Translations under genes and position numbers: made by a program
DNA from: Chitinophaga lutea
Lineage (GTDB): Bacteria; Bacteroidota; Bacteroidia; Chitinophagales; Chitinophagaceae
Reading direction: 5' to 3'
Length of the DNA: 64,000 nucleotides
NCBI RefSeq assembly: GCF_003813775.1
Contig: NZ_RPDH01000001.1
Location: forward strand, 496,001 to 560,000
The notes under the pieces: generated by a model
What the model was told of the DNA's origin: nothing
Seen by the model: the letters and a program-made list of their open reading frames with translations, nothing else
Databases searched by the model: none
Shown here: piece after piece, positions 1 through 64,000 of the stretch
Numbering within the stretch: position 1 is the first letter of the stretch
Layout of the letters: each line of letters opens with the position of its first letter

Positions 1-742
<742 letters not shown>

Positions 743-765
743 TCCGGTCATATCAACATACAAAA

Positions 766-800
766 GGGGCTGTATCAAAAGCGTGATACAGCCCCTTTTT
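766..800. terminator. Intrinsic terminator, probably bidirectional
   Basis: Perfect 12-bp arms at 766-777 (GGGGCTGTATCA) and 784-795 enclose a 6-nt loop and are followed by a T run at 796-800. An A run at 762-765 gives a weaker U tract on the minus strand, so the hairpin could end both the GH109 gene and the convergent galK transcript. Confidence 0.85.
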
Positions 801-928
801 ATTCGGGTACCCGATGAAGACCGGTAGTCATGCAGGCGATCCCCGGCACCTTCTTTTATTTTTGACGCCTCCCTTTTGAAGGAGACAGCAGTCATTCAAG
901 TGATACAACCCTTTTCCAGTGTGGTATC

Positions 929-2080
929 TTAACCGGCGATCACCTTCGTCCCGTCTTCGATAGATGTTACATACACATCCGGCAGTACGCCGTACTGGTC
1001 TTTATAACGGCCCTGCACAAACGAAGCGAACTCATCCACCTGATCGATTTTCACGAGGTTGATGGTACAGCCGCCGAAGCCGCCGCCCATCATGCGCGCG
1101 CCCGCCACTTCCGGGCGTTTTTTGGCAAGGTTGGCCAGGAAGTCCAGTTCCGGGCAGCTTACTTCATAGAGCCTGCTGAGGCCATCGTGCGAGGCATACA
1201 TGAGGCGGCCCGCTTCCGCCAGTTCGTTGTTCTGCAGGCGGGTGCAGGCCTGCTGTACCCGTTCGTTTTCCTGCGTCACAAAACGGCAGCGGTCGTATAC
1301 TTTATCCGGCAGCGAACTTTTATGCTGATCCACCTGGGCCGCCGTTACGCCGCGCAGGCTGGTGATGCCGGGGAAGAAACGTTTCAATATCTCCACCCCT
1401 TCCTCGCATTGCGCGCGGCGCACGTTGTACTCGGACGATGCGAGGGAATGATGCACCATGGAATTGACGAGCACGATCTTGTACGTTTTCGAAAATTCGA
1501 AGGGGAAATACTGGTATTCGAGGCTGCGGCAGTCGAGCAGCATCACCCGGTCTTTTTGCCCGTGCAGGTTCGCGAACTGGTCCATGATCCCGCATTTCAC
1601 GCCGGGGAAATTATGCTCCGCCAGCTGGCCTACTTTGGCCATCTGCATCCGGCTGAGCTGAAAGCCCAGCAGGTGGTCCAGCCCAACGGCCAGGCCGCCT
1701 TCCACCGCCGCCGAGCTGCTCAGGCCCGCGCCGATGGGAATATCGCCATGCACCACGCAATCGAATCCCTTTACCGTCAGCCCCAGTTGTTGCAGCTGGT
1801 ACACCACGCCTTTCAGGTAGTTCACCCAGTCGCCACCCGGCCGGATGTCGTGAATGGAAAAAGAAGCCATTTCGTTGTTGAAGAGCGCATAGGTATTGCA
1901 GGTATCGGTGCCGTTCAGCGCGATGGCGTAGATGATTCTTTTATCGATCGCCGCCGGCAACACAAATCCTTCGTTATAGTCCGTGTGTTCACCGATGAGG
2001 TTGATCCTGCCCGGCGAACTGACCATGATGGGTTCTTTGCCGAACAGCTGGTGGAATTTAGCCTTTACTTGTTCAATCAT
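929..2080 (-). CDS. galK: Galactokinase
   Basis: This enzyme phosphorylates alpha-D-galactose at C1 with ATP, the first committed step of the cytoplasmic Leloir pathway. The 383-residue length is normal for the family. The galactokinase signature GRINLIGEHTDYN is at residues 24-36, the GHMP ATP-binding loop (IPIGAGLSSSAA) is near 114-125, the presumed catalytic Asp is in CGIMDQFA (Asp167), and the GHMP C-terminal motif GGGFGG is near the end. It converges on the GH109 gene and shares a possible bidirectional terminator with it. No other Leloir gene is visible in the window. A TAAAACG half-site sits 10-20 bp before the start, and a common LacI-type regulator with the transporters is possible but unproven. 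Confidence 0.97.
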   Translation of the reverse strand: MIEQVKAKFHQLFGKEPIMVSSPGRINLIGEHTDYNEGFVLPAAIDKRIIYAIALNGTDTCNTYALFNNEMASFSIHDIRPGGDWVNYLKGVVYQLQQLGLTVKGFDCVVHGDIPIGAGLSSSAAVEGGLAVGLDHLLGFQLSRMQMAKVGQLAEHNFPGVKCGIMDQFANLHGQKDRVMLLDCRSLEYQYFPFEFSKTYKIVLVNSMVHHSLASSEYNVRRAQCEEGVEILKRFFPGITSLRGVTAAQVDQHKSSLPDKVYDRCRFVTQENERVQQACTRLQNNELAEAGRLMYASHDGLSRLYEVSCPELDFLANLAKKRPEVAGARMMGGGFGGCTINLVKIDQVDEFASFVQGRYKDQYGVLPDVYVTSIEDGTKVIAG

Positions 2081-2560
2081 TTAAAGCGTACGTTTTACAC
2101 CTAAAAATAGGAAAAAGGATTACTTTTTTACTGGTGCGGGGAAATTTTAGTTAGCTGCAAACGGGGCCCTGTTGACCCGCTGCAGGATATAAAGCGTTAA
2201 GTGTGGTTTCTTCCGGGAGATCCGACAACCGGCATCAACAAGCAGCAGGACTCGCATTTTTGCACAAACAAAACATTTTCAATTAGTTATAAAACCTGGT
2301 CAAAATTGGGACGATAGCGTCCCGATAGGGTTGGGATACCCTTGCGATACGGATACGTTACCCCTATAGGAGGTAACGTATAGGTGGCTAAAAGATGGCT
2401 AAAGGGTGGCGTATGGGTAACGTTCCACGATATAAATCCTTTGTGGGAGCATGTTTCAGCCCACTTTTCACAATATTTTATGCTATATAACAGAAATCCT
2501 ACAGTGTAAAATACTGTTAGTAAGAGAATTAAATATTTCCGGGTACGGCCAATGATCGCA
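2081..2560. other. Intergenic region with nested inverted repeats, no supported gene
   Basis: This is the leader side of galK and the downstream side of the minus-strand transporter. It contains a GGGACG/CGTCCC hairpin at 2308-2323 and 10-bp arms ATACGTTACC/GGTAACGTAT at 2353-2362 and 2372-2381. A further GGTAACGTT copy lies near 2417, and GGCTAAA is directly repeated near 2385-2405. The 97-codon minus-strand frame here has no recognisable domain and is not called. Confidence 0.6.
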
Positions 2561-2593
2561 TTAAAAAGGGCCGGCCTCACCGGCCAGCCCTTT
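2561..2593 (-). terminator. Intrinsic terminator of the minus-strand sugar transporter
   Basis: Read on the minus strand, arms at 2590-2582 and 2576-2568 pair over 9 bp with one G-U wobble around a 5-nt loop. A U tract from 2567 to 2563 follows. It lies about 35 bp after the transporter stop codon. Confidence 0.85.
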
Positions 2594-2625
2594 GCTTTGT
2601 GTAAATTATCGTTTGTATCGTTGTT

Positions 2626-3957
2626 TTATTTGGCCTTTGCCTTACCGACTTTATGACCGAACAGGGCAAAGAAAAGAATGTATACATAGCAGGGCACCAT
2701 GCAATACAGGAATGCATGACGGAAGTCAACGCCTTCGCTGTAGAAGATCGAGCTGAACATCGCTTCTTTTTCGAACAGTCCCGCATAGATCTGTGGCAGG
2801 ATGGCTCCGCCGGCGATACCCATGATCAGGAAAGCGGATCCAATTTTGGTGTATTTACCCAGGCCTTCGATCGCCAGCGGGAAGATGGCGGGCCACATGA
2901 GGGCATTCGCGAGACCGAGCAGGGCGATGAAAGTAACCGCCATGTTGCCGTCCGTGAAATAAGCGCCGAGGGTGAATATCACGCCCATGATGGCGGAAAT
3001 ACGCAGGCCCATGTCCTGGCTGATGATTTTGGGAATCGTGGCGATACCGATCACATATCCTACCAGCATCGCGATGAGCGTGAAGGAAGTGAAGTATTTT
3101 GTTTTATCGAGGCTCATGCCGAGTGATTTGCCGTAAGTGCCGATCACGTCGCCGGCCATCACTTCCACACCCACGTACATGAAGATGCACAGTACGCCGA
3201 GCAGCAGGTAGGGATAAGCGAACACGCTGCTACGGGCGGGAGCGCCTGCTGCGGATGCGCTATCGTCCCCGTCTGTATTGATTTCCGGGAGGGAAGAGCG
3301 TTTCAGGAAAAATGCAAGGATCAGCAGCACGAATGCCATTACAATATAGGGAGGGATTACGCGGCCGGCCAGGTCGTCGAGCAACTGGGCCTTCAGCGTG
3401 GCATCCGTTGCCGTTTTGATCTGTTCTTCCAGCGCGCTGGCGTTTTTCAGTACGATGGCGCTGAGAATGAGCGGACTGAGCGCGCCGGCTACTTTATTAC
3501 AGATACCCATGATGCTGATGCGTTTGGCCGCGCTTTCGATAGGCCCTACGATGCTGATATACGGGTTGGATGCGGTTTGCAGCAGCGAAAGGCCTGCGCC
3601 CTGCACAAACAGGCCGGTCAGGAACATGCCGTAGTTACGGGCGTTCGCAGCCGGGATAAAGATGAGCGAGCCCACGGCCATCACGGCCAGGCCCAGCGCC
3701 ATCCCGTTCTTGAACCCTGTTTTGTTCAGGATGAAGGAAGAAGGAATGGACAGGAAAAAATAGGCCATATAAAAGGCCATGGTAACCATCAGCGCCTGGG
3801 AAACGGTCAGCTCGCAGGCAATCTGCAAAAAGGGAATCAGGGCGCCGTTCAGCCAGGTCACAAACCCGAAAACAAAGAATAAGCCCCCGATAATGATCAT
3901 GGCCTGCTTATACCCTCCTTCCTGCGGAGGAGCCAGAGTAGCGGTTTTACTAGTCAT
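2626..3957 (-). CDS. Sugar MFS transporter, FucP/glucose-galactose type
   Basis: This is a 443-residue inner-membrane major facilitator with about 12 hydrophobic segments. The segments FFVFGFVTWLNGALIPFLQ and GLFVQGAGLSLLQTASNPY are characteristic of the FucP/GluP-like sugar:proton symporters. The ATG at 3957 (MTSKTATLAPP) is preferred over an upstream in-frame TTG at 4005 because the extra 16 residues look non-coding. The gene is divergent from a second FucP-type transporter, and galK lies downstream in the same direction. A minus-strand TACCTTTG element lies at 4135-4142, with a LacI-type operator candidate between it and the start. The substrate is not determined by sequence; glucose, galactose, fucose or an amino sugar are all plausible. 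Confidence 0.92.
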   Translation of the reverse strand: MTSKTATLAPPQEGGYKQAMIIIGGLFFVFGFVTWLNGALIPFLQIACELTVSQALMVTMAFYMAYFFLSIPSSFILNKTGFKNGMALGLAVMAVGSLIFIPAANARNYGMFLTGLFVQGAGLSLLQTASNPYISIVGPIESAAKRISIMGICNKVAGALSPLILSAIVLKNASALEEQIKTATDATLKAQLLDDLAGRVIPPYIVMAFVLLILAFFLKRSSLPEINTDGDDSASAAGAPARSSVFAYPYLLLGVLCIFMYVGVEVMAGDVIGTYGKSLGMSLDKTKYFTSFTLIAMLVGYVIGIATIPKIISQDMGLRISAIMGVIFTLGAYFTDGNMAVTFIALLGLANALMWPAIFPLAIEGLGKYTKIGSAFLIMGIAGGAILPQIYAGLFEKEAMFSSIFYSEGVDFRHAFLYCMVPCYVYILFFALFGHKVGKAKAK

Positions 3958-4029
3958 TAGCTGCGTAAGTTGATTGTTCAAGAATGCCACGAACTTAATG
4001 AACAATTCTTGATTTTCATAAATATATTA

Positions 4030-4045
4030 GCTAAAACGATTAAGC
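4030..4045. promoter_or_regulatory. Candidate LacI-family operator between divergent transporters
   Basis: The sequence GCTAAAACGATTAAGC is an imperfect palindrome with the central CG typical of LacI/GalR-family sites. Its left half is identical to the perfect palindrome before the GH92 gene at 26358-26371. It lies between the divergent transporter starts at 3957 and 4146, so one bound repressor could act on both. Confidence 0.55.
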
Positions 4046-4134
4046 AATTAAAAAAAATAGGCTAATTCTTGCCATTTTTGCCTGTTTGTCAAAAAAATTA
4101 TTCTACATTTAAAGCCTATTTTACCAAAATATAA

Positions 4135-4142
4135 CAAAGGTA
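4135..4142 (-). promoter_or_regulatory. Bacteroidota -7 promoter element for the minus-strand transporter
   Basis: TACCTTTG on the minus strand matches the Bacteroidota TAnnTTTG -7 consensus. It would give a leader of roughly 170 nt before the ATG at 3957, carrying the candidate operator. No convincing -33 TTTG was found. Confidence 0.4.
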
Positions 4143-4145
4143 TTT

Positions 4146-5777
4146 ATGTCCACGCAAAGTAAACAAGGTACGCATCCCTCGTTTTTTGTACTCGTCCTGG
4201 TATTCTTCTTCTGGGGGTTTGTGGCTGCATCCAACAGCATTCTCATCCCCTTTTGCAAAGCCCATTTCGATCTTACACAGATTCAGTCGCAGCTGGTAGA
4301 CTTCGCCTTTTACGGCGCCTACTTCGTGGGCTCGCTGGTATTGTACCTGTTATCCGCCTTCAAGGGCGTGGACATCCTCAATCGCATCGGTTTCAAAAAA
4401 GGTATTATATACGGCCTGATCATTTCAGGTGTGGGCGCCGCGGCCACTATCGGCGCGGTGAACATCGGGCTGGGCATGGAAGATAAAACCAGCGCCTTCT
4501 ACCTGATCCTCGGCGCTTATTTCATCGTGGCCCTCGGTTTCTCCCTGCAGCAAACGGCGGCCAACCCGTTCGCCATCCTGCTGGGCGACCCGGCTACCGG
4601 GGCGCACCGCCTCAACCTCGCCGGCGGCGTAAACTCCTTCGGTACCACCATCGGCCCCCTCATCGTGAGCCTGTTGCTCTTCGGCACCGCGCAGGACGCA
4701 GCGGCGGTGGGTGATACGGACATCAGCAAAATCAACGTATTATATATATCCCTGGTAGCGCTCTTCCTGCTCGCCGCCGGTATATTCGCGGCCACCAAAA
4801 TGCCGAAGGGCACGGAAGACGATCACTTTGAAGCATCGTCCAAAGCCACCTACACCCTGCTGGGCATCACCGTGATGTTCGTGCTCATCCTGATCGGTAT
4901 CATCGTGGAAAAACCATTGCCTTTCTTCATTGCCGGCATCGTGGGCATCCTCTGCATTCTTTTCTACGCGCAGATCGCTTCCCGCAACGACGGCAACGGC
5001 TGGGGCGCCATGAAATACCCGCAGCTCATCATGGGCATGATCGCCATCTTCGTTTACGTGGGCGTGGAAGTGAGCGTGTCCAGCAACCTGGGCGAGCTCC
5101 TGAAAAAACCCGGCTTCCTCACCATGGAAGGTCTCAACGAATCACAGCTCAGCCCCTACATCGCCATCTTCTGGGGCGGTCTGATGATCGGCCGGTGGAC
5201 GGGCGCCATCAGCGTGTTCAACCTCAGCAAAGGCACCCGCCAGGTACTCTCCGTGATCGTGCCCTTTGTGGCCTACGGCGTGATCCTCGGCGTGAATCAT
5301 TTAAAAGGCAACGACATCAGCCAGCTGTATCCCTTCGCGATCTGTGTGGCCATCCAGATACTCGGCTTCTTCTACGGCCAGGATAAACCCGCCAAAACCC
5401 TCATGACCTTCGGTATCATGGGCGTTGCGGCCATGCTCATCGGTCTGTTCACCGAGGGCCAGGTAGCCACCTTCGCCTTCATCAGCGGCGGTCTTTTCTG
5501 CTCCGTGATGTGGCCCTGTATCTTTTCACTGTCTATCGCCGGGCTCGGCAAATACACCGGCCAGGGCGCTTCTTTCCTCGTGATGATGATCCTCGGCGGC
5601 GCGCTCGTTCCGCCATTACAGGGCGGTTTGGTAGATATCCCTGAAATTGGCGCACATCATTCGTATATTGTACCGGTAATCTGTTTTGCATACTTAGCAT
5701 TTTTTGCAATACGCGTTAAATCAATCTTAAAATCTCAGGGAATCGACTATGAGTCAGCAATTAGCGGTGGGCATTGA
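4146..5777 (+). CDS. Sugar MFS transporter, FucP family, long variant
   Basis: This is a 543-residue inner-membrane MFS permease. It is longer than the 443-residue divergent neighbour because of an extended central loop and extra hydrophobic segments around residues 235-290. FucP-type features include [18 protein letters not shown] at residues 20-37 and [19 protein letters not shown] near 138-156. Its stop lies 29 bp inside the following ROK kinase gene, so import and phosphorylation are probably translationally coupled. The likely role is proton-coupled uptake of a monosaccharide that the kinase then traps. A near-consensus TACATTTA lies at 4104-4111. Specificity cannot be read from sequence. 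Confidence 0.92.
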
Positions 5778-6714
5778 TATTGGGGGGACCAACACTAAAT
5801 TTGGAATTGTAGACCGTCGTGGTAATATCTTATGCCAGGACCGGATGTCAACCAAAGCTCACGAAGAAGTAACCATGTTCCTGGCCGAGCTGCATCAGCG
5901 TTTATCGAAGCTGATCGAGCAGGTGGGAGGCATCGAAAACATCAAGGGAATAGGCGTGGGTGCGCCCAACGGTAATTATTATACCGGCAACATTGAATAT
6001 GCGCCCAACCTGCGCTGGAAAGGCATTGTGCCTTTGGCTAATATGCTGCAGGACCTCTTTAATCTCCCGACCGTATTAACGAACGACGCCAATGCGGCGG
6101 CCATCGGTGAAATGACCTACGGCTCCGCGCGCGGCATGAAAGATTTCATCACCATCACCCTCGGCACCGGCGTGGGCAGCGGCATCGTTGCCAACGGCCA
6201 GCTCATTTACGGGCACGACGGATTTGCGGGTGAACTCGGGCACGTGATCGTGATACCCGGCGGCCGCCTGCACCCCGGCACCGGCGCACACGGCTCGCTC
6301 GAATCGTATGCCTCCGCCACGGGCGTTGCCAGCACCGCGCTGGAACTGCTTGAAGCCCGGCCCAACGAGGAAAGCATGCTGCGCAACCACACCCGTGAAG
6401 AAATAGATTCCAAAATGATCTATGAAGCGGCGATCAAAGGCGACAAACTGGCCCTCGAAATTTATGAATATACCGGTAAGGTGCTCGGTGAAGCACTGGC
6501 GAACTTCGTGATGTTCTCCAGCCCCGAAGCCATCGTACTGTTCGGCGGCCTCACACAGGCGGGCGACCTCATCATGCGCCCGGTCCGCCACCATATGGAA
6601 AAGAACCTCCTCCCCATCTTCCAGAACAAAGTGAAGCTCGTGTTTTCCGAACTCAAGGAAAGCGATGCGGCCATCCTCGGCGCCAGCGCCCTGGCCTGGG
6701 AAATGAAGGACTAG
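5749..6714 (+). CDS. ROK-family sugar kinase lacking the usual zinc-site cysteines
   Basis: This is a 321-residue cytoplasmic sugar kinase of the ROK family. The phosphate-binding [12 protein letters not shown] is at residues 8-19, the presumed catalytic Asp113 is in [10 protein letters not shown], the second phosphate loop [10 protein letters not shown] is at 138-147, and GELGH (His165) is present. The family's zinc motif (GR-x-CxCGxxGC-x-E) is replaced by [15 protein letters not shown] at 171-185, with no cysteine and one extra residue. The ATG overlaps the transporter by 29 bp. Glucokinase is the default guess, but the locus would also suit mannose or an N-acetylhexosamine. The start is supported by the strong N-terminal motif. 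Confidence 0.9.
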
Positions 6715-6728
6715 AAAAAACTACCCGG

Positions 6729-6783
6729 AATGTCAATTACAAGTGATGAAATGTTCGTTCATTTGTAATTGACATTCTTTTTT
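6729..6783 (+). terminator. Intrinsic terminator after the transporter-kinase operon
   Basis: Perfect 14-bp arms AATGTCAATTACAA (6729-6742) and its complement (6763-6776) are followed by a T run at 6778-6783. The loop contains a smaller ATGAA/TTCAT stem. The hairpin lies 15 bp after the kinase stop. Confidence 0.85.
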
Positions 6784-6803
6784 GAATCAAGCAAACGTGA
6801 ACA

Positions 6804-7853
6804 ATGAACAGCAGACGCAATTTTCTCAAAACTGCCGCGCTGGGCGCCGCTGCCCTTTCGATAGACGGCATTCCCGCCGCAGCGCAGAGCAAAACTAAGG
6901 GCAAAGTCCGCAAGCCCATTGTGGTAAGCACCTGGGACTTTGGTGTGGCCGCCAACAAAGCAGCCTGGGAAGTATTGAAAAAAGGCGGCCGTGCACTGGA
7001 TGCGGTGGAAAACGGCGTACATGTGCCGGAATCCGACCCCAGCAACCAGACGGTGGGCTACGGCGGTTTCCCCGACCGCGACGGCCGTGTAACGCTCGAC
7101 GCCTGCATTATGGACGAGCTGGGCAACTGCGGTTCCGTGGCTGCGCTCGAGCACATCGTGCATCCCATTTCCGTGGCGCGCAAGGTGATGGAAAAAACGC
7201 CGCACGTAATGCTGGTGGGCGATGGCGCCTTGCAGTTCGCGCTGGAGAACGGGTTTAAGAAAGAGAACCTGCTCACGCCGGAATCGGAAAAAGCCTGGAA
7301 AGAATGGCTGAAAAAAGCGGAATACAAACCCGTGATCAACATCGAAAACAAATCGTACCAGGGCGACGGCAAAGGCACCACGGCCTTTAACCCGCTGCGG
7401 CTCCCCGGTAACCAATACAACCACGATACCATCGGCATGATCGCCCTGGACGCGGCCGGCAATTTATCCGGCGCCTGCACCACCAGCGGCATGGCCTTCA
7501 AACTGCACGGCCGGGTGGGCGATTCGCCAATCATCGGCGCGGGCCTGTACGTGGATAACGAAGTAGGCGCCGCTACCGCAACCGGTGTGGGGGAAGAAGT
7601 GATACGCGTGGTGGGCAGCTTCCTCGTGGTGGAACTGATGCGCCAGGGATATTCTCCCGAAGCCGCCTGCAAGGAAGCGGTGATGCGGATCGTGAAGAAA
7701 AAACCCGCCAAGGCGAAAGAAATTCAGATCGGTTTCCTGGCCCTCAACAAAAAAGGCGAGCATGGCGCTTTCTGTCTCCAGAAAGGTTTCAGCTATGCCG
7801 TAGCCACCGCCGACAACCAGGAACAACTCATACAGGGTAAACATTATTTTTAG
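6804..7853 (+). CDS. Glycosylasparaginase (N4-(beta-N-acetylglucosaminyl)-L-asparaginase), Tat-exported
   Basis: This N-terminal-nucleophile hydrolase would cleave the GlcNAc-Asn bond left after N-glycan removal, releasing aspartate and the amino sugar. The 349 residues begin with a twin-arginine signal (MNSRRNFLKTAALGAAAL). The autoprocessing site is in NHDTIGMI, where Thr209 becomes the nucleophile after cleavage behind Asp208. The beta-chain motifs CTTSGMAFKLHGRVGDSPI and GAGLY match glycosylasparaginases of Flavobacteriia rather than plain isoaspartyl peptidases. The likely location is periplasmic. GH92, GH20, GH109 and a NagB fusion in the same island support an N-glycopeptide role. The alternative is a type III L-asparaginase or isoaspartyl peptidase, which shares the fold. 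Confidence 0.9.
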   Translation: MNSRRNFLKTAALGAAALSIDGIPAAAQSKTKGKVRKPIVVSTWDFGVAANKAAWEVLKKGGRALDAVENGVHVPESDPSNQTVGYGGFPDRDGRVTLDACIMDELGNCGSVAALEHIVHPISVARKVMEKTPHVMLVGDGALQFALENGFKKENLLTPESEKAWKEWLKKAEYKPVINIENKSYQGDGKGTTAFNPLRLPGNQYNHDTIGMIALDAAGNLSGACTTSGMAFKLHGRVGDSPIIGAGLYVDNEVGAATATGVGEEVIRVVGSFLVVELMRQGYSPEAACKEAVMRIVKKKPAKAKEIQIGFLALNKKGEHGAFCLQKGFSYAVATADNQEQLIQGKHYF

Positions 7854-7904
7854 CAGCAACGGCGGCCGGTGATACTTGTGCCGGCCGGCAACGGAAAGAC
7901 GACG

Positions 7905-8669
7905 ATGGAAAAGATCACACTGGAAATATGCGCCGCCTCACTGGCTTCGTGCATCGCAGCACAGGAAGGAGGCGCCGACCGTATAGAATTATGCGACAAC
8001 CTGCTGGAAGGCGGCACCACGCCGAGCTATGCCACCATTGCGCTCGCCCGTGAAAAAGTAAAGATCGCCCTCTACCCCATCATCCGGCCGCGTGGCGGCG
8101 ATTTCCTGTACGACGACCTGGAATTCGCCATCATGCAAAAGGACATCCAGCTCTGCAAGGAACTGGGCTGCGACGGGGTGGTGATCGGCCTGCTGACGGC
8201 GGAAGGGAAAGTGGACAAACCGCGCACCCGCGCACTGGTGGAACTGGCATGGCCCATGGGCGTTACCTTCCACCGCGCTTTCGATATGACCGACGATCCT
8301 TTCCAGGCACTTGAAGACGTGATTGAAACGGGCTGCGAGCGGATACTCACGTCCGGCCAGCGCAACACCGCACCGGAAGGCGCATCCCTCATCGCACAGC
8401 TGGTGGAAAAAGCCGGTGGCAGAATCGCCATCATGGCGGGATCCGGCGTGCGCGCCAACAACGTGGGCGCACTGGCAACTGCTACCCATGCCGCCGAATA
8501 CCATACCACCGCAAAAGATTATACAGACAGCCGCATGGTGTTCCGTAACCCCGCCGTAAGCATGGGCGGCATTCCCGGCGTGCCGGAATACGGCATCGCC
8601 GTTACGCAGGCCGCACAGGTGAAACTGATCAGGGAAGAAGCGGAAAAGGCGCTCACCAACGGGCAATAA
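7905..8669 (+). CDS. cutC: CutC family protein (copper homeostasis annotation)
   Basis: This is a 254-residue TIM-barrel protein of the CutC family. Conserved segments include LEICAASLASCIAAQEGGADRIELCDNL at the N-terminus, PIIRPRGGDFLY near 56-67, and FHRAFDM followed by RILTSGQ in the middle. The ATG at 7905 (MEKITLEIC) is preferred over an upstream in-frame ATG at 7869 because CutC proteins start directly at the first beta strand. The family is named for copper sensitivity in E. coli, but its biochemical role is unsettled. In Bacteroidota it often sits beside carbohydrate genes, as here, 51 bp after the glycosylasparaginase. A joint transcript is likely. Confidence 0.9.
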   Translation: MEKITLEICAASLASCIAAQEGGADRIELCDNLLEGGTTPSYATIALAREKVKIALYPIIRPRGGDFLYDDLEFAIMQKDIQLCKELGCDGVVIGLLTAEGKVDKPRTRALVELAWPMGVTFHRAFDMTDDPFQALEDVIETGCERILTSGQRNTAPEGASLIAQLVEKAGGRIAIMAGSGVRANNVGALATATHAAEYHTTAKDYTDSRMVFRNPAVSMGGIPGVPEYGIAVTQAAQVKLIREEAEKALTNGQ

Positions 8670-8672
8670 CAT

Positions 8673-9045
8673 CTTCACAAAACGAATAAGGCATTGCCGG
8701 GCGTTCCGTGCAATGCCTTATTCGTTGCTGGTTTCCGCCGCCAGCGGATCAGAACCCAGGCAATACAATCTTCACAAAAAGATAAAGGCTCTGTAGGGCA
8801 TTCCCGGCAATGCCTTATTTAATGACGGGTTCCGCGGAGCAGGGAACGAAGCCCAGACAATACAACCTTCACAGGCGCCGCAGGGCACCCCGCGCCATGC
8901 CTTATTTGTTGACGGCGGCCGCAGGTCGGGGAACGAAGCCCAGGCAAGAGAATCTTCACAAAAAGGTAATGGCGTTGCGGAGCATTCCATGCAGCGCCTT
9001 ATCTGTTTGCGCCTTTCCCGGTTCAAATCCCGCCAGATAAGCATC
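8673..9045. repeat. Degenerate tandem repeat, about 97-bp unit, four copies
   Basis: Units starting with CTTCACA begin at 8673, 8770, 8867 and 8954, giving periods of 97, 97 and 87 bp. Each contains a version of an AAGGC-TTGCxGGGCATTCC-GCAATGCCTTAT hairpin followed by GGGAACGAAGCCCAGGCAA. The units are diverged and carry no supported reading frame. They fill the space between cutC and the phosphatase gene. Confidence 0.75.
8681..8726. terminator. Strong stem-loop after cutC, probable terminator
   Basis: Perfect 16-bp arms (AACGAATAAGGCATTG at 8681-8696, complement at 8711-8726) enclose a 14-nt loop just after the cutC stop. No long T run follows, so termination is likely but not certain. It is the best-preserved hairpin of the four-copy array. 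Confidence 0.5.
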
Positions 9046-9092
9046 GCCATTTATCTGCGGTTACATCCGCTGATGAATATTTCATTAAATTA

Positions 9093-9105
9093 TTAGTAAT
9101 ACTAA
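9093..9105. promoter_or_regulatory. Inverted repeat upstream of the phosphatase-fold gene
   Basis: TTAGTA-A-TACTAA is a perfect 6+1+6 inverted repeat about 100 bp before the ATG at 9205, in an AT-rich stretch. It could be an operator. No regulator can be assigned. Confidence 0.3.
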
Positions 9106-9204
9106 ACAAGGTATAGTATATATTTACTACTTTTATCCACACTGGATAACTGGGGCGTGCTGTACGTCCTTACACATTAAATAATTTTCTAAATTAGATC
9201 AGAC

Positions 9205-10089
9205 ATGAGAAAAGCAGGATTACTTGCATTTTTACTGACGGGCTGTATGGCGCTGCAGGCGCAGGTAAAAGGCGTCAAACACGTCATCCTCATCGGCATG
9301 GACGGCCTGGGTGCATATGCGATGCAGAAGGCCGACAACCCGAACATGAAACAGCTCATGGCCGACGGTTCCTGGTCGCTGCAGGCCCGCAGCGTGCTGC
9401 CCTCCTCCAGCGCCGTAAACTGGGCGTCGATGACCATGGGCGCGGGTCCGGAACTGCACGGGTTCACCGAATGGGGCAGCCAGAAACCGGAGCTGCCGTC
9501 GCGGGAGCTCGACCAGTACGGCCTGTTCCCTTCCGTGTTCACCCTCCTGCGCGAACAGCGCCCTTCCGCGGAAGTAGGCGTGATCTACAGCTGGGACGGC
9601 ATCGGTTACCTGTTCCCGAAAAAAGCGGTGAATAAAGACCAACCGTGCCCGAACGATACCGCCACCACGGAGGCGGCAGTGAACTATATCAAAGCAAAGA
9701 AACCGGACTTCCTGTTCATCCACTTCGACCAGCCGGATGGCGTGGGGCATGGCATCGGCCACGACATTCCCGAATATTACGAACAGGTACGGAAAAACGA
9801 TATCCTTTTGGGACAGATCCTGCAGGCAGTCAAAGACGCCGGTATGTGGGAAAACAGTGTGATCGTCCTTTCCTCCGACCACGGCGGCATCAACAAGGGC
9901 CACGGCGGTAAAACCATGGTGGAAATGCAGATTCCCTGGGTCGTGCGCGGAAAAGGCATCAAAAAGAACAATGAAATAAAAGAAAGTATCGTGACATACG
10001 ATACCGCTGCCACAATTGCCTATATCTTTGGATTGAAAACGCCCCGTGTATGGACGGGCAGGCCTGTGAAAGAAGCGTTCGCCCGGTAA
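9205..10089 (+). CDS. Alkaline-phosphatase-superfamily hydrolase (type I phosphodiesterase/nucleotide pyrophosphatase-like), exported
   Basis: This is a 294-residue exported protein. Its N-terminus (MRKAGLLAFLLTGCMALQAQ) is either a lipoprotein signal with Cys14 or a cleavable signal peptide. Two-metal-site motifs of the superfamily are in order: GMDGLG (Asp33), a Ser nucleophile in PSSSAVNW (67-73), FDQPDGVGHGIGH (Asp178, His182), SSDHGG (Asp225, His226) and KGHGG (His233). It should hydrolyse phosphomono- or phosphodiesters in the periplasm or at the surface. It is followed after 85 bp by an EEP-family hydrolase and may share its transcript. Within the glycan island it could strip phosphate groups from phosphorylated glycans, which is inference only. 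The exact substrate is unknown. Confidence 0.88.
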   Translation: MRKAGLLAFLLTGCMALQAQVKGVKHVILIGMDGLGAYAMQKADNPNMKQLMADGSWSLQARSVLPSSSAVNWASMTMGAGPELHGFTEWGSQKPELPSRELDQYGLFPSVFTLLREQRPSAEVGVIYSWDGIGYLFPKKAVNKDQPCPNDTATTEAAVNYIKAKKPDFLFIHFDQPDGVGHGIGHDIPEYYEQVRKNDILLGQILQAVKDAGMWENSVIVLSSDHGGINKGHGGKTMVEMQIPWVVRGKGIKKNNEIKESIVTYDTAATIAYIFGLKTPRVWTGRPVKEAFAR

Positions 10090-10174
10090 CCGGCATGCGG
10101 ATTATACGGGTGAGGGCACGATACTTGTAACATGACCAATGAAATAAACCTTTATCTATATAATCCGATAGTTT

Positions 10175-10957
10175 ATGCTGCGATTTATTTCAGTATCCAT
10201 CCTGCTGCTCACCGGCGCTTTACCGGTGGTGGCGCAGGTACAGGGACAGGTGATCAGGGTGCTCAGTTACAATATCCATCACGGTGTCAATAACAACGGC
10301 GTGCTCGACATCCAGGGCATCGCCACCGTTATCCTCGCTACCAATCCCGACCTGGTGGCGTTGCAGGAAGTAGACAGCGCCACCACGCGCGTAAAAAAAG
10401 CCGACCAGCTGAAACAACTGGCGGAAGCCACGGGGATGTACATTTATTTCGGGAAGGCCCTCAACCTCGAGGGCGGCGGTTACGGGAACGGTATTTTATC
10501 CCGCTACCCCATCGAAAAAAGCTACAGCATTGAGCTGCCGGCTTCAGGTGCAGGCAGCGAGCCCCGCACGGCGGCCGTGGTAACGGTGAAGCTGCCGGGC
10601 GACAGCCTCCAGCTGCATTTCGCCAGCGCACACCTCGATCACCTCGACGATGGCGCAGACCGCGTGGCGCAAGCCAACATCCTGGCGAAACACTTTGCAC
10701 AACCAACCGCACCGGTGATTGTTGCGGGCGATATGAACGCACCGCCCGCCGCCAAAGAAATCGGCGTACTGAAGCACATCTTCACGGACGCAACGGAAAA
10801 ACTGGGGCCTACCTGGCCGGCGGACAAACCGACACACAAGCTGGATTACATCCTGCTGCACAACAAAGCGCAATGGCATGTGATGTCTGCAAAAGTGATT
10901 GAAGAAACGGTCGCCTCCGATCACCGGCCGGTGCTCTGTGAATTGTTGCTGAAGTGA
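10175..10957 (+). CDS. Endonuclease/exonuclease/phosphatase (EEP) family protein, secreted
   Basis: This is a 260-residue protein with a signal peptide ending near VVAQ (residues 18-21). Catalytic motifs of the EEP fold are complete: SYNIHHG (Asn33, His35), LQEVD (Glu65), SAHLDH, AGDMNAPP, and the C-terminal LDYILL and SDHRPV. This Mg-dependent family includes DNase I, sphingomyelinases and phosphoinositide phosphatases. Secreted members recur in Bacteroidota polysaccharide utilisation loci, where their role is unclear. Its position after an alkaline-phosphatase-fold gene suggests a paired phosphate-ester-cleaving function, possibly on phosphorylated glycans. Nuclease activity is the alternative. 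Confidence 0.88.
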   Translation: MLRFISVSILLLTGALPVVAQVQGQVIRVLSYNIHHGVNNNGVLDIQGIATVILATNPDLVALQEVDSATTRVKKADQLKQLAEATGMYIYFGKALNLEGGGYGNGILSRYPIEKSYSIELPASGAGSEPRTAAVVTVKLPGDSLQLHFASAHLDHLDDGADRVAQANILAKHFAQPTAPVIVAGDMNAPPAAKEIGVLKHIFTDATEKLGPTWPADKPTHKLDYILLHNKAQWHVMSAKVIEETVASDHRPVLCELLLK

Positions 10958-10969
10958 GGTGAAAAAATA

Positions 10970-11350
10970 TTGACGGAAAGCTCTCCTGTGAAGGGGAGCT
11001 TTTTTATTGCATTGAAGGTTGAAGTAAAAAATAACTGATGAAGTGCGTTCCTGCAAAACAGGCCTCTCTTCTTCTCTCAAGTGACAAAACATAACTGATG
11101 AAAGTTCTCCTGAAAAGGAAAATTCTTTCTCTTTGAAATGAAGTAAAAATCACTGGAGACAAACTCTCCGAAAAGCGAACTTTTTCTCCTCTGAACTGAG
11201 ATAAAAATATCTGATGAAAGCTCTCCTGAAAAGAAGACGCCTTTTTACTTAAAATGAAGTAAAAGTCACTGAAGAAAACTCCCCGCCAAAGCGAACTTTC
11301 TTCTCCATTGAACTGAGATATGAATATCTCATGAAAGCTCTCCTTTAGAG
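10970..11350. repeat. Degenerate tandem array, about 59-bp unit, seven copies
   Basis: Units of the form CTGATGAAAGCTCTCCTGAAAAG...TGAAGTAAAAAT start near 10970, 11035, 11095, 11153, 11211, 11269 and 11328. The later periods are 58-60 bp. Alternate units resemble each other more closely (11153 with 11269, 11211 with 11328), implying duplication of a 116-117-bp dimer. The first and last units form proper terminator hairpins. No coding frame is supported. Confidence 0.8.
10978..11004 (+). terminator. Intrinsic terminator after the EEP gene
   Basis: AAAGCTCTCC (10978-10987) pairs with GGGGAGCTTT through one G-U wobble around a short loop, and a run of T residues follows. It is the first unit of the 59-bp array and lies 20 bp after the EEP stop. 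Confidence 0.75.
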
Positions 11351-11361
11351 AGCGCTTTTAT
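11334..11361 (-). terminator. Terminator of the hybrid two-component regulator gene
   Basis: On the minus strand, AAAAGCGCTCTCTAAAGGAGAGCTTT forms a GCTCTC/GAGAGC hairpin directly at the regulator stop codon. It is the last unit of the repeat array. A downstream U tract is weak, so this is a moderate call. Confidence 0.45.
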
Positions 11362-14300
11362 TCTTCCTCCTCTTCCTTCCCTCCGGCGAATTCCCTTGGC
11401 GTTTTCCCGAATTGTTTTTTGAATTCCTGGCTGAAATAACGCCGGTTGGCGAATCCAACGGAATACGCCACTTCATACACGGTAAACCCGCCCTTCTCCA
11501 GCATTTGCGCGGCCCTTTTCAAGCGGTAGGTTTTCACGAAATCGTTGACGGACATGCCCGCCACGGCTTTCACCTTTTTATACAGCACCGGCGGGCTCAT
11601 GCCGAGGTTTTTGGCCAGTGTTTCCACATCGAAGTCGGAATTGTCGATATGTTCTTCCACCACAGCATGCATTTTTTCAAGGAACGCCTGGTCCTGGCTG
11701 TCCGTAAAATCTATTTTCTCCGGCGTCACGCTGGTGATCTGCCGGTGCAGGATGCGGCGGATGCGCTCGCGCGCGGCCAGCAGGTTGCGCACCTGCAGCT
11801 GCAGCACTTCGGTGGAAAAGGGTTTTGTGATATATACATCCGCTCCTTTCCCCAGGCCGCTCACCTGGTCGGCCTGCGCGCTTTTGGCCGTGAGCAGGAT
11901 AACGGGAATGTGGCTGGTGCGTTCGTCGGATTTGAGGCGGTTGGTCAGTTCGAAACCATCTGTTCCCGGCATCATCACATCGCTGATGATCAGGTCAGGA
12001 ATCTGCGTGGTGGCGGTTTTCCAGGCCGCTTCTCCGTCGGGCGCCTGCAATATATTATAACGGTCGGCAAACATGTCGGCCACCTGTTCCCGCAGGTCCT
12101 GGTTATCGTCGGCCACCAGCAGGGTAAATCGTTTTTCGTTCTCCAGTGTACCCTGGGCCGCCGGGCTGCCGTTACCGGCGGTTGCAGCGGGAACGGCCTG
12201 CAAGGGGCGCCGCAGCCGCGCATGCTGATCGAAGTGCGCGGTGCCGGCGAGCAGGGTAACGGAGAACGTAGTGCGTCCCTCCTGCCCGTTCTTAGCCGGT
12301 TCGCTTTGCACGAGTATCTTCCCGTTGTGCAGTTCCACGATATGCCGCGCCAGCGCCAGGCCAATGCCGTAGCCGGTGTTCTGCAAACCGTGATCGTCTA
12401 CCTGGAAAAAATTGGTGAACAGTTTGTCGTGGTATTCTTCCGCAATACCCCGGCCGTTGTCAGACACCTGCACCGTCACTTCCTGCCTGCCTTTCAGCAC
12501 GGTAACGGCAATGCGCCCGCCTTCAGGCGTAAACTTGAATGCATTGACGAGCAGGTTAAAAAATACTTTTTCCATCTGCTCCTGGTCGAAATACAACGGC
12601 AGTGCCGCCTCCTTATGCGAAAAAGATATGGCGATATTCTTGGCCAGCGACAGCTCGCGGAACGATTCGTAGATGCCCTGCAGAAATGCGATCAGGTCAT
12701 GCTCCGCCACTTCCAGTTTGAGGTGCTGCGTTTCCGCTTTCCTGAAGTCCATCAGCTCGCTCACCAGCTTCAGCAGGCGCGACGCGTGTTGCTTCACCGT
12801 GCCCAGTTGCATGCGCGTATGTTCGTCTGTTTGTTTGGCGTAAAAGAGCCGTTCGATGGGCGTCATGATCAGGGTCAGGTGCGTGCGTATTTCGTGCGAT
12901 ACGTTAGTGAAGAAGTTCAGCTTCACTTTATGCAGTTCGTCCTCCTTCTTCAGCAAGGTGCGCAGGATGATGAAGCGCGACACCAGAAAGATCACCGCCA
13001 GCACCACCATCGCGTACAAACAATACGCCCACCAGGTGAGCCACAGCGGCGGCAGAATGCGGATGTCGATCACGGAAGGCTGTCCCCAGATGCCGTCGTT
13101 GTTGGCGCCTTTTACCAGGAACCGGTACCGCCCGGATGCCAGGTTCATGTACGTGGCGGACGGCGTGCTCACTTCGTTCCAGTTTTCATCGAACCCTTCC
13201 AGCTTGTAGCGGTACAGGTTCTTGCTGCTCTTCACGAAGTTCAGGAGAGCAAACTCTATGGTGAATACGTTCTGGGAATGTTTGAAAACGAGCGTTTTGG
13301 TGAGGGCGATATCTTTTTTAAGCAGCCCGTTCCGCTGGCCTACATGGACGGGACGGTTAAAGAGCCGCAGGCCCGTGAACGCCACCGGCGCCTTGTAGGT
13401 ATTGGTTTCCACCTGCCCCGGCTCGAAATAAACGAGGCCGTTTGTGCCGCCGAAAGCGAGGGTGCCTTTGCTGTCCCTCATCGCCGCACCGGGATTGAAC
13501 TCGTTACCGGGCAGGCCGTCGGCGGTGGTGTAATGCCGGCTTTCTTTTTTCTCGGGATGGAATTTCACCAGCCCCTTCTGCGTAGCGAGCCAGAGATAAC
13601 CCTGATCGTCGGCCCGTATGCTGAGGATGTTGATGTTGGCCGGCAGGCCTTCTTTCGTGCCGAAACGCTGCGTATGCTGCTGGGCGGGCTCATATTTCAG
13701 CAGTCCCCTGTTGGATTCGCCGGCCCAGATGTTGCCTTCGGCATCTTCATGAATGGCGCTGATGCTATGTTCACCGCTGACCTTCCATACCTTGCCGTCT
13801 CTTTCACGGTAGAGGCCGGCGTCGCTGCCGATCCAGATGGTGCCGCGACTGTCTTTCATCACCGTACTGGTAAAAACGTTGATCTTCTTTCCTGTTTCGT
13901 AAGCGGTCACCGGCGGGCGTTCCATCGAATCGCCCCGCATCCGGAATATCATCAGGCCCCAGCTGCTGGCCAGCCAGTAGCAGCCGGTGCTGTCTTCGGC
14001 GAGGGCGATCGTTTCGAGCGTAACGGCCTCCGTGGCGCCAAAATCATACCGCCGGAAGCGGCCCGTGCGCTCGTTATAAAGGTTCAATCCGCCGCGGCTC
14101 GTCAGCACCCACATATTGCCTTTGCTGTCGGTCATCACATTTTTGATGAGATTGGAGCCCAGCGTACCGGGCACATCCGGCGCGTGGCGGAATACCTTCC
14201 AGGCGCCGGTACTACGGTCTACGTAATTAAGCCCGCCGCCTTCGGTACCTATCCACCAGCCGCGTTTGTCTTTACTTTCCACGATGCAGCTCACTACGTT

Positions 14301-15383
14301 GTTATTCAGTCCCGGCCGGTGCTCATGGCTTTGCAGGATACCCCAGGCCGTTTTGTAGGCGTAAGCGATGTTGACGCCGCCGAAGTAGGTGCCGGCCCAT
14401 AGGGAACCGTTTTTATCTTCAAAAATGCTGTATACGGAATTCTGGCTGAGGCTGCCGGGGTCGTCGGTGCTGTGCCGCATGACGGCCGTTGCCCCGGTGG
14501 CGGGATCGATGCGGGAAAGGCCATCCTGCGTACCGGCCCAGAGCATGCCGGCCCGGTCCACGATCAGCTCGCGGATCGCGCCATGCACCACACTGAACGG
14601 CTTGCGGCCATCGGTGGTGATACGCTCAAATTTACCGGTCCGGGGATCGTAGCGGTTGAGCCCCTGTGTAAAAGTGCCCACCCAAATCCTCCCGTCGTGG
14701 TCAACGGCAACGGCCCGCACCTGGTTGGCGCTGAGGCTGGCCGGGTTGTCGGGATGATGTTTGAATACCGTGGTTTTGAAGCCGCCGTTGTAACGCTGCA
14801 GCCGCGCCAGCCCGTTCCAGGTACCGGCCCACAGGCCGCCCTGTTTGTCTTCGCAAAGATCAAGCACAGACCTGCCTGTGGAATCAGTTTCGGATTTCAT
14901 CTCCACCTGCGTGATCTTTCGCGGGTCACCTTTTTCCATCCTGAACAATCCGCGCCGCGTACCGAACCAGAGGTCGTGCCGGCTGTCTTCGAATACACAA
15001 TGCACGAACACGGGCTGGTGATCGGGCAACGGCACCCGTACAAACCCGCCGGTGTTGGGATCGTAGCGGTTCAGGCCTTTGTCGGTGCCCACCCACAACG
15101 TTTTGCGGGAGTCACAATACAGCGCGCTGATCTGGTTGGAATTGATCGTAAAACTGTCTTTCGGATCAGCCTGGTAGGTTTTGAAACGCACACCGTCGTA
15201 GCGGCTGAGCCCGTTCTTGGTCCCCATCCAGATAAAACCGGCATCGTCCTGCGTAATCACGAGCACGCTGTTATCCACCAGCCCCTGGTCTACCGTCAGG
15301 CGGCTGAACGACACCTGCTGGCCGTGGCTTCTGCCCACCGTCAGCACCAAAAAGATGAAAAGAAAAATACGTTGTTGCAACAC
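11358..15383 (-). CDS. Hybrid two-component system regulator (HTCS) of the SusC/SusD locus
   Basis: This 1341-residue one-protein two-component system spans the inner membrane. In order it has a signal peptide (1-21); a periplasmic double beta-propeller of Reg_prop repeats such as IWMGTKNGLSRYD (about 25-690); a Y_Y_Y domain (about 700-780); one membrane helix (about 785-810); a HisKA with phospho-acceptor His in SHEIRTHLTLI (about 831); a HATPase domain (to about 990); a receiver with DDNQD and phospho-acceptor Asp in ISDVMMPG (about 1135); and a C-terminal AraC-type HTH (about 1275-1335). Such proteins sense glycan fragments and activate neighbouring sus genes. The usual Pro of the H-box (HEIRTP) is His here. 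It lies downstream of two SusCD pairs and has its own TACCTTTG promoter element. Confidence 0.97.
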   Translation of the reverse strand: MLQQRIFLFIFLVLTVGRSHGQQVSFSRLTVDQGLVDNSVLVITQDDAGFIWMGTKNGLSRYDGVRFKTYQADPKDSFTINSNQISALYCDSRKTLWVGTDKGLNRYDPNTGGFVRVPLPDHQPVFVHCVFEDSRHDLWFGTRRGLFRMEKGDPRKITQVEMKSETDSTGRSVLDLCEDKQGGLWAGTWNGLARLQRYNGGFKTTVFKHHPDNPASLSANQVRAVAVDHDGRIWVGTFTQGLNRYDPRTGKFERITTDGRKPFSVVHGAIRELIVDRAGMLWAGTQDGLSRIDPATGATAVMRHSTDDPGSLSQNSVYSIFEDKNGSLWAGTYFGGVNIAYAYKTAWGILQSHEHRPGLNNNVVSCIVESKDKRGWWIGTEGGGLNYVDRSTGAWKVFRHAPDVPGTLGSNLIKNVMTDSKGNMWVLTSRGGLNLYNERTGRFRRYDFGATEAVTLETIALAEDSTGCYWLASSWGLMIFRMRGDSMERPPVTAYETGKKINVFTSTVMKDSRGTIWIGSDAGLYRERDGKVWKVSGEHSISAIHEDAEGNIWAGESNRGLLKYEPAQQHTQRFGTKEGLPANINILSIRADDQGYLWLATQKGLVKFHPEKKESRHYTTADGLPGNEFNPGAAMRDSKGTLAFGGTNGLVYFEPGQVETNTYKAPVAFTGLRLFNRPVHVGQRNGLLKKDIALTKTLVFKHSQNVFTIEFALLNFVKSSKNLYRYKLEGFDENWNEVSTPSATYMNLASGRYRFLVKGANNDGIWGQPSVIDIRILPPLWLTWWAYCLYAMVVLAVIFLVSRFIILRTLLKKEDELHKVKLNFFTNVSHEIRTHLTLIMTPIERLFYAKQTDEHTRMQLGTVKQHASRLLKLVSELMDFRKAETQHLKLEVAEHDLIAFLQGIYESFRELSLAKNIAISFSHKEAALPLYFDQEQMEKVFFNLLVNAFKFTPEGGRIAVTVLKGRQEVTVQVSDNGRGIAEEYHDKLFTNFFQVDDHGLQNTGYGIGLALARHIVELHNGKILVQSEPAKNGQEGRTTFSVTLLAGTAHFDQHARLRRPLQAVPAATAGNGSPAAQGTLENEKRFTLLVADDNQDLREQVADMFADRYNILQAPDGEAAWKTATTQIPDLIISDVMMPGTDGFELTNRLKSDERTSHIPVILLTAKSAQADQVSGLGKGADVYITKPFSTEVLQLQVRNLLAARERIRRILHRQITSVTPEKIDFTDSQDQAFLEKMHAVVEEHIDNSDFDVETLAKNLGMSPPVLYKKVKAVAGMSVNDFVKTYRLKRAAQMLEKGGFTVYEVAYSVGFANRRYFSQEFKKQFGKTPREFAGGKEEEEE

Positions 15384-15481
15384 CCCGATGTAGATTATAG
15401 TACTGTCTCCCTGATAATTTCAGTATGGCCGATATAATGCCCGATTTTGGTCCGGCGCTTCCCGCGCCTCCTCCCGATGCC

Positions 15482-15489
15482 CAAAGGTA
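15482..15489 (-). promoter_or_regulatory. -7 promoter element for the HTCS gene
   Basis: TACCTTTG on the minus strand fits TAnnTTTG and would give a leader of roughly 90 nt before the ATG at 15383. It lies downstream of two stem-loops, so the regulator can be expressed independently of the sus operon. Confidence 0.5.
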
Positions 15490-15521
15490 CGTGAAAAAGC
15501 GGCTTCTGCTTTCAGGAAAGG

Positions 15522-15586
15522 CTTTGGCGAAGGCCCTGCGTCTGCAGCAGTACCTTCGCCAAAGTAAATGCTGTAGAAACAGCATT
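15522..15586 (-). other. Two consecutive stem-loops between susD and the HTCS gene
   Basis: A perfect 12-bp stem (arms 15522-15533 and 15553-15564, 19-nt loop) is preceded on the minus strand by a 7-bp stem (15567-15573 and 15580-15586, 6-nt loop). They follow the susD stop at 15654 and come before the HTCS promoter element. Neither has a clean U tract, so they may stabilise the sus mRNA 3' end or act as weak terminators. Confidence 0.5.
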
Positions 15587-15653
15587 CCTGTTCACTGAAT
15601 CGCGTCATGTATCAATAATCGCATGCACTATGTGCAGCTATTTCTACAGTCCG

Positions 15654-17372
15654 TTACCAGCCGGGATTTTGTTTTACACTCGGCGCCCGGCCGATTTCCG
15701 ACTGCGGTATCGGCATCAGGTACATGGCTTTGAAAAAAGCATGCGGCCTGGTTTGAATATACGTATAGGTATAAGTAGTACCGGATGGAACGATCTTCAC
15801 CCCGCCCGGGTCGCGGTTGAATTCCTGCTCGCCCCGTTTCCAGCGGCGCACATCAAAGAAGCGGTGGTGCTCGAAAGCCAGTTCCACTTTCCGCTCATTG
15901 CGGATCAGGTCCCGTGCTTCCGCCTGGGTAATACCGGCTTTGATGCCATAGCGGCCGTCCGCGCCGGGCTGAATTCCCGCCCTTTCACGCAGGCGGATGA
16001 TCTGATCGATGGCGGTGGTCGTTTCGCCGGTTTCGTTGCAGGCCTCCGCATAGTTGAGCAGCACTTCGGCATACCGCATCAGCGGGAAACATCTTTCGGT
16101 GTTACCGGAGGTGTTGTCTTCGGCCATTTTCCGGCAGTAATAACCGGTGAATGTAAACGCGGTCTGATAGTCCACACCGGCGCCGGTATGCGTGAACACC
16201 GGCCTTTTGCCGCCGGCGCTGCCGAGGTACATCATGGAGCCGTTGTAAATGATGGAATATTCGAAGCGCGGGTCCCTGTTGAGGTAAGGATTTTTTTCAT
16301 CGAAGCCGGACCCTGCTTCCCGGATGCCTTTCCCGTTCTTCATCCCGAATGCGTCTACCGTAGCCTGTGTGGGGAAATACTCATAGCTGCCGCCACGGGA
16401 GGGCGGGAACAGCAGGCCTTCCACATCGCGGTTGCTGGCACGCATGAGGGCAAAGATGTATTCCGGGTTCCGGCGCATGAGAAACACGCGGTAAAAACCG
16501 AAACCGGGCGCGGTGGTGTTATCGAGGTACAGCGAATAGGCGTTCATGTCGATCACTTTCTTGGCCGCTTCCCTGGCCAGTACCCAGCGGTTCGCGTCGG
16601 CAACGGGGTAACCGACCAGCTTTTTCAGTTCTTCGTCGGTGGTCATGTCCGTTCCGTTAAACAGCGGGCTGGCGGCATAGAGCAGCACCCGGGCTTTGAG
16701 GGCCAGGCAGGCGCCTTTCGTAACCCTGCCGTAATCGGAGCCGAGTTGTTCTACCGGCAGATCGGCCGCGGCGAGGTCGAGCTCGGAATTGATGTAGTTG
16801 ACACATTCTTCAAACGTGCTCCGCGCAATGTCGGGTTTGTCCGTCAGGCCGAACAGCGTGTCTTTCATCAGGGGCACGCCGCCTACGTGGCGCACCAGTT
16901 CGGCGTAATACCAGGCGCGCAGGAAACGCGCTTCGGCTTTCACCCTGGCTTTCAGGCCGGGTGATAACGGCGACCTGTCGAGGTTCTTGAACAACAGGTT
17001 CACCTTGCGCACATTGGTGTAACAACCGTTCCACACGGGAGGCGTAGGACCGTTGATGGCGCTGATGCCGCCGGCAATCAAACGCACCCACATGTTATGG
17101 GAACCCGTCCACCGCGACTGGGCTTCATCGCACATCTCGCTGGTGTAGGGCCATACATTGGTGCCGGACGTACCAACGGTCTGCATACCGAAACCGGCCG
17201 GCATGTAGATGTTGGTGAGGTAATCCATCGTGCGGGCGCTGTCCGCAAAAACCGTTTCTTCCGTGAGGTCGCTGGTCTGTTTTTTATCCAGGAAGTCCTC
17301 CGTTTTGGAGCAGGACTGCTGGCTTACCGCAAACACGCCGGCGAACGCGAAGAATAACAATATCTTTTTCAT
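15654..17372 (-). CDS. SusD/RagB-family outer-membrane glycan-binding lipoprotein (pair 1)
   Basis: This is a 572-residue lipoprotein. The ATG at 17372 opens a lipoprotein signal (MKKILLFFAFAGVFAVSQQSC, acylated Cys21), whereas longer upstream frames lack one and overlap susC. SusD signatures are AEARFLRAWYYAELVRHVGGVPLM near residues 145-170, the C-terminal NYAEACNETGE, RDLIRNERKVELAFEHHRFFDVRRWKRGE, and a terminal NPGW. SusD caps the SusC channel at the cell surface and binds the polymeric substrate. It follows its SusC partner by 22 bp and is the last gene of the four-gene sus operon ahead of the HTCS. The bound glycan cannot be inferred directly; the neighbouring enzymes suggest glycoprotein glycans. 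Confidence 0.95.
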   Translation of the reverse strand: MKKILLFFAFAGVFAVSQQSCSKTEDFLDKKQTSDLTEETVFADSARTMDYLTNIYMPAGFGMQTVGTSGTNVWPYTSEMCDEAQSRWTGSHNMWVRLIAGGISAINGPTPPVWNGCYTNVRKVNLLFKNLDRSPLSPGLKARVKAEARFLRAWYYAELVRHVGGVPLMKDTLFGLTDKPDIARSTFEECVNYINSELDLAAADLPVEQLGSDYGRVTKGACLALKARVLLYAASPLFNGTDMTTDEELKKLVGYPVADANRWVLAREAAKKVIDMNAYSLYLDNTTAPGFGFYRVFLMRRNPEYIFALMRASNRDVEGLLFPPSRGGSYEYFPTQATVDAFGMKNGKGIREAGSGFDEKNPYLNRDPRFEYSIIYNGSMMYLGSAGGKRPVFTHTGAGVDYQTAFTFTGYYCRKMAEDNTSGNTERCFPLMRYAEVLLNYAEACNETGETTTAIDQIIRLRERAGIQPGADGRYGIKAGITQAEARDLIRNERKVELAFEHHRFFDVRRWKRGEQEFNRDPGGVKIVPSGTTYTYTYIQTRPHAFFKAMYLMPIPQSEIGRAPSVKQNPGW

Positions 17373-17394
17373 AACTGATCGCTTAATGTTTTTA

Positions 17395-20300
17395 TCAGAA
17401 CCCAACCTGGATCCCGACGTTGAATACTTTTTGCTGCGGATAATGCTCCCCTGTTCCGCCTGAAACAATCTCCGGGTCCATCTGGTATTTCTCGAACGCC
17501 TTCGACCAGGTGAGCAGGTTGAAGCCGTTGGCATATACTTTCACGCTCTTCAAACGGATGGCGCGCATCAGCGAAGCGGGCAGGTCGTAACCCAGTTCCA
17601 CGGTACGGAGGCGCAGGTAATCGCCCCGTACGAACCAGAAGTCTGACGGGTAATCACGTGAGCTGTTGGTCAGCAGCGTGGAATAGTGCAGGCTCGGGAA
17701 TGTGGCCGTGTTTTTTGTTTCCGGCGTCCAGCGGTTGCGGTGGATGGGTTGCAGGTTGGACGAGAAGGGATCGATCGCTTCCGCCATCGCGCGCAGGTTG
17801 AAGAACGCAGCGCCCTGGAAGCCCATATTGAGGCTGATGCCTTTGTAGGTCAGCCCGATGTTGAGGCCGCCGATGGTGTTGGGCAGGTTGGGATTGCCGA
17901 TCACTTCACGGTCGAACGCATCGATCACATTATCGCCGTTGAGGTCTTTATATTTCAGGTCGCCCGGGCGCGGCAGCGAGCCGTTGGGCTTGGCGCTTTT
18001 CTGGATGTCTTCATCGCTTTGATAGAACCCGTCGAACCGGTAGCCCACGATGCTCCCGATGGGGTGGCCGGTGAGGGCCAGGCCGGGATAGCGCGGCTGT
18101 TCTTCGTCGCGGAACAGCACCTTGTTTTTGGCATGCGATACGTTGGCGTTGACGCGCAGGCCGAATTTACCATAAGTGTTCTGGTAGGTCAGGTCTGCTT
18201 CGAAACCTTTGTTACGCACACGGCCGAGGTTCACCACCGGCACATCCTGGCCGAACATGGCGGGTATGCTCCGCTCGGAAAGGATGTCGTAACGATAGCG
18301 GTTGAAGAGGTCGAACGAACCGGAGATTTTTCCTTTCAGCATCGTAAACTCCGCCGCAATGTTCCACTGTTTTTCTTTTTCCCAGGTCACGTTGGGGTTG
18401 CCCAGCGTGCCTTCGCGGATGCCGCTGAAGGTGTTGTGCGATTCGCCGAATGAGTAGCTGTTATTACGCTGGAATACATAATCGTAAATGTAGCTGTTGC
18501 TGCCCACACCGTCTACACCCGTAAACCCGTAAGAGCCACGGAATTTGAACAGCGAGAAGACGGGCAGCGCGTTGGCGAAGAAAGGCTCTTCAGCCACGTT
18601 CCACCCGGCCGAAAAGGCCGGGAAGAATCCGAACCGCTTGCCGGCGGCGAAACGGTCGGAACCGTTGTAAGCGCCGTTGAACTCGAACATGTACTTCTGC
18701 CGGAAGTTATATCCCAGCCTGCCGGTGAAACCCCGGAAGTTGGAGGGCACCAGTTCTGAGCCGGTGCTCGTGTTCACGGAAATGCTGGTGGTTTGCGCGC
18801 CCATCACGAGGCCGTAAATACGGTGGTCTTTTCCGAACGTACGGTCGTAGTTGATCTGCGCCTGCAGGTTCAGGCGTTTGCCCAGGCCCGCCAGCGGCGA
18901 ATATCCGAGCCCCAGCTTCTGGATGCGGTAGATGTTCGGATCACGCGGCGTATAAGTACTGTCGGCCGGGTTGAACTGGAACGACGGGAAAGTGGTGCGC
19001 GTCAAACTCCTTGAAAAATTGTAGTTGTTCGAGTACGCCACCACCACGCGGGCAGACAACCCTTTGGTGATCACCGCGAGGTCCTGGTTGCCGGTGAGGT
19101 TGATATTGATGTCGTTGGAAAAGCTGCGGTTGTAACCGTCCAGCGCCAGCCTGCCCACGATGTTGTTGATGTTGTCCCTGACGTTGTTGAGGATGAAGCC
19201 GTAGCTGCCGTCCGGGTTATACACCGGGTAAGCGAACGGCGGCAGGTGATTGTAGCCGTTCATCTCGAAAAACACGTTGTTATTGCCAAAGGGGCCGGGC
19301 ACGTTGGGGCTGTTGGTTTCGCCCATGATGCCCGACAGGTCGAGCCGGAAATTGAGGCTCTTGGTGGCCGTAATGTCGAGGTTGGATCGGAAGTTATACC
19401 GGCGGTGATAATAGTTGCTGTTGAAGCCGTTGCCTTCCGAAAAATCTTTCAGGATGCCGTTCTGGTAAAGGTATCCCACGGAAATAAAATAGTTGAGGAA
19501 ATCGAGCCCGCCAGACACGTCGAGGTTATTCCTGAACTGCATGGCCATGGGCCTTGTGAGTGTTTTATACCAGTCGATATCCGGGTGGCCGTACGGGTCG
19601 GAGCCGTCTTTGAATTTTTGCAGATCAATGTCCGTGAAGCGCGGCGTTACGTTGTCGTTCTTCATCGCTTCGTTGGTGAGCAATGCGCTCTCGTATGCGC
19701 CGAGGTACTGTTTGGAGCGGGTGGGCCGCTGCATACCGGTTTCGGAGCGGAAGGCGATGCGGGGAGGCCCGATCTTGCCGCGGCGGGTGGTGATCACGAT
19801 TACGCCGTTGGCGCCTTTTACGCCGTAGATGGCCGTGGTGCTCGCATCTTTCAGGATGCTGAGCGTTTCGATCTCGTTGGGATCGAGGAGCGACAGCGCA
19901 CCGGCGCCCAGTTCGATATCATCCACGATGATCAGCGGCGTGCCCGCGCTTGCATACGAGGAAATACCGCGGATAAAGAACTCCGTTCCTTCCGCGCCCG
20001 GGCGGCCACCACGCTGCTGCGAGATGTAACCGGGCAGGCGGCCCATCAGGGTATTGGCGATGTTGGGGGAAGGCGTTTGCCGGATGGCCTCGCCGGTGAT
20101 GGACGTTACGGCACCGGTGTTGGTGATCTTTTTCTGTTTGCCGTATCCCACTACCACCACTTCTTCCACACCCTTGGCATCCACTTCCATTTTAATATCA
20201 AAGGGCCCGTTGCCGCTTACGTTCACTTCCTTGCGCATAAACCCGATCATCGTAAAGATGACGGTGTTGCTGCCGCCCTTCAGCTTCAGGCTGAATTTGC

Positions 20301-20469
20301 CGTCGCCGTCGCTGGTAGTGCCGTTGGTAGGAACGCCCTTTTCAACGATGTTGACGTTGAACAGCGGCTGGTCTTCCGTTCTGACGGTTCCGGTCACGGT
20401 GCGCTGGGCAAGCGCCGGAACAACCAGGCAGGTAAGACATATAAAAGTTGCCAGAATACTTTTCATCAT
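17395..20469 (-). CDS. SusC/RagA-type TonB-dependent outer-membrane transporter (pair 1)
   Basis: This is a 1024-residue energised outer-membrane importer for oligosaccharides. The ATG at 20469 begins a signal peptide (MMKSILATFICLTCLVVPALAQ). A CarboxypepD_reg-like domain follows (about 23-100), then the SusC hallmark VEEVVVVGYGKQKK, a plug domain with DPNEIETLSILKDASTTAIYG, and a 22-stranded barrel ending in VFNVGIQVGF. It has no N-terminal STN domain, consistent with control by the HTCS rather than a sigma/anti-sigma pair. It lies 28 bp after susD of pair 2, so both pairs are probably one transcript from before 24936. Confidence 0.96.
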   Translation of the reverse strand: MMKSILATFICLTCLVVPALAQRTVTGTVRTEDQPLFNVNIVEKGVPTNGTTSDGDGKFSLKLKGGSNTVIFTMIGFMRKEVNVSGNGPFDIKMEVDAKGVEEVVVVGYGKQKKITNTGAVTSITGEAIRQTPSPNIANTLMGRLPGYISQQRGGRPGAEGTEFFIRGISSYASAGTPLIIVDDIELGAGALSLLDPNEIETLSILKDASTTAIYGVKGANGVIVITTRRGKIGPPRIAFRSETGMQRPTRSKQYLGAYESALLTNEAMKNDNVTPRFTDIDLQKFKDGSDPYGHPDIDWYKTLTRPMAMQFRNNLDVSGGLDFLNYFISVGYLYQNGILKDFSEGNGFNSNYYHRRYNFRSNLDITATKSLNFRLDLSGIMGETNSPNVPGPFGNNNVFFEMNGYNHLPPFAYPVYNPDGSYGFILNNVRDNINNIVGRLALDGYNRSFSNDININLTGNQDLAVITKGLSARVVVAYSNNYNFSRSLTRTTFPSFQFNPADSTYTPRDPNIYRIQKLGLGYSPLAGLGKRLNLQAQINYDRTFGKDHRIYGLVMGAQTTSISVNTSTGSELVPSNFRGFTGRLGYNFRQKYMFEFNGAYNGSDRFAAGKRFGFFPAFSAGWNVAEEPFFANALPVFSLFKFRGSYGFTGVDGVGSNSYIYDYVFQRNNSYSFGESHNTFSGIREGTLGNPNVTWEKEKQWNIAAEFTMLKGKISGSFDLFNRYRYDILSERSIPAMFGQDVPVVNLGRVRNKGFEADLTYQNTYGKFGLRVNANVSHAKNKVLFRDEEQPRYPGLALTGHPIGSIVGYRFDGFYQSDEDIQKSAKPNGSLPRPGDLKYKDLNGDNVIDAFDREVIGNPNLPNTIGGLNIGLTYKGISLNMGFQGAAFFNLRAMAEAIDPFSSNLQPIHRNRWTPETKNTATFPSLHYSTLLTNSSRDYPSDFWFVRGDYLRLRTVELGYDLPASLMRAIRLKSVKVYANGFNLLTWSKAFEKYQMDPEIVSGGTGEHYPQQKVFNVGIQVGF

Positions 20470-20497
20470 GAAAGACTTTAATCTTTTGCAATAATTG

Positions 20498-22147
20498 TTA
20501 CCAGTTCGGGTTCTGGGTGAGGGCATCGTTCTTGATCACCTCATCGTAAGGGATGGGGTACAGGTACATGCGGGATGCGTTGAACGATACCGTTTTAACA
20601 GGCACTTTTGTATAGGTAAATACGCCGGTAGTGGCGTTCCTGGTGATCTTCATGCCGTTCAGCTGCCCGTTCAGCACCTGCTCCGCAGTTTTCCACCGCC
20701 TGATGTCCCAGAAACGCTGCTCTTCGAACGCCATTTCTATCCTGCGTTCCAGCCGGATGGCGTCGCGCATTTCGGTAACGGAATACAATGCGGGCGCTTT
20801 CAAACCATAGTTCCCGTCGGCGCCTGCCGTGATGCCGGCGCGCTTGCGCAAGGCCACCAGCTGTTTGTGGGCATTCGTTACATCCCCCAGTTCGTTGCTG
20901 GCTTCGGCGTAATTGAGCAGTATTTCGGCATACCGGAAAATGATGAAGTTGTGCGTTTGCGTGGAGTACGCGGTGCCTTCGGTATGGTTGGCCATGAACT
21001 TGCGCATGTAATACCCCGTTTGCGTTTGCGGGATGGTGCCGCCCGGTTTGTCGAGGCCGCCCTCAAAGGTTTCCACGTTCCGTTTCAGCCAGCGCATGCC
21101 GTTGTGAAACAGGGTGGCGTAAAAACGCGGGTCGCGGTTCTTGTACGGATCGGCGGGATTGTAAGTAGACGTAGCGCTGGTGATAGGCTGCCCGTTGATC
21201 ATGGGGAAGGCATCCGCCAGTTCCTGCGTGGGGCTGGTGGCGCCCTTACCAAGCAACGAGCCGGTATAGCCCACCGGGCCGTTGTTCAATTCCACATCGT
21301 TGGTCACACCGCGCTGGAATGCGAGGATGATCTCCGGCAGGCTGCGGGTGGTGAACACGTTGGCGTAGTTGCTGTTGAGGCTGAACTTGCCGTATTTGAT
21401 CACGGAGTCCGCGGCCGCCCTGGCTGCCACCCATTTTTCCGGGTTATTGGACGGGTTCTGCCACGGGCTGGCGGCATACAGCAGCATGCGCGATTTGAGG
21501 GCCATGGCGGCGCCTTTGGTGATGCGGCCCCAGTCGCCTCCCGTCGCAATGTCTGTACGGAGCAGCGGCAGGATGGCATCGCACTCGCCGATCACATACG
21601 CCATACACTGATCGAATGAGTTGCGCGGGATGCGCAGGTCGTCGTTGATGGTGAGCACCCTGTCGCCCAGCAGCGGCACGCCGCCGAAGCGTTTCATCAG
21701 TTCGAAATAACTGATGGCGCGGATGAAGCGGGCTTCCGCTTTCCAGTAGATTTTCTGCTGTTCGTCCGTCGGCACCACATCGATCTTCGACAGGAAAACA
21801 TTCGCACGGCGGATGCACTGGTAGCTGCGCGCCCAGTTGTTGTCCGGATTATTGGTCGGGCTGAGGCGGCCGTTGGTAAAGGTTTCGGTGGCATGCCCCG
21901 GTGTGGACGACATGGCATCGTCGCTCCCCGCTTCCAGCACGGCGCCGCTGATGCGGTTGAAGCCGTTGGGCAGGAAAGAATATATGTTGTCGAGCGCCAG
22001 TTTCGCATAGGTGGCGTTCTTGTCCATTTCATCGTATATATAATCATCCGTCAGCCTGTCCAGCGGCTCATCTTCATACGTCTTCCGGCATGAGGCCACC
22101 GCAAACAGCATGGCAGCACCGAGGCCTATTTGTAGTATTTTTTTCAT
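20498..22147 (-). CDS. SusD/RagB-family lipoprotein (pair 2)
   Basis: This is a 549-residue surface lipoprotein partnering the SusC encoded just upstream (17-bp gap). The ATG at 22147 opens MKKILQIGLGAAMLFAVASC with acylated Cys20; more upstream in-frame starts would overlap susC and lack a signal. Family motifs include AEARFIRAISYFELMKRFGGVPLL near the first third, RYAEILLNYAEASNELGD, and RDAIRLERRIEMAFEEQRFWDIRRWK, with a C-terminal NPNW. It should bind oligosaccharides over the SusC pore. Together with pair 1 it suggests the locus takes up two related glycan species, or that one pair diverged after duplication. Confidence 0.95.
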   Translation of the reverse strand: MKKILQIGLGAAMLFAVASCRKTYEDEPLDRLTDDYIYDEMDKNATYAKLALDNIYSFLPNGFNRISGAVLEAGSDDAMSSTPGHATETFTNGRLSPTNNPDNNWARSYQCIRRANVFLSKIDVVPTDEQQKIYWKAEARFIRAISYFELMKRFGGVPLLGDRVLTINDDLRIPRNSFDQCMAYVIGECDAILPLLRTDIATGGDWGRITKGAAMALKSRMLLYAASPWQNPSNNPEKWVAARAAADSVIKYGKFSLNSNYANVFTTRSLPEIILAFQRGVTNDVELNNGPVGYTGSLLGKGATSPTQELADAFPMINGQPITSATSTYNPADPYKNRDPRFYATLFHNGMRWLKRNVETFEGGLDKPGGTIPQTQTGYYMRKFMANHTEGTAYSTQTHNFIIFRYAEILLNYAEASNELGDVTNAHKQLVALRKRAGITAGADGNYGLKAPALYSVTEMRDAIRLERRIEMAFEEQRFWDIRRWKTAEQVLNGQLNGMKITRNATTGVFTYTKVPVKTVSFNASRMYLYPIPYDEVIKNDALTQNPNW

Positions 22148-22164
22148 AACCTTCTGCTTGTTGT

Positions 22165-24936
22165 TTACAGTTTGATGTTGATGCCTGCGCTCATCATTTT
22201 CTGCACAGGATATAAACCGGCGCCGGACTCGGGGTCGTAGCGGTCGAAGGAAGCCCAGGTGGCGAGATTGATGGCGTTCACATAACATCTCACGCTGGCG
22301 AGGTGGATCCGTTTCAGCCATTTTTCCGGCAGCGAGTAACCCACTTCGAGGTTTTTGATCCGCAGGTAATCGCCCGAGTGCATCCAGTAAGAAGAAGTCA
22401 CGTGATTGTTGATGTTATTGCCCACGGTGAGACGGGGATAGGCTGCATCGGCCGTTTTACCGGTGGCGCTCCAGCGGTTGAGGTGATGCTGGTATGCATT
22501 GCCGGTCCCATCGTTCCTGAATTCCCATTCGGCATCGCCGGTGATCAGCAGGTTGCGGTGTTTGGTGCCCTGCAGCAGGATGCTCACATCGAACCCTTTG
22601 AATTGCGCGCCGGCTGTGAGGCCGCCGAACACGAGGGGTTTCTGTGTACCGATGGGCGCTTCGTCGTACTGGTTGAGCACACCGTCGCCATTCAGATCCA
22701 GGTACCGGATATCGCCGAGGCGCGGGGTGTAGCCGGGAACGGTGGCCGCGCCGTTCAGCTCGGCCTGGGTCTGGAAGAGGCCGTTGGCGATGTAGCCGAA
22801 CGACTGCCCAACCGGCAGGCCCGTGCGTTTCATCCATTCGTAGGGGCGCACTACTTCATCCTGGTACAGGATGCGCGACTGCTGTACGGTGAGGTTGCCC
22901 GAAGCATAAAAGTGCACCGCGCCCGCCTGCCCGTTGTACGTAGCGGTCAGCTCCACGCCTTTGTAGCGGCGGATGCCGATATTTTCGTTCGGGAAACTTT
23001 CGCCCATGATGGCGGAGTTGCGGCCGCGCTGCTGCAGCAGGTCGAAATAACGGTTATTGTAATATTCCGCCGTGAAAGTGAGGCGGTCGTTAAACAGTGC
23101 GATGTCGATGGCGGCGTTGAACTTGTCCGCCTTTTCCCAGGTGATGCCGGGATTGGCCATCACGGTCTGCGCCACGCCGTCCGCCGTGGAGGAAGGCGAT
23201 GTGCCGAACGTGTAACCGGCGAGCCCGTTGGCGTAATATTGTTTATAAGCGAAGTAACCGCCATTGGCATTGCCGGTGCGGCCGTAGGATGTTCTCAGTT
23301 TCAGTTCGCCCAGCCAGGCAAGGCCGGCCATGAACGGCTCCCGGGCAATGTTCCAGCCGATGCCCGCCGCCGGGAAAAAGCCGAAACGGCTGCCCGGCGC
23401 ATAGATCTCGGAACCGGAATAACCGCCGGACAATTCAAGCAGGTAGCGGCCGTCGTAATTGTAAGCGATGCGGCTGGTGAACTGGTATGAATTGCGGGGA
23501 AGGTCGTTGCTGTTCATCACGTTGTCTTTACTGCCGAGCAGCAGCACATCGAGGTGATGGGCGCCGAGCTGTTTTTCGTAACCGATCGTTCCTTCCGTAT
23601 AGAACTGGCGGCTCTGGCTGGCAATGCTGGTGGAGTTCACCTGGTCGGCCGAGGTGCCGAATTCCTGGTAGTTGGTGCCGCCCTGCCAGTTGTACACCTT
23701 GAAGGTTTTGCTGCGGTTAATGTCCTGATCGAAAACGGAACTGAATGAAATGAGCGCTTTCGCCCACAGGCCGGGCACCACATCGTCGAGCCGGCGTTTG
23801 ATCGCAAAGTCGGCAAACGCCTGGCGGGAGTAACCCTGGCGGTAGCCGGAGCGGTTAAGCTGGCCGAAGATATTGTTCTGGTACACCTGGTTGCCGCCCA
23901 GCGATCCATTCGGGTTCAGCATGGCGTACGCATTGGAAGGCGTATTGCCCAGGGCCGTCAGCACATTGGCGGTAGTAGCGCCGGGCTGGTTTTCCTGGAT
24001 GATGCGGCCGAACAGGTTCAGCGAAGTGGTCAGGTATTTATTGAGGTTCACCTCCACGTTAGAACGGAAGATGTACCGTTTGAGGTTGGAACCGGTGTTG
24101 TAGGAATTTTCCCCGGTGGTTTTCAGGAAACCGTCCTGGTTCATATAGTCGAGCGATACAAAATAACGGGCGATGTTATTGCCGCCGTCTACGTTCAGGT
24201 TGAACCGGCTGAACTGCGACTGGTCTTTAATGGCCTGGTCCATCCAGTTCACGTCCGGATGCGCTACCGGGTCGGAGCCGTTTTTATAGGCGTCGAGGTC
24301 GGCCTGGGTGTAAACGGGTGCTTTGCCGTCGTTTTCCAGCGCTTCATTATAAAGGCGTGCGTAATCGTAGGCATTCAGCGGCTGCCGCATTTTGCCCGTT
24401 TGCTGCACGCCGGTTTGTGCGGTGAAGGAGATGCGGCGGCGCCCCGGTATCCCTTTTTTGGTGGTCACCAGCAGGGCGCCGTTGGAGCCGCGCATGCCCA
24501 GCATGGCGGTGGCCAGCGCGTCTTTCAGCACGGTGATGGATTCGATCTCTTCCGGGTCGATGGAGGTAATGCCTCTCGGGATGCCGTCGATCAGGATGAG
24601 CGGGTCCATGCCGCGCAGGGAGGTGGAGGGAAGGTCGCTGTTAGGCTCACCGCTCGTCTGGAGCGTGTACAGTCCTGCCAGGCGGCCGGACAATGCGTTC
24701 CGGAAGCTCGAGGTAGGACTTTTCAGCAGCTCTTCGTTGCCGATGGAAGCGGCGGACTGCACCAGCCGCGACCTGGCCTGGCGCTGGTACAGCACATGCA
24801 GCCGGGGCGTACTGTCGGGCCGCAGTGTGTCTACAGCCGTCTCAGCCTGTGCGGCGCCTGTGCTTTGTGCCTGCACGAGCGCGAAGGTCACAGCGCCGAA
24901 TGCTGTAAAGATTGATCTTAGTACAAACATTTTCAT
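22165..24936 (-). CDS. SusC-type TonB-dependent transporter without an N-terminal CarboxypepD domain (pair 2)
   Basis: This 923-residue SusC homologue is the first gene of the sus operon. After the signal peptide (to about residue 24) it goes almost directly into the plug domain (SRLVQSAASIGNEELLKSPT, LILIDGIPRG, IESITVLKDALATAMLGMRG). It lacks both the CarboxypepD_reg-like domain and the usual EVVVVGYG segment seen in its neighbour at 17395-20469. The barrel is complete and ends in MMSAGINIKL. An alternative ATG two codons in is possible. Four GCGATTYA direct repeats lie 208-280 bp upstream and may be the HTCS binding site. Function is glycan import with the SusD encoded next. Confidence 0.94.
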   Translation of the reverse strand: MKMFVLRSIFTAFGAVTFALVQAQSTGAAQAETAVDTLRPDSTPRLHVLYQRQARSRLVQSAASIGNEELLKSPTSSFRNALSGRLAGLYTLQTSGEPNSDLPSTSLRGMDPLILIDGIPRGITSIDPEEIESITVLKDALATAMLGMRGSNGALLVTTKKGIPGRRRISFTAQTGVQQTGKMRQPLNAYDYARLYNEALENDGKAPVYTQADLDAYKNGSDPVAHPDVNWMDQAIKDQSQFSRFNLNVDGGNNIARYFVSLDYMNQDGFLKTTGENSYNTGSNLKRYIFRSNVEVNLNKYLTTSLNLFGRIIQENQPGATTANVLTALGNTPSNAYAMLNPNGSLGGNQVYQNNIFGQLNRSGYRQGYSRQAFADFAIKRRLDDVVPGLWAKALISFSSVFDQDINRSKTFKVYNWQGGTNYQEFGTSADQVNSTSIASQSRQFYTEGTIGYEKQLGAHHLDVLLLGSKDNVMNSNDLPRNSYQFTSRIAYNYDGRYLLELSGGYSGSEIYAPGSRFGFFPAAGIGWNIAREPFMAGLAWLGELKLRTSYGRTGNANGGYFAYKQYYANGLAGYTFGTSPSSTADGVAQTVMANPGITWEKADKFNAAIDIALFNDRLTFTAEYYNNRYFDLLQQRGRNSAIMGESFPNENIGIRRYKGVELTATYNGQAGAVHFYASGNLTVQQSRILYQDEVVRPYEWMKRTGLPVGQSFGYIANGLFQTQAELNGAATVPGYTPRLGDIRYLDLNGDGVLNQYDEAPIGTQKPLVFGGLTAGAQFKGFDVSILLQGTKHRNLLITGDAEWEFRNDGTGNAYQHHLNRWSATGKTADAAYPRLTVGNNINNHVTSSYWMHSGDYLRIKNLEVGYSLPEKWLKRIHLASVRCYVNAINLATWASFDRYDPESGAGLYPVQKMMSAGINIKL

Positions 24937-25143
24937 AAACGTTAGGAGATACAGTGAGTAATAATGCCCATGGCACGGCCGGTCTCATCAAACGGCGGCG
25001 GTCCCTGGGTTCGACAAGGCAATAAAGAGTAGCAGCTTTATTGTAAAAGCGGATTTAATGATTACCTGTGGTAAATAGAAGGAATGTTGACATTGTAAAT
25101 TTGGTTGACGAAGGTGAAGAAATAAATAACGTGTTAATGCTTG

Positions 25144-25216
25144 GCGATTCAGTTAATGCGATTCAAGATTCAGTCTCAATTAATGCGATTCAATAAGTTT
25201 AGGTAAAAGCGATTTA
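25144..25216. promoter_or_regulatory. Four GCGATTYA direct repeats upstream of the sus operon
   Basis: GCGATTCA occurs at 25144-25151, 25158-25165 and 25185-25192, and GCGATTTA at 25209-25216. Two of them share the longer TTAATGCGATTCAA (25153-25166, 25180-25193). AraC-type DNA-binding domains, as in the HTCS, commonly bind direct repeats, so this is a candidate activator site for the sus genes. Confidence 0.45.
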
Positions 25217-25879
25217 GTTCATTGAAAACAAAAATGCGGACTGCTGTCAAAAAGGAGGGCTGTAATCGTTAAAAAAAGGGCTGTTTTTATAAATGCCCCT
25301 TAAATCATTGTTTTTCAATTAAATACAAAGCATAAAACAAGACGTTTTTACAATCTCCGGACAGGGCATTTTTTGCTACACCGTTGTAGTGGATCGTGGA
25401 TTGCTTTAAAAAAGCGGGCGGTGAGGTGGGGTTGGAAGCCGGATTATGGATATGGCGACTTTGTTGAAGACGTCTTTTATTCGGGTTGGGACAACTTCAC
25501 GGGCAATTCATATTATTAAGATATTCTGAGTGTCAGGGCAAGACGGCCAGTCCTTTTATTCAATATAGAGGTCCGGGTTCTCTGTGCGTATTCCGGTTCG
25601 GAGGTGGAATAGAAAGGCGGGTGCGGCGGGAATGATTCAGCAAAAAGGCGGGGTACATAAAGGTACTGGTTGGAAAGTGGTGTGTAGGGATGGGTGGATA
25701 AGAGTTCCATCTTGGATTGGGCGGTGGGGAAACGAAGAGTGTAATGGGTGATGGATGGAAAAAGAAAATGGTGCAGGGTGGAAAATGGCGTGTTGGGGAT
25801 TGGCGAATGGAGGTGCGATAAAGGCTCAGGTGGAAAATGAAATGTTAAGGATTGGCAGCCGAGCAGCGAAAATGGTTCT

Positions 25880-26064
25880 GGCCGGAAAAGGCGCGTTTGA
25901 GGGATTGGCAGATTGGAGAAGAGAAAAAGATCCGGACGGGAGGGTCGGCAGCAGGGAAACGGAAAAAGGTTGCGGCCGGAAAAGGCGCGTTTGAGGGATT
26001 GGCAGATTGGAGAAGAGAAAAAGATCCGGACGGGAGGGTTGGCAGCAGGGAAACGGAAAAAGGT
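25880..26064. repeat. Near-perfect 94-bp tandem duplication, purine-rich
   Basis: Bases 25880-25970 and 25974-26064 are identical apart from one C/T difference near position 70 of the unit, giving a 94-bp period. Fainter relatives flank them on both sides. The unit begins GGCCGGAAAAGGCGCG. Near-identity implies a recent duplication. Confidence 0.85.
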
Positions 26065-26357
26065 CCGGGTTTGAAAATGGGCGACTGGGAATTGATGGGT
26101 GGAAAACGAAACGGTTCCAGCTCGAAAGTGGCAGCCGGAAAATTGTCAGATTGAAAAATGAAAGGTGCCGGTTGCAAACTGAGGGAAAATGAAGGAAAGA
26201 ATATGAGCCCCGGGATTACCGGGTCCTGCCTCGGGCTTAATAGAATTGATTCAAACGGTACGAACAGCCCCTCATGTCCCCTATTCAACAGCCTCCTATC
26301 CCCATAACACGCTACATTCCCACCCCCATTCCCCCTCCCCATCCGGTCATCAAATTA

Positions 26358-26371
26358 CTAAAACGTTTTAG
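26358..26371. promoter_or_regulatory. LacI-family operator upstream of the GH92 gene
   Basis: CTAAAACGTTTTAG is a perfect 14-bp palindrome with a central CG, the classic form of LacI/GalR-family operators. It lies 67 bp before the GH92 ATG and resembles the site at 4030-4045. No LacI-family regulator gene is in the window. Confidence 0.65.
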
Positions 26372-26437
26372 CGAATCTTTTCTTATTTTAGCCCTTTCCG
26401 GCGCCCATGCCGGGTTTGAGAACTAAAAAAACAGTGA

Positions 26438-29353
26438 ATGAAAAATTGGTTGGTTGCGCTAGCCCTGGGGGTGGCGTGTGCTGCACAAGCTCAGCAGAAA
26501 GATTACGCAGAAAAAGTAAATCCATTCATCGGTACCGGTGGCCACGGCCACACCTATCCCGGCCCCAGCATGCCCTTCGGTATGGTGCAGCTGAGCCCTG
26601 ATACCCGCCTCAAAGGCTGGGACGGATGCTCCGGGTATCACTACACCGACTCCGTGATGTACGGGTTTTCTCATACCCACCTCAGCGGCACTGGCATCGA
26701 AGATTATTGTGACGTGCTGCTCATGCCCGTTACCGGCAAACCTTCCTGGAATAACGAAGAATACGCCTCCCCTTTCTCCCACCGCAACGAAAAAGCGTAC
26801 GCCGGCTTTTACAGCGTGCTGCTCGACAAATATAACGTCAAGGCATCCCTCACCGCCACCAAACGGGTAGGCCTGCATAAATACGAATTCCCCGCCTCGG
26901 CACAGGAAGGGCATGTGCTGCTCGACCTCTATCACCGCGACATCGTCATCAATTCCAGCCTGAAAGTGGTGAACGACAGTACCGTGATCGGGATGCGCCG
27001 CTCCACCTCCTGGGCCAAAGACCAGATCCTGTTCTTCGCCATGAAGTTTTCCCGGCCCTTCCGGTCGCACACAGTGGCCCTGTCTGACAGCACCAAAGGC
27101 GCGCTCCCCCAGGCCGAAGGCCGCAATATCAAAGCCTATTTCACTTTCAACACCGCCCAGCCGCTCTATGTAAAAGTGGCCATCTCCGGCGTCAGTGAAG
27201 CAGGCGCGCTCAAAAACCTCGACGCGGAAATGCCGGGCTTCGACTTCGATAAAACCCTCGCCGACGCCAAAGCAGCCTGGAATAAAGAACTGGGCAAAAT
27301 CGAAGTGAAAGGCGGCACGGCCGACCAGCAGGCGATTTTTTACAGCGCGCTCTACCACGCCTGCCTCAATCCGAATCTTTATATGGATGTGGACGGCCAG
27401 TACCGCGGCACTGACCTGAAAATCCACAAAGCCGAAGGTTTCGACAACTACAGCGTGTTCTCCCTCTGGGATACCCACAGGGCCCTCCACCCGCTCATGA
27501 CGCTCATCAACCAGCAGAAAACCAACGACTGGATCAATACCTTCCTGGCGCAATATAAATACGGCGGCATGCTGCCGGTATGGGAACTGAGCGGCAACGA
27601 AACCTTCTGCATGATCGGTTACCATTCCGTGCCCGTGATCGTAGACGCCTACCAGAAAGGCATCCGCGGCTACGACGCCAGATACGCCCTCGAAGCCATG
27701 CGCAGCTACGCGGAAGGGGAACGTTTCGGCATGCAGCACTACATCCGCCAGGGTTACCTGAGCATGGACACGCAGCCGGAATCGGTATCGCGCACGCTGG
27801 AGTATTCGTACGACGACTGGTGCATCGCACAGATGGGAAAAATGCTCGGCAACACCGAAGTGTTTAACCGTTATATGAAACGCGCCCAGTCGTACAAAAA
27901 CCTCTACGACGCCTCTACCGGCTTTATGCGCGGCAAAATCGGCGGCCGCTGGATGAGCCCCTTCGACCCTACCGAGGTGAACAACTTCTTCACCGAAGCC
28001 AATTCCTGGCAGTACAGCTTCGCCGTTCCGCAGGATGTGAGCGGGATGATCAGGCTTTATGGCGGCAAGGAAAAATTCACCAAAAAACTGAACCTGCTAT
28101 TCACCACCGAAGATAAACTCTCCGGCCGCCACCAGTCGGACATTACCGGCCTCATCGGCCAGTATGCCCACGGGAACGAGCCGAGCCATCATATCGCTTA
28201 CCTTTTCAACTACCTCGGCCAGCCCTGGCGCACGCAGGAACTGGTGCACCAGGTGATGACCACGCTGTACCACAATGCGCCCGACGGGCTGAGCGGCAAC
28301 GAAGACTGCGGCCAGATGAGCGCATGGTACGTGATGAGCGCCATGGGCATCTACCCGGTAACGCCCGGCGCGGGCACTTATGCCCTCGGCACGCCCACCT
28401 TCGACGAGGTGAAGCTGCATTTCGAGAACGGCAAATCGTTCACCATCAAAGCCAGCCAACTCTCTGACAAAAATTTTTATGTACAGGGCGTCAAAGTGAA
28501 CGGCAAAGCGCTCCCCAATTCGTGGATCGCGCACAGCACCATGATGCAGGGCGGCAGCATGGAATTCACCATGGGCGCAACACCCAATAAAACATGGGCC
28601 GCAACCGACGCGAACGTGCCACACAGCAGCATCGCCAGCAACCAGATCGTAGCCGTGCCGTACGCGGAAGCGGCTTCCGACCGGTTTACCGCCACCATGA
28701 AGGTATCGCTGAAAGAAGTGGAGCCCAACACCGTTATTTATTATACGCTGGATGGCTCCACCCCTACCAGCCGCTCCACGAAATACACGCAGCCCGTCAC
28801 CCTGAACAAAACCACCACGCTCAAAGCGGTGGCTTTCCGCAACGGCCAGTACAGCCAGGTGATGCAGACGCCTTTCTACCTCATCCCCACCGATAAAACC
28901 ATCCAGGTATTATCCAAAATCCATCCGCAGTTCGAAGCGGGCGGACCGGACGGCCTGATCGACGGCATCCGCGGGCAGGACGATTTCAGGCTCGGCGCCT
29001 GGCAGAGCCACTATCCCGGTAACCTCGAAGCGATCGTGGACCTGAAAGCGCCGCGCCAGCTGAAAAAGCTCGGCCTGAGCGTGCTGCAGGACCTCGGCGT
29101 GTGGATCTGGTATCCCACACAGGTGGAATTCTTCGTGTCCGATAACGGGAAAGACTTCAGCAGCGCCGGCGTGGTGAAAAACACGTTCTCCGACCGGGAA
29201 TACGGCAGCTTCACCCAGGTGCTGAGCCTGCCGGTAAACATCAGAACCCGCTACGTAAAAGTGGTGGCTACTACCCATGGCATCATCCCCGACTGGCACC
29301 CCGGCAAAGGCGAGCCCTGTCATATTTTTGCCGATGAAATCATTATTGAGTAG
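26438..29353 (+). CDS. GH92 exo-alpha-mannosidase with C-terminal chitobiase-like and discoidin-like modules
   Basis: This is a 971-residue exported enzyme with signal peptide MKNWLVALALGVACAAQAQ. The catalytic part (about 25-740) has GH92 hallmarks: VNPFIGTGGHGHTYPGPSMP, FSHTHLSGTG, GNEPSHH and GNEDCGQMSAWY. GH92 enzymes are calcium-dependent inverting alpha-mannosidases that trim high-mannose N-glycans. The C-terminus adds a chitobiase C-terminal-like module (YTLDGSTPTSRSTKY, about 750-815) and a galactose-binding/F5-F8-like module (about 825-970). The same arrangement occurs in the GH20 neighbour 27 bp downstream, and the two are surely cotranscribed. The linkage preference (alpha-1,2, -1,3 or -1,6) cannot be read from the sequence. 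Confidence 0.95.
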   Translation: MKNWLVALALGVACAAQAQQKDYAEKVNPFIGTGGHGHTYPGPSMPFGMVQLSPDTRLKGWDGCSGYHYTDSVMYGFSHTHLSGTGIEDYCDVLLMPVTGKPSWNNEEYASPFSHRNEKAYAGFYSVLLDKYNVKASLTATKRVGLHKYEFPASAQEGHVLLDLYHRDIVINSSLKVVNDSTVIGMRRSTSWAKDQILFFAMKFSRPFRSHTVALSDSTKGALPQAEGRNIKAYFTFNTAQPLYVKVAISGVSEAGALKNLDAEMPGFDFDKTLADAKAAWNKELGKIEVKGGTADQQAIFYSALYHACLNPNLYMDVDGQYRGTDLKIHKAEGFDNYSVFSLWDTHRALHPLMTLINQQKTNDWINTFLAQYKYGGMLPVWELSGNETFCMIGYHSVPVIVDAYQKGIRGYDARYALEAMRSYAEGERFGMQHYIRQGYLSMDTQPESVSRTLEYSYDDWCIAQMGKMLGNTEVFNRYMKRAQSYKNLYDASTGFMRGKIGGRWMSPFDPTEVNNFFTEANSWQYSFAVPQDVSGMIRLYGGKEKFTKKLNLLFTTEDKLSGRHQSDITGLIGQYAHGNEPSHHIAYLFNYLGQPWRTQELVHQVMTTLYHNAPDGLSGNEDCGQMSAWYVMSAMGIYPVTPGAGTYALGTPTFDEVKLHFENGKSFTIKASQLSDKNFYVQGVKVNGKALPNSWIAHSTMMQGGSMEFTMGATPNKTWAATDANVPHSSIASNQIVAVPYAEAASDRFTATMKVSLKEVEPNTVIYYTLDGSTPTSRSTKYTQPVTLNKTTTLKAVAFRNGQYSQVMQTPFYLIPTDKTIQVLSKIHPQFEAGGPDGLIDGIRGQDDFRLGAWQSHYPGNLEAIVDLKAPRQLKKLGLSVLQDLGVWIWYPTQVEFFVSDNGKDFSSAGVVKNTFSDREYGSFTQVLSLPVNIRTRYVKVVATTHGIIPDWHPGKGEPCHIFADEIIIE

Positions 29354-29380
29354 TATTTTCCGGAAGCTAACGACCTGAAC

Positions 29381-31696
29381 ATGACGATAAAAAACCTATT
29401 CCACCTGGCCATCCTGGCCGGCGCAACGGGCCTCGCCGCCTGCGGAGACGCCGGGCCGGCCGAAACCGCGCCCAAAGCGCCCGTGAATATCATTCCCATG
29501 CCCGCGCGGCTCACCGAACAGGCGGATTCATTCCGGCTCGACAAACAGACCGTGCTGGTAGCCGTGGCGGAGGCCGACAAACAGGCCGCCGCCCTGTTCA
29601 ACGAATACTTCAAAAGCCTCAGCGGCTACGAACTGAAGATGCAGGACAGCGGCGCCCGCAACGCCATCATCTTCAAAAGCATGCCGGCCAGCGAAAAAGG
29701 GCTGCCGGAAACGTACCACCTGAAAGTGAGCGCAGACCAGGTGACCGTGAGCGGCGACGATGCCGCCGGCACTTTCTACGGCATGCAAACACTGATCCAG
29801 CTGTTGCCCGTACAGAAGGCCCAGGCGTTCTGGCTCCCCGGCGTCGACATTTTCGATCAGCCCCGCTTCGCCTACCGCGGGCTGCACCTGGATGTGGGCC
29901 GCCACATGTTCCCGGTGGAGTTCATCAAAAAATACATCGACCTGATGGCCATGCACAAGCTCAATACTTTCCACTGGCACCTCACGGAAGACCAGGGCTG
30001 GCGCATCGAGATCAAAAAATACCCGAAGCTGCAGGAAGTGGCCTCGCGCCGTAAAGAAAGCATGGTGGGCCATTACAACGATCAGCAATTCGACGGCAAA
30101 CCCTACGGTGGTTTTTATACGCAGGAACAGATCAGGGAAGTGGTGAAATACGCCGAAAGCCGCCATGTGACCGTGCTGCCGGAAATCGAGATGCCCGGCC
30201 ACTCTTTGGCTGCGCTCGCTGCATATCCCGAACTGGGCTGCACCGGCGGGCCGTATGAAGTAGGCACCAAATGGGGCGTGCTGGACGACGTGTATTGCGC
30301 CGGCAACGACAGTGTGTATATGTTCCTGCAGGATGTGCTCGACGAAGTGATGATGCTCTTCCCCGGCAAATACATCCACATCGGCGGCGACGAAAGCCCG
30401 AAAGTGCGCTGGGAGAAATGCCCCAAATGCCAGCAACGCATCAAGGAACTCGGACTGAAAGACGAACATGCGCTGCAGAGTTATTTTATCCAGCGCATGG
30501 AAAAATACCTGAACAGCAAAGGCCGCCAGATCATCGGCTGGGACGAGATACTGGAAGGCGGCCTGGCGCCGAACGCCACCGTGATGAGCTGGCGCGGCAC
30601 CGAAGGCGGTATTGCGGCGGCCAAACAACATCACGACGTGATCATGACGCCCGGCAACTACGTGTATTTCGATCACTACCAGTCGCAGGGCAAAAACGAG
30701 CCGGTGGCCATCGGCGGCTTTACGCCGGTGAGCGAGGTGTATGCCTACGAACCCGTGCCGCAGGAACTGAGCAAGGAAGAAAGCCAGTACATCAAAGGCG
30801 CGCAGGCCAACGTATGGACGGAGTACATCAAAAACTCCGAGCACGTGGAATACATGGTCTATCCCCGCGCCATTGCGCTGGCGGAAGTGCTGTGGTCGCC
30901 CGCGGAAAAGAAAAATTACGACAACTTCCTCGACCGCCTGAAAACCCATCTTCCCCGCCTTGAAATGAAAGGCGTGAATTACGCCAAACATGTGTTTGAA
31001 GTGCGAGGGCAGGTGGAAAGCGATCAGAAAGGCGGCGTGCAGGTGAAACTCGACAGCAAGCTCGACGGCGGCGTGATCACTTACACCACCGACAGTACGG
31101 CGCCCACCGCACAATCCACCCGCTACTCCGGGCCGGTGGCGGTACAGCAAACCGGCGCCATCCGCGCGGCGGTGTTCCAGGGCGACAAACAGTACGGCAA
31201 CGAATTCCAGCAGGCATTTACGCTGCACAAAGCAGTGGGCAAAAACGTGACCCTGGCCAAACCACCGCACCAGAGCTACAATCCCGGCAGCGCGTTTGCC
31301 CTCGTGAACGGCATTGCCGGTGTGAAGGAATTCAACGACAACCAATGGTCCGGTTTCAACGGCAGCAATTTCGAAGCGGTGGTAGACCTGGGCATCGATT
31401 CCGTGGAGATCACGGAAATTGCCATCGGCACGCTCGGCAACCCCGACCAGTGGATTTACCTGCCGAAAGAAGTGGACTTTTTATTGTCGGCTGACGGGAA
31501 AAACTTCAAAAGCGCCGACAAGCTGAAAGAAATAGACGTGAAACAGAAAGGCATCCGGAAACTCTCGGTTCGCCCGGAGAAAGCAAAAGCGCGGTATGTG
31601 AAAATCATCGCGAGAAATGCCGGTACGATCCCCAAAGGGGCCGCGGGAGAAGGCAACCCGGCCTGGCTGTTCGTGGATGAGATCTATGTGAAGTAA
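29381..31696 (+). CDS. GH20 beta-N-acetylhexosaminidase lipoprotein
   Basis: This is a 771-residue lipoprotein (lipobox GLAAC, Cys21) that should remove terminal beta-GlcNAc or beta-GalNAc by substrate-assisted catalysis. The GH20b N-terminal domain spans about 35-155. The TIM barrel begins at FAYRGLHLDVGRHMFPVEFI and contains the catalytic Asp-Glu pair in HIGGDESPKVRW (Asp337-Glu338). After the barrel come a chitobiase C-terminal-like module (YTTDSTAPTAQSTRYSGPV, about 565-600) and a discoidin-like module to the end, as in the GH92 protein. It is cotranscribed with GH92, and the product GlcNAc could feed NagB downstream. Confidence 0.96.
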   Translation: MTIKNLFHLAILAGATGLAACGDAGPAETAPKAPVNIIPMPARLTEQADSFRLDKQTVLVAVAEADKQAAALFNEYFKSLSGYELKMQDSGARNAIIFKSMPASEKGLPETYHLKVSADQVTVSGDDAAGTFYGMQTLIQLLPVQKAQAFWLPGVDIFDQPRFAYRGLHLDVGRHMFPVEFIKKYIDLMAMHKLNTFHWHLTEDQGWRIEIKKYPKLQEVASRRKESMVGHYNDQQFDGKPYGGFYTQEQIREVVKYAESRHVTVLPEIEMPGHSLAALAAYPELGCTGGPYEVGTKWGVLDDVYCAGNDSVYMFLQDVLDEVMMLFPGKYIHIGGDESPKVRWEKCPKCQQRIKELGLKDEHALQSYFIQRMEKYLNSKGRQIIGWDEILEGGLAPNATVMSWRGTEGGIAAAKQHHDVIMTPGNYVYFDHYQSQGKNEPVAIGGFTPVSEVYAYEPVPQELSKEESQYIKGAQANVWTEYIKNSEHVEYMVYPRAIALAEVLWSPAEKKNYDNFLDRLKTHLPRLEMKGVNYAKHVFEVRGQVESDQKGGVQVKLDSKLDGGVITYTTDSTAPTAQSTRYSGPVAVQQTGAIRAAVFQGDKQYGNEFQQAFTLHKAVGKNVTLAKPPHQSYNPGSAFALVNGIAGVKEFNDNQWSGFNGSNFEAVVDLGIDSVEITEIAIGTLGNPDQWIYLPKEVDFLLSADGKNFKSADKLKEIDVKQKGIRKLSVRPEKAKARYVKIIARNAGTIPKGAAGEGNPAWLFVDEIYVK

Positions 31697-31712
31697 TAAC
31701 GTTTGTCATCAT

Positions 31713-31748
31713 AAAAAAGGCCGCTCCGTTCACCGGGGCGGCCTTTTT
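31713..31748. terminator. Intrinsic terminator after the GH92-GH20 operon, bidirectional
   Basis: AAAAAGGCCGCTCCG (31714-31728) pairs with CGGGGCGGCCTTTTT (31734-31748) with one G-U wobble around a 5-nt loop. The A and T runs allow termination in both directions, serving GH20 and possibly the convergent small gene. Confidence 0.85.
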
Positions 31749-31825
31749 CGCAGTTTGACCGGTGCGCTAAGCACCGGCCCGTCCTTCTGTATACTATTCG
31801 TGACTCAGTCCTACACTGTGCGTGT

Positions 31826-32230
31826 TTATTTATTAACCCACAAAGTCCACTTTGCATCAAACTTGTACCACTTACCGTCGGGCGCCTCCCATTTCCATTC
31901 GGGCACTTCCGCGAAGTTCTTGCCGCCGTCTGCCGTCCACCACAGCTTTCCGTCCCCGATCTTCAGCCAGCGCCCGTCTTTGTCCGCCCACATACCGCCG
32001 TCCACAACGGCCCATTGCTGCCCGTCGGTGCTCCACCATAGCTGGGCGTTTTTGTCGAGTTTGTACCAGTAAGTTTTGCCGTCTTTTTTGCCGGACCAGG
32101 TGCCTGTTTTGGATTTTTCCCAGTCCTGGTCAATATTTGTGTACCCACCTGCAGTTTTTCCGGAGTTTGCCGCTACACCAGCCGGGACCGTTAAGATGAT
32201 CACGGCGGCCAGCATTAACAATTTTTTCAT
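31826..32230 (-). CDS. Small secreted tryptophan-rich repeat protein, function unknown
   Basis: I do not recognise a named family. The 134-residue product has a clear signal peptide (MKKLLMLAAVIILTVPAGVAA) and a mature part with 15 tryptophans. These lie in about four loose repeats built on W-x-DGK-x-Y and LWW-x-x-DG, for example TWSGKKDGKTYWYKLD, QLWWSTDGQQWAVVDGG, KLWWTADGGKNFAEV and WEAPDGKWYKFDAKWTLW. The pattern recalls short beta-hairpin or carbohydrate-binding repeats, and stacking Trp side chains would suit glycan or peptidoglycan binding, but that is inference. It is convergent with GH20 and divergent from nagB. A signal peptide and regular repeats support a real gene. Confidence 0.75.
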   Translation of the reverse strand: MKKLLMLAAVIILTVPAGVAANSGKTAGGYTNIDQDWEKSKTGTWSGKKDGKTYWYKLDKNAQLWWSTDGQQWAVVDGGMWADKDGRWLKIGDGKLWWTADGGKNFAEVPEWKWEAPDGKWYKFDAKWTLWVNK

Positions 32231-32452
32231 CGTGCAATTTTTAAGGTCTGGAATATATGGTTACGCACAAACACATCAGGGTCTGTCTGAATGTGTTACC
32301 GCCTGCAGGCTTGCAGAATATAGTTACGTTGGCTCCATACTTTTGGATTTTGGCGGCTCGAGAATATTATATTTCCTTTACTATAGCGCGTTCCCGATAG
32401 TAAATGATAAATTTTTCAGAACAATCCCTGTATTTTATTTAATTTTCGGGCT

Positions 32453-32466
32453 CGTTTTTAAAAACG
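32453..32466. promoter_or_regulatory. 14-bp perfect palindrome just before nagB
   Basis: CGTTTTTAAAAACG is self-complementary and ends 18 bp before the ATG at 32485, within an AT-rich leader. It may be an operator for an amino-sugar-responsive regulator. The arrangement differs from the LacI-type sites in this window. Confidence 0.35.
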
Positions 32467-32484
32467 CATTAAAAAACTTGAACA

Positions 32485-34410
32485 ATGACCATCAATCACC
32501 AGGAAATTGAACTGATAGACAGTTTCGAGCAGATTTCCGTGGAAATCCACCCTACAGCCAAGGATGGCTCAAAGGCAGTTGCGCAGGAGATAGCCGCACT
32601 TATTCGCGAAAAACAGGCCGCCAAAGAACCGGCCGTGCTGGGCCTGGCCACAGGTTCCACTCCCAAATACCTCTACGCCGAACTGGTGCGCCTGCACAAG
32701 GAAGAAGGGCTGAGCTTCAAAAACGTGGTTACTTTTAACCTGGACGAGTATTACCCCATTGAACCGGATGCTTTACAGAGCTACAACCGCTTCATGAAAG
32801 AACATTTATTCAATCATATCGACATCCCAGAAGGCAATTACCATATTCCCGACGGAACGGTGCCGAAAGAGCAGATCAAAGCCTACGCCGAAGCGTACGA
32901 GCGCAAGATCGACGAAGCGGGCGGTATCGACATCCAGATACTGGGCATCGGCAACAACGGCCACATCGGCTTCAACGAGCCGGGCGCCAACGTGAACTCA
33001 CATACCCGCCTGGTGACGCTGGACAATTCCACCCGCCTCGCCAACGCATACGAATTTTCCAACATGAGTGCGGTGCCCCGCCTGGCAGTGACTATGGGCA
33101 TCAACACCATCATGAAAGCCAAAAAGGTGGTATTGCTCGCCTGGGGCCAGCACAAAGCCAAAATCGTGTGCCGTTCCGTGGAAGGCAACAGCACCGATCA
33201 GGTACCCGCTTCCCTGCTGCAACAGCACCGTAACTGCAAGTTCGTGGTAGACGAACAGGCCGCCCTGGAGCTCACCCGCTATAAAGAGCCCTGGCTCACC
33301 GGCGACTGCGAATGGACGCCCAAACTCATCCGTAAAGCCGTTACCGGCCTGGCACTGAAGCTGAACAAGCCCATCCTGATGCTGACGGATAAAGACTACA
33401 ACAACAACGGTCTCAACGACCTGATCGTTCAATACGGCTCCGCATACGAGCTCAACATCAAGGAATTCAACGGCATCCGCGATACCATCACCGGCTGGCC
33501 CGGCGGTAAACCCGGTGCGGACCTCCCCAACCATCCGGAGCGTTCCACACCGGCCCGCAAACGCGCGCTGATCTTCTCCCCCCACCCGGACGATGATATC
33601 ATCTCCATGGGCGGCACCTTCATCCGCCTGCACGAGCAGGGCCACGATGTGCACGTAGCGTACCAGACTTCCGGCAACATCGCCGTGACCGACGAGTTCC
33701 TGCTGCGTTTCATCGACTTCGCCGTAGGTTTCGAAGGAATGTTCGACATCGACCGCAGCAAAAGCTCCCAGATCCTCGAAGATGCGAAAGCATTCATCCA
33801 GATCAAAAAGCCGAGCCAGAAAGACACACCGGAAATCCGCGCCATCAAAGGCCTCATCCGCCGTTGCGAAGCAAAAGCCACCTGCCGCTACGTTGGCGTG
33901 GGCGACGATCATGCACACTTCCAGAACCTGCCGTTCTATGAAACCGGCCTGGTAGAGAAAAAGCCCATGGGCCCCGAAGACGTGCAGCTGACCGTAGACC
34001 TGCTCCGCCAGCTGAAGCCCCAGCAGATCTTCTGCGCGGGCGACCTCGCAGACCCGCATGGCACCCACAAGGTGTGTCTCGATATCATCTTCGCCGCGCT
34101 CGAAATAGTGAAAAACGACGACTGGGCGAAAGATTGCTGGGTTTGGCTCTACAAGGGCGCATGGCAGGAATGGGACATCCACGAGATCGAAATGGCCGTG
34201 CCGATGAGCCCCGACCAGATCATGCAGAAACGCCTCGGCATCTTCATCCACCAGAGCCAGAAAGACGTAGTGCCTTTCCAGGGTACCGACGCCCGCGAGT
34301 TCTGGCAGCGCGCCGAAGAAAGGAACGCCAACACCGCCGACCTCTACGACCGCCTCGGTCTGCAGAAGTACGCCGCCATGGAGGCATTCGTACGCTACCA
34401 CTTCATGTAA
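32485..34410 (+). CDS. nagB: Glucosamine-6-phosphate deaminase fused to a PIG-L/LmbE-like deacetylase domain
   Basis: This is a 641-residue cytoplasmic protein. The N-terminal half (about 15-275) is NagB, which converts glucosamine-6-phosphate to fructose-6-phosphate and ammonia; LATGSTP (54-60), NLDEYYP (85-91) and the signature GIGNNGHIGFNEPG (154-167) are intact. After a linker, residues about 360-640 form a PIG-L/LmbE deacetylase-like domain with the zinc motif PHPDDD (366-371) and a later DPHGTHK. Such fusions are known in Bacteroidota, where the second domain might deacetylate GlcNAc-6-P or a related sugar. This would make the protein a two-step amino-sugar enzyme, although that activity is inference. 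It links GH20 and glycosylasparaginase products to glycolysis. Confidence 0.95.
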   Translation: MTINHQEIELIDSFEQISVEIHPTAKDGSKAVAQEIAALIREKQAAKEPAVLGLATGSTPKYLYAELVRLHKEEGLSFKNVVTFNLDEYYPIEPDALQSYNRFMKEHLFNHIDIPEGNYHIPDGTVPKEQIKAYAEAYERKIDEAGGIDIQILGIGNNGHIGFNEPGANVNSHTRLVTLDNSTRLANAYEFSNMSAVPRLAVTMGINTIMKAKKVVLLAWGQHKAKIVCRSVEGNSTDQVPASLLQQHRNCKFVVDEQAALELTRYKEPWLTGDCEWTPKLIRKAVTGLALKLNKPILMLTDKDYNNNGLNDLIVQYGSAYELNIKEFNGIRDTITGWPGGKPGADLPNHPERSTPARKRALIFSPHPDDDIISMGGTFIRLHEQGHDVHVAYQTSGNIAVTDEFLLRFIDFAVGFEGMFDIDRSKSSQILEDAKAFIQIKKPSQKDTPEIRAIKGLIRRCEAKATCRYVGVGDDHAHFQNLPFYETGLVEKKPMGPEDVQLTVDLLRQLKPQQIFCAGDLADPHGTHKVCLDIIFAALEIVKNDDWAKDCWVWLYKGAWQEWDIHEIEMAVPMSPDQIMQKRLGIFIHQSQKDVVPFQGTDAREFWQRAEERNANTADLYDRLGLQKYAAMEAFVRYHFM

Positions 34411-34437
34411 TCCAGTTTTAAGGATAAATCGTCAAAA

Positions 34438-34468
34438 CGGTCCGGGTAACACCCCGGACCGTTTTTTT
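34438..34468 (+). terminator. Intrinsic terminator after nagB
   Basis: CGGTCCGGG (34438-34446) pairs with CCCGGACCG (34453-34461) around a 6-nt loop and is followed by seven T residues. The rmuC promoter element follows directly. Confidence 0.9.
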
Positions 34469-34472
34469 ATTT

Positions 34473-34480
34473 TAACTTTG
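34473..34480 (+). promoter_or_regulatory. -7 promoter element for rmuC, giving a nearly leaderless mRNA
   Basis: TAACTTTG matches TAnnTTTG and ends only 6 bp before the ATG at 34487. The expected start site is therefore at or next to the start codon. Confidence 0.55.
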
Positions 34481-34486
34481 GAAGAT

Positions 34487-35908
34487 ATGAGTTGGACCCT
34501 CCTATCCGGACTGATCATCGGGCTGTTCGCGGGCAGCCTGGGCAGCTATCTCTTCCTCCGGAAATATTACATACCACTACATCAGGCACAAAAAGACAGG
34601 CTCGACCTGGAAGCCGCACTGGCGCAGCGTTTGACACGTCAGCAGGTGCAGGATGAGTATGTGCTCCGCGAGATGTACGACAATACGCTGTACACCCTGC
34701 AGGAAAAAGACAAACAGCTCGAGGCGCAGCACACCGAGATCAGGAGCCTCGACAGCCGGCTTTCCGCCACCAGCAAAGAAAGCGAGCTGCTGCGGCAGCA
34801 ACTGGCGGAACTGGGGCAGGACCTCCGGAAGATACACGAGGCCAACCGCGAAGAATTCAGAAACCTCGCCGCCGATATCCTCAAAGAAAAGAGCCGCGAC
34901 TTCGTGGAAACCAACAAAACCGCCATGGACCACATCCTGGCGCCGCTGAAAACAGACATCGGCCAGTTCAGGAAGACGATTGAAGACACCCGCAAAGAAG
35001 ACATACAGGACATCACTTCCCTCAAAAAGGAAATCGAATCGCTCCACCGGCTCAACAGCCAGCTGAGCGAAGACGCGCAGCGCCTCGCCGGCGCCCTTAA
35101 ATCCGACGTGAAGGTGCAGGGCAACTGGGGCGAAGACCGCCTCCGCCTCATCCTCGAATCCGAAGGGCTGCAGCAGTACATCGATTACACGCGCGAGGAA
35201 GTGCACCGCGACACCGAAGCCGACCGCAACCGCCGTCCCGATTTTATCCTGAAACTGCCCGACGGCAAACACCTCGTGATCGACAGCAAGGTGTCGCTGA
35301 ACGCCTATGTGGCTTATTTTAACGCCAGCGAACCGGAAGAAAAGAAAGGGCACCTGCGCCAGCTCGTCAAAAACATCAACGAACATATCGACGAGCTTTC
35401 CGGGCGTAACTATCATTCGCTCGGCAGCCTGAACACGCCCGATTTCGTGTTCCTGTTCATGCATTTCGAATCCGCGCTCACGCTGGCACTGAACGAAAGC
35501 CCCGATATATTTACCCGGGCGCTGAAGAAAAAGATCGTGCTCATTACACCCTCCACGCTCGTGGCCACTTTCAAGATCGTGCGCCTGCTGTGGCAGCACG
35601 AAAACAGAACGCGCAACGTGGAAGAAATATTCCGGCAATGCGGGTTGCTGTACGATAAATTCGCGCTCTTCCTCGAAGAGATGCAAAGCCTCGGCAACAA
35701 CCTGAAGCAAGCCACCAACGCCTACGACGATGCCATGAACCGGCTGAAAGACGGGAAACGGAAAGGCGATACGATCATCGGGCGTTTTGAGACCATCCGC
35801 AACCTGGATGCCCGCACGAACAAAAACCTCCCGAAGGAAATTATCACGGAAATGGATATCCTGTTTCCGGACGACGATATAAAACTGGTAAACGGAAAAG
35901 ACGCATAA
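34487..35908 (+). CDS. rmuC: DNA recombination protein RmuC
   Basis: This 473-residue protein belongs to the RmuC family, putative membrane-tethered nucleases that limit recombination at inverted repeats. There is one N-terminal membrane helix (about 2-24), a long coiled coil (about 30-190), then the conserved RmuC core with VQGNWGEDRLRLILESEGL, RPDFILKLPDGKHLVIDSKV and PDFVFLFMHFESAL. The ATG at 34487 is chosen over an in-frame TTG three codons earlier, because the TTG lies inside the promoter element. It is the first gene of a tight five-gene run on the plus strand; the next gene starts 3 bp after its stop. Confidence 0.95.
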   Translation: MSWTLLSGLIIGLFAGSLGSYLFLRKYYIPLHQAQKDRLDLEAALAQRLTRQQVQDEYVLREMYDNTLYTLQEKDKQLEAQHTEIRSLDSRLSATSKESELLRQQLAELGQDLRKIHEANREEFRNLAADILKEKSRDFVETNKTAMDHILAPLKTDIGQFRKTIEDTRKEDIQDITSLKKEIESLHRLNSQLSEDAQRLAGALKSDVKVQGNWGEDRLRLILESEGLQQYIDYTREEVHRDTEADRNRRPDFILKLPDGKHLVIDSKVSLNAYVAYFNASEPEEKKGHLRQLVKNINEHIDELSGRNYHSLGSLNTPDFVFLFMHFESALTLALNESPDIFTRALKKKIVLITPSTLVATFKIVRLLWQHENRTRNVEEIFRQCGLLYDKFALFLEEMQSLGNNLKQATNAYDDAMNRLKDGKRKGDTIIGRFETIRNLDARTNKNLPKEIITEMDILFPDDDIKLVNGKDA

Positions 35909-35911
35909 CCT

Positions 35912-36637
35912 ATGCCTTCAAAATTTCTGACGGCCGACTGGCGGAACCTGCTGATGGCCAACTTTGAAACGGACCCTTCCCTGCTGAAACCGTATGTGCC
36001 GCGCGGCACGGAGCTCGACGACTGGAACGGCAGACATTACGTGAGCCTCGTCGGTTTCCTCTTCGCCAACACCAGGGTAAAAGGCATTGCCGTGCCCTTT
36101 CATAAAACGTTCGAAGAAGTGAACCTCCGTTTCTATGTGCGCTACAAACACCCGGAAGGCTGGCGGCGCGGGGTGGTATTTGTCAGGGAGCTGGTGCCCC
36201 TGCCGATGATCACCTTCGTGGCCAATACGCTCTACGGGGAAAAATACGCCACCTGCAACATGCGCCACAGCTGGGAACCGCAGCCCGCCGCACGCCTGAA
36301 AGTGCGCTATGAATGGGAATCCGGGCGCGGGTGGAACCACCTGGAAGCCATTGCAGACAAAACGCCGGTGACCATCGCCGAAGGCACCAAAGAACATTTT
36401 ATCACGGAGCATTACTGGGGGTATACCCAGCTCGATGCGCACCGCACGTCGGAATACCAGGTAACGCACCCCAGCTGGCGCGTGCACCCGGTACACGATT
36501 TTTCGTACCAGTGCGATACCGCCGGCATTTACGGGGAACAATTCGTAAGCACGCTCGACCAGTCGCCTGCTTCGGTATTCCTGGCGGAAGGCTCCGGTAT
36601 TGCGGTGATGAAAGGGATGAAGATCCGGCATCGATAA
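35912..36637 (+). CDS. DUF2071 (YqjF-like) family protein
   Basis: This is a 241-residue cytoplasmic protein of the DUF2071/YqjF family, which has an acetoacetate-decarboxylase-like fold. The characteristic N-terminus (FLTADWRNLLMANFETDPSLLKPYVPRGTELDDWNG) is followed by YVSLVGFLFANTRVKG and NLRFYVRY. The catalytic chemistry of the family is not established. It is translated directly after rmuC (3-bp gap) and is followed by a phytanoyl-CoA dioxygenase-family gene 26 bp later. The operon gives no obvious pathway. Confidence 0.88.
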   Translation: MPSKFLTADWRNLLMANFETDPSLLKPYVPRGTELDDWNGRHYVSLVGFLFANTRVKGIAVPFHKTFEEVNLRFYVRYKHPEGWRRGVVFVRELVPLPMITFVANTLYGEKYATCNMRHSWEPQPAARLKVRYEWESGRGWNHLEAIADKTPVTIAEGTKEHFITEHYWGYTQLDAHRTSEYQVTHPSWRVHPVHDFSYQCDTAGIYGEQFVSTLDQSPASVFLAEGSGIAVMKGMKIRHR

Positions 36638-36663
36638 TATTGCACAACACCGACATTGCAACC

Positions 36664-37371
36664 ATGCATCACAACGCCATCACAGAAAAAGGATACACCG
36701 TATTACCGCCGGTGTACGACGGCGAAGCCATCGCGCAGCTGACTTCGATCATCGAATCCGCGGCGCAGGACAATGCCAGTTTCCGCAGAACGGCCGACCT
36801 GTTCGCCATCCGCCGGGTGCTGAAAGAAATCCCGGCATTGTATGACGCCGTTTTCACACCGGCGCTGCGCGACTGGATCGATACCTTGTTCGGCAAGGGG
36901 TATTTCCTCGTCAAATCCATTTACTTCGACAAACCCGGCGCGTCCAACTGGTTCGTGTCTTACCACCAGGACCTCACCATTTCGGTGAACACCCGGGCGG
37001 ATATAGCCGGCTTTGGGCCGTGGACGGTGAAGCAGGAACAATACGCCGTACAGCCGCCGCTGGATATTCTTGAGAACATGTTCACGCTGCGCATCCACCT
37101 CGACGAAACGGACGCCGACAACGGCGCATTGCGCGTGGTGCCCGGCTCCCATCGCAAGTCGGTGTACCGTGCTGCCGATATCGACTGGAGCATGGAAACG
37201 GAAGATACCTGCGCCGTGCCACAGGGCGGCGTGATGGTGATGAAACCCTTGCTGCTCCATGCCTCCGGCCGCACCGTAAACGGAAAAAGCCGCCGGGTGC
37301 TGCACCTCGAATGCTGTAACCGCGAACTGCCGGCTCCCCTGCAATGGGCCGAGCGGCAATCCATCAACTGA
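36664..37371 (+). CDS. Phytanoyl-CoA dioxygenase (PhyH) family protein
   Basis: This is a 235-residue Fe(II)/2-oxoglutarate-dependent oxygenase-like protein. The iron ligands His101 and Asp103 (YHQDL), distal His199 (LLLHASGRT), and Arg203 or Arg210 for 2-oxoglutarate are visible, with GALRVVPGSH typical of the family. The ATG at 36664 (MHHNAITEKGY) is preferred. The same frame is open further upstream, but that part overlaps the DUF2071 gene and looks non-coding. PhyH-family enzymes hydroxylate diverse small molecules, and the substrate is unknown. It lies 6 bp before a glutamine-amidotransferase gene. Confidence 0.9.
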   Translation: MHHNAITEKGYTVLPPVYDGEAIAQLTSIIESAAQDNASFRRTADLFAIRRVLKEIPALYDAVFTPALRDWIDTLFGKGYFLVKSIYFDKPGASNWFVSYHQDLTISVNTRADIAGFGPWTVKQEQYAVQPPLDILENMFTLRIHLDETDADNGALRVVPGSHRKSVYRAADIDWSMETEDTCAVPQGGVMVMKPLLLHASGRTVNGKSRRVLHLECCNRELPAPLQWAERQSIN

Positions 37372-37377
37372 CTATAT

Positions 37378-38049
37378 ATGCATATACATTATTTCCAGCA
37401 CGCCCCTTTTGAAGGCCTGGCCTGCATTGCAGACTGGGCGGCGGAAAAATCGCATACGCTTTCCGCCACACATTGGTACAATCCACCCGCAACGCCCGAT
37501 ATCGGCGGCGCCGATATGCTTGTGGTGATGGGCGGCCCCATGGGCGTGTATGAAGAAACGCAATACCCCTGGCTGGCCAGGGAAAAATCCCTCATACGCG
37601 GCGCAATAGCCGCCGGAAAGCCCGTATTGGGCATCTGCCTCGGCGCGCAGCTGATCGCCGCCGCATTGGGCGCGAAAGTGTATCCTAACGCGGAAAAGGA
37701 GATCGGCTGGTTCCCCGTACAGTTCCATGATGAACTGGCGCCTTCGCCGGCCACCGTTTTTCACTGGCACGGCGATACCTTCGACCTGCCGGACAACGCA
37801 GTCCACCTCGCCGAAACCCCCGTCTGCAAAAACCAGGCGTTCCGCATCGGCGACCGGGTGTATGGCCTCCAGTTCCACTTTGAAGTGACGCCGGCGGCGA
37901 TGGACAGCATGCTGCAGCACCTCGGCCACGAACTGCAACCGGGCCCTTACGTGCAAACGGCGGAGGAGATCCGTGCCGGGGCGCATCATGCCGCCGCGAA
38001 CAATGTGTGGATGTACGGCCTCCTCAACAGGTTGGAAAAATTGGTTTAA
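37378..38049 (+). CDS. Class I glutamine amidotransferase domain protein
   Basis: This 223-residue stand-alone class I amidotransferase has a complete triad: nucleophile Cys87 in GICLGAQ, and His167 and Glu169 in QFHFE. The oxyanion strand MLVVMGGPMGVYE is at 47-59. It resembles the GMP-synthase-like amidotransferase proteins that lack a synthetase domain, and it could be a gamma-glutamyl hydrolase or transfer ammonia to an unknown acceptor. It sits in the rmuC operon between the PhyH-family and YpdA-like genes, with gaps of 6 and 9 bp. Confidence 0.9.
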   Translation: MHIHYFQHAPFEGLACIADWAAEKSHTLSATHWYNPPATPDIGGADMLVVMGGPMGVYEETQYPWLAREKSLIRGAIAAGKPVLGICLGAQLIAAALGAKVYPNAEKEIGWFPVQFHDELAPSPATVFHWHGDTFDLPDNAVHLAETPVCKNQAFRIGDRVYGLQFHFEVTPAAMDSMLQHLGHELQPGPYVQTAEEIRAGAHHAAANNVWMYGLLNRLEKLV

Positions 38050-38058
38050 TTTTAGCGA

Positions 38059-39021
38059 ATGGCACAACAAGTGGAGTTACTCATCGTAGGCGGAGGGCCG
38101 ATAGGAATGGCATGTGCGCTGGCGGCGCAGAAAGCGGGCATCGACTACCTGATCGTGGAAAAAGGATGCCTCGTCAATTCCCTCTACCGCTACCCCATCA
38201 ACATGACCTTTTTCTCCACCAGCGAAAGGCTCGAGATCGGCGGCGTTCCTTTTGTGTCCAACAACGCCAAACCCACACGGCCCGAAGCGCTGGAGTATTA
38301 CCGAAGGGTGGCGTCTTCGCAGCATATCCGCATCCGTCTCTTCGAAAAAGTGGAAAACGTGCGGCCGAACGATAACGGGTACACGGTGATCACCGGCAAG
38401 GAAATTTACCATACGCGGTTCATCATTATCGCCACCGGTTTTTATGATATTCCCAACCTGCTCAATATCCCCGGCGAAGACCTCGCCAAGGTCACCCACT
38501 ACTACAAAGACCCGCACTATTACGCCACTCAGAAAGTGGTAGTGGTGGGCGCGAACAATTCTTCCGTAGACGCCGCGCTCGAAACCTATCGCAAAGGCGC
38601 CGACGTGACGATGGTCATCCGGGAAGGAGAAATCGGGAAGCGCGTGAAATACTGGGTGAAACCCGATATCGAAAACCGCATCAGGGAAGGGAGCATCAAA
38701 GCCTACTTTCATTCCACGCTGACCGCCATTCACGACAATTCTGTAGACATCCGCACACCGGACGGCTCCGTGACCATCCCTAACGATTTTGTGATTGCCG
38801 CTACGGGGTATCAGCCCGATTTTAATTTCCTGGAGAAAACGGGGATTACCTTATCCGCAGACGCCGTGAGGAGCCCGTCGTACAACCCGGACACGATGGA
38901 AACCAACCTGCCGGGCGTGTACCTCGCCGGTGTGGTATGCGGCGGCATGAACACGCACATCTGGTTCATCGAAAATTCAAGGGAGCACGCGGATAAGATC
39001 ATTGCGCATATCCGCGGGTAA
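38059..39021 (+). CDS. YpdA-like FAD/NAD(P)-dependent disulfide reductase
   Basis: This is a 320-residue flavoprotein of the thioredoxin-reductase-like fold. The FAD loop is GGGPIG (residues 11-16), the NAD(P)H loop is VVVGANNSSVDAAL (about 163-176), and a late ATGYQPDF precedes GVYLAGVVCGGMNT. YpdA enzymes reduce bacillithiol disulfide, and bacillithiol occurs in Bacteroidota. It lacks the thioredoxin-reductase CxxC, as expected for YpdA. It is the last gene of the five-gene run, and no clear terminator immediately follows. Confidence 0.88.
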   Translation: MAQQVELLIVGGGPIGMACALAAQKAGIDYLIVEKGCLVNSLYRYPINMTFFSTSERLEIGGVPFVSNNAKPTRPEALEYYRRVASSQHIRIRLFEKVENVRPNDNGYTVITGKEIYHTRFIIIATGFYDIPNLLNIPGEDLAKVTHYYKDPHYYATQKVVVVGANNSSVDAALETYRKGADVTMVIREGEIGKRVKYWVKPDIENRIREGSIKAYFHSTLTAIHDNSVDIRTPDGSVTIPNDFVIAATGYQPDFNFLEKTGITLSADAVRSPSYNPDTMETNLPGVYLAGVVCGGMNTHIWFIENSREHADKIIAHIRG

Positions 39022-39144
39022 AATGAAAACTTTCATGAAAGCCACCGAAATTGTTCACATGAGATCATTACACATATTCATGGGAGATCCGAAGTTTTTC
39101 AGCATGTCACTGAAAAAAATCACTATACAAACAGGAATTTTCAG

Positions 39145-39152
39145 TATATTTG
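39145..39152 (+). promoter_or_regulatory. -7 promoter element for the small RNA next to the DUF3800 gene
   Basis: TATATTTG matches the Bacteroidota TAnnTTTG element and would start transcription near 39158-39160, just before the first hairpin of the candidate RNA. No obvious -33 TTTG is seen. Confidence 0.5.
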
Positions 39153-39157
39153 TACCA

Positions 39158-39241
39158 ACAAAGGGCAATTGCCCTTAAATTCTTGGACCGGGGTGTCCCC
39201 GATCGGTATAAAGCCAGGCGTAAGTCTGGCTTTATACTTTT
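39158..39241 (+). ncRNA. Candidate structured small RNA convergent with a DUF3800 gene
   Basis: About 84 nt between a promoter element and a terminator, with no reading frame. Three stems are visible. AAGGGCAATTGCCCTT is a 16-nt palindrome (39161-39176). CGGGG-TGT-CCCCG (39189-39201) has possible outer ACC/GGT pairing. TATAAAGCCAG pairs perfectly with its complement (39207-39217 and 39226-39236) around loop GCGTAAGT, followed by CTTTT as terminator. It ends against the stop codon of the DUF3800 gene on the other strand. Candidate structured RNAs associated with DUF3800 genes have been described by comparative genomics, and this may be a member or a new class. Confidence 0.5.
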
Positions 39242-39974
39242 AGGGATATACTTTCAACCCGTAAAGGTTTCCTTTCTTCGTGTAAATTTTGTTTCGGATA
39301 AGCTCGTAAGGTAAATTGGGCCTGTGCTCTTCAATCACGTACCGCGCTATCGGATAAGCAATTAAATCCGCCAACTGCAATCCATTTATATTTTCACGCT
39401 TGCTTTTAAAGGAAATTGAGAGCCTGCATCCCTTTAGCCTTTCAGGCGTAATATAACCCGTTCCCCGTGCTAAAAGACGTTGAAAGTGTTCATGCAACTC
39501 GCGGTCTTCTTTTAGTCCTCTTTTCTCTATAATAATCTGCAATTCCTTTTGATCGTCCCTGATGTCGTCAAGGAAGAAAATAGTCCGCTCTATGATAAAC
39601 GACAGTGCAATTTCATACACATCGTTTCCAAGGCGTCCGAACCTGTTAATATACTTGTCTTTTCTTATGGCCGACGCGAAAACCGTATAGTTATTTTCAC
39701 GTACAACATCGTTGATACGCTCATAAAACCGCTGTTTTTTTTCGAGGTCAAACAGCACACTAAACTCCTTCTCACATTTCCGGATATCACGCGAGTGAAA
39801 GATTACATGAATGTTATTCCAAAACTCCAGTTTGACGGCATTGATGCTATTTCTGATTGCCTGATAGTCATTCTCCTGTACCAATACCCCGCATAACAAA
39901 AACACAGGGAACCGGTCGTCCACCTGCGTTAATCCATGGTCGCCACTTTCGTCCATGTACAAACAATATTTCAT
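39240..39974 (-). CDS. DUF3800 domain protein, probable RNase H-fold nuclease
   Basis: This 244-residue protein is a DUF3800 family member. The N-terminal YMDESGDHG (residues 6-14) and the C-terminal LQLADLIAYPIARY (about 199-212) carry the conserved acidic residues, in an arrangement resembling metal-dependent RNase H-like nucleases. The catalytic function is unproven. The gene is clearly more AT-rich than the neighbouring housekeeping genes, stands alone, and is convergent with a candidate structured RNA, so horizontal acquisition is likely. A GATTTG/CAAATC inverted repeat (39981-39986 and 39997-40002) lies 7 bp before the ATG and may be an autoregulatory site. DUF3800 genes are common in mobile and defence-associated contexts. 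Confidence 0.85.
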   Translation of the reverse strand: MKYCLYMDESGDHGLTQVDDRFPVFLLCGVLVQENDYQAIRNSINAVKLEFWNNIHVIFHSRDIRKCEKEFSVLFDLEKKQRFYERINDVVRENNYTVFASAIRKDKYINRFGRLGNDVYEIALSFIIERTIFFLDDIRDDQKELQIIIEKRGLKEDRELHEHFQRLLARGTGYITPERLKGCRLSISFKSKRENINGLQLADLIAYPIARYVIEEHRPNLPYELIRNKIYTKKGNLYGLKVYP

Positions 39975-40039
39975 GAATTTGATTTGTAGTTCGGATCAAA
40001 TCCATCTTCGGCTAATTGGAAACAATAAAATTAAATAAA

Positions 40040-41056
40040 TCACACCACATTCACTTCCCGCTCCAGTACCACGCCGAATTTTTCTTCCACGCTTTGCAGC
40101 ACTTTCGTAGAGAGGTTGTAAATGTCCGCGCCCTGTGCGTTCCCGTAATTGACCAGCACCAGCGCCTGGCGGGCATGTACGCCGGCATCGCCTTCGCGGT
40201 AGCCTTTCCAGCCGCATTGTTCGATCAGCCAGCCTGCGGCAAGTTTGAAGTGATGGCCGGGTAAGGGGTACGCCACCACGTCGGGGAACGCCACTTTCAA
40301 TTGTTCGTATTTTTCCGCGCTCACTTCCGGGTTTTTGAAGAAGCTGCCGGCATTGCCGATTTCGGCGGGGTTAGGCAGTTTGGAAGAACGGATATGGATA
40401 ACGGCCTGGCTCACGTCGCGGATGGTGGGTGCGGTGATGCCCATTTTGGCCAGCTCCTGCTCGATGGCGCCGTAGGTGGTGTTGACTACCGGTTTTTTAT
40501 GCAGCCGGTAAGTGACGTTGAGGATCACGAACCGGTTTTTAAACTGCCGTTTGAATACACTTTCGCGGTAACCGAATTCGCAGGCGGCATTGTCGAAGCG
40601 GACGGGCAGCAGGGTATCCAGGTTGAGGGCTTCCAGTTCCCAGAAGGTGTCTTTGATTTCCACGCCGTATGCGCCGATGTTCTGCATGGGGCTGGCGCCT
40701 ACATTGCCGGGTATCAGCGAAAGGTTTTCGAGGCCGCCGAGGTCTTTACCGATGCAATGCATCACGAACTGGTGCCAGTTTTCGCCGGCGCCGGCATTGA
40801 TGTACACATAGTCGTCGTCTTCCCCCACCACGTGTATGCCTTTGATCTCGTTTTTTAATACGAGCCCGTCGAAATCCTTTGTCAGCAGCAGGTTACTGCC
40901 GCCGCCGAGGATCATTTTCGGCGTATCGCGCCAGCGTTCGTCGCGGAGGATCTGCTGCAGCGCTTCGGTGGAGTGGAATGCGGCGAAATAACGCGCCGTG
41001 GCATTCAGGCTGAAAGTATTGTATGGGCGGAGAGAAACATTTTCGTTGACCGTCAT
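40040..41056 (-). CDS. murB: UDP-N-acetylmuramate dehydrogenase
   Basis: This FAD- and NADPH-dependent cytoplasmic enzyme reduces UDP-GlcNAc-enolpyruvate to UDP-MurNAc in peptidoglycan synthesis. It has 338 residues, starting at MTVNENVSLRPYNTF. The FAD-binding segment has MILGGGSNLLL (about 47-57) and SLIPGNVGASPMQNIGAYGVE. The proton-donor serine is in NAGSFFKNP. The C-terminal AGWLIEQCGWKGYREGDAGVH and LEREVNVV are typical of the E. coli-like type I enzyme. The long in-frame extension upstream of the ATG at 41056 overlaps the divergent gene and is not coding. A minus-strand TATATTTG lies 38-45 bp before the start. Confidence 0.96.
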   Translation of the reverse strand: MTVNENVSLRPYNTFSLNATARYFAAFHSTEALQQILRDERWRDTPKMILGGGSNLLLTKDFDGLVLKNEIKGIHVVGEDDDYVYINAGAGENWHQFVMHCIGKDLGGLENLSLIPGNVGASPMQNIGAYGVEIKDTFWELEALNLDTLLPVRFDNAACEFGYRESVFKRQFKNRFVILNVTYRLHKKPVVNTTYGAIEQELAKMGITAPTIRDVSQAVIHIRSSKLPNPAEIGNAGSFFKNPEVSAEKYEQLKVAFPDVVAYPLPGHHFKLAAGWLIEQCGWKGYREGDAGVHARQALVLVNYGNAQGADIYNLSTKVLQSVEEKFGVVLEREVNVV

Positions 41057-41093
41057 AGCGTAGTATTCAAATATCCTATCTTTATTACCGGAA

Positions 41094-41101
41094 CAAATAT
41101 A
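41094..41101 (-). promoter_or_regulatory. -7 promoter element for murB
   Basis: TATATTTG on the minus strand fits TAnnTTTG and would give a leader of about 30 nt before the murB ATG at 41056. Confidence 0.5.
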
Positions 41102-41113
41102 GTCAACTATAAA

Positions 41114-41758
41114 ATGCCAAAAACAGCAATTGTTACGGGAGCCACCGGCCTGATCGGAAACCTGCTGGTGCAGGCGCTTTTGAACGACGGCTCGTATGAG
41201 CGGGTGCGGGCCATCGTGCGCAAACCGTTGCCCATACAGCATCCCCGGCTCGAGAACGTGGTGGTGTCGTTCGACGACGACCGTGCGCTGGCCGAAGCGT
41301 TGCGGGGCGACGTATTGTTTTGCTGTATCGGCACCACCATCAAAAAAGCCGGCAGCCAGGCCGCTTTCACCGCGGTAGATTACGGCATTCCCGTGAAAAC
41401 GGCCGGCATCGCCATCCGCAACGGCGTGACGCAGTACCACCTGGTATCCGCCGTGGGCGCCAATGCGCGCTCCGCTAACTTCTACCTCCGTACGAAAGGG
41501 CAAACGGAAGAAGCGCTTATCCAGATGGGCTTCCCCTCCCTCTTCATATACCGGCCCTCGCTGCTGATGGGCGAGCGTAAAGAAGTGCGTTTCGGTGAAC
41601 AGGTCGGGCAGCTGTTCATGCCGGTATTTAAATTCCTGATGGTAGGCGGCTGGCGGAAATATCGCCCCGTGAAGGCAGCCACCGTGGCGGCCACCATGCT
41701 GGCCAACGCAAAAAGCGGGGCGGTGGGCATAAAAGTGGTGGAAGGGTTTGCGGATTGA
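41114..41758 (+). CDS. NAD(P)H-binding short-chain oxidoreductase-like protein (HTATIP2/YraR type)
   Basis: This is a 214-residue protein with an N-terminal Rossmann motif GATGLIG (residues 9-15). The body, including CCIGTTIKKAGSQAAF, HLVSAVGANARSANFY and the YRPSLLMGER segment, resembles the atypical extended-SDR group containing HTATIP2 and YraR. The ATG at 41114 (MPKTAIVTG) is set by the dinucleotide-binding motif; an upstream open stretch overlaps murB. Substrate unknown. It is divergent from murB with a 57-bp shared promoter region. Confidence 0.88.
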   Translation: MPKTAIVTGATGLIGNLLVQALLNDGSYERVRAIVRKPLPIQHPRLENVVVSFDDDRALAEALRGDVLFCCIGTTIKKAGSQAAFTAVDYGIPVKTAGIAIRNGVTQYHLVSAVGANARSANFYLRTKGQTEEALIQMGFPSLFIYRPSLLMGERKEVRFGEQVGQLFMPVFKFLMVGGWRKYRPVKAATVAATMLANAKSGAVGIKVVEGFAD

Positions 41759-41866
41759 CAGGCGCCATGAATAACAAGGCCCTCTAAACAGCCGCACTGT
41801 TCACGGTGCAAACGCGCTCTTTCTGACAGCAATAAGAAGATGGGAAAGAACCGGGATACCGGGAAG

Positions 41867-44308
41867 TTACACACAATCCACATCCGGGGTGATCACCACC
41901 GAACGGAACTGTTTCTCGATCGTCAGCTGTCCGAAGAACTCTTTCAGCATGTTTTTGACCTGTGCAATACGCCGCGAGTCGCGCGGTAATTTGATCAGCA
42001 TTTCCTGGAGGTAGAAACCCCGCACGCGGCTCACCAATGGTGCCGCCGGCCCTACCAGCTGCGCGCCCAGGTGGGGCCTGAGCCAGTTGCCTAACACGAG
42101 TGCGGCCTCATCCACCGTTTTCTGTTTTTTATGGCGGATGGTGAGTTTGATGATGCGGGAAAACGGCGGATAACCGAACTGCTCGCGCTCCGTGATCTCC
42201 GCTTCGTACATCGCCTTGTAGTTATGCTCGGTCACAAATTGCAGGATGTGATGGCGGGTGTTGCTGGCCTGGATGATCACTTTCCCCTGCCCGTCGCGGC
42301 GCCCGGAGCGGCCGCTCACCTGTTCCATCAATTGAAAGGCCCGCTCGTTCACCCGGAAATCCGGGTAACTCAGCAGACTGTCTGCACTGATCACGCCCAC
42401 CAGGTTCACGTTCTGGAAATCGAGGCCTTTCACCACCATCTGCGTACCCACAAGAATGTCTATCTCTCCCTGTTCGAGCGATTGTATCATCCGGTTATGG
42501 CCGTCTTTACTGCGGATGGAATCCATGTCCATGCGGGCGATGCGGGCCTGGGGAAACAGTTCCTGCAGGTCTTCCTCGATTTTTTCCGTGCCGAAATTCT
42601 TGGGCACCAGCGTCTGGCTGCCGCAGGCGGCGCAGGTATAGACGTAAGGATAACGCGTGCCGCAGTAGTGGCAATGCATGTTATCCTGGTGTTTATGATA
42701 GGTGAGCGAAACGTCGCATTGTTTGCAGTTGGGGATCCAGCCGCAGGTGGTGCAAAGCAGGAACGGCGCATAGCCGCGGCGGTTCTGGAACAGGATCACC
42801 TGTTTGCCCGCTTCGAGCGATTGCGTGATATGCCCGCGCAGCACGGAGGTGAAGTTGTGCACCATTTCCTTCATCGCCATTTCTTTTTTCAGGTCGGCGA
42901 TCTCGATGGCCGGCATGGCGATGCCGCCGTAACGTTCCTGCAGTTCCACGAGGGCGTATTTGCCCTGTTTCGCATTGTAGTACGATTCGAGGGAAGGCGT
43001 GGCGGAACCGAGGAGTATTTTCGCTTTGAAGAGGCCGGCGTAATAGATGGCCGCGTCGCGCGCGTGGTAACGGGGGGCGGGATCCTGCTGCTTGAAGGAA
43101 CCGTCATGCTCTTCATCGAGAATGATCAGGCCCAGATCACGGAAAGGCAGCAGCAGGCTGGAACGCGCACCGAGCAATATCCTGATTTCGCCGCTCTTGA
43201 CTTTGTTCCAGATCTCCACGCGTTCGTTGTTCGAGAAACGGGAATGATAAATGCCGATCTGCGTTCCGAAGTGTTTTTGCAGCCGGCGGATGATCTGCGC
43301 CGTGAGCGCGATTTCCGGCAGCAGGTACAGCACCTGTTTGCCGCTGCCGAGGTATTCTTCGATGAGTTTGACGTAAATCTCCGTTTTACCGCTGGAAGTA
43401 ACGCCATGCAGCAGCGTCACCTGTTTTTCCGTAAAACATTCGCGGATGGCTGCCAGCGCGGTTTCCTGGGCAGGGCTCAGGTCGAATTTGATCTGCACGT
43501 CTACCTTGCCCATACGCACACGCCCTACGATGCGCTGGTCTACCTGGAGGATTTCCTTATCCACCAGCCCTTTCAGCTGCGCGGCGGAAGCGCCTGATTT
43601 TTTCAGCAGTTCGCTCTGCGCCACTTCGCCCTGTGTTTTGATGAGGTGAAGATATGCCAGCAGCAGCTCCAGCTGTTTCGGGGCGCGGGCCAGCTCGTCG
43701 AACAGCGGGGCGATGGCTTCATCGGTTTCGTATGCGGGGTTGAGGAGGATGAATTTCTCCGTCTTTTCCTTGTACACTTCTTTCAGCTCCTCGTATACCA
43801 GGCAAACCTTTTTTTCGATGAGTTTTTTAATGATGGAATACACGTCCGGGCGGTCGAGGATCTGCTGCACCTCCCCTATCCGCAGTTCCTGCCGGATGTG
43901 CAGCGCTTCCGCCACGAGGTACTCATACTCGTCGAGCATCGTAAAATCGTCGCCGAACGCATCATTGAAAAGCAGCACCGTTTCGCTGGAGAGTTTCAGG
44001 TGCGCGGGCAGGGCGGCGTTGAGCACATCCCCTTCGTTGCACATGTAATATTGCGCCATCCATTCCCAAAAGGCCAGCTGGGTAGGGTATACGACCGGCT
44101 CTTTGTCGAGCAGGTCGTGAATGGCTTTGGTTTTGTAGGCGCCGGGCGCCTGGTCGTGCACCGATTTGACGATGCCGGCGTACTTTTTATTGCCCAGCGG
44201 CACGGCAACGCGGCTGCCCGGCTGAATGGCATTCTCCATATCAGGGGGCACGGCATACGTATAGTTTCTGGGCAGTGCCAGGGGTAATATGACGTCGGCA
44301 AATTTCAT
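41867..44308 (-). CDS. priA: Primosomal protein N' (replication restart helicase)
   Basis: This 813-residue helicase reloads the replisome at stalled forks. An N-terminal 3'-end-binding domain (1 to about 110) is followed by the helicase core with Walker A GVTSSGKTE (about 300) and DEEHDG (about 399), a zinc-binding module with CxxCxxxxxCxxC-type cysteines (CTTCGWIPNCKQC, CHYCG, CAACG; about 520-566), and motifs VGTQMVVKGLDF and SGRSGRRDGQG. Length and motif order are normal. Its start overlaps the plsC stop by 4 bp (ATGA), so the pair is translationally coupled. Confidence 0.97.
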   Translation of the reverse strand: MKFADVILPLALPRNYTYAVPPDMENAIQPGSRVAVPLGNKKYAGIVKSVHDQAPGAYKTKAIHDLLDKEPVVYPTQLAFWEWMAQYYMCNEGDVLNAALPAHLKLSSETVLLFNDAFGDDFTMLDEYEYLVAEALHIRQELRIGEVQQILDRPDVYSIIKKLIEKKVCLVYEELKEVYKEKTEKFILLNPAYETDEAIAPLFDELARAPKQLELLLAYLHLIKTQGEVAQSELLKKSGASAAQLKGLVDKEILQVDQRIVGRVRMGKVDVQIKFDLSPAQETALAAIRECFTEKQVTLLHGVTSSGKTEIYVKLIEEYLGSGKQVLYLLPEIALTAQIIRRLQKHFGTQIGIYHSRFSNNERVEIWNKVKSGEIRILLGARSSLLLPFRDLGLIILDEEHDGSFKQQDPAPRYHARDAAIYYAGLFKAKILLGSATPSLESYYNAKQGKYALVELQERYGGIAMPAIEIADLKKEMAMKEMVHNFTSVLRGHITQSLEAGKQVILFQNRRGYAPFLLCTTCGWIPNCKQCDVSLTYHKHQDNMHCHYCGTRYPYVYTCAACGSQTLVPKNFGTEKIEEDLQELFPQARIARMDMDSIRSKDGHNRMIQSLEQGEIDILVGTQMVVKGLDFQNVNLVGVISADSLLSYPDFRVNERAFQLMEQVSGRSGRRDGQGKVIIQASNTRHHILQFVTEHNYKAMYEAEITEREQFGYPPFSRIIKLTIRHKKQKTVDEAALVLGNWLRPHLGAQLVGPAAPLVSRVRGFYLQEMLIKLPRDSRRIAQVKNMLKEFFGQLTIEKQFRSVVITPDVDCV

Positions 44309-45069
44309 ATCGCCTGTAAGGCCTGGTAATTGCGGTATTTACGTAATTCTTCCTCCATCATGTGGCGCACCTGTTTTTTGAGATGGGGCACATCTTCCAT
44401 CGTCAGGCCTTCCACCGGTACCAGGGGCAGAAACACCACACGGCATGGGCCGGGGTTGAGGGAAAGGAACTTTATTTTCGCCAGCCGGGCATGATTGTCT
44501 ACGTACAGCACCGGCCGGATGGGTGTTTGTGTTTCTATGGCGATCCTGAAAGCGCCGCTGTGAAACGGCAGCAGGGGCTGCTCTGTTTCGTTGGTGGTGC
44601 CTTCGGGGAAAATCAGCAGCGATACATTCCGCTTAATCATATATAACATATCCCGCATGCTTTGAGCGCGGCCTTTGGCCGTGGAACGGTCTACCGGCAC
44701 CACGGAACGGCTGTAAATGAGGCCGAAGAGGGGTATCCTGGACAGTTCGCTCTTCCCCAGCGGGCGAAACGGCAGTGGCATCACTTTCACGGCCAGGGCG
44801 GCGTCGAGGTAAGAGGAGTGGTTGGCGAGATATATGCAGGGATCGTTGCTTTTAGGGGCTTTCCACGTCTTCCTGACGAAAATGCCCACCGCGGGGAACC
44901 ACACGTGGGCCCAGAAACGGAGGAAATAAAACACAATATTGCCCCCTTTCACCTTTCCCAGGAAAGACACCAGTACAATGGGTGGCAATATCAGGAACAT
45001 GATCGCCAGCCAGACAATCAGGGCGTACACGCTGTACAGCGCCCGGAAACATTTCAGTAGCACGTGCAT
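44305..45069 (-). CDS. plsC: 1-acyl-sn-glycerol-3-phosphate acyltransferase
   Basis: This is a 254-residue membrane-associated acyltransferase of phospholipid synthesis that makes phosphatidic acid from lysophosphatidic acid. The HX4D motif is NHSSYLD (His84, Asp89), and the glycerophosphate-binding motif is FPEGTT (154-159). An N-terminal hydrophobic helix (about 13-36) anchors it in the inner membrane. It overlaps priA by 4 bp and is divergent from mtaB. It could be specific for lysophospholipid or a related lysolipid; the assignment to PlsC is by motif. Confidence 0.92.
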   Translation of the reverse strand: MHVLLKCFRALYSVYALIVWLAIMFLILPPIVLVSFLGKVKGGNIVFYFLRFWAHVWFPAVGIFVRKTWKAPKSNDPCIYLANHSSYLDAALAVKVMPLPFRPLGKSELSRIPLFGLIYSRSVVPVDRSTAKGRAQSMRDMLYMIKRNVSLLIFPEGTTNETEQPLLPFHSGAFRIAIETQTPIRPVLYVDNHARLAKIKFLSLNPGPCRVVFLPLVPVEGLTMEDVPHLKKQVRHMMEEELRKYRNYQALQAI

Positions 45070-45106
45070 AAAAAGCCGAAAGATACAGAATTATAGTGCA
45101 ATATCG

Positions 45107-45114
45107 TACCTTTG
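45107..45114 (+). promoter_or_regulatory. -7 promoter element for mtaB, nearly leaderless
   Basis: TACCTTTG matches TAnnTTTG and ends 8 bp before the ATG at 45123, so the transcript should begin within a few bases of the start codon. Confidence 0.5.
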
Positions 45115-45122
45115 CGGTTCTT

Positions 45123-46400
45123 ATGACTCGGGAAAAATCAGTAGCATTTCATACCCTCGGCTGTAAGCTGAACTTTTCAGAGACCTCCACCATCAGCAGG
45201 TTACTGGAAAAGGACGGATTCGTCAAAAAGGATTTTGACGAAGTGGCGGACGTTTATGTGATCAATACCTGCTCGGTGACGGACAATGCCGATAAAGAGT
45301 GCCGCCAGCTGGTGCGCCGCATCCAGCGCCGCTCGCCGGAAAGCCTGGTGGTGATCACGGGTTGTTATGCCCAGCTGAAACCGAAAGAGATCGCAGACAT
45401 TCCCGGGGTAGACCTCGTGCTGGGCGCCGCGGAGAAATTCAACATCGCCGACCACATCCGCGAACTGGCGAAGGGCGACAGCGCCAAAATCTGCTCCTGC
45501 GACATCGGGGAGGTAAACACCTTCCATGCCTCCTACTCCCTGAACGACCGTACCCGCACCTTCCTGAAAGTACAGGACGGCTGCGACTATAACTGCTCGT
45601 TCTGCACCATCCCCATGGCCCGCGGCATCAGCCGCAGCGACAGTGTGGCCAATGTGATCGGCCATGCCCAAACGCTGGCGGCCGGCGGCGTGAAAGAGAT
45701 CGTGCTGACCGGGGTGAACCTGGGCGACTTCGGGAAAGGGTTCGAAGGCGGCAAAAAACGCGAAGAATCATTTTTCGAACTGATACAGGCGCTGGACGAA
45801 GTGGACGGCATCGAGCGCTACCGCATCTCCTCGATCGAGCCCAACCTGCTCACCAACGAGATCATCGAATTTGTGGCCGGCAGCAAAAAGTTCATGCCGC
45901 ATTTCCATATCCCGCTGCAAAGCGGCAGCAATGAGGTGCTCGCCCTGATGCGCCGCCGCTACCGCCGCGAACTGTACGCGGAAAAAGTGGGCCTCATCAA
46001 ACAGTTCATGCCCCATTGCGCCATCGGCGTGGACGTGATTGTGGGTTTCCCCGCCGAAAGCGACGCCCATTTCATGGAAACCTACAACTTCCTGCACGAA
46101 CTGGATATTTCCTACCTGCACGTATTCACCTACTCCGAAAGGGCCAACACCCATGCCCTCGACATCAAACCCGTGGTGCCCGTCAACATCCGCCACGAGC
46201 GCAACAAAGCCTTGCGCAACCTGAGCCACAAAAAGATGCAGTACTTCACGGAGCTACATACCGGCCAGACCCGGAAAGTTTTGTTCGAAGGCCTGCAGAA
46301 AGACGGCATGATGGAGGGGTACACGGACAACTACATCCGCGTCACCACGCATTTCCGCAAGGAATGGGAAAACAGCATCGTGGACTGGGACCTGCGCTGA
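45123..46400 (+). CDS. mtaB: tRNA t6A37 methylthiotransferase MtaB
   Basis: This is a 425-residue radical-SAM methylthiotransferase that converts t6A to ms2t6A at position 37 of ANN-decoding tRNAs. The N-terminal UPF0004 cluster cysteines are Cys14, Cys50 and Cys81 (HTLGCKLN, NTCSVTD, TGCYAQ). The radical-SAM CxxxCxxC is Cys154, Cys158 and Cys161 (DGCDYNCSFCTIP). A short TRAM-like C-terminus follows. The ATG at 45123 is chosen over a GTG 27 bases upstream because the promoter element covers that stretch. HTLGCKLN and the absence of a full TRAM domain favour MtaB over MiaB or RimO. Confidence 0.94.
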   Translation: MTREKSVAFHTLGCKLNFSETSTISRLLEKDGFVKKDFDEVADVYVINTCSVTDNADKECRQLVRRIQRRSPESLVVITGCYAQLKPKEIADIPGVDLVLGAAEKFNIADHIRELAKGDSAKICSCDIGEVNTFHASYSLNDRTRTFLKVQDGCDYNCSFCTIPMARGISRSDSVANVIGHAQTLAAGGVKEIVLTGVNLGDFGKGFEGGKKREESFFELIQALDEVDGIERYRISSIEPNLLTNEIIEFVAGSKKFMPHFHIPLQSGSNEVLALMRRRYRRELYAEKVGLIKQFMPHCAIGVDVIVGFPAESDAHFMETYNFLHELDISYLHVFTYSERANTHALDIKPVVPVNIRHERNKALRNLSHKKMQYFTELHTGQTRKVLFEGLQKDGMMEGYTDNYIRVTTHFRKEWENSIVDWDLR

Positions 46401-46440
46401 CCGGTTTTTCCTCCTTTTCCTCACACCATCCCCATCTCCC

Positions 46441-46467
46441 CGGTAACCGCCGGGCGGGCCGTTTTTT
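46441..46467 (+). terminator. Probable terminator after mtaB
   Basis: CGG...CCG outer pairs (46441-46443 and 46459-46461) enclose a CCGC/GCGG stem and are followed by six T residues. The stem is short, so the call is moderate. Confidence 0.45.
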
Positions 46468-46530
46468 CATGCCCTTGCGGGCCAGTTCTCAAAGTACTGT
46501 ATAACAAGGTTTTATTTATGTGTTTACCGA

Positions 46531-46591
46531 ATGTGAAGCCTATGTGAAGCCTATGTAAGATGCTGACATAGGCTTCACATAGGCTTCACAT
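46531..46591. repeat. Perfect 26-bp inverted repeat built from tandem 11-bp units
   Basis: The left arm 46531-46556 and right arm 46566-46591 are exact reverse complements around the 9-nt loop AAGATGCTG. Each arm holds two tandem copies of ATGTGAAGCCT plus a partial third. It lies 62 bp before an unrecognised gene. As RNA it would form a long stable hairpin; as DNA it offers four 11-bp binding sites. Confidence 0.9.
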
Positions 46592-46653
46592 AATTTTGAC
46601 ACTTTGTAAACCATCTGCTGGCACCCGTTGTTTATATTGAAAACACACCCGGT

Positions 46654-47292
46654 ATGGCAACGTCAATCACCAATGTATTACTGGCCGGCGTAAGCGGCAA
46701 AGTGGGCGGCATGTTCGTGGTCCGCCAGCGCAATGGGAAGACCGTTATCTGTAAACTGCCGAAGCCTTACGAAAAACCGCCCACATCCGGCCAGCTGGCG
46801 AACCGCGACCGTTTTAAAAAGGCGAACGCATACGCAAAGGCGGCCATCCTGGATCCGGTACAGAAGAAATATTACCAGTCGAAAGCCAAAAAGGGACAGT
46901 CCGCTTTCAACGTGGCTTTCCGGGATGCTTTTCGAGGCAAGGCCGTGGAGGCGCATCTTCATGTTGAAGGCCGCACGGTGGGCGTAAACGTGATGGAAAA
47001 AGACCGGCGTGCATTTTCCCCGCAGGCCCCGGGCCGGGTAAAGGCGTTGAAAGTATACCTGCTGCACGCTTCCGGTTATGAAATGGAAAAAGGCGCGGCC
47101 GTTTATTCCGCGAAGCGGGAACGGTGGGAATACACGTTCAGGGAGAAAAACGTGCGATCGCACCTGGTCAGGGTGGAACTGGAGGACCTGTTCGGCCATA
47201 CCGGCAACTGGCTGTTTACATTCCCTCAGGGCGGGCCTGCCGGAGTGAAAACCCCACCTGGTGGAGCATTACCGGCCGGTAAGGGGAAATAA
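46654..47292 (+). CDS. Hypothetical protein, 212 residues, function unknown
   Basis: I do not recognise a named domain. The product has no signal peptide or membrane helix and is strongly basic in the first half (for example LANRDRFKKANAYAKAAI and KKYYQSKAKKGQSAFNVAFRDAF). A middle section is beta-rich (VGVNVMEKD, KVYLLHASGYEMEKGAAVY). The C-terminal tail is Gly/Pro-rich and low-complexity. The opening, with VLLAGVSGKVGGMFVVRQRNGKTVICKLP, recalls short Bacteroidota proteins of unknown function that begin with a GKVG-type motif. Codon use matches the neighbours. It follows a 26-bp inverted repeat and precedes a convergent tRNA-Val pair. Confidence 0.75.
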   Translation: MATSITNVLLAGVSGKVGGMFVVRQRNGKTVICKLPKPYEKPPTSGQLANRDRFKKANAYAKAAILDPVQKKYYQSKAKKGQSAFNVAFRDAFRGKAVEAHLHVEGRTVGVNVMEKDRRAFSPQAPGRVKALKVYLLHASGYEMEKGAAVYSAKRERWEYTFREKNVRSHLVRVELEDLFGHTGNWLFTFPQGGPAGVKTPPGGALPAGKGK

Positions 47293-47319
47293 AAAGGCCC
47301 TGCATTGCTGCAAGGCCTT
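47291..47319 (-). terminator. Terminator of the tRNA-Val pair
   Basis: On the minus strand, AAGGCCTTGCA pairs with TGCAGGGCCTT (imperfectly, one bulge) and runs into a U tract (complement of 47291-47295). It lies 2 bp beyond the tRNA 3' end and overlaps the end of the convergent gene. Confidence 0.7.
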
Positions 47320-47320
47320 G

Positions 47321-47395
47321 TGGGAGTTGACGGGGTCGAACCGCCGACCCTCTGCTTGTAAGGCAGATGCTCTGAACCAACTGAGCTAAACTCCC
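47321..47395 (-). tRNA. tRNA-Val (anticodon TAC), copy 2
   Basis: On the minus strand the 75-nt cloverleaf starts GGGAGTTTAGCTCAG and has anticodon loop CTTACAA (anticodon TAC) between TCTGC/GCAGA arms. It has a GTTCGAC T-loop and a GGGAG/CTCCC acceptor with discriminator A. CCA is not encoded. It is identical to the copy at 47460-47534. Confidence 0.96.
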
Positions 47396-47459
47396 GGAAT
47401 GGTAAGATCTTTTGAAACTTTTCCGACGACAGCGTTCCGGTGCTGCTGGAGAAGTGATG

Positions 47460-47534
47460 TGGGAGTTGACGGGGTCGAACCGCCGACCCTCTGCTTGTAA
47501 GGCAGATGCTCTGAACCAACTGAGCTAAACTCCC
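47460..47534 (-). tRNA. tRNA-Val (anticodon TAC), copy 1
   Basis: This has the same 75-nt sequence as the copy at 47321-47395, separated from it by a 64-bp spacer. It lies first in the transcript, about 40 nt from the expected start of a consensus promoter. Confidence 0.96.
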
Positions 47535-47582
47535 ATATTTGTTTTTTTCTCGTTGTCTAACGCTTTTCGTTTGACGGGATTG

Positions 47583-47613
47583 CAAAGGTAAAAACTTATT
47601 TCATTCTGCCAAA
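47583..47613 (-). promoter_or_regulatory. Consensus Bacteroidota promoter of the tRNA-Val pair
   Basis: On the minus strand TTTG (47613-47610) and TACCTTTG (47590-47583) are separated by 19 bp. This is the -33/-7 architecture of the main Bacteroidota sigma factor. Confidence 0.75.
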
Positions 47614-48000
47614 TATTTTTTAAATTTTTTCTGTGAAAGCCCCTGTTTACAAGGTTCTTCAGCCATCCCGCTTTTTCAAAGATAAAACAGATACCGCCAT
47701 ATCCGCCGCCGCCGTGCAACCTGCTTCACACCTTTCGGCGCCCCGCGTTTTTGTCCTTTTTCCGGCCGCCGCAGCTTTTGGGCGTCAGGCCCTATTACAT
47801 TTAATAAATTCATTATAGCGGCCTGCGCGCTGGCCCTGTTTTTGTTGCTGACACCGCGGTTTAAAAATACAAACAAGGGAGTTGTCTGAACCGGGGGTTG
47901 GCTGCAGGTAAAGGGGCATCTGCAAAAAAAGTGGCGGCAGTGTGTTTTTCTTGATAAATTTGTTGCCGGATCAACTGAATCTATTCCATCATCCAAGGAT
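47614..48000. other. Non-coding spacer between the tRNA genes and the first sigma gene
   Basis: Apart from the promoter elements at its two ends, no gene, repeat or strong hairpin is seen. Minus-strand frames through here are Pro/Arg-rich, have no domain, and overlap the sigma gene. Confidence 0.6.
47955..47962 (+). promoter_or_regulatory. -7 promoter element for the first sigma/FecR/Sus locus
   Basis: TAAATTTG fits TAnnTTTG and lies 38 bp before the sigma-factor ATG at 48001. Confidence 0.5.
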
Positions 48001-48591
48001 ATGCAATCAGAGAAGGAATTACTGCTGGAGGCGGCAGGGGGAAATGAACTGGCATTCACAAGTCTTTTCCACGGGTATAAATATAAACTGTACGGGTTCG
48101 TCTACAGGCTCACGGGGTCGCATCAATCGGCGGAAGACCTCGTGCAGGATATCTTTGAAAAACTGTGGAAAGACCGGGACGTGCTGCGGGGGATAGACAG
48201 CTTCCAGCGTTATGTGTTCCGCATGGCGCAAAACGCCGCTATCAACGGTTTCAAGCGGATGGCGATGGAAGTGACCATTCTCAAGACCCTGGCAGACAAT
48301 TCCCAGTCCACCCCGGATATCACCCCCCAGGCCACCCTTACCCTTAAAGAAACGCAGGAACGCCTCCATTGGGCCATCCAGCAGCTTCCTCCCCAGCAGA
48401 AGATAGTGTACCTCCTCAGCCGCGAAGAAGGCATCAAACACGAAGAAATCGCCAGAAGGCTCCATATCACCACCGGCACCGTTAAAAATCACATGATCCA
48501 GGCTTTGCGCAGCCTGCGCAAACAACTGCAGCAATACCCCAACTCATTGGATACCACGTATTTGGTATTTCTCCTGCTCTCCCTTCTCTGA
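48001..48591 (+). CDS. ECF RNA polymerase sigma factor (FecI/SigW-like, Sus-associated)
   Basis: This is a 196-residue sigma-70 family protein of the extracytoplasmic group. Region 2 includes FTSLFHGYKYKLYGFVYRLTG and SAEDLVQDIFEKLWK (about 18-57). Region 4 has the HTH LSREEGIKHEEIARRLHITTGTVKNHM (about 139-165). A short hydrophobic C-terminus (YLVFLLLSLL) is typical of Bacteroidota SusC/D-linked sigmas. It should direct transcription of the SusCD genes downstream once released from the FecR protein encoded next (102-bp gap). It is not the housekeeping sigma. Confidence 0.94.
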   Translation: MQSEKELLLEAAGGNELAFTSLFHGYKYKLYGFVYRLTGSHQSAEDLVQDIFEKLWKDRDVLRGIDSFQRYVFRMAQNAAINGFKRMAMEVTILKTLADNSQSTPDITPQATLTLKETQERLHWAIQQLPPQQKIVYLLSREEGIKHEEIARRLHITTGTVKNHMIQALRSLRKQLQQYPNSLDTTYLVFLLLSLL

Positions 48592-48693
48592 AAAATTTAA
48601 CTTTTTTTTAAAACAGACTATGCCTGTTTGTTTTCCCGCTTGTCTTATTGACTGTACCGGGGATTCCCCGTATTCATCAAACATTCAACCAAT

Positions 48694-49869
48694 ATGTCTG
48701 ACGCCAGGATCCACTATCTCATCACGCGCTTGCTGGAAGGCAGCTGTACACAGGCGGAAAAGGAAGAACTGGCAGACTGGGTCAACCAGGCTGAAGGGGA
48801 TGCGTCGTTAAAAGAAGTGCTGGAGCGGGCCTGGGAACAATACGAACCGGATGCTACTATAAAGGAAGCGGCAGACCCTGCGCTGAACAGGATAAGCGGC
48901 CGCCTGTTTTCCCAACCGCCCCCGCAGACGCGCCCCTTTCGCCTGATCACAAAATATGCGGCCGCCGCAGCCATTTTACTCGCCGTAGGCACCGGCATCT
49001 ATTATTACTGGCTCGGGAACGGGCAGCAACAGCCGCCGCAGCAAACAACCGCCATTGCCACGCAGGATGTGTTACCGGGCGGCAACAGGGCCACCCTCAC
49101 ACTGTCCAACGGCCAGCAGATCCTGCTCGACAGTGCGTCTGACGGTATGCTCGCCCAACAGGGCGGCGCCAGTATCAGCAAACAGGCCGGCGGGCAGATC
49201 ATCTACAACAGCAACGGCGACAACGCCGGAGAACCGGTATACAACACCATGAGCACGCCCAGGGGAGGCGCCTACCAGCTCAGCCTGCCCGACGGCACCA
49301 AAGCCTGGCTCAACGCCGCATCGTCCATCACTTTTCCCACCACATTCACCGGCAGGGAAAGAAGCGTCAGCATTACGGGAGAAGTATACCTGGAAGTGGC
49401 AAGGGACAAAACGAAACCGTTTTTCGTAAAAGCCGGCGGAACGCGGCTGGAAGTGCTGGGCACACATTTTAACGTCAATGCCTACGGCGACGAGAAAACG
49501 GTGAAAACCACCCTGCTGGAGGGAAGCGTAAAAGTACACACGGGCGCCGGCAGCCGGGTGATCGCACCGGGAGAACAGGCGCAGACGACGGAAGAAGGCA
49601 GGCTGACCGTGAAAACGGGCGTAGACCTCTCTGCAACCATGGCCTGGAAAAACGGCCGGTTCGTGTTTGAAGGCGCGCCGATAAAAACGGTGATGCATCA
49701 GCTGGCCAGATGGTACGATGTGGAAGTGGAAGCCGGGGATGATGTGGATGAACTGTTTTTTGCAGATGTGCCGCGCAACAAAAAACTATCGGATGTACTG
49801 AAAGCACTGGAATTGACCGGCAAGGTAAAATTCAGGATAGAAGGAAAAAAAATCAGGGTTATGAAATAA
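48694..49869 (+). CDS. FecR-family anti-sigma factor
   Basis: This is a 391-residue inner-membrane anti-sigma regulator. The cytoplasmic N-terminal sigma-binding segment (1 to about 80, LITRLLEGSCTQAEKEELADWV) is followed by one membrane helix (about 87-107). The periplasmic FecR domain (about 118-220, with LPDGTKAWLNAASSITFP and GEVYLEVARDKTKPFFVKAG) and a C-terminal DUF4974 domain (about 320-388) come after it. It would sense substrate loading of the STN-bearing SusC encoded next and release the sigma factor. Order and spacing are those of cell-surface signalling systems in Bacteroidota. Confidence 0.95.
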   Translation: MSDARIHYLITRLLEGSCTQAEKEELADWVNQAEGDASLKEVLERAWEQYEPDATIKEAADPALNRISGRLFSQPPPQTRPFRLITKYAAAAAILLAVGTGIYYYWLGNGQQQPPQQTTAIATQDVLPGGNRATLTLSNGQQILLDSASDGMLAQQGGASISKQAGGQIIYNSNGDNAGEPVYNTMSTPRGGAYQLSLPDGTKAWLNAASSITFPTTFTGRERSVSITGEVYLEVARDKTKPFFVKAGGTRLEVLGTHFNVNAYGDEKTVKTTLLEGSVKVHTGAGSRVIAPGEQAQTTEEGRLTVKTGVDLSATMAWKNGRFVFEGAPIKTVMHQLARWYDVEVEAGDDVDELFFADVPRNKKLSDVLKALELTGKVKFRIEGKKIRVMK

Positions 49870-49899
49870 AGATCGTCTGGATGGTACAGGCATGAAAAA

Positions 49900-49924
49900 G
49901 CGCTCTGCCTGGTCCGCAGAGCGC
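49900..49924 (+). other. Intercistronic stem-loop between fecR and susC (first locus)
   Basis: GCGCTCTGC (49900-49908) pairs with GCAGAGCGC (49916-49924) around a 7-nt loop, 30 bp after the fecR stop. No T run follows on the plus strand, so it is more likely an mRNA-stability or processing element than a terminator. A hairpin occupies the equivalent place in the second locus. Confidence 0.55.
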
Positions 49925-50001
49925 CGGAAAAGTCTGAGCCCATCCAAGAATCCCGTTATCGAAGTATCAGTTTTTTTGAATCACTCAAACTATGCAAATT
50001 T

Positions 50002-53000
50002 ATGCATTTAAAGCTCCTTTGTGCCTCCTTCCGGGAGGGACTTACCAAAAAAATGCGGATCATGAAAATCACCGCCATTTTGCTACTCACGGTTTGTATG
50101 GGCGTAAGCGCCAAAAGCATTAGTCAGACCGTTACATTATCGGAAAAAAGCGCGCCTTTGGACAAGGTGTTCCGCGAGATCAAAAAGCAGACGGGTTACA
50201 CGTTTGTGTACACCGCCAAACAGCTGGCGAAGGCGGCGCCGGTTACGGTCAACATCCGGAACGGCAATATCAGGGCGGCGCTGGACCTCTGTTTCCGCGA
50301 CCAGCCGCTGGTGTACACCCTGCTGGACGACATGGTGATCATCAAGGAAAAAGCCGTGGCCGCCGCCGTTGAGGCGGTTCAGGCCAACGCTCCGCCCGAA
50401 AAAGTGAAAGGGAAAGTAACGGACGCCGCCGGTTCCCCGCTGATCGCTGCCACGGTGGTGATCAAGGGCACCAACAAAGGGGTGGTGACCGATGCGAACG
50501 GTCAGTTCGAGATCGATGCGGAAACGAATGCCGTACTGGTCATCTCCCTGATCGGCTTCGAGTCGAAAGAACTGACCGTCGGGAAAGACCAGATGAATGT
50601 AGTGCTCGCACCCAAACAAAGCGAACTGGAGCAGGTAGTGGTAGTAGGATATGGCGTGCAGAAAAAAGTAAACCTGACCGGTTCCGTTTCCTCCGTCAGC
50701 AGCAAACAACTGGAGAACAGGCCGGTAACCAGCGTATCCAACGCCCTCCAGGGCACCATGGCCGGCGTAACGGTAACCGCGGCCAACAGCGGCCAGCCCG
50801 GTAAAGACGGCGGTGTTATCCGCGTAAGGGGCATCGGCACCCTCAACAACAGCAACGCCATGGTGATGGTGGATGGTGTGATTTCTTCCATGAACAATGT
50901 TAACCCGGATGATATTGAGAGCATTTCCGTACTGAAAGATGCGGCCTCCGCCGCTATTTACGGTTCACGCGCAGCCAACGGCGTGATACTGATCACCACC
51001 AAAAAAGGCAAAAAAGGAACGCCGCAGATCGTATTCAACAGCTACGTAGGCAAACAGCAGGCCACCTACCTGCCGGACTTCCTGCCATCCTGGGATGCGG
51101 CCCGGCTGTATAACCAGGCGCTCGTCAACGAAGGCAAACCCGCCCGTTATACGGATGCGGAGATCAACAAATTCCGCGACGGTTCCGACCTGGACAAGTA
51201 TCCGAATACAGACTGGCTCGACATCGCCTACCGCGGCAGCGGCATCCAGCAGAACTATTACCTCGGCGTGAGCGGCGGCAGCGATAAAAGCCAGTATTCG
51301 TTTTCACTCGGCATGTACGACCAGGAAGGCCTGATGGAAAAGACCAATTCCAAAAGATATACCAGCCGGTTCAATATCAGCCAGCAGCTCAACGACAAAC
51401 TGAGAATATCCGGTAACCTGGCGTATACCTACTCGATCGTGAAAGAACCGCAGAGCAGCTATCCGGGCGTGCCGGGCTTTACGCAGATCGTGCGCCAGTT
51501 CAACCGCATCTCCCCCATCGTGCCCTATAAATTCTCCAACGGCAGATATGGCAGCATCAGCGACGGCAGTCCCGCCGCGTGGCTGGAATCATCCAGCTAT
51601 GGCCGCGAGAATTATGCGGACCTGTTGGGAAATGTGGGCGCAGACTGGGAGATCGTGAAAGGCCTCCACTTTAAACCGTCCATCGCTTATACCATGCGGA
51701 TGGGTCAAACGAAATCCTTTGTCGCCGACATTCAGTATTACAATGTGAATGGCGATAAGACATTCTACCAGGGCCCCAACTCCGTAACCGACGGCAACAC
51801 CACCAGCAATGTAGTGACCCTGCAGGACCTGCTGGAGTACGGCCATTCATTCGGCAAACATAACTTCAAGGCGCTGGCCGGTTATTTCCAGGAGTACACC
51901 AAATACACCTGGAACGAAGGTTTCCGTAAAAACCTGCTCAACAATACGCTCAGCCAGATCAACCTTGGTTCTACAGACGGGCAGCGCGCGGGCGGTTACG
52001 CTTATGAAGCCGCTTTACGCTCCTTCTTCGGCAGGCTGAATTATGACTTCGACGGCAAGTACCTCTTCGAAGCGAACATCCGCCGCGACGGTTCATCGCG
52101 CTTTTCACCGGATAACCGCTGGGGCACCTTCCCTTCTTTCTCCGCAGGCTGGAACGTAGACCGGGAGATCTTTTTCACGCCCATCAAGGATGTGGTGAAC
52201 AACCTGAAACTGAGGGCTTCCTGGGGCGAACTGGGCAACCAGACGCTCACCGGGTTCGATGATTCCAACTACCCCACCTACCCTTACTATCCGTACATTA
52301 CGACAGTGAGCGCGGGGCAGAACTACACCTTCGGCGGCACCTCTTCCATTATCGCGGCCGGCATCGCTCCCGTGAACGGCGCCAACAGCAACATCAAATG
52401 GGAAACCACCACGGAGAGTAACGTGGGCCTGGATGCAGGCTTCCTCGACGGCAGGCTGAGCCTGACCGCGGACTGGTTCAAAAAGAGAACGACCGATATC
52501 CTCATCGCGGTGCCCGTGGGTTCCGTATATGGCCTGAATGCGCCCACGCAGAACGCCGGGATCGTGGAAAACACCGGCTGGGAATTTACCGCCGGGTATA
52601 ACGACCGCAAAGGTGATTTCAGCTGGAACGCCACCGGTAACGTATCCTTCATCAACAACAAGGTGATCAAATTTGTGTCCGATGAAATTTCAGGCTACAC
52701 CATCAAAACCGCAGGGCTGCCCATCAATTCATTGTGGGGCTATGTGGCCGAAGGCATCTTCCAGACGCAGGAAGAAATAGCGGCCCATGCGAAACAATCC
52801 GCCAACACCAAACCCGGCGACCTGAAATACCAGGACCGCAACGGCGATAAGGTGATCGACACCAAAGACCGCCAGTACCTCGGGAACTACTATCCCAAAG
52901 TGACCTACGGCCTTAACCTCGGCGGTTCATGGAAAAACATCGACCTGACCCTCTTCTTCCAGGGCGCCGCAGGCGTTAAAACCTATATGGACGCCGGCAA

Positions 53001-53379
53001 AATGGGCCAGATCGGTTCTTCCGTGGGCAAACCCACTTCCGCTTTGCTGAACACCTGGACGCCTTCCAATACCGCCGCAGACCTGCCCAGGGCATTGACC
53101 ACGCAGCAGCACAACGACCCGTCGAATACGCCTTCTTCTTTCTGGGTGAAAGACGGTTCCTATCTGCGCCTGAAAAACCTGCAGATCGGGTATACGGTGC
53201 CGCAAAACCTGCTCGACCGCATCGGCATTAAAAAAGCGCGCATTTTCTACAGCGGGCAGAACATCCTTACCTTCAGCGGGCTGTACAAATGGATCGATCC
53301 GGAAGCACCGGCCTCCAGCAGCATCTATTATTACCCGCAGGTGAAAGTGAATACCGTAGGTTTAAACGTAACTTTTTAA
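50002..53379 (+). CDS. SusC-type TonB-dependent transducer with STN domain (first sigma-linked locus)
   Basis: This is a 1125-residue outer-membrane importer. After a long N-terminus with the signal peptide around residues 21-37 it has an STN signalling domain (about 45-115), then a CarboxypepD_reg-like domain (KVKGKVTDAAGSPLIAATVV, about 133-215). The VEQVVVVGYGVQKK-like segment, the plug (SISVLKDAASAAIYGSRAANG) and a full barrel ending in VKVNTVGLNVTF follow. The STN domain contacts FecR, coupling transport to sigma activation. ATGs at 50053 and 50062 are alternative starts. The substrate is unknown, and no hydrolase accompanies this locus. Confidence 0.95.
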   Translation: MHLKLLCASFREGLTKKMRIMKITAILLLTVCMGVSAKSISQTVTLSEKSAPLDKVFREIKKQTGYTFVYTAKQLAKAAPVTVNIRNGNIRAALDLCFRDQPLVYTLLDDMVIIKEKAVAAAVEAVQANAPPEKVKGKVTDAAGSPLIAATVVIKGTNKGVVTDANGQFEIDAETNAVLVISLIGFESKELTVGKDQMNVVLAPKQSELEQVVVVGYGVQKKVNLTGSVSSVSSKQLENRPVTSVSNALQGTMAGVTVTAANSGQPGKDGGVIRVRGIGTLNNSNAMVMVDGVISSMNNVNPDDIESISVLKDAASAAIYGSRAANGVILITTKKGKKGTPQIVFNSYVGKQQATYLPDFLPSWDAARLYNQALVNEGKPARYTDAEINKFRDGSDLDKYPNTDWLDIAYRGSGIQQNYYLGVSGGSDKSQYSFSLGMYDQEGLMEKTNSKRYTSRFNISQQLNDKLRISGNLAYTYSIVKEPQSSYPGVPGFTQIVRQFNRISPIVPYKFSNGRYGSISDGSPAAWLESSSYGRENYADLLGNVGADWEIVKGLHFKPSIAYTMRMGQTKSFVADIQYYNVNGDKTFYQGPNSVTDGNTTSNVVTLQDLLEYGHSFGKHNFKALAGYFQEYTKYTWNEGFRKNLLNNTLSQINLGSTDGQRAGGYAYEAALRSFFGRLNYDFDGKYLFEANIRRDGSSRFSPDNRWGTFPSFSAGWNVDREIFFTPIKDVVNNLKLRASWGELGNQTLTGFDDSNYPTYPYYPYITTVSAGQNYTFGGTSSIIAAGIAPVNGANSNIKWETTTESNVGLDAGFLDGRLSLTADWFKKRTTDILIAVPVGSVYGLNAPTQNAGIVENTGWEFTAGYNDRKGDFSWNATGNVSFINNKVIKFVSDEISGYTIKTAGLPINSLWGYVAEGIFQTQEEIAAHAKQSANTKPGDLKYQDRNGDKVIDTKDRQYLGNYYPKVTYGLNLGGSWKNIDLTLFFQGAAGVKTYMDAGKMGQIGSSVGKPTSALLNTWTPSNTAADLPRALTTQQHNDPSNTPSSFWVKDGSYLRLKNLQIGYTVPQNLLDRIGIKKARIFYSGQNILTFSGLYKWIDPEAPASSSIYYYPQVKVNTVGLNVTF

Positions 53380-53406
53380 GGCTGACCGCAGCGAAAAATC
53401 ATCAAG

Positions 53407-54987
53407 ATGAAAAGGAAATTATTCTCTCTCATAGCAATATCAGGCTTATTCCTGACAGCATGTAACAAAGACTTCCTCGACCGCAACCCGGAAGATTCAT
53501 ACAGCAACACTTCCCTGTGGACATCCGCTGCAGACGCGCAGGCCGCACTGAACGGATGTTACCGCGACTGGGAAGACAGCTACAACGTCATCTACATGGA
53601 TGCCGTTACGGACAACGCCTACAGCCGCTGGGTATGGGAAGGCTACATGAACATCGGCAACGGCTCGCTCACCCCGTCGGACAACAACGTGACCAACCGC
53701 TGGAATTTCAAGTCCATCCAGAAATGCAACTGGTTCCTGGAGAACGTGGAAAGCACCAAAATGGACGAGGCGCTGAAAACAAGGTTCAAAGCGGAAGCCC
53801 GTTTCCTGAGAGCTTACCAGTTCTTCACGCTTTCCCAACTTTATGGCGATGTGCCGCTGGTAACCAAAAACATCACCACGGTCGAAGCGAATAACATCAC
53901 CAGGACTCCGCTTGCGGAAGTACAAAAGTTCATCCTCGACGAACTGGCCGCCATCGCGCCGCAGCTGGAGCCCTCCTATTCCGGTAACGATGTGGGCCGC
54001 ATTACCCGTGGCGCCGCGTACGCCCTCAGCGCGAGATTGAATTTGTATATGGGCAAATACGCCGAAAGCATCAAGGATTGCGAGCGGGTAATGGGCCTGG
54101 GATACGACCTGTTCCCCAAATACGGCGACCTGTTCCGTATCCAGCATGAAAATAACGTAGAAGTTATCCTGGATATGCAATACAAGGAGAACGATTACGC
54201 CAACGGCAACATCGGTATCCTGCCGTCGTCCAGCCTGGGCGGCTGGGGCTCCATCGGTCCCACGCAGTCGCTGGTAGACGCCTATGAAATGAAAAACGGC
54301 AAAACCATCACCGAGGCCGGTTCCGGTTATAATGCGGAAGACCCCTACAGCAACAGGGATCCCCGCCTCGCCGCATCGATCGTTTACCCCGGGCAATTGT
54401 ATGAAGGCGGATATTTCAATTCCATCGATCCTGCGTCCGCCGACTTCATGACGGGCGATAACAACCCGATGACGGGCTACATGCCGAAAAAGTTCATCCA
54501 GCAGTTATCCGATTACCCGGATATGTGGAACACCGGGCTGAACATGATCATCATCCGTTATGCGGAAGTGCTGCTGACCTACGCCGAAGCAAAAATCGAA
54601 AGCGGCCTGATCGACAATACCGTGTATGACGCGATCGACCGCATCAGGGTGCGTGCAGGCATGCCCGTTACCGACAGGCTGGTGTACAACACACAGGCCG
54701 CGCTGAGAACGCTGGTACGCCGGGAAAGAAGGATAGAGCTCGCGCTGGAAGGCCTCCGCTGGTACGATATCAAACGCTGGAAAACCGGCGAGGAAGTGAG
54801 GAAAGGCACCGTGTACGGCGCAAGGCAGGGTACGGTGGACAAGAACACCGGCAAGGTTACTTTCACCACGCCGAACCACCAGGTGATAGAGCAGCGGCTG
54901 TTCAACCCCGCGATGCATTATCTCTGGCCCATCCCGCAGAAGGAAATAGACATCAATAAAAAGCTGGGGCAGAACCCCAATTATTAA
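53407..54987 (+). CDS. SusD/RagB-family lipoprotein (first sigma-linked locus)
   Basis: This is a 526-residue surface lipoprotein (MKRKLFSLIAISGLFLTAC, acylated Cys19) starting 27 bp after its SusC partner. SusD features include NRWNFKSIQKCNWFLENVE, AEARFLRAYQFFTLSQLYGDVPLV, RYAEVLLTYAEAKIESG and RRERRIELALEGLRWYDIKRWK, with C-terminal NPNY. It should capture the substrate over the SusC pore. It is the last gene of the four-gene plus-strand locus and meets the second locus tail to tail. Confidence 0.95.
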   Translation: MKRKLFSLIAISGLFLTACNKDFLDRNPEDSYSNTSLWTSAADAQAALNGCYRDWEDSYNVIYMDAVTDNAYSRWVWEGYMNIGNGSLTPSDNNVTNRWNFKSIQKCNWFLENVESTKMDEALKTRFKAEARFLRAYQFFTLSQLYGDVPLVTKNITTVEANNITRTPLAEVQKFILDELAAIAPQLEPSYSGNDVGRITRGAAYALSARLNLYMGKYAESIKDCERVMGLGYDLFPKYGDLFRIQHENNVEVILDMQYKENDYANGNIGILPSSSLGGWGSIGPTQSLVDAYEMKNGKTITEAGSGYNAEDPYSNRDPRLAASIVYPGQLYEGGYFNSIDPASADFMTGDNNPMTGYMPKKFIQQLSDYPDMWNTGLNMIIIRYAEVLLTYAEAKIESGLIDNTVYDAIDRIRVRAGMPVTDRLVYNTQAALRTLVRRERRIELALEGLRWYDIKRWKTGEEVRKGTVYGARQGTVDKNTGKVTFTTPNHQVIEQRLFNPAMHYLWPIPQKEIDINKKLGQNPNY

Positions 54988-55001
54988 TCAACACAACTAA
55001 C

Positions 55002-55043
55002 AAAAAGGCCGTCTCATTCATTTGAGACGGCCTTTTGTTTTTC
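55002..55043. terminator. Bidirectional terminator between the two sigma-linked loci
   Basis: AAAAGGCCGTCTCA (55003-55016) pairs perfectly with its complement (55023-55036) around a 6-nt loop. Flanking A and T runs let it stop both convergent transcripts. Confidence 0.85.
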
Positions 55044-55056
55044 ATCGATCCTCCGG

Positions 55057-56373
55057 TTATTTCAGGAGGGATATTTTCCGGATACAGTTATTGCCAAGGT
55101 CGGCCACGTAGATATTCCCGTCTGCGTCCGTGCATACATCGGTGGGCTGGTTCAGCTGGGCAACAGCGCCTGACCCGTCCTGGAAACCTTTGCCGGCGCC
55201 CGCGATGGTGCTCACGATGGCGCCCGCCAGCTTGCGCACTTTGTTGTTGGTCAGGTCGGCGATGATGATGTTGCCTTTACGGTCCACATCGATGCCGTAG
55301 GGGTCGGCAAACCTCGCCGCACCGGCGCCTCCATCCTTGAAACCGGTCGTGCCGTCGCCTGCCGGCGTCGTCACCTCCCCTGCCGGCGATATTTTCCGGA
55401 TGCGGTGGTTGAGCCGGTCGGCCACCAGGATGTTGCCGTCTTTATCCAGCACCAGCCCGCTGGGATTTTTGAATTTCGCGGCAGCGCCAATACCGTTCGC
55501 AAAGGCAGCAGTGCCGTCGCCGGCTACGGTGCTCACCTGGCCCGCGGGGGAAATTTTACGGATGCGGTGGTTGAGATTGTCCGCTACATAAATGTTGCCG
55601 GCGGCATCTACCGCCACGTCCAGCGGCTGGTTGAAGCGGGCGGTGCTTTTATCCCCGTCTGCATAACCGGCCGTGCCGTCGCCTGCGATTGTGCTCACCG
55701 TGCCGTCCGGTGTGATTTTACGGATGCAATGGTTATCGCGGTCCGCCACGATAATATTGCCCGCCGCATCTACGGCCGATTTCCAGGGCAACCTGAAACG
55801 CGCGGCCGTACCTGCTCCGTTCACAAACCCTGCCGCATCGGCGCCGGCGATCGTGCTTAAAACACCCGTTGCGGTGAATTTGCGGATGCGGTTATTGCCG
55901 CGGTCCACGATCACGAGGTTGCCCGCGCCGTCCGTCGCCACTCCTTCCGGGTTGCGGAGCCGGGCGGTAGCCACCGGGCCGTCTACAGAGCCAGCGGTCA
56001 CGTCACCGACCAGTACTTTGACGATATATTCTTCCGGTGCGGCGGTATAGGTAAACACGGGGCCCGTCACCACCATATTCCGCACGGCCACCGTAACGGG
56101 GCCCGTAGCGCCGGTTGCGGGCGTCACCACCTGCAGCTGACCGGTTGCCGCTTCTATCACCACGGCATCCACCCCGTTGAATTTCACGGTGTTCTCCGTG
56201 CGCACGCCGCTGAAGTGTTTGCCGCGGATGGTCACGATGGTGGAAGGCGCTCCTTCCAGCGGCCATACCGTATTGATCACGGGCGTGGCGGCGGTATTGT
56301 TGTCGTCGTCTTTATTACAGGCCGTCGCCGCCAACAGCAGTACGGCGAAGCAGCACGATAAGATTCTTTGCAT
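55057..56373 (-). CDS. NHL-repeat lipoprotein with an N-terminal IPT/TIG domain
   Basis: This is a 438-residue lipoprotein (lipobox ending TAC, Cys19). Residues about 32-110 form an IPT/TIG immunoglobulin-like domain (VINTVWPLEGAPSTIVTIRGKHFSGV). Residues about 130-436 form five to six NHL beta-propeller repeats of the type FNQPLDVAVDAAGNIYVAD followed by NHRIRKISPAGQVSTVAGDG. Such proteins are common last genes in Bacteroidota SusCD loci and are thought to be surface glycan-binding scaffolds rather than enzymes. It follows the phosphodiester-glycosidase gene by 12 bp and ends the second sigma-linked operon. Confidence 0.93.
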   Translation of the reverse strand: MQRILSCCFAVLLLAATACNKDDDNNTAATPVINTVWPLEGAPSTIVTIRGKHFSGVRTENTVKFNGVDAVVIEAATGQLQVVTPATGATGPVTVAVRNMVVTGPVFTYTAAPEEYIVKVLVGDVTAGSVDGPVATARLRNPEGVATDGAGNLVIVDRGNNRIRKFTATGVLSTIAGADAAGFVNGAGTAARFRLPWKSAVDAAGNIIVADRDNHCIRKITPDGTVSTIAGDGTAGYADGDKSTARFNQPLDVAVDAAGNIYVADNLNHRIRKISPAGQVSTVAGDGTAAFANGIGAAAKFKNPSGLVLDKDGNILVADRLNHRIRKISPAGEVTTPAGDGTTGFKDGGAGAARFADPYGIDVDRKGNIIIADLTNNKVRKLAGAIVSTIAGAGKGFQDGSGAVAQLNQPTDVCTDADGNIYVADLGNNCIRKISLLK

Positions 56374-56385
56374 GGGTACGGGCGT

Positions 56386-57297
56386 TTAAGGTTTGGTAAC
56401 AATCAGCCAGGCATTGCCTACCGGGCGGTTGGTGCCGTCGGAAGGGCGGTTGCGCACCTGCCATACATCGGCCAGCGGATGTTTGATCATGAAGGTGGAA
56501 GAACCGCCGCCGTCTACGTTGATGGCTTTCACCGCCCCGCATGCTTTCAGCATATGGCCCAGCTGCGTGATGGTGATGCCATTGGAATAATAAAAGCTGC
56601 GGCCGTCCACCACGATGAAGTACAGCTTCCCGTCGGCACTCATCCCGATGCCGGTGCGCGGCTCCACGGAAAGATCGGTTTGGGTGAGTATCTGATTGTC
56701 TTTCACGAGCATGGGGCCGCCGCCGAGGGCGTCTTCAAAATCGTTCTGCATGGCGGCAAAATCGGCCCGGTCGCCGATGAACACCTTGCCGTCCTTTTTC
56801 ACGCCGATGAACGTGCTGCTGCGGGCGTTGGCCCAGGTGGTTTTCATCACTTTGCCGTTCATGACCAGGATGCCGCGGGGCTCGCCGGTGGAGGTGTTGA
56901 AAAAATCGGCGTTCACCGCCGCCAGCACCGGGCTGCCAGCCGCCTGCATGTATTTGGCCATATCAGGCACCGTCTGCATCGCGTAAGCGGGCACGTTGTA
57001 TGGCATACCGGCTTCGAGCTTCAGCTTGGGGTTGTTCAGGTCCACTTCGAGGATGAACGCATGCATGGCATAACCTTCCTTGCTGAGGTAGTGCACGTCA
57101 CTTTCCCGGACGCCTTCGCTCACCTGGAAAACGGTATCGGAAAATACCTGCGCCATCAGGTCGGTGCTGTCTGCAATCCGCTTCACCAGCGGGCTTTCGA
57201 TGGTATAGTGCGGCACCTGCGCCTGTGAATCTTTTTTGCACCCGGCGGCGGCGAGCGACAGCAGCGCAAGCAGGGATACGAGCCTTATCCTGTTCAT
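56386..57297 (-). CDS. Phosphodiester glycosidase (NAGPA-like) domain lipoprotein
   Basis: This is a 303-residue lipoprotein (MNRIRLVSLLALLSLAAAGC, Cys20) with the NAGPA/DUF2233 domain. Conserved segments are AAVNADFFN (about 130-138), EPRGILVMNGKVM, GGGPMLVKDNQI, and the late NVDGGGSSTFMI. The founding member, the mammalian uncovering enzyme, removes GlcNAc from a phosphodiester linkage to mannose, and bacterial members cleave related phosphodiester-linked sugars. Its placement in a SusCD operon suggests that the imported polymer contains sugar phosphodiesters, such as teichoic-acid-like or phosphoglycan material. That is inference. Confidence 0.9.
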   Translation of the reverse strand: MNRIRLVSLLALLSLAAAGCKKDSQAQVPHYTIESPLVKRIADSTDLMAQVFSDTVFQVSEGVRESDVHYLSKEGYAMHAFILEVDLNNPKLKLEAGMPYNVPAYAMQTVPDMAKYMQAAGSPVLAAVNADFFNTSTGEPRGILVMNGKVMKTTWANARSSTFIGVKKDGKVFIGDRADFAAMQNDFEDALGGGPMLVKDNQILTQTDLSVEPRTGIGMSADGKLYFIVVDGRSFYYSNGITITQLGHMLKACGAVKAINVDGGGSSTFMIKHPLADVWQVRNRPSDGTNRPVGNAWLIVTKP

Positions 57298-57318
57298 ATC
57301 TTTACTTTTTGGAATCGT

Positions 57319-58605
57319 TTAATAATCGTCGTTTTGTTTGAGCAGGCTGTTCAACGCCAGCTCGTTCATGGGGATGGGGTATTTCACTTCACGCGTAGCC
57401 AGTCCCAGTTCCGAAACGGCTTTACCGGTGCGCACCAGATCGTACCAGCGGTACCCTTCACCGAGGAATTCTTTCCTTCTTTCCAGCAGCACCGCGTCGA
57501 GGTAGGCGTTTTCATCCGCCGGGCTGATCGCCGCGAGGCCTCTTTCCGCCCGCAGTTCGTTCAGCCTGCTGAGCCCCGCCAATCCTCTCGCTTCCGCGCT
57601 GATGAGGTACATTTCCGCCAGCCTGATCACCACGATCGGATCCGTGCCGGATTGGCCGCTGGGGTATTTGTTGATCACCCGCAGGCCCTGGTAGGTATCG
57701 ATGGAAATGGCGGTGCGTTTATCCGTGGCCGTGAACAGGTCCATTACTTCCTGCGTGGGACGGTACACATAACTTCCCTTCACCGGATGCGCGTAGGTAT
57801 AAAAGAGCGTGCTCACGCGCACGGACGATTCGATGGTGAGGTTCTTGAATGAAAAGATCTCTTCGGTATTCGCCGTGGCGCGGAAGATCTTTTCAAAGGC
57901 GTCCAGTTTGAACAAGCCGCTGCCGATCACTTCTTCCGCCAGCACGGCCGCTTCGGCCTTTTTGCCCTGCGCCAGTTTCACACGGGCCATCAGCGCTTTT
58001 GCGGCAACGGACGATACCTGGTAGTATTGCCCGGTTGCATAAGCAGGCGCACCATCGATGGCCAGCTGCAGTTCTTTTTCGATAAAAGCCCATACTTCCG
58101 GTACGGTTTGCTGTTTCACTTTTTCCTGCGTGTTTTTCTCCAGCACCGGTACCGCGCCCCAGCGGGTCACGAGGTTGTAGTAGAGATATCCGCGGAAAAA
58201 ATGCGCGATGCCCTTTATTTCGGTATTGCGGGTGGATTCAGGCAACACGGCCGTCGCTTCCAGCAGGTTGTTCACCTGGTAGAGCGCGGCGTAATAGCCG
58301 TTCCAGGCGCCGGACATCAGCCCGTTTTCCGGCCGGAGCACATTGCTGATAAAGGTGTTCAGCCCGCCGTCCGTAGTGGCCCCGGAATTGATGAGGTTGC
58401 CGCCCACCACGTCGAACGAAATGTACGATTCCGCGCCGGGCGCATTCTGCACGCGGTTATAAATGCCCGTCAGGAAGGCCTCCACATCGGCGGCCGATAA
58501 CGTATTGGTGGCCACGGCGGAATGCGATTTCACATCGAGCAGGTGGCTGCAGGACGTGAACAGGCACAACGCAGACAATACACCAGGCCATATGATTCGT
58601 TTCAT
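57319..58605 (-). CDS. SusD/RagB-family lipoprotein (second sigma-linked locus)
   Basis: This is a 428-residue lipoprotein, shorter than the three other SusD proteins here (526-572). The ATG at 58605 gives MKRIIWPGVLSALCLFTSC with Cys19; ATGs two and five codons upstream are alternatives. SusD features are FISNVLRPENGLMSGAWNGYYAALYQVNNLLEA-type helices, EIKGIAHFFRGYLYYNLVTRWGAVPVLE, RLAEMYLISAEARGLAG, and LLERRKEFLGEGYRWYDLVRTG. It follows its SusC by 18 bp. The smaller size suggests a reduced surface loop set. Confidence 0.93.
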   Translation of the reverse strand: MKRIIWPGVLSALCLFTSCSHLLDVKSHSAVATNTLSAADVEAFLTGIYNRVQNAPGAESYISFDVVGGNLINSGATTDGGLNTFISNVLRPENGLMSGAWNGYYAALYQVNNLLEATAVLPESTRNTEIKGIAHFFRGYLYYNLVTRWGAVPVLEKNTQEKVKQQTVPEVWAFIEKELQLAIDGAPAYATGQYYQVSSVAAKALMARVKLAQGKKAEAAVLAEEVIGSGLFKLDAFEKIFRATANTEEIFSFKNLTIESSVRVSTLFYTYAHPVKGSYVYRPTQEVMDLFTATDKRTAISIDTYQGLRVINKYPSGQSGTDPIVVIRLAEMYLISAEARGLAGLSRLNELRAERGLAAISPADENAYLDAVLLERRKEFLGEGYRWYDLVRTGKAVSELGLATREVKYPIPMNELALNSLLKQNDDY

Positions 58606-58623
58606 AAACATATTTTGCATCGT

Positions 58624-61600
58624 TTAGAAATTCAGGTTAATACCCAGGTTAAAGGAACGGGGCTGCGGCAGCACCAGGTTGTCTTCTCCCATAAAACGGG
58701 GATCCATGTCGGAGCTCACTTCCGGATCAAGGCCCGAGTAGTTGGTCAGCAGCCACAGGTTATCCGCCTGCAGGTAAACGCGCAAACGCTTCACCTTGGC
58801 CCTTTGCAGCCAATCCGCCGGCAGTTCGTACCCGAGCGATACGGTGCGCACGCGCAGGAAAGAACCGTCTTCCATCCAGCGGGTTGAGTTGTACAGGTTG
58901 TAAGCGTGGTTATAGATCGCACGCGGTACGGTGTTGCTGGTACCGGGCCCCGTCCACCTGTTCTTCGCCACTTTCTCCAGCACGTTCACCGCGTTCTGCC
59001 CCAGCCTTTCGATGGTGATGCGCGAAGTGGCGTACATATCCTGGCCGTATACGTAATTGAGGAACACGGAGAGGTCGAAGTTTTTGTAACGGAAGGTGTT
59101 GTTCCAGCCGCCGTAAAAATCAGGATTGGAACTGCCCACGATCTGGCGGTCGTTGATGTCGATATTGCCGTCGTTGTTCAGGTCTTCATATTTCACGTCG
59201 CCCGCTCTCACGCCGATTTTCTTCAACGGCTCCGGCACTTCCTTGTCGTCCTGGTAAATGCCCGTCATCCGGTAAATCCAGATGCTGCCGATATCGTGGC
59301 CTACCTGCAATGCGCGGTTGTTCCCCACAGACATTACATCGTTGTTGCCGATCAGCGAGGTGATGCGGTTCCTGATGAAGGAGATGTTGAAGTCCGACGT
59401 CCAGCGCAGCTCCCCGAAATTAAAGTCGGTATTCAACGATGCTTCAACGCCCGTGTTCAGCATGGAGCCGATGTTGCTGGTGATGCTGGTGAAGCCGGAC
59501 GTAGCCTGTATGGGCATGTTATAAAGCAGGTTGGTGGTGTTCTTGCGGAAATAATCCAGCGTCAGGTTGACGGCCCCGCCCAGCAATCCCAGTTCCGCAC
59601 CGGCATCGAGCTGGTTCGCTTTTTCCCAGGTGAGCAGGTTGTTGCCGAAACCCGTGATGGCGATGCCGCTTTTACCGTCGTAGTTGTAACCGCCGCCGGT
59701 GAGCGACTGGTAGGCGTAGTTGCTCACGCCTTCCTGGTTGCCCGTGGAGCCGTAGCTCATGCGCAGCTTCAGGTCGGTGTGCGGCAGCGTCCAGAAAGGT
59801 TCCTTGCTCACCTGCCAGCCTGCGGACACAGAGGGGAAATACCCGTAGCGGTTATCGGGCGAAAAGCGCGAAGAACCATCGGTACGGATAGACATACCCA
59901 GCATGTATTTGTTTTTCCACGCCAGGTTCGCACGGCCGAAATAGGATTCCATCGCATTGCCGTAGAGGTTGGTAGACGCGTTGTTGATCACGGAAGCCGC
60001 CGCCAGCACATCGAAAGAGGGCGCCGGGAAACCGTTGCCGTCGATGCCGTTGGTCGACACGTTCATCCGCTGGAAGGAATGGCCGCCCAGCAGGTCGAGT
60101 TTCAATTCTCCGAACGTACGCGAGTAGTTGAGCGTGTTTTCGAACAGCAGGTTGGTGAGCAGCCTGCGTTCGTCCACGATGCGCCCGTTACCCGTGCCGT
60201 AGGGATGTTTCTGGTTGTAGTAGATATAATCCTGCGTATAACCGATGTCTGAGCCGAAAGCCGTTTTGAAGCTGAGGGCTTTCGTGAACTTCAGTTCCGC
60301 GAACGCATTGCCCAGCATGCGGTAGTTTTTCAGGTTGGCCACTTCTTCCTTCAGTATCTGGATGGGGTTGTGATACACCAGGTCTGCCGTACCGCCCACA
60401 TAATAGCTGCCGTCCGGTTTATACGGCCGGTCGAACGGGCGCTGCGGCAGGCTTCTGCCCATCACGGTGGAGCCCAGGTTGGAGCCCGGCACGCGGTTGT
60501 TGTCCGAATAACTGAAGCTGAGGTTCACACCCGCGCGCAGCCAGCTCAGCGGTTCCGTGCTGAGGTTGATGCGGCCCGTGTATTTTTTCAGGTCGTTATG
60601 AATGATGGTGCCCTGCTGGTTGAGGAAACCGCCGGAGATGTAATAAGTCGTTTTATCATTCCCGCCTGATACGGAGAGATCCACGTTCTGTGTGTACGCC
60701 GTGCGCAGCACCAGTTTCATCCAGTCGGTATCCGGCAGGCCGGGATAAGGATGATCGATGCCGGGGATGAATTTGCTGTTGCCCGGCTGGTAGCCGTATT
60801 GTTTGTTGTAGTTGTCGATCCCTTCGTTCACCACTTCGAGGTACAGGTTGGAATCCGCCATTTTCACCTTGCGAAGGTTGGGCACTTCCTGCAGGCCTGC
60901 ATAGGCGTTTACGGTGAGTTGTCCACTCCCTTTGCGCCCGCTTTTGGTGGTGATGAGGATAACGCCGTTGGTGGCGCGCGAGCCGTAGATGGCTGCGGAG
61001 GCGGCGTCTTTCAGTACTTCCACGGAAGCGATATCGGAAGGGTTGAGCTGTGAAAGCGGGTTCATTTTCGTGCCGAAGTTGGTCATCGCCGCGTCGTGCG
61101 GGATGATGGGCACACCATCTATCACATACAGCGGTTCATTGCTGGCGCTCAGCGAACCGATGCCGCGTACGCTCACACGCATCGCGCCGCCCGGCATCCC
61201 GGAAGCGGACGATACGCTCACGCCGGCCATGCGGCCCTGCAGCAGCTGATCGGGGCCCAGCACCGGGCGCGCGTTCAGGTCGTCGGGTTTGAAGGTGGCG
61301 ATGGCGCCGGTGAGCTCCGTTTTTTTCTGGGTGCCGTACCCTACCACCACTACCTGTTGCATGTTGCGGCTTTCGCGCTGCAGGCGGATGTGCAGTTCCG
61401 TACGGGTACCGGCTTCCACGGCCTGCGTGGAAAAACCGATATAGGAAAAAAGCAGGGTGGCGCCCGTTGGTACGTTATTCAGGGAAAAGTTGCCGTTGCC
61501 GTCGGTGGTGGTCCCGTTGCTGGTGCCTTTCACGGCTACCGTCACTCCCGGCAGCGGGTCGCCGTTGTCCGCATCCTTGACGCTGCCCGAAACCCTGGCG

Positions 61601-61983
61601 GCTTTCTGCTGTGGTGCGGCGGGTTCTTCCCGTTTCACCAGGATAACCGTGTTGTCCACGATCCGGTAGGTCAGCGGCGAACCTTCGAGGCAGCGTTCCA
61701 TCACCTGCTCGATGGTGGCCTCTTTGAGGCGCAGCGTGATTTTGCTGCCCGCGGCGGCAATATTTTCATCCTTAAAAATGAAGAGGTAGTTGCTTTGCTG
61801 GCGCACGATGCGGAACACCGTTTCGAGGCTGGCATTGTTCACTTCCACATTCAGCCGTTTGTTCTGCGCCTTGGCCGTGGCGGCTACCTGCAGCCCTGCC
61901 ACGAGCAGGAAGAGGAACAACGGTCGCAGCAGCCGCCCGGAAAATGGCCGCGGGCTGCGTTGGTTGCGTAATGATCGTTTCAT
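58624..61983 (-). CDS. SusC-type TonB-dependent transducer with STN domain (second sigma-linked locus)
   Basis: This is a 1119-residue outer-membrane transporter from the ATG at 61983 (MKRSLRNQRSP); an upstream in-frame TTG is less likely. A signal peptide ends near TAKAQ. An STN domain follows (about 42-100, with LNVEVNNASLETVFRIVRQQ), then a CarboxypepD_reg-like domain (VSGSVKDADNGDPLPGVTVA), MQQVVVVGYGTQKK, the plug (ASVEVLKDAASAAIYGSRATNG) and a barrel ending in PRSFNLGINLNF. The STN domain implies signalling to the FecR encoded upstream. The substrate probably carries phosphodiester-linked sugars if the operon's NAGPA-like protein acts on it. Confidence 0.95.
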   Translation of the reverse strand: MKRSLRNQRSPRPFSGRLLRPLFLFLLVAGLQVAATAKAQNKRLNVEVNNASLETVFRIVRQQSNYLFIFKDENIAAAGSKITLRLKEATIEQVMERCLEGSPLTYRIVDNTVILVKREEPAAPQQKAARVSGSVKDADNGDPLPGVTVAVKGTSNGTTTDGNGNFSLNNVPTGATLLFSYIGFSTQAVEAGTRTELHIRLQRESRNMQQVVVVGYGTQKKTELTGAIATFKPDDLNARPVLGPDQLLQGRMAGVSVSSASGMPGGAMRVSVRGIGSLSASNEPLYVIDGVPIIPHDAAMTNFGTKMNPLSQLNPSDIASVEVLKDAASAAIYGSRATNGVILITTKSGRKGSGQLTVNAYAGLQEVPNLRKVKMADSNLYLEVVNEGIDNYNKQYGYQPGNSKFIPGIDHPYPGLPDTDWMKLVLRTAYTQNVDLSVSGGNDKTTYYISGGFLNQQGTIIHNDLKKYTGRINLSTEPLSWLRAGVNLSFSYSDNNRVPGSNLGSTVMGRSLPQRPFDRPYKPDGSYYVGGTADLVYHNPIQILKEEVANLKNYRMLGNAFAELKFTKALSFKTAFGSDIGYTQDYIYYNQKHPYGTGNGRIVDERRLLTNLLFENTLNYSRTFGELKLDLLGGHSFQRMNVSTNGIDGNGFPAPSFDVLAAASVINNASTNLYGNAMESYFGRANLAWKNKYMLGMSIRTDGSSRFSPDNRYGYFPSVSAGWQVSKEPFWTLPHTDLKLRMSYGSTGNQEGVSNYAYQSLTGGGYNYDGKSGIAITGFGNNLLTWEKANQLDAGAELGLLGGAVNLTLDYFRKNTTNLLYNMPIQATSGFTSITSNIGSMLNTGVEASLNTDFNFGELRWTSDFNISFIRNRITSLIGNNDVMSVGNNRALQVGHDIGSIWIYRMTGIYQDDKEVPEPLKKIGVRAGDVKYEDLNNDGNIDINDRQIVGSSNPDFYGGWNNTFRYKNFDLSVFLNYVYGQDMYATSRITIERLGQNAVNVLEKVAKNRWTGPGTSNTVPRAIYNHAYNLYNSTRWMEDGSFLRVRTVSLGYELPADWLQRAKVKRLRVYLQADNLWLLTNYSGLDPEVSSDMDPRFMGEDNLVLPQPRSFNLGINLNF

Positions 61984-62039
61984 AAATGGAGCCGTTTTTT
62001 TATAGTGCAACTGATTGAATTTTTAAAAAGCAGGACCGT

Positions 62040-62059
62040 ACCGGCAGGCGCCTGCCGGT
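62040..62059 (-). other. Intercistronic palindrome between fecR and susC (second locus)
   Basis: A perfect 20-bp palindrome, ACCGGCAGGCGCCTGCCGGT, lies 27 bp after the fecR stop and 56 bp before the susC start. It would form a strong hairpin in the mRNA. Its place matches the hairpin in the first locus, although the sequence is unrelated. Confidence 0.55.
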
Positions 62060-62086
62060 TCAGCTGTTGTATGTATGTGTGATGAT

Positions 62087-63253
62087 TTATTTTTTGCGGA
62101 CGGTCACGGTTCTGCCCTGCACCTCAAAATGCAGATCGGCCGTCAGCTCCAGTATTTTCAGGGCCTGCTGCAGGTACTCCTGCCTGCGCATGGCGCCCGT
62201 TACGTGAATTTTTTCGTCGGCCCCGTCTTCGAACACCACCGACACATCGTACCAGCGGCTGATGTCGCGCATCACGGCCACCAGTTCATCGTTCTTAAAC
62301 GTGAAGAGGCCGTTCTTCCAGGCCACTGCATTTTCCGTATCGCCGGCGCTGCGCTGCAAAACACCCGAGTGTTGCTCCAGGGTGGTCTGCTGCCCCGGGG
62401 CCAGCGTCAGGCGCTGGTTGCCGGCTACCACGCGCACGGCGCCTTCGAGCAAAGTGGTGGTGAAGTGTTTTTCTTCCGCATAGGCGTTGACGTTGAAGTG
62501 CGTGCCCAGCACCTGTACCGTCATCCCGTTCACGTTTACGAAAAACGGTTTATCGGCGTTCTGCGCCACTTCGAAGTAGGCTTCGCCCTTGAGCGTCACC
62601 GTACGGTCGCTGCCGGTGAAAGCGGCCGGATATTGCAGGGAGCTGGCGGCGTTGAGCCACACCTTCGTACCGTCCGCCAGCTGTACGCGGAACTGCCCGC
62701 CATTGGGGGTGATCAGGGTATTGCTGCCGGAGCCGCCCCCCGGGCCGTACACCAGCTCTGCGTCCTGTTTATGCACCTGTTCGCCGCTGCCCGCAATGGG
62801 GCCGTCGGCCGCCTGGTCGAGCAGCACGGCCTGTCCGTTCCCTAACACCAGCCTGGCTTTGTTGCCGCCCGGCGCCACATCGGTTACGGCAGGGAGCGCC
62901 TGCACGCCCGCCGTTTGTACGTTCGCCACGGGTCGCAGCCAGTAAATGCCACCGGCCACCGCGGCCCCTACCAGTACCGCCGCAGCCGCGATGTTCCACC
63001 AGCGGCGGTACATCGGCATCACCGGCGTAACCGGTGCGGCCGGCTGTATCCGGGCGTGGATACGTGCTAAAATACCGTCGGACAATTGCTGGTGTTGCGG
63101 TTCGAAACCCTGCTGCCGGAAGCGTTCCAGCAGATGGGTTTGCAGGGCCGTACCGGGCGTATGATCCAGGTAATGCAGCAGCCAGCGGCATTCTTCGTCC
63201 GTCCAGTGCGCTTTGGCCAGCAGCTCGTGTAAATATGTTTCAGGTTGATTCAA
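62087..63253 (-). CDS. FecR-family anti-sigma factor (second locus)
   Basis: This is an inner-membrane anti-sigma regulator of about 388 residues from a TTG at 63253 (reads NQPETYLHELLAKAHWTDEE). This start is preferred because it places the sigma-binding helices at the N-terminus as in other FecR proteins. An in-frame ATG at 63418 would add 55 Pro-rich residues that look non-coding. One membrane helix lies near 81-104. The FecR domain (LADGTKVWLNAASSLQYP, GEAYFEVAQNADKPFFVNVNG) and a C-terminal DUF4974 domain follow. It is paired with the sigma gene just upstream and the STN-bearing SusC downstream. Confidence 0.9.
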   Translation of the reverse strand: MNQPETYLHELLAKAHWTDEECRWLLHYLDHTPGTALQTHLLERFRQQGFEPQHQQLSDGILARIHARIQPAAPVTPVMPMYRRWWNIAAAAVLVGAAVAGGIYWLRPVANVQTAGVQALPAVTDVAPGGNKARLVLGNGQAVLLDQAADGPIAGSGEQVHKQDAELVYGPGGGSGSNTLITPNGGQFRVQLADGTKVWLNAASSLQYPAAFTGSDRTVTLKGEAYFEVAQNADKPFFVNVNGMTVQVLGTHFNVNAYAEEKHFTTTLLEGAVRVVAGNQRLTLAPGQQTTLEQHSGVLQRSAGDTENAVAWKNGLFTFKNDELVAVMRDISRWYDVSVVFEDGADEKIHVTGAMRRQEYLQQALKILELTADLHFEVQGRTVTVRKK

Positions 63254-63467
63254 ATGAACAGCTTTCGGGATAAATACACCGGGGTGTGGAAAAAGGGGGG
63301 TTGGGGGAACAGCTTTTAAAAAAAAATTCGCGGGGCGGGCGGAGCAGCTCAGTCTCCGCACCATCGGGCCGGGAAAAGAAGCGGTAGCGGTGCCGGCCAC
63401 CATACCAGGCAGTTTCATTACTAAAAATCCTTCGGGAGAATGGCCCCGCCGGCACCCCGCGCCATTC

Positions 63468-64000
63468 CTATTGCTCGAAAATCTTCGCGAACAGCGGGAA
63501 TGCCGCCACCAGGGCCCGCCATTCCGGCTGCAGGCGTACGTATTCGCGGATGAAGCGGCTGGCTTTGGTGATATGTTCCTTGACGGTGTAGTGGGAGATC
63601 TGTAATTCGGATGCCGCTTCGGCGTAGGTTTTACCCTGCATCTTGCACAGGAGGAATACCTTCTTCCGCTGCGGCGGCAGCTGTTCGATGGCCCTTTCCA
63701 GCATATCGAGCTGGATGGAGGTGACCTGCCATTCGTCTTCCGGCATTTCGGCGGTATCCGGCGCGATCTCCGCTATTTTCAGCCGCTGCCGGAGGCTGGA
63801 GCGGAGGTGGTTCAGCGCCCGGTTGTAACTCACCACGAACAGCCAGTTGCCTGCCGGCTGGCCGGCATGCAGCAATTTCCTTTTCTCCCATAAACGGATG
63901 AACACTTCCTGCACAATATCCTGCGCGGCCGTTTCATCCTTCACCAGGTGGAGAATGTTGGCGTACACTGCGGAAAAATACATGCGGTAAAGGGCATCGA
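63468..64000 (-). CDS. ECF RNA polymerase sigma factor, N-terminus beyond the window
   Basis: This is the C-terminal part (about 177 residues) of an extracytoplasmic-function sigma factor. The frame stays open to the window end (upstream of the visible ATG at 63983 it reads DALYR), so the gene is truncated here. Region 2 has DIVQEVFIRLWEKRKLL and NWLFVVSYNRALNHLRS; region 4 has LLCKMQGKTYAEAASELQISHYTVKEHI. It should drive the SusC/SusD/NAGPA/NHL operon under control of the adjacent FecR protein, paralleling the locus at 48-55 kb. Confidence 0.93.
   Translation of the reverse strand, partial: DALYRMYFSAVYANILHLVKDETAAQDIVQEVFIRLWEKRKLLHAGQPAGNWLFVVSYNRALNHLRSSLRQRLKIAEIAPDTAEMPEDEWQVTSIQLDMLERAIEQLPPQRKKVFLLCKMQGKTYAEAASELQISHYTVKEHITKASRFIREYVRLQPEWRALVAAFPLFAKIFEQ

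Follow-up and report, generated by a model that had tools for sequence, protein, structure and literature searches.

The stretch of Chitinophaga lutea DNA analysed here (64 kb, the window in what follows) contains an AT-rich cassette of approximately 1 kb, which lies between an oxidoreductase-like gene and a murB-like gene. The cassette is made up of a DUF3800 gene on the minus strand and a small RNA on the plus strand, which converge tail to tail; this confirms the observation from which the analysis started, namely that of a DUF3800 gene convergent with a structured small RNA. Its base composition sets it apart, with a GC content of 0.41 in 39001-40000 as against 0.54-0.55 in both neighbouring kilobases. 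The features of the locus are the following:

38059-39021: putative oxidoreductase-like gene, name read from the sequence
39145-39152, plus strand: promoter element TATATTTG, read from the sequence
39157-39241, plus strand: predicted small RNA, its start estimated from the promoter element
39161-39176, plus strand: 16-nt palindrome (5' hairpin), its sequence not kept in relatives
39186-39204, plus strand: core hairpin GACCGGGGTGTCCCCGATC, the conserved part and the same one found in phages
39206-39217/39226-39237, plus strand: terminator stem, 12 bp
39218-39225, plus strand: terminator loop GCGTAAGT, read from the sequence
39238-39241, plus strand: T run TTTT, overlapping the DUF3800 stop codon by two bases
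39240-39974, minus strand: DUF3800 gene, 244 aa, Pfam PF12686, predicted RNase HII-like fold, D8, E9, E150 and D203 conserved
ending at 40040: putative murB-like gene, name read from the sequence

The oxidoreductase gene is present in 20 of 21 genomes of the same genus. Among the 12 same-genus loci examined the cassette occurs in two, that of the genome itself and that of a second genome (G768), and in the other ten both flanking genes are found together with neither DUF3800 nor hairpin between them; in one cassette-free locus (L284) about 4 bases separate the matched ends of the flanking genes. The nearest named relatives of the window DUF3800 are from Chitinophaga, and relatives in three further loci (L018, L019, L020) have flanks different from those of the window cassette. 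The cassette is mobile, and the horizontal acquisition surmised in the earlier note is borne out.

The DUF3800 protein

PF12686 alone among Pfam families passes its cut-off in the window protein (67.4 bits against a cut-off of 21, E = 3e-18), which places the protein in the DUF3800 family. The predicted model adopts an RNase HII-like fold, its best fold matches being RNase HII, and would thus belong to the RNase H superfamily. In a diverse alignment the acidic positions are nearly invariant (D8 in 26 of 26 sequences, E9 in 25 with one D, E150 in 24 with two D, D203 in 26), and in the model this tetrad probably constitutes the catalytic set. A search for solved structures related by sequence recovered none, the one chain returned being unrelated (E 0.07). 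Likewise, PADLOC held no matching defence family for the window protein (best match Cas11a, E 0.015) and PHROGs assigned it to no family; the PHROGs family of a DUF3800 protein from a different subfamily (L056, see below) is one of unknown function.

The small RNA of the window

The promoter element TATATTTG at 39145-39152 is one that we take to be of the Bacteroidota -7 type; TATNTTTGTACC occurs once in the 64 kb, the mean in 100 shuffles being 0.01. Promoter element, palindrome, core hairpin and terminator all lie on the plus strand as first described, the terminator having a stem of 12 bp instead of the 11 bp originally counted. A simple scan for sigma-70 promoters and terminators found neither element at the locus, because the promoter is of another type and the T run is only four long. 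The region 39152-39241 folds at -42.7 kcal/mol as against -22.3 (sd 3.1) for shuffled sequences (z -6.5; none of 200 as low), and its minus strand also folds (z -6.15). An inverted repeat that had been noted just before the DUF3800 start proved not to rise above chance (z +0.66 on the gene strand, -1.10 on the opposite one), and neither of the two relatives compared retains it. A repeat family was considered and ruled out: the full-length RNA occurs once in its genome, and the other genomic matches are partial, self-overlapping or at chance level.

The covariance-model search of Rfam that the earlier note had proposed yielded no DUF3800-type family for the window RNA. At the gathering thresholds it matched no family, and a search of 4227 models up to E 10 returned five matches, all to unrelated families, below gathering and at chance level, with none of the DUF3800 families among them. 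RF02969 (DUF3800-I) did not exceed its cut-off in any of the seven records searched out of the 15 loci given, namely four plasmids and three Chitinophaga genomes.

Pairing of the hairpin with DUF3800 genes across genomes

The conserved part of the RNA is a hairpin of the form GGAYY-GGG(loop)CCC-GRUCG (motif A). Bacteroidota and Proteobacteria both have it at this position downstream of DUF3800 genes, and a Brevibacillus plasmid has a variant of it. The convergent arrangement with DUF3800 is seen in C. alhagiae, Chitinophaga SYP-B3965, an Aureispira MAG, C. cymbidii and one more genome (G277). A tblastn search matched 68 plasmid and phage records (63 and 5 respectively), 11 of which were fetched, and in ten of these the DUF3800 stop codon is followed by a hairpin that agrees with this one in shape and position. 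The ten are the records from Devosia, Methylorubrum, Bradyrhizobium, Sinorhizobium, Acinetobacter, Paraburkholderia, Novosphingobium and Paracoccus phage Pkon1, as well as Pseudomonas phage JBD68 and Brevibacillus, in which shape and place are kept and the sequence is much changed; the Latilactobacillus phage, one of the 11, has no such hairpin behind its DUF3800.

Of 395 genomes of the phylum, 24 were matched by a profile of the clade protein, at 26 places in all. By our own reading of their flanks, 13 carry the hairpin, five an RNA of class D (UAAUCC-stem-GGAGGUGGA or similar) and four one of class E, while one is cut by a contig end and three have no recognised RNA; the class names A to E were assigned by eye in the present analysis. 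The class E flanks share a recurring GGGGTTTGCG.TAAG.AGC.A.CCGACA 3' of divergent DUF3800 genes (L085, L086, L087, L089).

Covariation was assessed on 18 distinct hairpins, with identical rows merged and only the arms used; a MAFFT alignment of whole hairpins had shifted the shorter loops and was replaced by typed arms without loops. With the arms picked from predicted folds, a choice that favours pairing, 96.8% of cells pair, and none of 500 shuffles is as high. Changes on both sides occur at four of the seven pairs, a figure reached by none of 500 shuffles, and five individual cells show such a change, which 38 of 500 shuffles reach. Two pairs never vary, and most vary little because the hairpin sequence is so constant. 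These data bear on whether the hairpin might be a DNA site for recombination or insertion rather than an RNA, as its position at the edge of a mobile cassette would allow. We regard this as extremely unlikely: a promoter element and a terminator frame the hairpin, U-G, a mark of RNA, is the commonest type at two of the seven pairs, and in one phage (immuto, see below) the hairpin sits between two tRNA genes.

In a tree of 46 DUF3800 proteins, with 42 labelled rows after exclusion of four without a recognised class, the five RNA classes require 4 changes, the fewest possible; one row (L020) is misframed on account of a broken gene, and classes B and C comprise two proteins each. Shuffled class labels need 13.5 changes on average, none of 200 sets being as low as 4. 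Read from sequence comparison, the agreement between RNA class and protein clade shows co-inheritance and not binding, since shared descent produces part of it. On such comparisons the pairing of DUF3800 with the hairpin is well supported. The earlier note's refuting condition, a lack of conservation beside other DUF3800 genes, was put to the test and did not hold. Its claim of a two-part unit is supported, with an RNA that is convergent with DUF3800 in unrelated genomes, covaries, and follows the protein clade in its class.

The same note had entertained an RNA-guided nuclease. Most of the flanks read place a promoter-like box no more than a few bases from the hairpin, and the resulting RNA, predicted to start just ahead of the hairpin, consists of hairpin and terminator. 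This proximity leaves no room for a guide and disfavours such a nuclease, which was rejected on this account. The window RNA is longer at its 5' end; this extension is a local addition, and relatives do not conserve its sequence.

Hairpins that outlast the protein

The pattern GGAYYGGGN{3,5}CCCGRTCG is found at 39 places in 33 of the 395 genomes of the phylum, as against 8, by our count, for the reversed control; a narrower hairpin pattern, with one mismatch allowed, recovers the window's own copy alone. Thirty of the 39 places were examined. Eight are complete pairs, with a DUF3800 frame at least about 197 aa long, two have a truncated or decayed DUF3800 (L259, L266), a further eight have hairpin and terminator with DUF3800 absent by tblastn (one of these, L265, having a flank of only about 480 bases), and 12 look like chance. 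The DUF3800 gene of C. cymbidii is broken next to an intact hairpin, and in two other loci (L009 and L011) the hairpin is present and no DUF3800 gene could be detected. The RNA thus outlives the protein.

In L009 (660-1448 and about 1500-1560) a gene pair resembling HigB/HigA by eye converges on the motif A RNA at the place expected of DUF3800.

Phage copies of the hairpin

The main finding of this study, which lay outside the expectations of the earlier note, is that copies of the hairpin are present in phages. The exact string GGGGTGTCCCCGATCG occurs in 19 virus contigs, in 15 of which GGAYY precedes it; those that lack the GGAYY part (L026, L031, L032, L034) look like chance. The general pattern GGAYTGGGNNNNYCCCGGTCG is found in at least 120 virus contigs as against 17 for the reversed pattern. 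Merging of 34 near-copies among 120, identical flanks being merged, left 86 distinct copies. By a crude test, which counts any ORF of 80 aa or more as coding, some of them antisense, 58 of these 86 are intergenic and 28 coding among the matches listed, as against 3 of 15 intergenic in the control (Fisher p 0.001). The same crude test divides the 16 distinct virus copies of the exact string into eight intergenic and eight coding.

The settings of the phage copies are diverse. Among the matches listed, 23 of the 58 intergenic copies lie within 30 bases after a stop codon and 35 have a T run downstream, and 14 of the 86 copies lie behind a capsid-like C-terminus; in L143 the gene upstream of the hairpin resembles capsid genes. 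Two copies are situated inside terminator loops (L105, L117). One contig (L173) is identical to Flavobacterium phage immuto, in which the hairpin is found between tRNA-Glu and tRNA-Gln, and in two more (L099, L153) the hairpin is apparently part of tRNA-like folds, which would be a stable way of displaying it. Near 5237 in L099 and near 4912 on the minus strand of L153, the hairpin resembles an extra or replaced arm of the tRNA-like fold.

Few of these loci have the protein. Among the matches listed, 8 of 140 virus loci with motif A have a DUF3800 frame, and these eight include near-copies or fragments. PF12686 is found in 6 of 50 whole virus records, the same six that have DUF3800 beside the hairpin, and in 2 of 30 virus records with motif A or B; many of the records being fragments, failure to find DUF3800 does not prove that it is absent. 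No DUF3800 was found in a record of immuto's length (160,410 bases) or in SPbeta-like records of 121-141 kb. A search of virus contigs for close relatives returned no DUF3800 of the window clade, and two contigs reached via the hairpin (L116, L138) carry one; the corresponding search with the L056-type protein returned the known contig alone. In the virus loci scanned no Rfam family falls at the hairpin, and blastn against named phages gave no match to the window RNA, to an array described below (L041) or to L117. No hairpin is present in the stretches examined of two Bacteroides phages, or of four named phages with an L143-like capsid-gene region.

It is conceivable that the hairpin serves phages in some other way and that DUF3800 reacts to it as a phage signature, with the cassette RNA tuning the sensor. 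This would suit a hairpin that is common in phages of many kinds, but we consider it improbable, as the cassette makes the same hairpin and would trigger its own sensor. Moreover, the diverse settings (tRNA clusters, capsid 3' ends, terminator loops, arrays) look like repeated gain for the hairpin's own sake, and it is missing from the stretches examined of the four named relatives whose capsid gene is similar.

Two of the hairpin-bearing virus contigs contain other RNAs that do not overlap the hairpin, namely a tmRNA (L172, 2169-2485) and a Betaproteobacteria-1 sRNA (L126, 816-940).

Motif B, class D and multi-motif arrays

In the Aureispira RNA the hairpin is preceded by a second motif, B, a possible pseudoknot (CUACAAAGGUUU...UGAACCCGYAAUCA). 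Motif B is also found behind a different DUF3800 subfamily accompanied by a small ORF (L056, L060). With a relaxed pattern, four virus loci (L029, L041, L151, L181) have motifs A and B no more than 1.5 kb apart, and a further one (L045) seemingly has a divergent B, as judged by eye. The strict motif B pattern is found in 18 virus contigs, most of them SPbeta-like, going by the similarity of one (L048) to SPbeta and its kin; its stretch matched 38 Bacillus phage records, in 24 cases over roughly half of its length or more. Rfam's DUF3800-VIII adjoins motif B in SPbeta-like phages, following it directly in 9 of 15 scanned contigs and being absent from this position in L056 and L060. In SPBc2 (L090, 4001-5216) a conserved stretch of about 1.2 kb, which has no annotated feature, lies between yonN and yonK. 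As single pieces of the array recur in SIOphi-like phages, phi18-2 and KLEB27-3, the SPbeta-like stretch seems, from sequence, to be an array of exchangeable RNA units. Class D was found in six virus loci, one with DUF3800 behind the RNA; in five of the six, which fall into two sequence families, a promoter-like stretch directly precedes the RNA and the locus has no DUF3800 frame.

A general phage or host element, such as a 3'-end stabiliser or a processing or protein-binding site for another protein, might have come to lie beside DUF3800 for an unrelated reason. Many phage copies are indeed beside or within terminators, as the T runs downstream of 35 of the 58 intergenic copies among the matches listed illustrate. 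We nevertheless judge such an element very improbable, because the pattern is rare in Bacteroidota (39 places across 395 genomes, as against 8 for the control), because 10 of the 18 places left among the 30 examined, once those that look like chance are set aside, have DUF3800 or its remains, and because RNA class follows DUF3800 clade. Moreover, classes B and D likewise split into loci with DUF3800 and phage-only loci.

A proposed RNA-restrained nuclease with phage-borne antidotes

Of the roles first suggested for the unit, an RNA-inhibited nuclease with a toxin-antitoxin or defence function would fit best, given the RNAs without the protein and the phage copies. We propose a mobile two-part module, in which a DUF3800 nuclease of predicted RNase H fold is accompanied by a short cognate RNA whose core is a single sequence-specific hairpin closed by a terminator. 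The RNA most likely binds DUF3800 and keeps it inactive in the manner of an antitoxin. Were an infecting phage to stop host transcription or degrade the RNA, this short-lived molecule would be exhausted, and the freed nuclease would attack nucleic acid of the cell or the phage, to the harm of either. The phage hairpins are situated in messages or RNAs that are likely to be abundant or stable, such as capsid 3' ends, tRNA clusters, terminators and multi-motif arrays; they are most likely antidote mimics that would occupy the nuclease and so counteract it.

A restrained nuclease of the toxin-antitoxin or abortive-infection type, together with antidote-mimic hairpins in phages, is the best explanation in our view, because it accommodates the adjacent hairpin RNA, the protein-less RNAs, the gene-less phage copies and the multi-class arrays; we would give it about an even chance of being right. 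A wider proposal, about equally apt to hold or to fail, is that DUF3800 modules form a large family of RNA-restrained defence nucleases and that phages carry libraries of matching hairpins as a general antidote system. Those libraries would then comprise the single copies behind capsid genes or in tRNA clusters and the multi-class arrays of SPbeta-like and marine phages, a reading on which we are evenly divided.

The hairpin could instead be a positive cofactor, which DUF3800 needs for activity or stability as a ribonucleoprotein nuclease, the phage copies being dead-end ligands that compete for it as Racrs do for Cas proteins. Pairing, covariation and phage copies fit this equally well, and Racrs attest to the use of competitor RNAs by phages (PMC10651486). 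The persistence of the RNAs where the protein has decayed or is absent is, however, easier to understand for an antidote, and RNA antitoxins of the hairpin-plus-terminator kind are known (PMC12373285). We therefore hold the cofactor to be possible but rather doubtful.

Relationship to known systems

The candidate RNAs DUF3800-I to -XI of Rfam reportedly go back to a description in 2017. Like the window RNA, the Rfam DUF3800 RNAs (RF03075, RF02969 and RF02968 among them) are small structured RNAs linked to DUF3800 genes, whereas the window RNA matches none of them. The literature on these RNAs, in the parts available, describes them as families or putative ncRNAs, and we found in it neither a function nor phage mimicry. 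Type III toxin-antitoxin systems such as ToxIN are defined by a tandem-repeat RNA antitoxin upstream of the toxin; the window RNA, with one core hairpin and a convergent position at the 3' end of its gene, differs from that type in this respect.

Several precedents are nonetheless instructive. AbiF(Cd), a protein of abortive-infection type, is neutralised by a small RNA, RCd22 (abiF motif RF03085), which acts in cis and in trans by binding and has conserved hairpins and a terminator (PMC12373285). There the protein is of the Abi_2 family, and the RNA has two hairpins and lies upstream of the gene, whereas the window unit has a predicted RNase H fold, one core hairpin, an RNA that converges on the 3' end of the gene, and copies that are widespread in phages. 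Neither Abi_2 of Pfam nor RF03085 of Rfam matches the window protein or RNA, which do not belong to AbiF. In ToxIN a nuclease is restrained by an RNA, and phage TE escapes by means of a pseudo-ToxI mimic RNA (PMC3475682, PMC5086642); ToxN probably belongs to a different protein family, and ToxI consists of tandem repeats. Racrs are solitary phage-borne copies of the small RNA unit of a defence system (PMC10651486), and they mimic CRISPR repeats, whereas the phage copies described here resemble a DUF3800 RNA. The Cas12a2-linked TPR-DUF3800 proteins have a DUF3800 domain with a predicted RNase H fold, and an ncRNA link is noted for them (PMC10910872); the window protein differs in being a stand-alone protein of 244 aa with its own hairpin RNA.

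Each half of the proposal, restraint by RNA and mimicry by phages, has its precedent, and none of these precedents is the system described here. Our literature search found no paper on phage mimics of DUF3800 RNAs. DUF3800-linked RNAs are already a known kind; what is new, as far as our searches show, is this family of hairpins, the convergent position that it keeps across phyla, and how often it occurs in phages, and the 2017 description may cover part of this. The proposal suggests for DUF3800 and its RNAs a function that can be put to the test. If true, it would explain conserved non-coding phage arrays, for example the yonN-yonK stretch of SPbeta, and would extend phage RNA mimicry beyond pseudo-ToxI and Racrs to another, possibly widespread system. 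The hairpins also provide short sequence tags for finding the module and its possible antidotes.

Other features of the window

Elsewhere in the window, 25001-26068 is AT-richer with a strong skew of G over C (0.41 in 25001-26000), and this stretch is terminated by a tandem repeat at 25868-26068 with a period of 94 bases and 2.1 copies. A second tandem repeat (11087-11281) has a period of 58, 3.4 copies and 68% matches, and two tRNA-Val (TAC) genes lie in tandem on the minus strand at 47320-47534.
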